Part shown: positions 1 through 12,858 of the stretch, piece after piece
Position numbering within the stretch: the first letter of the stretch is position 1
How the letters are laid out: each line of letters starts with the position of its first letter
Source of the DNA: Patescibacteria group bacterium
Lineage (GTDB): Bacteria; Patescibacteriota; Patescibacteriia; Veblenbacterales; UBA10138
Reading direction: 5' to 3'
Assembly: GCA_003512705.1 (NCBI GenBank)
Contig: DOPF01000026.1
Coordinates: 1,188 to 14,045 of the forward strand
Length of the DNA: 12,858 nt
Position numbers and translations under genes: made by a program
The notes under the pieces: model-generated
Database searches by the model: none
Seen by the model: the letters and a program-made list of their open reading frames with translations, nothing else
What the model was told of the DNA's origin: nothing

Positions 1-23
1 TACTGGGTTGTTAACTCGGGCAT
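1..23 (-). CDS. start of a downstream gene, cut by the window edge
   Basis: An ATG at 23-21 lies 1 bp after the TAA of the FKBP gene (TAA-T-ATG), the same junction as between the FKBP gene and the gene before it. Only seven codons are visible (M P E L T T Q) before the window ends, so neither the product nor the existence of a full gene can be confirmed. The identical stop-start spacing suggests the Clp-FKBP operon continues past the edge. If the next base made the eighth codon a stop, this call would be wrong. Confidence 0.35.
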
Positions 24-24
24 A

Positions 25-564
25 TTATTTTATCTTAATAAGTTCAATCTCAAAAATTAGTGTGGCATTAGGGGGAATGGCACTGCCCGCTCCTTGCTCG
101 CCATAAGCTAATTTTGGCGGAATAGTTAGCCGCCGTTTCTCCCCCACTTTCATACCGGCTACACCCATATCCCAACCTTGTATAACTTGCCCGGCGCCTA
201 AAGTAAATGAAAACGTTTGCCCGTGATCGTAGCTAGAATCAAATTTAGTGCCGTTGGTTAACCAACCGATGTAATTGACCTCAACCACATCCCCGGTCTT
301 GGCCGCCTCGCCCGTACCCGGCTGTAATATTTCCCCTTGCATTTCTGACGGTTGATTAGTGTTGTTTGAAGTTGGTATATTAGTGTTTGCTTCCGTTAAA
401 AAATTAATATCATCTGCCTTACTAGTTAAGGGTTGGTTGCGGCCAAACCCAAAAATAAAATATAACCCCACCGCCAATATGGCTATACCTAAAAGCGTGC
501 CGGCTAAAGCGCCGGCTTGACCGGTATAGCCCTTATCTTGGTTATGGCCGTATCTATAATCCAT
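25..564 (-). CDS. membrane-anchored FKBP-type peptidyl-prolyl isomerase
   Basis: Predicted cis-trans prolyl isomerase that helps proteins fold. The 179-aa protein has a short N-terminal tail, one membrane helix at about residues 20-41, a Ser/Thr/Asn-rich linker (about 45-75) and one complete FKBP domain (about 76-179). By alignment from memory with human FKBP12, the active-site residues are all present: Y98, F108, D109, F118, V127, I128, W131, Y154, I163 and F171. The domain should therefore be catalytically competent. The helix looks like an uncleaved anchor with no lipobox cysteine, and the catalytic domain probably faces outside the membrane, though flanking charges are ambiguous. The gene starts 1 bp after the stop of the 237-aa gene. 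No clear Shine-Dalgarno site is seen, so translation is probably coupled. Being last of four genes behind a Clp-type ATPase suggests an envelope protein-folding role (inference). Confidence 0.93.
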   Translation of the reverse strand: MDYRYGHNQDKGYTGQAGALAGTLLGIAILAVGLYFIFGFGRNQPLTSKADDINFLTEANTNIPTSNNTNQPSEMQGEILQPGTGEAAKTGDVVEVNYIGWLTNGTKFDSSYDHGQTFSFTLGAGQVIQGWDMGVAGMKVGEKRRLTIPPKLAYGEQGAGSAIPPNATLIFEIELIKIK

Positions 565-565
565 A

Positions 566-1279
566 TTAAGCTACTAATTTATTTTGGCTTTCCTGCGCGC
601 GGCGTGATTGCCTTAGTTTTAGATTTTCCAAAGATTGATGGTAAAAATCATCATCAGAAATTAAGCGGGTAAATTCATTTTGGTCCCGTGAGGATAATCG
701 CTTGAACCCCGTCTGTATATGGGACACGCTCTCGGCTTGCTCCGGTGTAAACTTATTAAGACGCCGCCCTTGGCCAGATTTAACATTCAAAGCTGCTTGC
801 AAAGCGTCATGCCGGGCAATTAATTCCAGCATCTGCTCGTCAACAATACTGCGAAACGGACTAACCTGTATAGGCTCATTAATTTCGCCCCGCCGCACTT
901 GATCCAACACCTCCTCCCAGTTAGGATTTAGCCAAGGAACCTCAACACCCGCTTCTCTAAGACGAAGGCCAATGTCGGCAATCGATCTTAGGCCGCTATG
1001 GCCCTTTTCTAAGATTTTTGCCCGCGATGTGTCTGGACTAGACGATAATATATTAAATAACCTTTCCACGTCTTCAAAAGCGAAACGCCGCGTTTCTGCT
1101 AATTGCGCCTTATAAAATTTTCCTTCCATTACAGGCAATTTATCTGCCGCCGTCTCCAAGTTAGTAAATAAATCCTCATCTAATTCTAAGGACTTGGGGG
1201 CTTGTTCTTTTCCCTCATAATGCCCCGCCACTTCGGTTGCCAAATCGCCCTGATCAATAGTTGGATATTCTCTAAACAT
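566..1279 (-). CDS. uncharacterised soluble 237-aa protein of the Clp operon
   Basis: I do not recognise the family. The protein is 237 aa, highly charged and predicted mostly helical, with no cysteine, signal peptide or membrane segment, so it is probably cytoplasmic. It has an acidic N-terminal part (about 1-60), a central stretch with regular Leu/Arg spacing (about 60-160), and a basic, Gln/Ser/Arg-rich C-terminal tail (about 205-237). No nucleotide-binding, metal-binding or DNA-binding motif is visible. The ATG lies 2 bp after the stop of the Clp-like ATPase, and its own stop is 1 bp before the FKBP start. This packing suggests co-translation and a shared function, for example as an adaptor or substrate-delivery factor for the ATPase. 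That is only inference. Codon use looks like its neighbours, so recent transfer is not indicated. Confidence 0.85.
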   Translation of the reverse strand: MFREYPTIDQGDLATEVAGHYEGKEQAPKSLELDEDLFTNLETAADKLPVMEGKFYKAQLAETRRFAFEDVERLFNILSSSPDTSRAKILEKGHSGLRSIADIGLRLREAGVEVPWLNPNWEEVLDQVRRGEINEPIQVSPFRSIVDEQMLELIARHDALQAALNVKSGQGRRLNKFTPEQAESVSHIQTGFKRLSSRDQNEFTRLISDDDFYHQSLENLKLRQSRRAQESQNKLVA

Positions 1280-1281
1280 AA

Positions 1282-3837
1282 TTATGATAACCTTCTAGCT
1301 TTATCTATTCTTATATTTCCCCCGGGTTCTAATACCACCACATCGCGGCGAGTTAATTTACCAGTTAATAAGTAATTGGCCAAGGCGTTATCAACCTTGT
1401 CTTGAATCGCGCGTTGTAATGGCCTAGCGCCATAAAGCGGGTCAAATCCTTCTTGCGCCAATTCTTTAACCGCCGCGTCAGTCACCCGCAAGGTTATCCC
1501 CTTGGCCGTTAAAGTTTGCCCCACCTTGTTAAGCAACAGTTTGGTAATTTTAACCACCTCGTCCATAGATAAAGGCGTAAACACAACCACGCCATCGAAA
1601 CGATTGATAAGTTCGGGCTTAAAGTATCTTTTTAAATCCGAGGTTAAAAGTTGACGACGGATAGACTCGACTGATTCCTTTTTCTGCAAACTGTCTTGAA
1701 TAATATCACCCGCCGCATTAGAAGTGGCAATAATAATAGTATTCGTAAAATCAACTGTCCGGCCAGACGCGTCGGTTAAACGGCCATCATCAAATAATTG
1801 CAAAAATACATTTAAAATATCAGAATGTGATTTTTCAAACTCATCTAATAAAATTAAGGCATAGGGCGACTGCCGTACCGCTTCGGTTAAATACCCGGTA
1901 GCTTTTCCAGTTGGCGAACCAATTAAGCGATATAAACTTTCCGGAGTTTGGTATTCGGACATATCTAACCGAATCATTTTATTTTCGCCGCCAAAGTACT
2001 CGGCCGCCACCGTTTTAGCCAATTCAGTTTTACCAACGCCGGTGGGGCCAAGAAACAAAAAAGTAGCGATTGGTCGCGCGGCTGATCGTAATTCCGTGCG
2101 CGCCCGACGCAAAGCTGCCGCCACCAAACTTACCGCCTCGTCCTGGCCAATAATTCTTTGGTGTAATATCTTTTCCAAATTCAGCAATCGCTCGCCCTCG
2201 GACTTAGACACTTGAGTAATGGGCACATTTACTTTTCCCGCTACCAACTGCGTTACATCGGCCGCCTCAATAACCGCCTGGTCGCCTTTTTTTTGCTGAA
2301 CATACACCGCCACTTCCTCACACAATCTAATAGCTTTCTCGGGTAGCCACTGATCGGGTAAATAACGGCGCGATAAATTTACCGCCTCGACCAAAGCGCC
2401 ATAAGAGAAGTATATTTTTTGCTTATACTCTATTAAACCCACCGTCGCTTCCAGAATTTGAATGGCCTGATCAGTGTCGGGCTCATTTATTTTTACTTTT
2501 TGCATCGCCCGCCCGAGCGAGGTGCCGTCTAAGTAAGCGGCAAAATCGCGAGGACTGGTAGATGAAATGGTAATTATTTTATTGTCACTAATAAAATTAG
2601 CAATGAGTTCGGCCACATCTAAATTTTCTTTACCACCGGTACTTTGACCAACCAAATTATGAACGTCCTCAATATATAGCACAATATTTCCGGCGTGCAC
2701 TATTTCATTCATGGCTTGTAATAGCCGCTGTTCCACTTCTTCGGCCGAGGCGGCGCCGCCTACTAATGTTGGCACAGATAATGATAATAATTTTTTATCT
2801 TTAAACAGTTCGGGCACATCTTCCGCTACCATCAATTGCGCAATCCCCTCCACTATGGCGGTTTTGCCAACACCCGCCTCACCCACCAATACCACACTTG
2901 ATTGCCCACCGGTGATAACTCTAAAGATTTCAGATATTTCCTTATCGCGACCCAAGCAAGGCTTTAAATAACCGTGAGCGGCTAAGTAAGTAAAATCACG
3001 GCTCATCCGGTCCAAGAGCGGTGTGGCCACGGCCAAATATGCCCGGTCAAGGGCGTAGCGCGGACGCCAGGCGGCCTTGCGGGCGCGCCGTCTTATCTCT
3101 CGACTTAGTCTTTGGCGGACCGAAAACCAAATGGTTATATTAGCAATCATATTTGGCTCAACGGCTAATTCGGCTAGGACTTCGGTGGCCAGTGACTGAC
3201 CGCGCGCAATACTCAAAATTATCTCACCCACTTCTATACTGGAACTTTTCCGTTCTAAGGCTAATTGCGCGCCCTGATTTAACGCCGCCACCACCCCCAA
3301 ACTTAAAACCGCGTCACCGCCAGTTGGTAAAGCCGAGAAAGCGCGTGACAACGTATTAAATAGTTTTTCCGGATTAACACCTAGCCGCGAAAATATCGCC
3401 TGGCCGGTACGGGTTTTGAGTGCGGCAGCTAAAAAATGAACTTCGGTAACCTCGGCATGGTTAAATTTTCGGGCATATCTAAAAGCCTCTTCTAACATTT
3501 TCCAAACTTCCGGGCTTAGATACTTTTCCACGGTGGCTGTTCCAGTAGCCTGCTGAAGTGATGGTCGACTAAGATCTTTATTAAAGCGATAAAAAATATA
3601 TCCCGCGCACAATACAAACAACCACCACCAGATCTTAATACTCGGTTCTAAAAATAACGCTTTATACACCGCCCCGCCGCTATTTAGAAAATTTATGGCT
3701 CGCCACAAAAATACCGCCACAAAAATCGCCGATAGTAGTACGATGAATCCCCCCACATACCGATACCACGCCATGCGTAAGCGTCGCGTCACCAAAGACG
3801 CGTAAGTAGGTCTAATTGTCCAAACAATCTGCGGCAT
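1282..3837 (-). CDS. membrane-anchored Clp/HSP100-type AAA+ ATPase, atypical
   Basis: Two-domain Clp-family ATPase of 851 aa. Order: basic N-terminus; two membrane helices (about 28-50 and 66-84) that leave the rest in the cytoplasm by the positive-inside rule; double Clp N-domain (about 104-235); D1 with Walker A GEAGVGKT at 319-326; D2 with Walker A GPTGVGKT at 597-604, Walker B D665-E666, sensor-1 N707, arginine finger R746 and sensor-2 R805. D2 looks active. Odd features: the D1 Walker B acidic pair is E390-D391 instead of Asp-Glu; one of the two D1 arginine fingers is Ala (R443-A444); the D1 pore motif KYRG is replaced by ASAE (363-366); the D2 pore motif GYVG is deleted (around 641-648); there is no coiled-coil M-domain between about 505 and 530; and no ClpP-docking tripeptide is seen in 708-740. 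It therefore seems neither a normal ClpC nor ClpB. The ATG abuts the stop of the upstream membrane-protein gene. Confidence 0.92.
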   Translation of the reverse strand: MPQIVWTIRPTYASLVTRRLRMAWYRYVGGFIVLLSAIFVAVFLWRAINFLNSGGAVYKALFLEPSIKIWWWLFVLCAGYIFYRFNKDLSRPSLQQATGTATVEKYLSPEVWKMLEEAFRYARKFNHAEVTEVHFLAAALKTRTGQAIFSRLGVNPEKLFNTLSRAFSALPTGGDAVLSLGVVAALNQGAQLALERKSSSIEVGEIILSIARGQSLATEVLAELAVEPNMIANITIWFSVRQRLSREIRRRARKAAWRPRYALDRAYLAVATPLLDRMSRDFTYLAAHGYLKPCLGRDKEISEIFRVITGGQSSVVLVGEAGVGKTAIVEGIAQLMVAEDVPELFKDKKLLSLSVPTLVGGAASAEEVEQRLLQAMNEIVHAGNIVLYIEDVHNLVGQSTGGKENLDVAELIANFISDNKIITISSTSPRDFAAYLDGTSLGRAMQKVKINEPDTDQAIQILEATVGLIEYKQKIYFSYGALVEAVNLSRRYLPDQWLPEKAIRLCEEVAVYVQQKKGDQAVIEAADVTQLVAGKVNVPITQVSKSEGERLLNLEKILHQRIIGQDEAVSLVAAALRRARTELRSAARPIATFLFLGPTGVGKTELAKTVAAEYFGGENKMIRLDMSEYQTPESLYRLIGSPTGKATGYLTEAVRQSPYALILLDEFEKSHSDILNVFLQLFDDGRLTDASGRTVDFTNTIIIATSNAAGDIIQDSLQKKESVESIRRQLLTSDLKRYFKPELINRFDGVVVFTPLSMDEVVKITKLLLNKVGQTLTAKGITLRVTDAAVKELAQEGFDPLYGARPLQRAIQDKVDNALANYLLTGKLTRRDVVVLEPGGNIRIDKARRLS

Positions 3838-4188
3838 TTAAAAAAATATAAAAAAGATGGCCACCGGCAAAACCGTGAGCCAGAACAATACCAACAGTAA
3901 ATACCAACCTGTCCATAAAATCAAGCGGATTAATTTATAAATAATTAAAATAAAACGCATCACCAAACTGATAGCTCGCCCCGACCATGTATAATCGGAA
4001 TACATGGGCTTAAAAAAGTACTTAAAAAACAAACCGATGGCTAATCGCTCCCAGGTGTCTTTGATGCTCTGCGCCGCCCAGTCGGCCACCATTTTAAGCC
4101 CCAAAGTGTACCACCACAACGGCCACCGCCATAAGTCGCTGATTGTTTCTAAGAGTAATTTGGAAACCTCTTCCCGTGCGTAAGTCAT
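3838..4188 (-). CDS. Trp-rich small membrane protein, first gene of the Clp operon
   Basis: Unrecognised 116-aa protein. It has an amphipathic N-terminal half containing the cluster WRWPLWWY (20-27), a short polar middle, and a strongly hydrophobic C-terminal part with probably two membrane helices (about 73-91 and 92-116) ending in the hydrophobic residues IFFIFF. Ten of 116 residues are Trp and there is no Cys. I chose the ATG at 4188; an in-frame TTG at 4203 would add five residues but lies upstream of a consensus -10 box that predicts transcription starting at the 4188 ATG. Its TAA is followed at once by the ATG of the membrane-anchored Clp-like ATPase. That tight coupling and shared membrane location suggest a partner or anchor for the ATPase (inference). 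Confidence 0.8.
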   Translation of the reverse strand: MTYAREEVSKLLLETISDLWRWPLWWYTLGLKMVADWAAQSIKDTWERLAIGLFFKYFFKPMYSDYTWSGRAISLVMRFILIIYKLIRLILWTGWYLLLVLFWLTVLPVAIFFIFF

Positions 4189-4194
4189 GGGTTT

Positions 4195-4200
4195 ATTATA
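4195..4200 (-). promoter_or_regulatory. consensus -10 box (TATAAT) for a probable leaderless transcript of the Clp operon
   Basis: On the minus strand a perfect TATAAT is followed by six bases (AAACCC) and then the ATG at 4188. With usual spacing, transcription would start at the A of the ATG, leaving no 5' leader and no ribosome-binding site. At a 17-bp spacer the -35 hexamer would be TTCCCG (4218-4223), matching TTGACA at only 3 of 6 positions, so the promoter may depend mainly on the -10 element. No Shine-Dalgarno site is present upstream of the ATG. Confidence 0.6.
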
Positions 4201-4297
4201 CAATGTTTAATTACTAGCGGGAAGAAACAAAAAAAATCAGCAATTAACAATGGCCGCCAATAATATCTTTGTTACTTTTTGTCGAATCAAAATATTA

Positions 4298-4325
4298 TGT
4301 ATTAATGTGTTAATACATTAATACA
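4298..4325. repeat. 28-bp palindrome with 11-bp perfect arms and 8-bp TTAA periodicity
   Basis: The arms TGTATTAATGT (4298-4308) and ACATTAATACA (4315-4325) are exact reverse complements around GTTAAT. TTAA also recurs every 8 bp at 4302, 4310 and 4318. It lies 16 bp beyond the tgt stop and about 100 bp before the Clp operon's -10 box. It could be a weak AT-rich terminator for tgt, although no strong U-run follows on the minus strand, or a binding site for a dimeric regulator. The rest of the 4204-4340 gap holds an eight-base minus-strand T-run near 4230-4237 with no convincing stem before it. No small gene is seen. Confidence 0.6.
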
Positions 4326-4340
4326 AGGTGAAATAAAATA

Positions 4341-5480
4341 TTAAATTATTCCACCCACGATTGATTGCCTGATTACTCTCATCAATTCCAAATAAAAATA
4401 CAAATTATGCAGACTGGCTAAACGTTCGGCTAACACTTCTTCACTGGCAAACAAATGCCGCAAATAAGATCGGGTCGCTTTATGATTGCTACATGCCGGG
4501 CAAGCGCATTGATCGTCAATTAAATTATTATCTTTAGCCCAGGCGGCGCTTTTTAAATATAAGGTTGAATAAAACTTCTTTTTGCCATCAAAAACTAAAT
4601 TTGGTTTTTTAAAATCCCCCACCACTTTACGATTCCAAACATACACCCGACCGTGCCTGGCCTCACGCGTGGGAATAACGCAGTCAAAACAATCGATGCC
4701 GCGTTTAACTGCTTCTAAAATATTTTCAGGATACCCCACCCCCATTAAATAATGAAGTTTGTCTGGTGGTAAAACCGGCACGGTATAATCTAAAACTTTA
4801 TACATCTCCTTGGCTTCTTCACCCACCGCCAAACCGCCTATGGCAATGCCATCAAATGGTAAAGACGAAATTTCCGCGGCGCTTTGCAAACGCAAATCTT
4901 TATAAACCGATCCTTGCACAATGCCGAAAAGTTGTTGACCCGATTTTTTTATTTTCGGCCAAACCTCGGCTTGTTCACGCGCCCACAAAGTTGTCCTTGC
5001 TACTGCTTCTTTAGCCACGTCTTTACCGGCGTCAGATGCCACACATTCATCCAGCACCATAACAATATCCGACCCTAAATCAGCCTGAATCTGCAAAGCC
5101 AATTTAGGAGTTAAATGATGAGTAGCGCCATTGGAGGGGGATTTAAACTCCACGCCACTGTCGGTGACTTTTCTATATTTACTTAAACTAAAAACCTGAA
5201 AACCACCGGAGTCGGTTAATATCGGCCCCGGCCAACCCATAAATTTATGTAAACCACCCGCCGCCCGAATTATCTCCACACCCGGCTTAAGCCACAGGTG
5301 GTAAGTGTTGGATAAAATTATTGACGCGCCTAAATTTTTTACCTCGGCCATCGTTAATCCCTTAACCGCTCCGCGGGTGGCAATTGGTAAAAAGAAGGGT
5401 GTTGGTACACCCCCGTGAGCTGTTTTAAAAATACCCGCCCGAGCTTGACTTTTAGTAGATTGATGCTGTAATGTGAACAT
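4341..5480 (-). CDS. tgt: tRNA-guanine transglycosylase (queuosine pathway)
   Basis: Swaps guanine-34 in the anticodon of GUN tRNAs for the queuosine precursor preQ1, in the cytoplasm. The 379-aa sequence carries the family motifs in order: SNTYHLWLKPG (57-67); TDSGGFQ with general-base D90; LDEC (143-146); the GGLAVGE loop (215-221); FDCVIPTR with nucleophile D266 (265-272); and a zinc site C325, C327, C330 and H358. The stretch between the nucleophile and the zinc site is about 20 residues longer than in E. coli Tgt (around 285-322), and the substrate loop reads EARHG where N-A-R-N/H-G is more usual. Both look like lineage variation. The ATG at 5480 has no Shine-Dalgarno site; a possible extended -10 element ends 6 nt before it. 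No queA or other queuosine gene is in this window, so precursor synthesis or salvage cannot be judged. Confidence 0.97.
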   Translation of the reverse strand: MFTLQHQSTKSQARAGIFKTAHGGVPTPFFLPIATRGAVKGLTMAEVKNLGASIILSNTYHLWLKPGVEIIRAAGGLHKFMGWPGPILTDSGGFQVFSLSKYRKVTDSGVEFKSPSNGATHHLTPKLALQIQADLGSDIVMVLDECVASDAGKDVAKEAVARTTLWAREQAEVWPKIKKSGQQLFGIVQGSVYKDLRLQSAAEISSLPFDGIAIGGLAVGEEAKEMYKVLDYTVPVLPPDKLHYLMGVGYPENILEAVKRGIDCFDCVIPTREARHGRVYVWNRKVVGDFKKPNLVFDGKKKFYSTLYLKSAAWAKDNNLIDDQCACPACSNHKATRSYLRHLFASEEVLAERLASLHNLYFYLELMRVIRQSIVGGII

Positions 5481-5486
5481 AAATAG

Positions 5487-5495
5487 AAAATAACA
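5487..5495 (-). promoter_or_regulatory. possible extended -10 element of tgt
   Basis: On the minus strand TG-T-TATTTT is followed by six bases and then the tgt ATG at 5480. This is the same geometry as the Clp operon promoter and again predicts a leaderless mRNA. The hexamer matches TATAAT at four of six positions, and no good -35 element is seen at 16-18 bp. Moderate to weak evidence. Confidence 0.35.
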
Positions 5496-5519
5496 TACCC
5501 TAGACCAAAAGAAAAACCT

Positions 5520-5524
5520 GGAGG
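5520..5524 (+). promoter_or_regulatory. Shine-Dalgarno site (GGAGG) of the phosphatidyltransferase gene
   Basis: GGAGG sits 4 bp before the ATG at 5529. It is the only clear Shine-Dalgarno motif in front of a gene start in this window and fixes the start. A weak promoter candidate upstream is TTGATG at 5460-5465 with TAGAAA at 5484-5489 (18-bp spacer, four of six matches each), overlapping the 5' end of the divergent tgt. Confidence 0.75.
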
Positions 5525-5528
5525 ATAA

Positions 5529-6257
5529 ATGAACCTTGCCAACTATTTAGCTCAAGCGGAGGTAGGCGCTAACTATCTGATCCGAATCAAGGACCAGACA
5601 CTGGGGGCATTTTTTGGCCTCCTTATACCCATCCCAACCCGCCGAAAATTTATCCGGCAAACCGTAGTGCGATTTTTCGCTTTTCTTTCCCGGCCACTGT
5701 CGCAGGCGGTAGATCGGGGCATCGAAAATGACACAATCTCGGTACCCAACCTGTTTTCCATCAGTCGAGCAATTATTGCACCTTTATTCATAATTTTTGT
5801 TCATTTGGACGCGGGGAAAGAGTATCTATTGATGTTGATTGGTTGGGCTATTTTCAGTGACTTTTCTGATGGCGTATTGGCGAAAAAAATGGGGCAGGAA
5901 ACCGAGCTGGGTGGTCTTTTAGACGCTGGGTGCGATAAAATCCTTTACATTTCTGGACTTATCGCATTTCAGGCCCACATCTTACTGTGGCCGGTTAACG
6001 CAGCCTTCTCTATTTTATTAGAGTCAATACTAGCTACCTTAGCCTTGTTAGTGTGGCGGGCGAAAAAACGCGACACCTATGCCGGTTCGGCAGAAATAAA
6101 ATCCAACTGGTTAGGTAAAACCAAATACTGCCTACAGGGAGCCGCTGGCCTGTGCTACATCTATGCACTACCAATTGAAGGCAATTGGTTTCTGTTGACC
6201 GCCAACTTTTTCGCGGCCGGTAGTATAATTCGGCATCTTGTTCCACAAAAAAAATAA
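5529..6257 (+). CDS. CDP-alcohol phosphatidyltransferase, PgsA-like
   Basis: Integral membrane enzyme expected to transfer a phosphatidyl group from a CDP-lipid to an alcohol, giving a phospholipid. The 242-aa protein has the family signature at 111-136: D111, D114, G115, A118, K119, G128, D132, D136. All four metal/catalytic aspartates are present, but the usual Arg after Ala is Lys (K119). PNLFSISR (73-80) resembles the PgsA helix-1 motif PNxLTxxR, and SNWLGKTK (192-199) resembles the PgsA segment after the signature. About five to six membrane helices follow residue 75. The first 70 residues are an extra N-terminal extension with amphipathic character. PgsA-like identity is favoured but the acceptor alcohol cannot be read from sequence. 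It is the only plus-strand gene, diverging from tgt with a 48-bp gap and converging on the sigma gene. Confidence 0.9.
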   Translation: MNLANYLAQAEVGANYLIRIKDQTLGAFFGLLIPIPTRRKFIRQTVVRFFAFLSRPLSQAVDRGIENDTISVPNLFSISRAIIAPLFIIFVHLDAGKEYLLMLIGWAIFSDFSDGVLAKKMGQETELGGLLDAGCDKILYISGLIAFQAHILLWPVNAAFSILLESILATLALLVWRAKKRDTYAGSAEIKSNWLGKTKYCLQGAAGLCYIYALPIEGNWFLLTANFFAAGSIIRHLVPQKK

Positions 6258-6278
6258 TCCGCGCCACAAAAGCGCAAA

Positions 6279-6309
6279 ACTGGACCACGCAACTCGGTCC
6301 GGTTTTTTT
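6279..6309 (+). terminator. rho-independent terminator of the phosphatidyltransferase gene
   Basis: An 8-bp stem, ACTGGACC (6279-6286) with GGTCCGGT (6296-6303) including one G-T pair, closes a 9-nt loop and is followed by a run of seven T (6303-6309). It starts 21 bp after the stop. Preceding A residues can extend the stem into the T-run. Confidence 0.85.
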
Positions 6310-6313
6310 ATTT

Positions 6314-6350
6314 AAAAAAGGGCGCATGGTTTTTCAAACCACACACCCTT
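6314..6350 (-). terminator. rho-independent terminator overlapping the sigma-factor stop codon
   Basis: Minus-strand hairpin with a 15-bp stem (6350-6336 with 6332-6318, including three G-U pairs), a 3-nt GAA loop and a T-run to 6314. Its 5' end overlaps the TAA stop at 6351-6349. It lies tail to tail with the plus-strand terminator at 6279-6309, insulating the two convergent genes. Confidence 0.85.
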
Positions 6351-7356
6351 ATAGTTCAATTGGCTTGCCGATAATTTCTTCGGCATGGTTTATGGCATAA
6401 ATGCCATTTTTTAACAGGCTTTCGCCCAACTTACGATTCCAGCCATAATTTTCCAGTTGGCCCCAGACCCTGATTAAAATAAGCCGGATATTCTGATGGG
6501 TATAACCAAATTCATCGGCCACTTCATGGTTATTGCGTATGACCATACTGCCGTCCAAACCATACCGATGCTTAAAGATATCTAACCAATTACGAGTCTG
6601 GCAGGTAACGTGCTGTAAATCTCTCAACAATTTGCTAATTTGACTTCGCACATAATCAACCTTCTCTGATAAAAGCAACCATTCATCGGGCGACTTGGCA
6701 TAAATATCAGGTAATAAATCTAACAACTTACCATCTGAACCCACCATTCTCGGGGCATCCAAAGATATAACTGCCATCACATGATCTCCGCGCATATACC
6801 TTTCAGCGTGCCGAGCAACCACATTCGCCGCTTTACTAACAGTCTCTAGACTGAGAACGGCACCTTTTCTGACCATAAGTTTATTTATGGCCTTAGTTAC
6901 ACGCCGCTTATCATTCGTCACATTTTGAGGTATATGAACTGGATGACTTATGTTATATACAAATAAATCCATTGAACCCTTGATATGATCTTTGGCATAA
7001 GTCAAAAAATGAGTTCGACGTTGTGGACTAAACTTTACTAACGCCTTGTCCAGTCCGATTACACCTTCGCTGATAAGATCAGACCACAAAACCTGATTAT
7101 ATTTTTTGGCTACCCAAATAATAAAGCGAAGACAATGGACTATTAATTGATTCCGCGCCTCATTATCACCGTGTTTAGCCTTTCTGACTAAACGGTTAGC
7201 CTCAGTTTTACTTAAAGATGTGGTATCCTGAACGTCCACATCCAATTGAAACAATCGGAAGATATAATTGTGCGGCTGGCTAATTCGGCTGCGTGAAGAA
7301 ATTAACGGATCGGCCTTGGTAGACCGACGCGGAGTTTTTACTCGGTTGGTCTGCAT
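6349..7356 (-). CDS. divergent sigma-70 family RNA polymerase sigma factor
   Basis: Predicted to direct RNA polymerase to a set of promoters. Numbering from the ATG at 7356 (335 aa): a basic unconserved N-terminus (1-45), region 1.2/2 (about 48-144), region 3 (about 145-217), region 4 with a helix-turn-helix (about 275-296). Region 2 aligns with RpoD-type motifs (AKKYN, DLISEGVIGLDKALVKF, FLTYA). Region 2.4 differs: the paired tryptophans of the RpoD motif TYATWWIRQ are D123 and H124, giving YAKDHIKG. This form resembles alternative (group 3) sigma factors such as SigB/SigF, where the position is also not Trp-Trp. It is unlikely to be the housekeeping factor. A TTG at 7374 could add six residues; I prefer the ATG with GGTGG just upstream. 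It stands alone between terminators and so is probably transcribed by itself. Confidence 0.85.
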   Translation of the reverse strand: MQTNRVKTPRRSTKADPLISSRSRISQPHNYIFRLFQLDVDVQDTTSLSKTEANRLVRKAKHGDNEARNQLIVHCLRFIIWVAKKYNQVLWSDLISEGVIGLDKALVKFSPQRRTHFLTYAKDHIKGSMDLFVYNISHPVHIPQNVTNDKRRVTKAINKLMVRKGAVLSLETVSKAANVVARHAERYMRGDHVMAVISLDAPRMVGSDGKLLDLLPDIYAKSPDEWLLLSEKVDYVRSQISKLLRDLQHVTCQTRNWLDIFKHRYGLDGSMVIRNNHEVADEFGYTHQNIRLILIRVWGQLENYGWNRKLGESLLKNGIYAINHAEEIIGKPIEL

Positions 7357-7407
7357 GGTCCACCATATTGGCAATTGTTAAAAAAACAATGTGGATTATT
7401 CTTGCCT

Positions 7408-7438
7408 AAAAACATTACACCTTTTTAAGGTGTAATGT
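7408..7438 (-). terminator. rho-independent terminator of the surface-protein gene
   Basis: Perfect 11-bp stem CATTACACCTT / AAGGTGTAATG (7437-7427 with 7423-7413 on the minus strand), a 3-nt loop and a run of five T (7412-7408). It lies 21 bp after the stop of the 628-aa gene and separates it from the sigma-factor gene. About 50 bp remain between it and the sigma ATG; that stretch must hold the sigma promoter, with AATAAT near 7395-7400 as a weak -10 candidate. Confidence 0.9.
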
Positions 7439-7458
7439 CAATACTTTTACATTTGTAA

Positions 7459-9345
7459 TTATCTCGCCACCACGCCTTTACCTTGCGCGCCGAGGTCATT
7501 ATCAAGTTCGGTGGTAACTAATTTTGCGGTGGTAATTAAATCGGCGCCCGACCAACTATCACGGGCGGTAACAGTAGTGGCCTTGGTTAGCACTAAAATT
7601 TTATCAGCATCCTGTTCGGTTGGCGTAATGGCAACTTCGAACGAGGCCTCGGGTCGCGCGAACTGAATACCCGCACCGGCCGGCAGTTTATTAATTTGCC
7701 ACACTACTTCCCTAGTATTGGGATTATAAACCACGTTTTGGCCCGCCGACACAGTTGCCTGCCCAGTCCAATTTATATCTTGCGGCAAAGTGGTGGTAAC
7801 TTCAATATTGGCGGCGTCGTTAATGGTATTGGCCAGGCGCCAAAAAATTACATAGGTAGTGGTATTACCAACTCGCGGCGGCAAAGGACCCGAACCGATT
7901 TTTACCAACTGATCAGTATAATATCTTCCCTCAACCTGCAAAGCCAGTTGGGTGTTAATTTTTGTAGTAATGGCGTTAGATTCACTTGTGACAGTTTGTG
8001 TGGTAGTACCAAAGGTCTGTTGAGCCGAGGTGGCAATTTTAGAGTCAAAACTGTATGGACCAGTAGAACCGCCCGGAGCCGTATCCACAACCGTCAATCG
8101 AAAATGGATACTGCCCTTGGCGCCGGGCGCCAAATTATTAAGCTGGGCAACTGTTTGTTTGCTCCAAATTACTTCGCCTTTATCTTCGTCCACGCTGCCA
8201 ACGGTATCGGCTTGCCAAGTGGTCCAATCAAGTAAAGTAGTATTGAGTTGAGCACGCAGCACTACATTGTTTAAGTTTGCCTCACCCTCGTTGGCATAGC
8301 GCAATTCAAAATCGATTTGCTCGCCCCAATCAGCAAAACTTTTTATGGCCACCTGATTAGCGGTTAAAGTCAAAGTTAAGTGAGATTCTATAGTATTAAC
8401 TACGGCGGTTTTTTCCTCCTGAACAGTAAAATTATTGTCACCATCAATTATACCAATGGCTACGGTAAAAGTTTGTTCGCCGGAAATAGAAGCATCGGTG
8501 AACCTGCCAACTAGGGCTAGTGTCCCCTCACTTTTGGGCGTCAAGTCTGGCAACCGCCATAAATTATCCTGGCCGACTACCGGATCGGCTGATGGCAAAT
8601 CTAATTCAAACCCACCCGGTGCCGTGAACCTAATAGCTAAATTAGATAAATCATTGGCCGAGGTATTGTTATAGGTGACCTTTAGTATTAAATCCTGATC
8701 AATGGGTAATTGCGGCGGCGTCTCTAAGGATAAATTTAACACTGACGCCACCAGTTCGGTAGCCAAAGAGCTATTGGTGGCAAACTGGCCGCGGAAATTT
8801 GTCGGCTCGTAAGTAAACACAACCGTAAATTCTTTAATATCCCCCACCTCGCCAACTAACTGACCCGTCAATTTTAACTTTCCCCCCTCACGCGCGCCCA
8901 CCCCACCTATGTCAAATCGCGTCCGATTATCGTCTAAGGCCGACAGATTAGCGTCTAATACCGTAAACCCTTCGGGATAGCGAAAGTTTAACTCTCCTGA
9001 TTTTAATGCCACCCCCTGATCGTTGTCCCACACCACCTCATATTCAACCGTTTGTCCGGAAGGTGCTTGAGTGGGCCCGGTGAACGTAATTGTTACCGTC
9101 TCTTCGCCGAATTTACCTTGATTGCTGCTGAAAAAGAAAAACCACACGCCTACCAGGGCAATAGCCACCAATAAAAAAACTGTTAAATACAACCAGGCGC
9201 GCTGATGGGCAGCGCGACGTCGTAATGTTGTAAAGTCTTCTCGCCTACCACCACGATAAATGCGCGCCAATTCCCCGCCGCGGTCGGCCGGTTGTGGCAA
9301 TGATTTTTTACTAATGGAAAGATTATCTAGATTTGGTCGCAACAT
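7459..9345 (-). CDS. single-pass surface protein with four DUF11/Ig-like beta-sandwich repeats
   Basis: 628-aa protein with a basic cytoplasmic head (1-50, rich in Arg), one membrane helix (about 51-72) and a long outer part. The outer part appears to hold four related modules of about 110-150 aa starting near residues 83, 203, 322 and 464. Each pairs an early segment of the Y-x-V/F-x-W/Y type with a later L-P-x-L/L-A-P-G segment, as in bacterial DUF11/conserved-repeat surface proteins. There is no cysteine, no LPXTG anchor and no enzyme motif. The probable role is structural or adhesive at the cell surface; partners are unknown. Low similarity between repeats makes their borders approximate. 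No Shine-Dalgarno site precedes the ATG: the region immediately upstream is a 7-bp repeat array. A strong terminator follows, so it is probably a single-gene unit or the end of the recO transcript. Confidence 0.85.
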   Translation of the reverse strand: MLRPNLDNLSISKKSLPQPADRGGELARIYRGGRREDFTTLRRRAAHQRAWLYLTVFLLVAIALVGVWFFFFSSNQGKFGEETVTITFTGPTQAPSGQTVEYEVVWDNDQGVALKSGELNFRYPEGFTVLDANLSALDDNRTRFDIGGVGAREGGKLKLTGQLVGEVGDIKEFTVVFTYEPTNFRGQFATNSSLATELVASVLNLSLETPPQLPIDQDLILKVTYNNTSANDLSNLAIRFTAPGGFELDLPSADPVVGQDNLWRLPDLTPKSEGTLALVGRFTDASISGEQTFTVAIGIIDGDNNFTVQEEKTAVVNTIESHLTLTLTANQVAIKSFADWGEQIDFELRYANEGEANLNNVVLRAQLNTTLLDWTTWQADTVGSVDEDKGEVIWSKQTVAQLNNLAPGAKGSIHFRLTVVDTAPGGSTGPYSFDSKIATSAQQTFGTTTQTVTSESNAITTKINTQLALQVEGRYYTDQLVKIGSGPLPPRVGNTTTYVIFWRLANTINDAANIEVTTTLPQDINWTGQATVSAGQNVVYNPNTREVVWQINKLPAGAGIQFARPEASFEVAITPTEQDADKILVLTKATTVTARDSWSGADLITTAKLVTTELDNDLGAQGKGVVAR

Positions 9346-9432
9346 TTTAGTTATTAGTTAATAGTTCACGGTTCACGGTGGTTTAAATTATCGCGCCAAA
9401 AACTGTAAACTATAAACTGAGAACTGTGAACT
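9346..9432. repeat. inverted arrays of degenerate heptanucleotide repeats
   Basis: This gap between the surface-protein gene and recO is almost wholly 7-bp repeats. The left array is NNNRGTT-type (TTTAGTT, ATTAGTT, AATAGTT, CACGGTT, CACGGTG, 9346-9380). A 17-bp spacer (9381-9397) follows. The right array is NNNAACT-type (AAAAACT, GTAAACT, ATAAACT, GAGAACT, GTGAACT, 9398-9432). The arrays are reverse complements in pattern, and AGTTCACGGTTCAC (9363-9376) can pair with GAGAACTGTGAACT (9419-9432) with one mismatch and one G-U. The left array begins directly at the surface-protein start codon. Confidence 0.8.
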
Positions 9433-9435
9433 AAT

Positions 9436-10185
9436 TTATAGAATACTACGTAATACCTTTAATGTATAGAGCGAACGACCAGCTTGACCCTGCACATAAT
9501 CAACTAAAAATCCTAATAGTTCCTGGGGTAATTCCCGTCCTGGTGCCGGCTCGGCACGGCTAGCCAAAGTTTGTAAATAGCTTATGCTATCATCGATCAA
9601 TAGATGTATATTATGATTATCACTTACACAACGCCGGTGAAAAAAACCATGCTCGGTAAAACTAAACACCACTGGCGCCGCTAACTCGCCCTGGCATTTT
9701 TGACATCTAGTGACTTGGATGGCCAACCCGGTAACTTTAAGTACTTTATAAATAAAGCGTCCCAAAAAAGTACGAGCGCGCTGCCGCCAATCTTCTTCCA
9801 AAGTTGGTAAATCTTTTAACTGACTTAAATAATACTTAAGGGATTTTAAAAGCTGCGGTTCGGGTGCGCCAGTTGATGTCAGTACATCGGTAATTTCTAA
9901 AAACGACGTACCGAGGATGGCGGTATTTAAATTGTATGGTGGCTTTAAATATATTTTTTTTAAAACCGCACCCGCCAGTTTATCATGTCGCTTGCCTGGC
10001 GCCACCACCAGTTCCACCTCGCCAAACATTACTAAATGAGGCGCCAATTTAGATAATATTTTACGCGACCCCGTGGCCACCAGTTCCAACTTACCTCGCC
10101 TTTCAGTAAAAACCGTATACAGACGGTCGTTTTGCTTATGACTACGGGCCCGTAAAACAACTCCAGTGGTAATGTAGGTGGACAT
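9436..10185 (-). CDS. recO: DNA repair protein RecO
   Basis: Recombination mediator that, with RecR (and RecF where present), loads RecA onto single-strand-binding-protein-coated DNA and anneals strands. The 249-aa protein has the N-terminal OB-fold (about 1-80; opening motif TTGVVLRARSHKQNDRL, 6-22), a helical C-terminal domain and a zinc-site region: C161-x-x-C164 and H183-x-x-C186. The second pair is usually Cys-x-x-Cys, so one ligand seems replaced by His. Length is typical for RecO. It lies 42 bp after ileS and 90 bp before the surface-protein gene, with heptanucleotide repeats in both gaps. There is no Shine-Dalgarno site in front of the ATG. It probably shares a transcript with ileS because no terminator is seen between them. 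Confidence 0.93.
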   Translation of the reverse strand: MSTYITTGVVLRARSHKQNDRLYTVFTERRGKLELVATGSRKILSKLAPHLVMFGEVELVVAPGKRHDKLAGAVLKKIYLKPPYNLNTAILGTSFLEITDVLTSTGAPEPQLLKSLKYYLSQLKDLPTLEEDWRQRARTFLGRFIYKVLKVTGLAIQVTRCQKCQGELAAPVVFSFTEHGFFHRRCVSDNHNIHLLIDDSISYLQTLASRAEPAPGRELPQELLGFLVDYVQGQAGRSLYTLKVLRSIL

Positions 10186-10186
10186 G

Positions 10187-10221
10187 ATACAAACTCAAAA
10201 GTCAAAAATCAAAATGTAAAA
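10187..10221. repeat. degenerate heptanucleotide repeat (NNCAAAA type) between ileS and recO
   Basis: Five consecutive 7-bp units, ATACAAA, CTCAAAA, GTCAAAA, ATCAAAA and TGTAAAA, fill most of the 42-bp gap and end 1 bp from the recO ATG. The period matches the array on the other side of recO, but the unit differs. On the minus strand it reads TTTTGAN. Confidence 0.7.
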
Positions 10222-10227
10222 TTGATG

Positions 10228-12858
10228 TTATATTTTTAAATCTATACCAACATTTTGGCTGCCAACCTCGATTTTCTCTGACAAATCATTATCAATATAT
10301 TCTATTTTGGACGCTAAAGTTCGCTTTATTACTTGAACCTCATCGGCGCGAAGAGTTTTAACAATTTGATCGGGGGCACACACTTTTAATATAACCTTAT
10401 CTTTAACTGTTAACCCTTTCTTCTTTCTTAAAGCGTTTACTTGCCTAATAAATTCCCGCACCAAACCCATGGCTTTTAAATCATCATCCATTTTTACGTC
10501 CAGATTAATTATCAATTCTTTGGCTGGCTTTGTACTAACACTTAAAACATTCACTTCATCAGCTAGAATCTTTTGCAAATCATTAGTCAATTCAAGACCG
10601 CTAACCTCCAGAATTCTAAGTGGCTGCCTAACCTTAATTTTGGCATCCGCACGTTTAGCCAGCGCCAACTCCACTACTTGCCTTAACTTAACCATATTTT
10701 CTAATAATTCCAATTGATCTTGGGAAACCTTTTTTACTTCCGGCCAGGTTTCCAAATGTACCGATTCTTTACCCCCCTTAACTCGACCATATAATTCTTC
10801 GGCCATAAATGGTGTGAACGGCGCGAGTAATATCGCCACCCGTCGCAACACGAAGCCCAATGTAGTTCGAGCCCGACCTTGATCTACCCCCGACTCCTTA
10901 AACCGATCGCGACTTCGCCTAACATACCATTGCGATAATTCGGTGGTAAATTCAGAAATTTTTCGCCCCGCCTCGGTAATTTCGTATTTATCCAAATGCG
11001 CCGTAACTTCATTTACTAATTTTTGCTGCCAGGCAATAATCCACTGGTCTAAAACATTATCAGTATGCGGGGCATGCTCGGGCGCTTCAGCGTGGTCTTT
11101 ATGCAGTTCATAAAAAGCCAATACGTTCATTAAAATCAAAAAGTTCTTTTTTACCACTTCCCCTACCGCCAGGGGGTCAAAATTTTTCGGTTCGCCCGGC
11201 TGGTTCATAGTGTAAAAGTGAAGTCGCAAGGCGTCGCTGCCATATTTATTTATAATTTCCCACGGATCTATAATATTGCCTTTGGACTTGGACATTTTTT
11301 GGCCATGCTTATCATTAATATGCCCCAGGCAAATTACATTTTTATATGGCGGAATTTCTTTTATGGCTTTGGCCTTTTTAAGTAAGGTGGCCACGGCGAG
11401 CAGAGTATAAAACCAGCCACGGGTTTGATCTATGGCTTCGGAAATATAATCAGCCGGGAAACTTGCTTCAAATTGTTTTTTACTTTCAGGCAAATGCGGG
11501 TAACCCCATTGAGCATAAGGCATGGCACCAGAATCAAACCAACAATCAGCTACTTCGGGTATGCGTCTCATTTCCCCGGAACCGCATTTTGGGCAAGGCC
11601 ACTTTACTTCATCAATAAACGGCCGATGCATATCAAAATCTCGATTCAATATTCTAGATTCTAAATTCTTATCGCCGACCAATGAAGCTAACTCTTTTAA
11701 ACTCTCCACCACGACTGTATGCTTACAGGCTTTGCATTGCCAAATTGGCAACGGCGTTCCCCAATAACGTTCACGCGAAATTGCCCAATCTTTGGCCCCC
11801 TCTAACCACTCGCCAAAGCGCCCTTGTTTAATATGTTCCGGGTACCAATTTATTTTGGCATTGGCCGTTTTCATATCTTCACGCAGTGCCGACATTTTAA
11901 TAAACCACGACGGTTTAGCATAATAAAGCAGCGGCGTGGAACAGCGCCAGCAAAATGGATAATCGTGAGTATACATTTCCTGCTTCAATAACAAACCCCT
12001 CGTTTCTAAATCATGCACAATTCCTTCTTCAACCTCTTTATTTTTAACAAATTTTCCGGCCCACTTATTTACTTCCTTGGTAAATCGGCCGTTTTCATCC
12101 ACCGTGTGAAATTTTGGCAAACCTACCTCTGTACCCAATACAAAGTCGTCCTCGCCATACATTACCGCCGTGTGAACCACACCCGTGCCGTCTTGGGTGG
12201 TAACAAAGTCCGCGGAATAAATTCGGTGCGACTGATCGTTCTGTAAAGGTTTAATATCGTAGAGCGGCTCATATTTAATGCCGGCTAATTCGCTGCCCGC
12301 CAGATTTTTTTTGGTTTCCGGAACACCCTCGGCACATACCATCGGTCGGCGCTCCGAAGCAATAATTAAAGACTCACCCTGTTGTTTCCAAATTTCATAT
12401 CGTATGTCCTTACCAACCGCCAAGGCCACATTGCCGGGCAAAGTCCAGGGTGTGGTGGTCCAAGACAACACATAGGTTTTATCATTAGTCACGAAGTCGG
12501 ATATGGTTTGACCGGGCAGCACTTTGAACTTTATATATACCGATGGCTCCTTGACGCTTTTATAGCCCAAAGCTACTTCATGGCTTGATAAAGCCGTACC
12601 GCAGCGCGGGCAATGAGGTAAAACTTTGTAATCTTGATAAAGCAGCTTTTCCTGCCAGACTTTTTTAAAAATCCACCACAAACTTTCGATATAATAATTT
12701 TCGTAAGTTACGTAGGGGTGTTCCAGGTCCAGCCAAAAACCCATGCGCTCGGTCAATTTTTCCCAGTCGGCTTTGTATTTCCAAACATCGGCTTTACATT
12801 TGGCGTTAAACTCGGCCACGCCGTACTTTTCGATATCAGGTTTGCCTTTGAATTTCAA
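10228..12858 (-). CDS. ileS: isoleucyl-tRNA synthetase, type 2 (eukaryote-like), N-terminus cut off
   Basis: Charges tRNA-Ile with isoleucine and hydrolyses mischarged valine. 876 residues are visible; the frame is open at the window edge (a TTG codon at 12858), so the true start and the HIGH motif are missing, perhaps 100 or more residues. Numbering within the fragment: CP1 editing-domain motifs TTTPWTLPGN (134-143) and GTGVVHTAVMYGEDD (224-238) with the conserved Asp; Cys pairs C83/C86, C303/C306, C375/C378 and C422/C425; CWFDSG (439-444); KMSKS (521-525) for ATP binding; then the anticodon-binding domain and a C-terminal extension with KVRQPL (742-747). The early segment IEKYG...CPRCGT and the long C-terminus fit the archaeal/eukaryote-like class rather than the E. 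coli class. Type 2 enzymes are often mupirocin-tolerant (family knowledge; not tested here). Confidence 0.96.
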   Translation of the reverse strand: MKFKGKPDIEKYGVAEFNAKCKADVWKYKADWEKLTERMGFWLDLEHPYVTYENYYIESLWWIFKKVWQEKLLYQDYKVLPHCPRCGTALSSHEVALGYKSVKEPSVYIKFKVLPGQTISDFVTNDKTYVLSWTTTPWTLPGNVALAVGKDIRYEIWKQQGESLIIASERRPMVCAEGVPETKKNLAGSELAGIKYEPLYDIKPLQNDQSHRIYSADFVTTQDGTGVVHTAVMYGEDDFVLGTEVGLPKFHTVDENGRFTKEVNKWAGKFVKNKEVEEGIVHDLETRGLLLKQEMYTHDYPFCWRCSTPLLYYAKPSWFIKMSALREDMKTANAKINWYPEHIKQGRFGEWLEGAKDWAISRERYWGTPLPIWQCKACKHTVVVESLKELASLVGDKNLESRILNRDFDMHRPFIDEVKWPCPKCGSGEMRRIPEVADCWFDSGAMPYAQWGYPHLPESKKQFEASFPADYISEAIDQTRGWFYTLLAVATLLKKAKAIKEIPPYKNVICLGHINDKHGQKMSKSKGNIIDPWEIINKYGSDALRLHFYTMNQPGEPKNFDPLAVGEVVKKNFLILMNVLAFYELHKDHAEAPEHAPHTDNVLDQWIIAWQQKLVNEVTAHLDKYEITEAGRKISEFTTELSQWYVRRSRDRFKESGVDQGRARTTLGFVLRRVAILLAPFTPFMAEELYGRVKGGKESVHLETWPEVKKVSQDQLELLENMVKLRQVVELALAKRADAKIKVRQPLRILEVSGLELTNDLQKILADEVNVLSVSTKPAKELIINLDVKMDDDLKAMGLVREFIRQVNALRKKKGLTVKDKVILKVCAPDQIVKTLRADEVQVIKRTLASKIEYIDNDLSEKIEVGSQNVGIDLKI

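What the first reader, a model, noticed from the sequence alone, without database searches (positions are those of the whole stretch)
1282..3837. Clp-type ATPase lacking both aromatic pore-loop motifs, the M-domain and the ClpP-docking loop
Seen: D1 has ASAE where KYRG is expected (363-366). D2 goes from IGSPTG directly to KATGYLTEAV, about four residues shorter than the family and without GYVG. The segment between D1 and D2 is too short for a ClpB/ClpC M-domain, and no [hydrophobic]-Gly-Phe/Leu docking tripeptide lies in 708-740. Known: pore-loop tyrosines grip and thread substrates, the M-domain binds partners such as DnaK or MecA, and the tripeptide docks ClpP. Inferred: this membrane-anchored protein does not thread proteins in the standard way and may be a repurposed AAA+ machine (membrane remodelling, secretion, complex disassembly). 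Two key motifs are lost while the D2 catalytic residues are kept, which argues against simple decay.
Basis: partly seen in the sequence, partly recalled or inferred. Interest (0 to 1): 0.78.

Follow-up and report, generated by a model that had tools for sequence, protein, structure and literature searches.

The report
Membrane-anchored Hsp100 ATPase without pore grip
In a large group of tiny uncultivated bacteria, a relative of the ring-shaped motors that normally pull proteins through a central hole has lost most of the gripping residues, sits in the membrane and is tied to one small membrane partner protein, which suggests a motor put to a different use.

Summary
The motif observation is right and holds across the family. 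Of 152 non-redundant relatives, none has an aromatic residue at the D1 pore position and 17 have one at the D2 position; 20 of 20 sampled ordinary Clp paralogues from the same class have both. D2 catalytic residues are kept in 151-152 of 152. D1 is degenerate: Walker B DE in 18 of 152, double arginine finger in 1 of 152.

New: a ~120-residue membrane protein of no Pfam family ('c1', window 3838-4203) lies upstream in 31 of 31 class loci (30 adjacent, one an ORF away) and 77 of 80 further loci, the other three ending at contig ends. In other patescibacterial lineages it is fused to the ATPase (20 of 20 long-frame loci read; named ones are WWE3). The family splits from ClpB/ClpC with SH-aLRT 100.

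Best reading: a D2-driven, membrane-embedded Hsp100 derivative working with c1, not threading in the usual way; torsins are the nearest likeness. Family and partnership are well supported; mechanism is inferred. A hydrophobic residue before the D2 helix (Tyr649) leaves atypical threading open.

The parts
1282..3837 (-). Membrane-anchored Hsp100-type ATPase, 851 aa: N-terminal hydrophobic helices, Clp_N-like domain, degenerate D1, intact D2 motor
3571..3804 (-). Membrane-anchor region, residues 12-89: predicted helices 12-52 and 65-89; hydropathy calls one span, 27-45
2734..2763 (-). D1 pore-loop 1 segment VGGAASAEEV, residues 359-368 (ASAE = 363-366); no aromatic
1891..1917 (-). Shortened D2 pore-loop 1 SPTGKATGY, residues 641-649, GYVG lost; Tyr649 begins the next helix in the model
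3838..4203 (-). c1: 121-aa membrane partner (TTG start as listed; an in-frame ATG five codons later would give 116 aa, as in several relatives). Its stop codon abuts the ATPase start with no gap

Best explanation
The gene encodes a membrane-anchored, Hsp100-derived AAA+ ATPase that works as a fixed pair with the small membrane protein c1. D2 is the motor. D1 probably still binds nucleotide in many members but hydrolyses little or nothing in the window's class and acts as a structural or regulatory ring. With the aromatic grip of D1 gone and that of D2 mostly gone, and without ClpP- and DnaK/MecA-docking elements, the complex most likely does not pull whole polypeptides through its pore. It more likely uses D2-driven conformational change against the bilayer or membrane proteins, with c1 as the membrane-embedded working part, as torsins are thought to work without pore grips. 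Shown by computation: the family, the motif losses, D2 conservation, the c1 linkage and fusion. Inferred: hexamer, D2-only motor, non-threading work, membrane substrate.
For: D2 Walker A Lys, Walker B Asp and Glu and sensor-1 Asn in 152 of 152; D2 arginine finger and sensor-2 Arg in 151 of 152, the other being a gap. D1 aromatic in 0 of 152, D1 RR pair in 1 of 152, D1 DE in 18 of 152, against 20 of 20 intact in the sampled paralogues. c1 upstream in 31 of 31 loci and 77 of 80; fused in 20 of 20 long-frame loci read, next to the ATPase in 20 of 20 short-frame loci read. c1 and a strong ATPase match are present or absent together in 57 of 57 genomes (46 both, 11 neither). ClpP in 52 of 57 genomes of a class sample and FtsH in 53 of 57 relatives, so it does not stand in for a missing protease. 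One split apart from ClpB/ClpC, SH-aLRT 100. Model mean pLDDT 86.5 with ClpB/ClpC/ClpA folds on residues 271-847.
Against: 17 of 152 keep an aromatic at the D2 GYVG position and 123 of 152 have a hydrophobic residue before the D2 helix; D2 pore loop 2 is conserved; aliphatic pore residues can work in some AAA+ rings (recalled for p97 D1). No hexamer was modelled and no substrate is known. Fused members of other lineages mostly keep the D1 Walker B (16 of 20), so a silent D1 is not family-wide.
Confidence: 0.5

Rival explanations
1. It still threads, mainly by D2, with a shifted aromatic or aliphatic residue (Tyr649 or its equivalent) and pore loop 2, extracting membrane proteins while D1 is passive.
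For: Hydrophobic residue directly before the D2 helix in 123 of 152, aromatic in 53; pore loop 2 conserved; some relatives keep GYxG.
Against: The D2 loop is 7-9 residues in 93 of 152 against 13 in all 28 comparison proteins, and in the model Tyr649 is the first residue of a helix, so it may not reach the axis. Ten of 152 have no large hydrophobic residue in the loop. D1 has no substitute.
Confidence: 0.3
2. It is an envelope-assembly or secretion ATPase whose client is a surface protein, for instance the exported 628-aa repeat protein c2 encoded nearby.
For: The c2 cluster (628 aa at window 7459-9345) is near c1-ATPase in 16 of 31 class loci, directly beside c1 in some, also where other neighbours differ.
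Against: c2 is found in 7 of 80 further loci and 0 of 40 loci of other lineages, so it is not a general partner; those loci reach only 3.5-4.5 kb from c1.
Confidence: 0.1
3. A decaying or purely structural pseudo-ATPase.
For: D1 site and pore motifs are degenerate.
Against: D2 catalytic residues are kept over deep divergence and the c1 linkage is kept.
Confidence: 0.06
4. An unfoldase for ClpP at the membrane.
For: ClpP is present in 52 of 57 genomes of the class sample.
Against: No docking tripeptide in 149 of 152 relatives by a simple pattern; 15 of 20 sampled ordinary paralogues carry it, and the window genome's own paralogue shows IGF. The pattern may miss some ClpC-type proteins (Streptomyces P0117 shows none).
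Confidence: 0.04

Closest known systems
ClpB / ClpC / ClpA (class I Hsp100)
   Same: Fold and domain order Clp_N-D1-D2, intact D2 catalytic site, GARPL sensor 2; 35-38% identity to the ClpB/ClpC controls aligned
   Different: Predicted membrane helices, no aromatic D1 pore loop, D2 loop short, no M-domain, no ClpP loop, D1 arginine fingers gone, constant membrane partner c1
Torsins with LAP1/LULL1 (passages of PMC5425593)
   Same: Clp/Hsp100 relatives lacking aromatic pore loops, membrane-associated, dedicated partner
   Different: Torsins lack the arginine finger that their AAA-fold cofactor supplies and have one AAA+ module in the ER lumen (module count recalled); here there are two modules, D2 keeps its arginine finger, and c1 is a ~120-aa membrane protein too small for an AAA fold
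FtsH (membrane AAA+ protease)
   Same: Membrane-anchored AAA+ ring ATPase (recalled)
   Different: FtsH has a protease domain and one AAA+ module (recalled); the M41 protease domain is found in other genes in 53 of 57 of these genomes
ClpV/TssH of type VI secretion
   Same: Two-ring Hsp100 in a specialised role (recalled)
   Different: Scores 459.3 bits against a cut-off of 884.95 for that family

Membership tests
ClpB/ClpC/ClpA (Hsp100 class I) | Two AAA+ modules with Hsp100 D2-small domain | tested here: met
   PF07724, PF10431 and AAA_lid_9 over cut-off; fold match to ClpB/ClpC/ClpA over 271-847
ClpB/ClpC/ClpA (Hsp100 class I) | Aromatic pore loop in D1 (K-Y/F-R-G) | tested here: not met
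   ASAE in query; 0 of 152 relatives aromatic
ClpB/ClpC/ClpA (Hsp100 class I) | Aromatic pore loop in D2 (GYVG) | tested here: not met
   SPTGKATGY in query; 17 of 152 relatives aromatic at that column
ClpA/ClpC | ClpP-docking tripeptide | tested here: not met
   absent in query; pattern in 3 of 152 relatives, 15 of 20 paralogues, 3 of 8 controls
ClpB/ClpC | M-domain between D1 and D2 | tested here: not met
   query spacing 58 against 118-120 or 180-184 in 16 measurable of 20 paralogues; measurable in only 52 of 152 relatives, median 58
ClpB, ClpA, ClpV (NCBIfam equivalogs) | Curated whole-protein cut-off | tested here: not met
   559.7 vs 1232.1, 497.5 vs 993.15, 459.3 vs 884.95 bits
Torsin | Lacks aromatic pore loops, membrane-associated | tested here: met
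   pore loops by alignment; membrane association by prediction only; torsin feature from passages of PMC5425593
Torsin | Single AAA+ module; arginine finger missing and supplied by an AAA-fold cofactor | tested here: not met
   two modules; D2 arginine finger in 151 of 152; c1 about 120 aa

The most novel reading that the evidence does not exclude
A bacterial, torsin-like use of the Hsp100 machine spread through much of Patescibacteria: a D2-powered ring that has given up the usual threading grip and works on the membrane through a small dedicated partner, c1, with which it is fused into one protein in several lineages.
Probability: 0.35. Interest if true: 0.86.

Novelty: new variant of a known kind. 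Interest (0 to 1): 0.73.

Why it matters
Pore-loop threading is treated as the shared mechanism of Hsp100 proteins; a large clade that keeps the D2 motor but drops the usual grip would be a natural test of what else the motor can do. It also gives a testable pair, ATPase plus c1, in bacteria whose membrane biology is little known, and a comparison for torsins. Where public records name family members, the names include ClpC, ClpA and Clp protease subunit, which may mislead.

Tried and rejected
Substitute for missing FtsH or ClpP: rejected, each is present in most genomes sampled (53 of 57, 52 of 57). c2 as a general third partner: rejected as general. FKBP and the 237-aa ORF downstream as operon partners: neither falls in a cluster shared by more than two loci. 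c1 as a member of a known family: no Pfam match up to E 0.1 in 27 of 28 members and one weak TerC match (E 0.067); no PDB sequence match up to E 1. A fold for c1 alone was not predicted or searched; for the fused model the 50 Foldseek rows shown are ClpB and ClpC entries, so whether c1 has a known fold is open. Hexamer modelling was not possible, and model coordinates were not in the script box, so pore geometry was not measured. Prior print: nine searches of the held open-licence library (one search listed 12 of 26) gave no title or abstract start describing this family. Of these papers I saw listings, and passages by term search only in PMC5425593, PMC10768705, PMC7159879 and PMC11665869; in PMC10633639 the terms had no occurrence. 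None of what I saw deals with the family, PMC5425593 (torsins) serving as the comparison.

Full report
What was checked. The ORF at 1282-3837 (-) encodes 851 aa with Pfam AAA_2, D2-small, AAA_lid_9 and a Clp_N match. Its best-scoring solved relatives by sequence are ClpC and ClpB. The genome is a small assembly of 784,533 bases; its close relatives that bear names are Patescibacteria, and those of the c1 scan include Buchananbacteria, Magasanikbacteria, Falkowbacteria, Uhrbacteria and Komeilibacteria (two of its 80 record titles read Lysobacteraceae and Planctomycetota, on contigs of 3.3 kb). That these groups make up GTDB class ABY1 is recalled.

Is it a sequence error or decay? No. I collected 164 relatives: the query and 29 class loci (of 46 class genomes with a strong match), 69 named loci, 39 members of other lineages and 26 database proteins. 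After a redundancy filter 152 remained. They were selected by overall similarity or by c1, not by pore motifs. Dropped before the count: named loci without a frame over 840 aa (8 of 77), the cut-off L056 and L132, and P0020. The comparison sets are 20 ordinary Clp paralogues that I picked from the matches (all in the same class, fetched) and 8 database ClpB/ClpC proteins.

Motif results. D1 pore position: 0 of 152 aromatic, against 20 of 20 and 8 of 8. Any aromatic in the D1 loop: 8 of 152. D2 GYVG position: 17 of 152 aromatic (15 Y, 2 F), against 20 of 20 and 8 of 8. D1 Walker B DE: 18 of 152, 16 of them in the fused group. D1 double arginine finger: 1 of 152 has both, 122 have neither. D1 Walker A Lys: 130, with 21 Arg and one gap. 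D2 Walker A Lys, Walker B Asp and Glu and sensor-1 Asn: 152 of 152 each; arginine finger and sensor 2: 151 of 152 each, with one gap. This is constrained change in D1 and in the pore, not random decay.

Results against the reading. The D2 loss is graded; the residue before the D2 helix is hydrophobic in 123 of 152 and aromatic in 53, and in the query it is Tyr649. D2 pore loop 2 is retained. So a shifted grip in D2 is not excluded.

The partner. In 31 of 31 class loci a ~120-aa membrane protein, c1, lies upstream on the same strand (29 by clustering, two more by tblastn; in L045 a 310-aa ORF lies between). In a separate scan started from c1, 77 of 80 named loci have the ATPase downstream, 76 of them within 300 bases; the other three have 206, 52 and 417 bases left before the contig end. 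A c1 profile matched 131 of 379 genomes of the phylum sample and 113 of 144 of the class sample. In one search, 102 of the matching genomes lie outside the class. I read 20 of the 33 with a long frame (over 800 aa): all 20 are c1-ATPase fusions, in 8 family codes. I read 20 of the other 69: all 20 have the ATPase just downstream of c1 (L123 with a 108-aa frame between, L132 cut by the contig end). Many of the unread ones are weak matches, so the phylum count is less sure. Fused proteins with a specific name are from candidate division WWE3. In the 57 genomes, the 46 with a strong ATPase match (E at or below 9.9e-94) have c1 (44, two), and the 11 with weaker Clp matches only (E at or above 5.5e-82) or none lack it.

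Evolution. In a tree of 57 rows, without the pore and D1 Walker B and arginine-finger columns, the 30 family rows (10 each of class, fused and split members) are one side of a branch against 27 ClpB/ClpC rows, SH-aLRT 100. It is a quick tree, unrooted in effect, and some family rows have long branches; it does not settle how often fusion arose.

Context. ClpP is found in 52 of 57 genomes of a class sample and FtsH in 53 of 57 relatives. The window genome's own paralogue, seen as separate frames with masked stretches, shows GYVG and an IGF tripeptide.

Mechanism. Shown: family, motif pattern, partner. Inferred: hexamer, D2-only motor, membrane work without ordinary threading. Torsins are the nearest likeness in working terms (no aromatic pore loops, partner cofactors; passages of PMC5425593), but it is not a torsin. 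Nothing on this family was seen in the listings from the held open-licence papers.

Noticed in passing
window 7459-9345 (-): 628-aa protein with an N-terminal hydrophobic stretch and a DUF11 match; its cluster recurs near c1-ATPase in 16 of 31 class loci but in 7 of 80 further loci and 0 of 40 of other lineages.
   Followed up: partly
window 6349-7374 (-): 341-aa ORF with a weak sigma-70 region 2 match below the curated cut-off (21.6 of 24 bits).
   Followed up: no
window 566-1279 (-): 237-aa ORF without a Pfam or NCBIfam match between the ATPase and an FKBP isomerase; in no cluster shared by more than two of the loci.
   Followed up: partly
L045:5562-6491: A 310-aa ORF sits between c1 and the ATPase in one genome.
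   Followed up: no
G476:C6:61371-61712: c1 match in a 1038-aa open frame within the window's class, with one stop inside the match; possibly a separate c1-ATPase fusion.
   Followed up: no
L012, L015, L017 and most of L137-L216: N-terminal CxxC-type zinc-finger-like motif before the membrane helices, DnaJ-like by eye; absent from the query and the six other full-length relatives read from its own family.
   Followed up: partly
G000:C30 (L055): Ordinary Clp paralogue of the window genome appears as separate frames with masked stretches.
   Followed up: no
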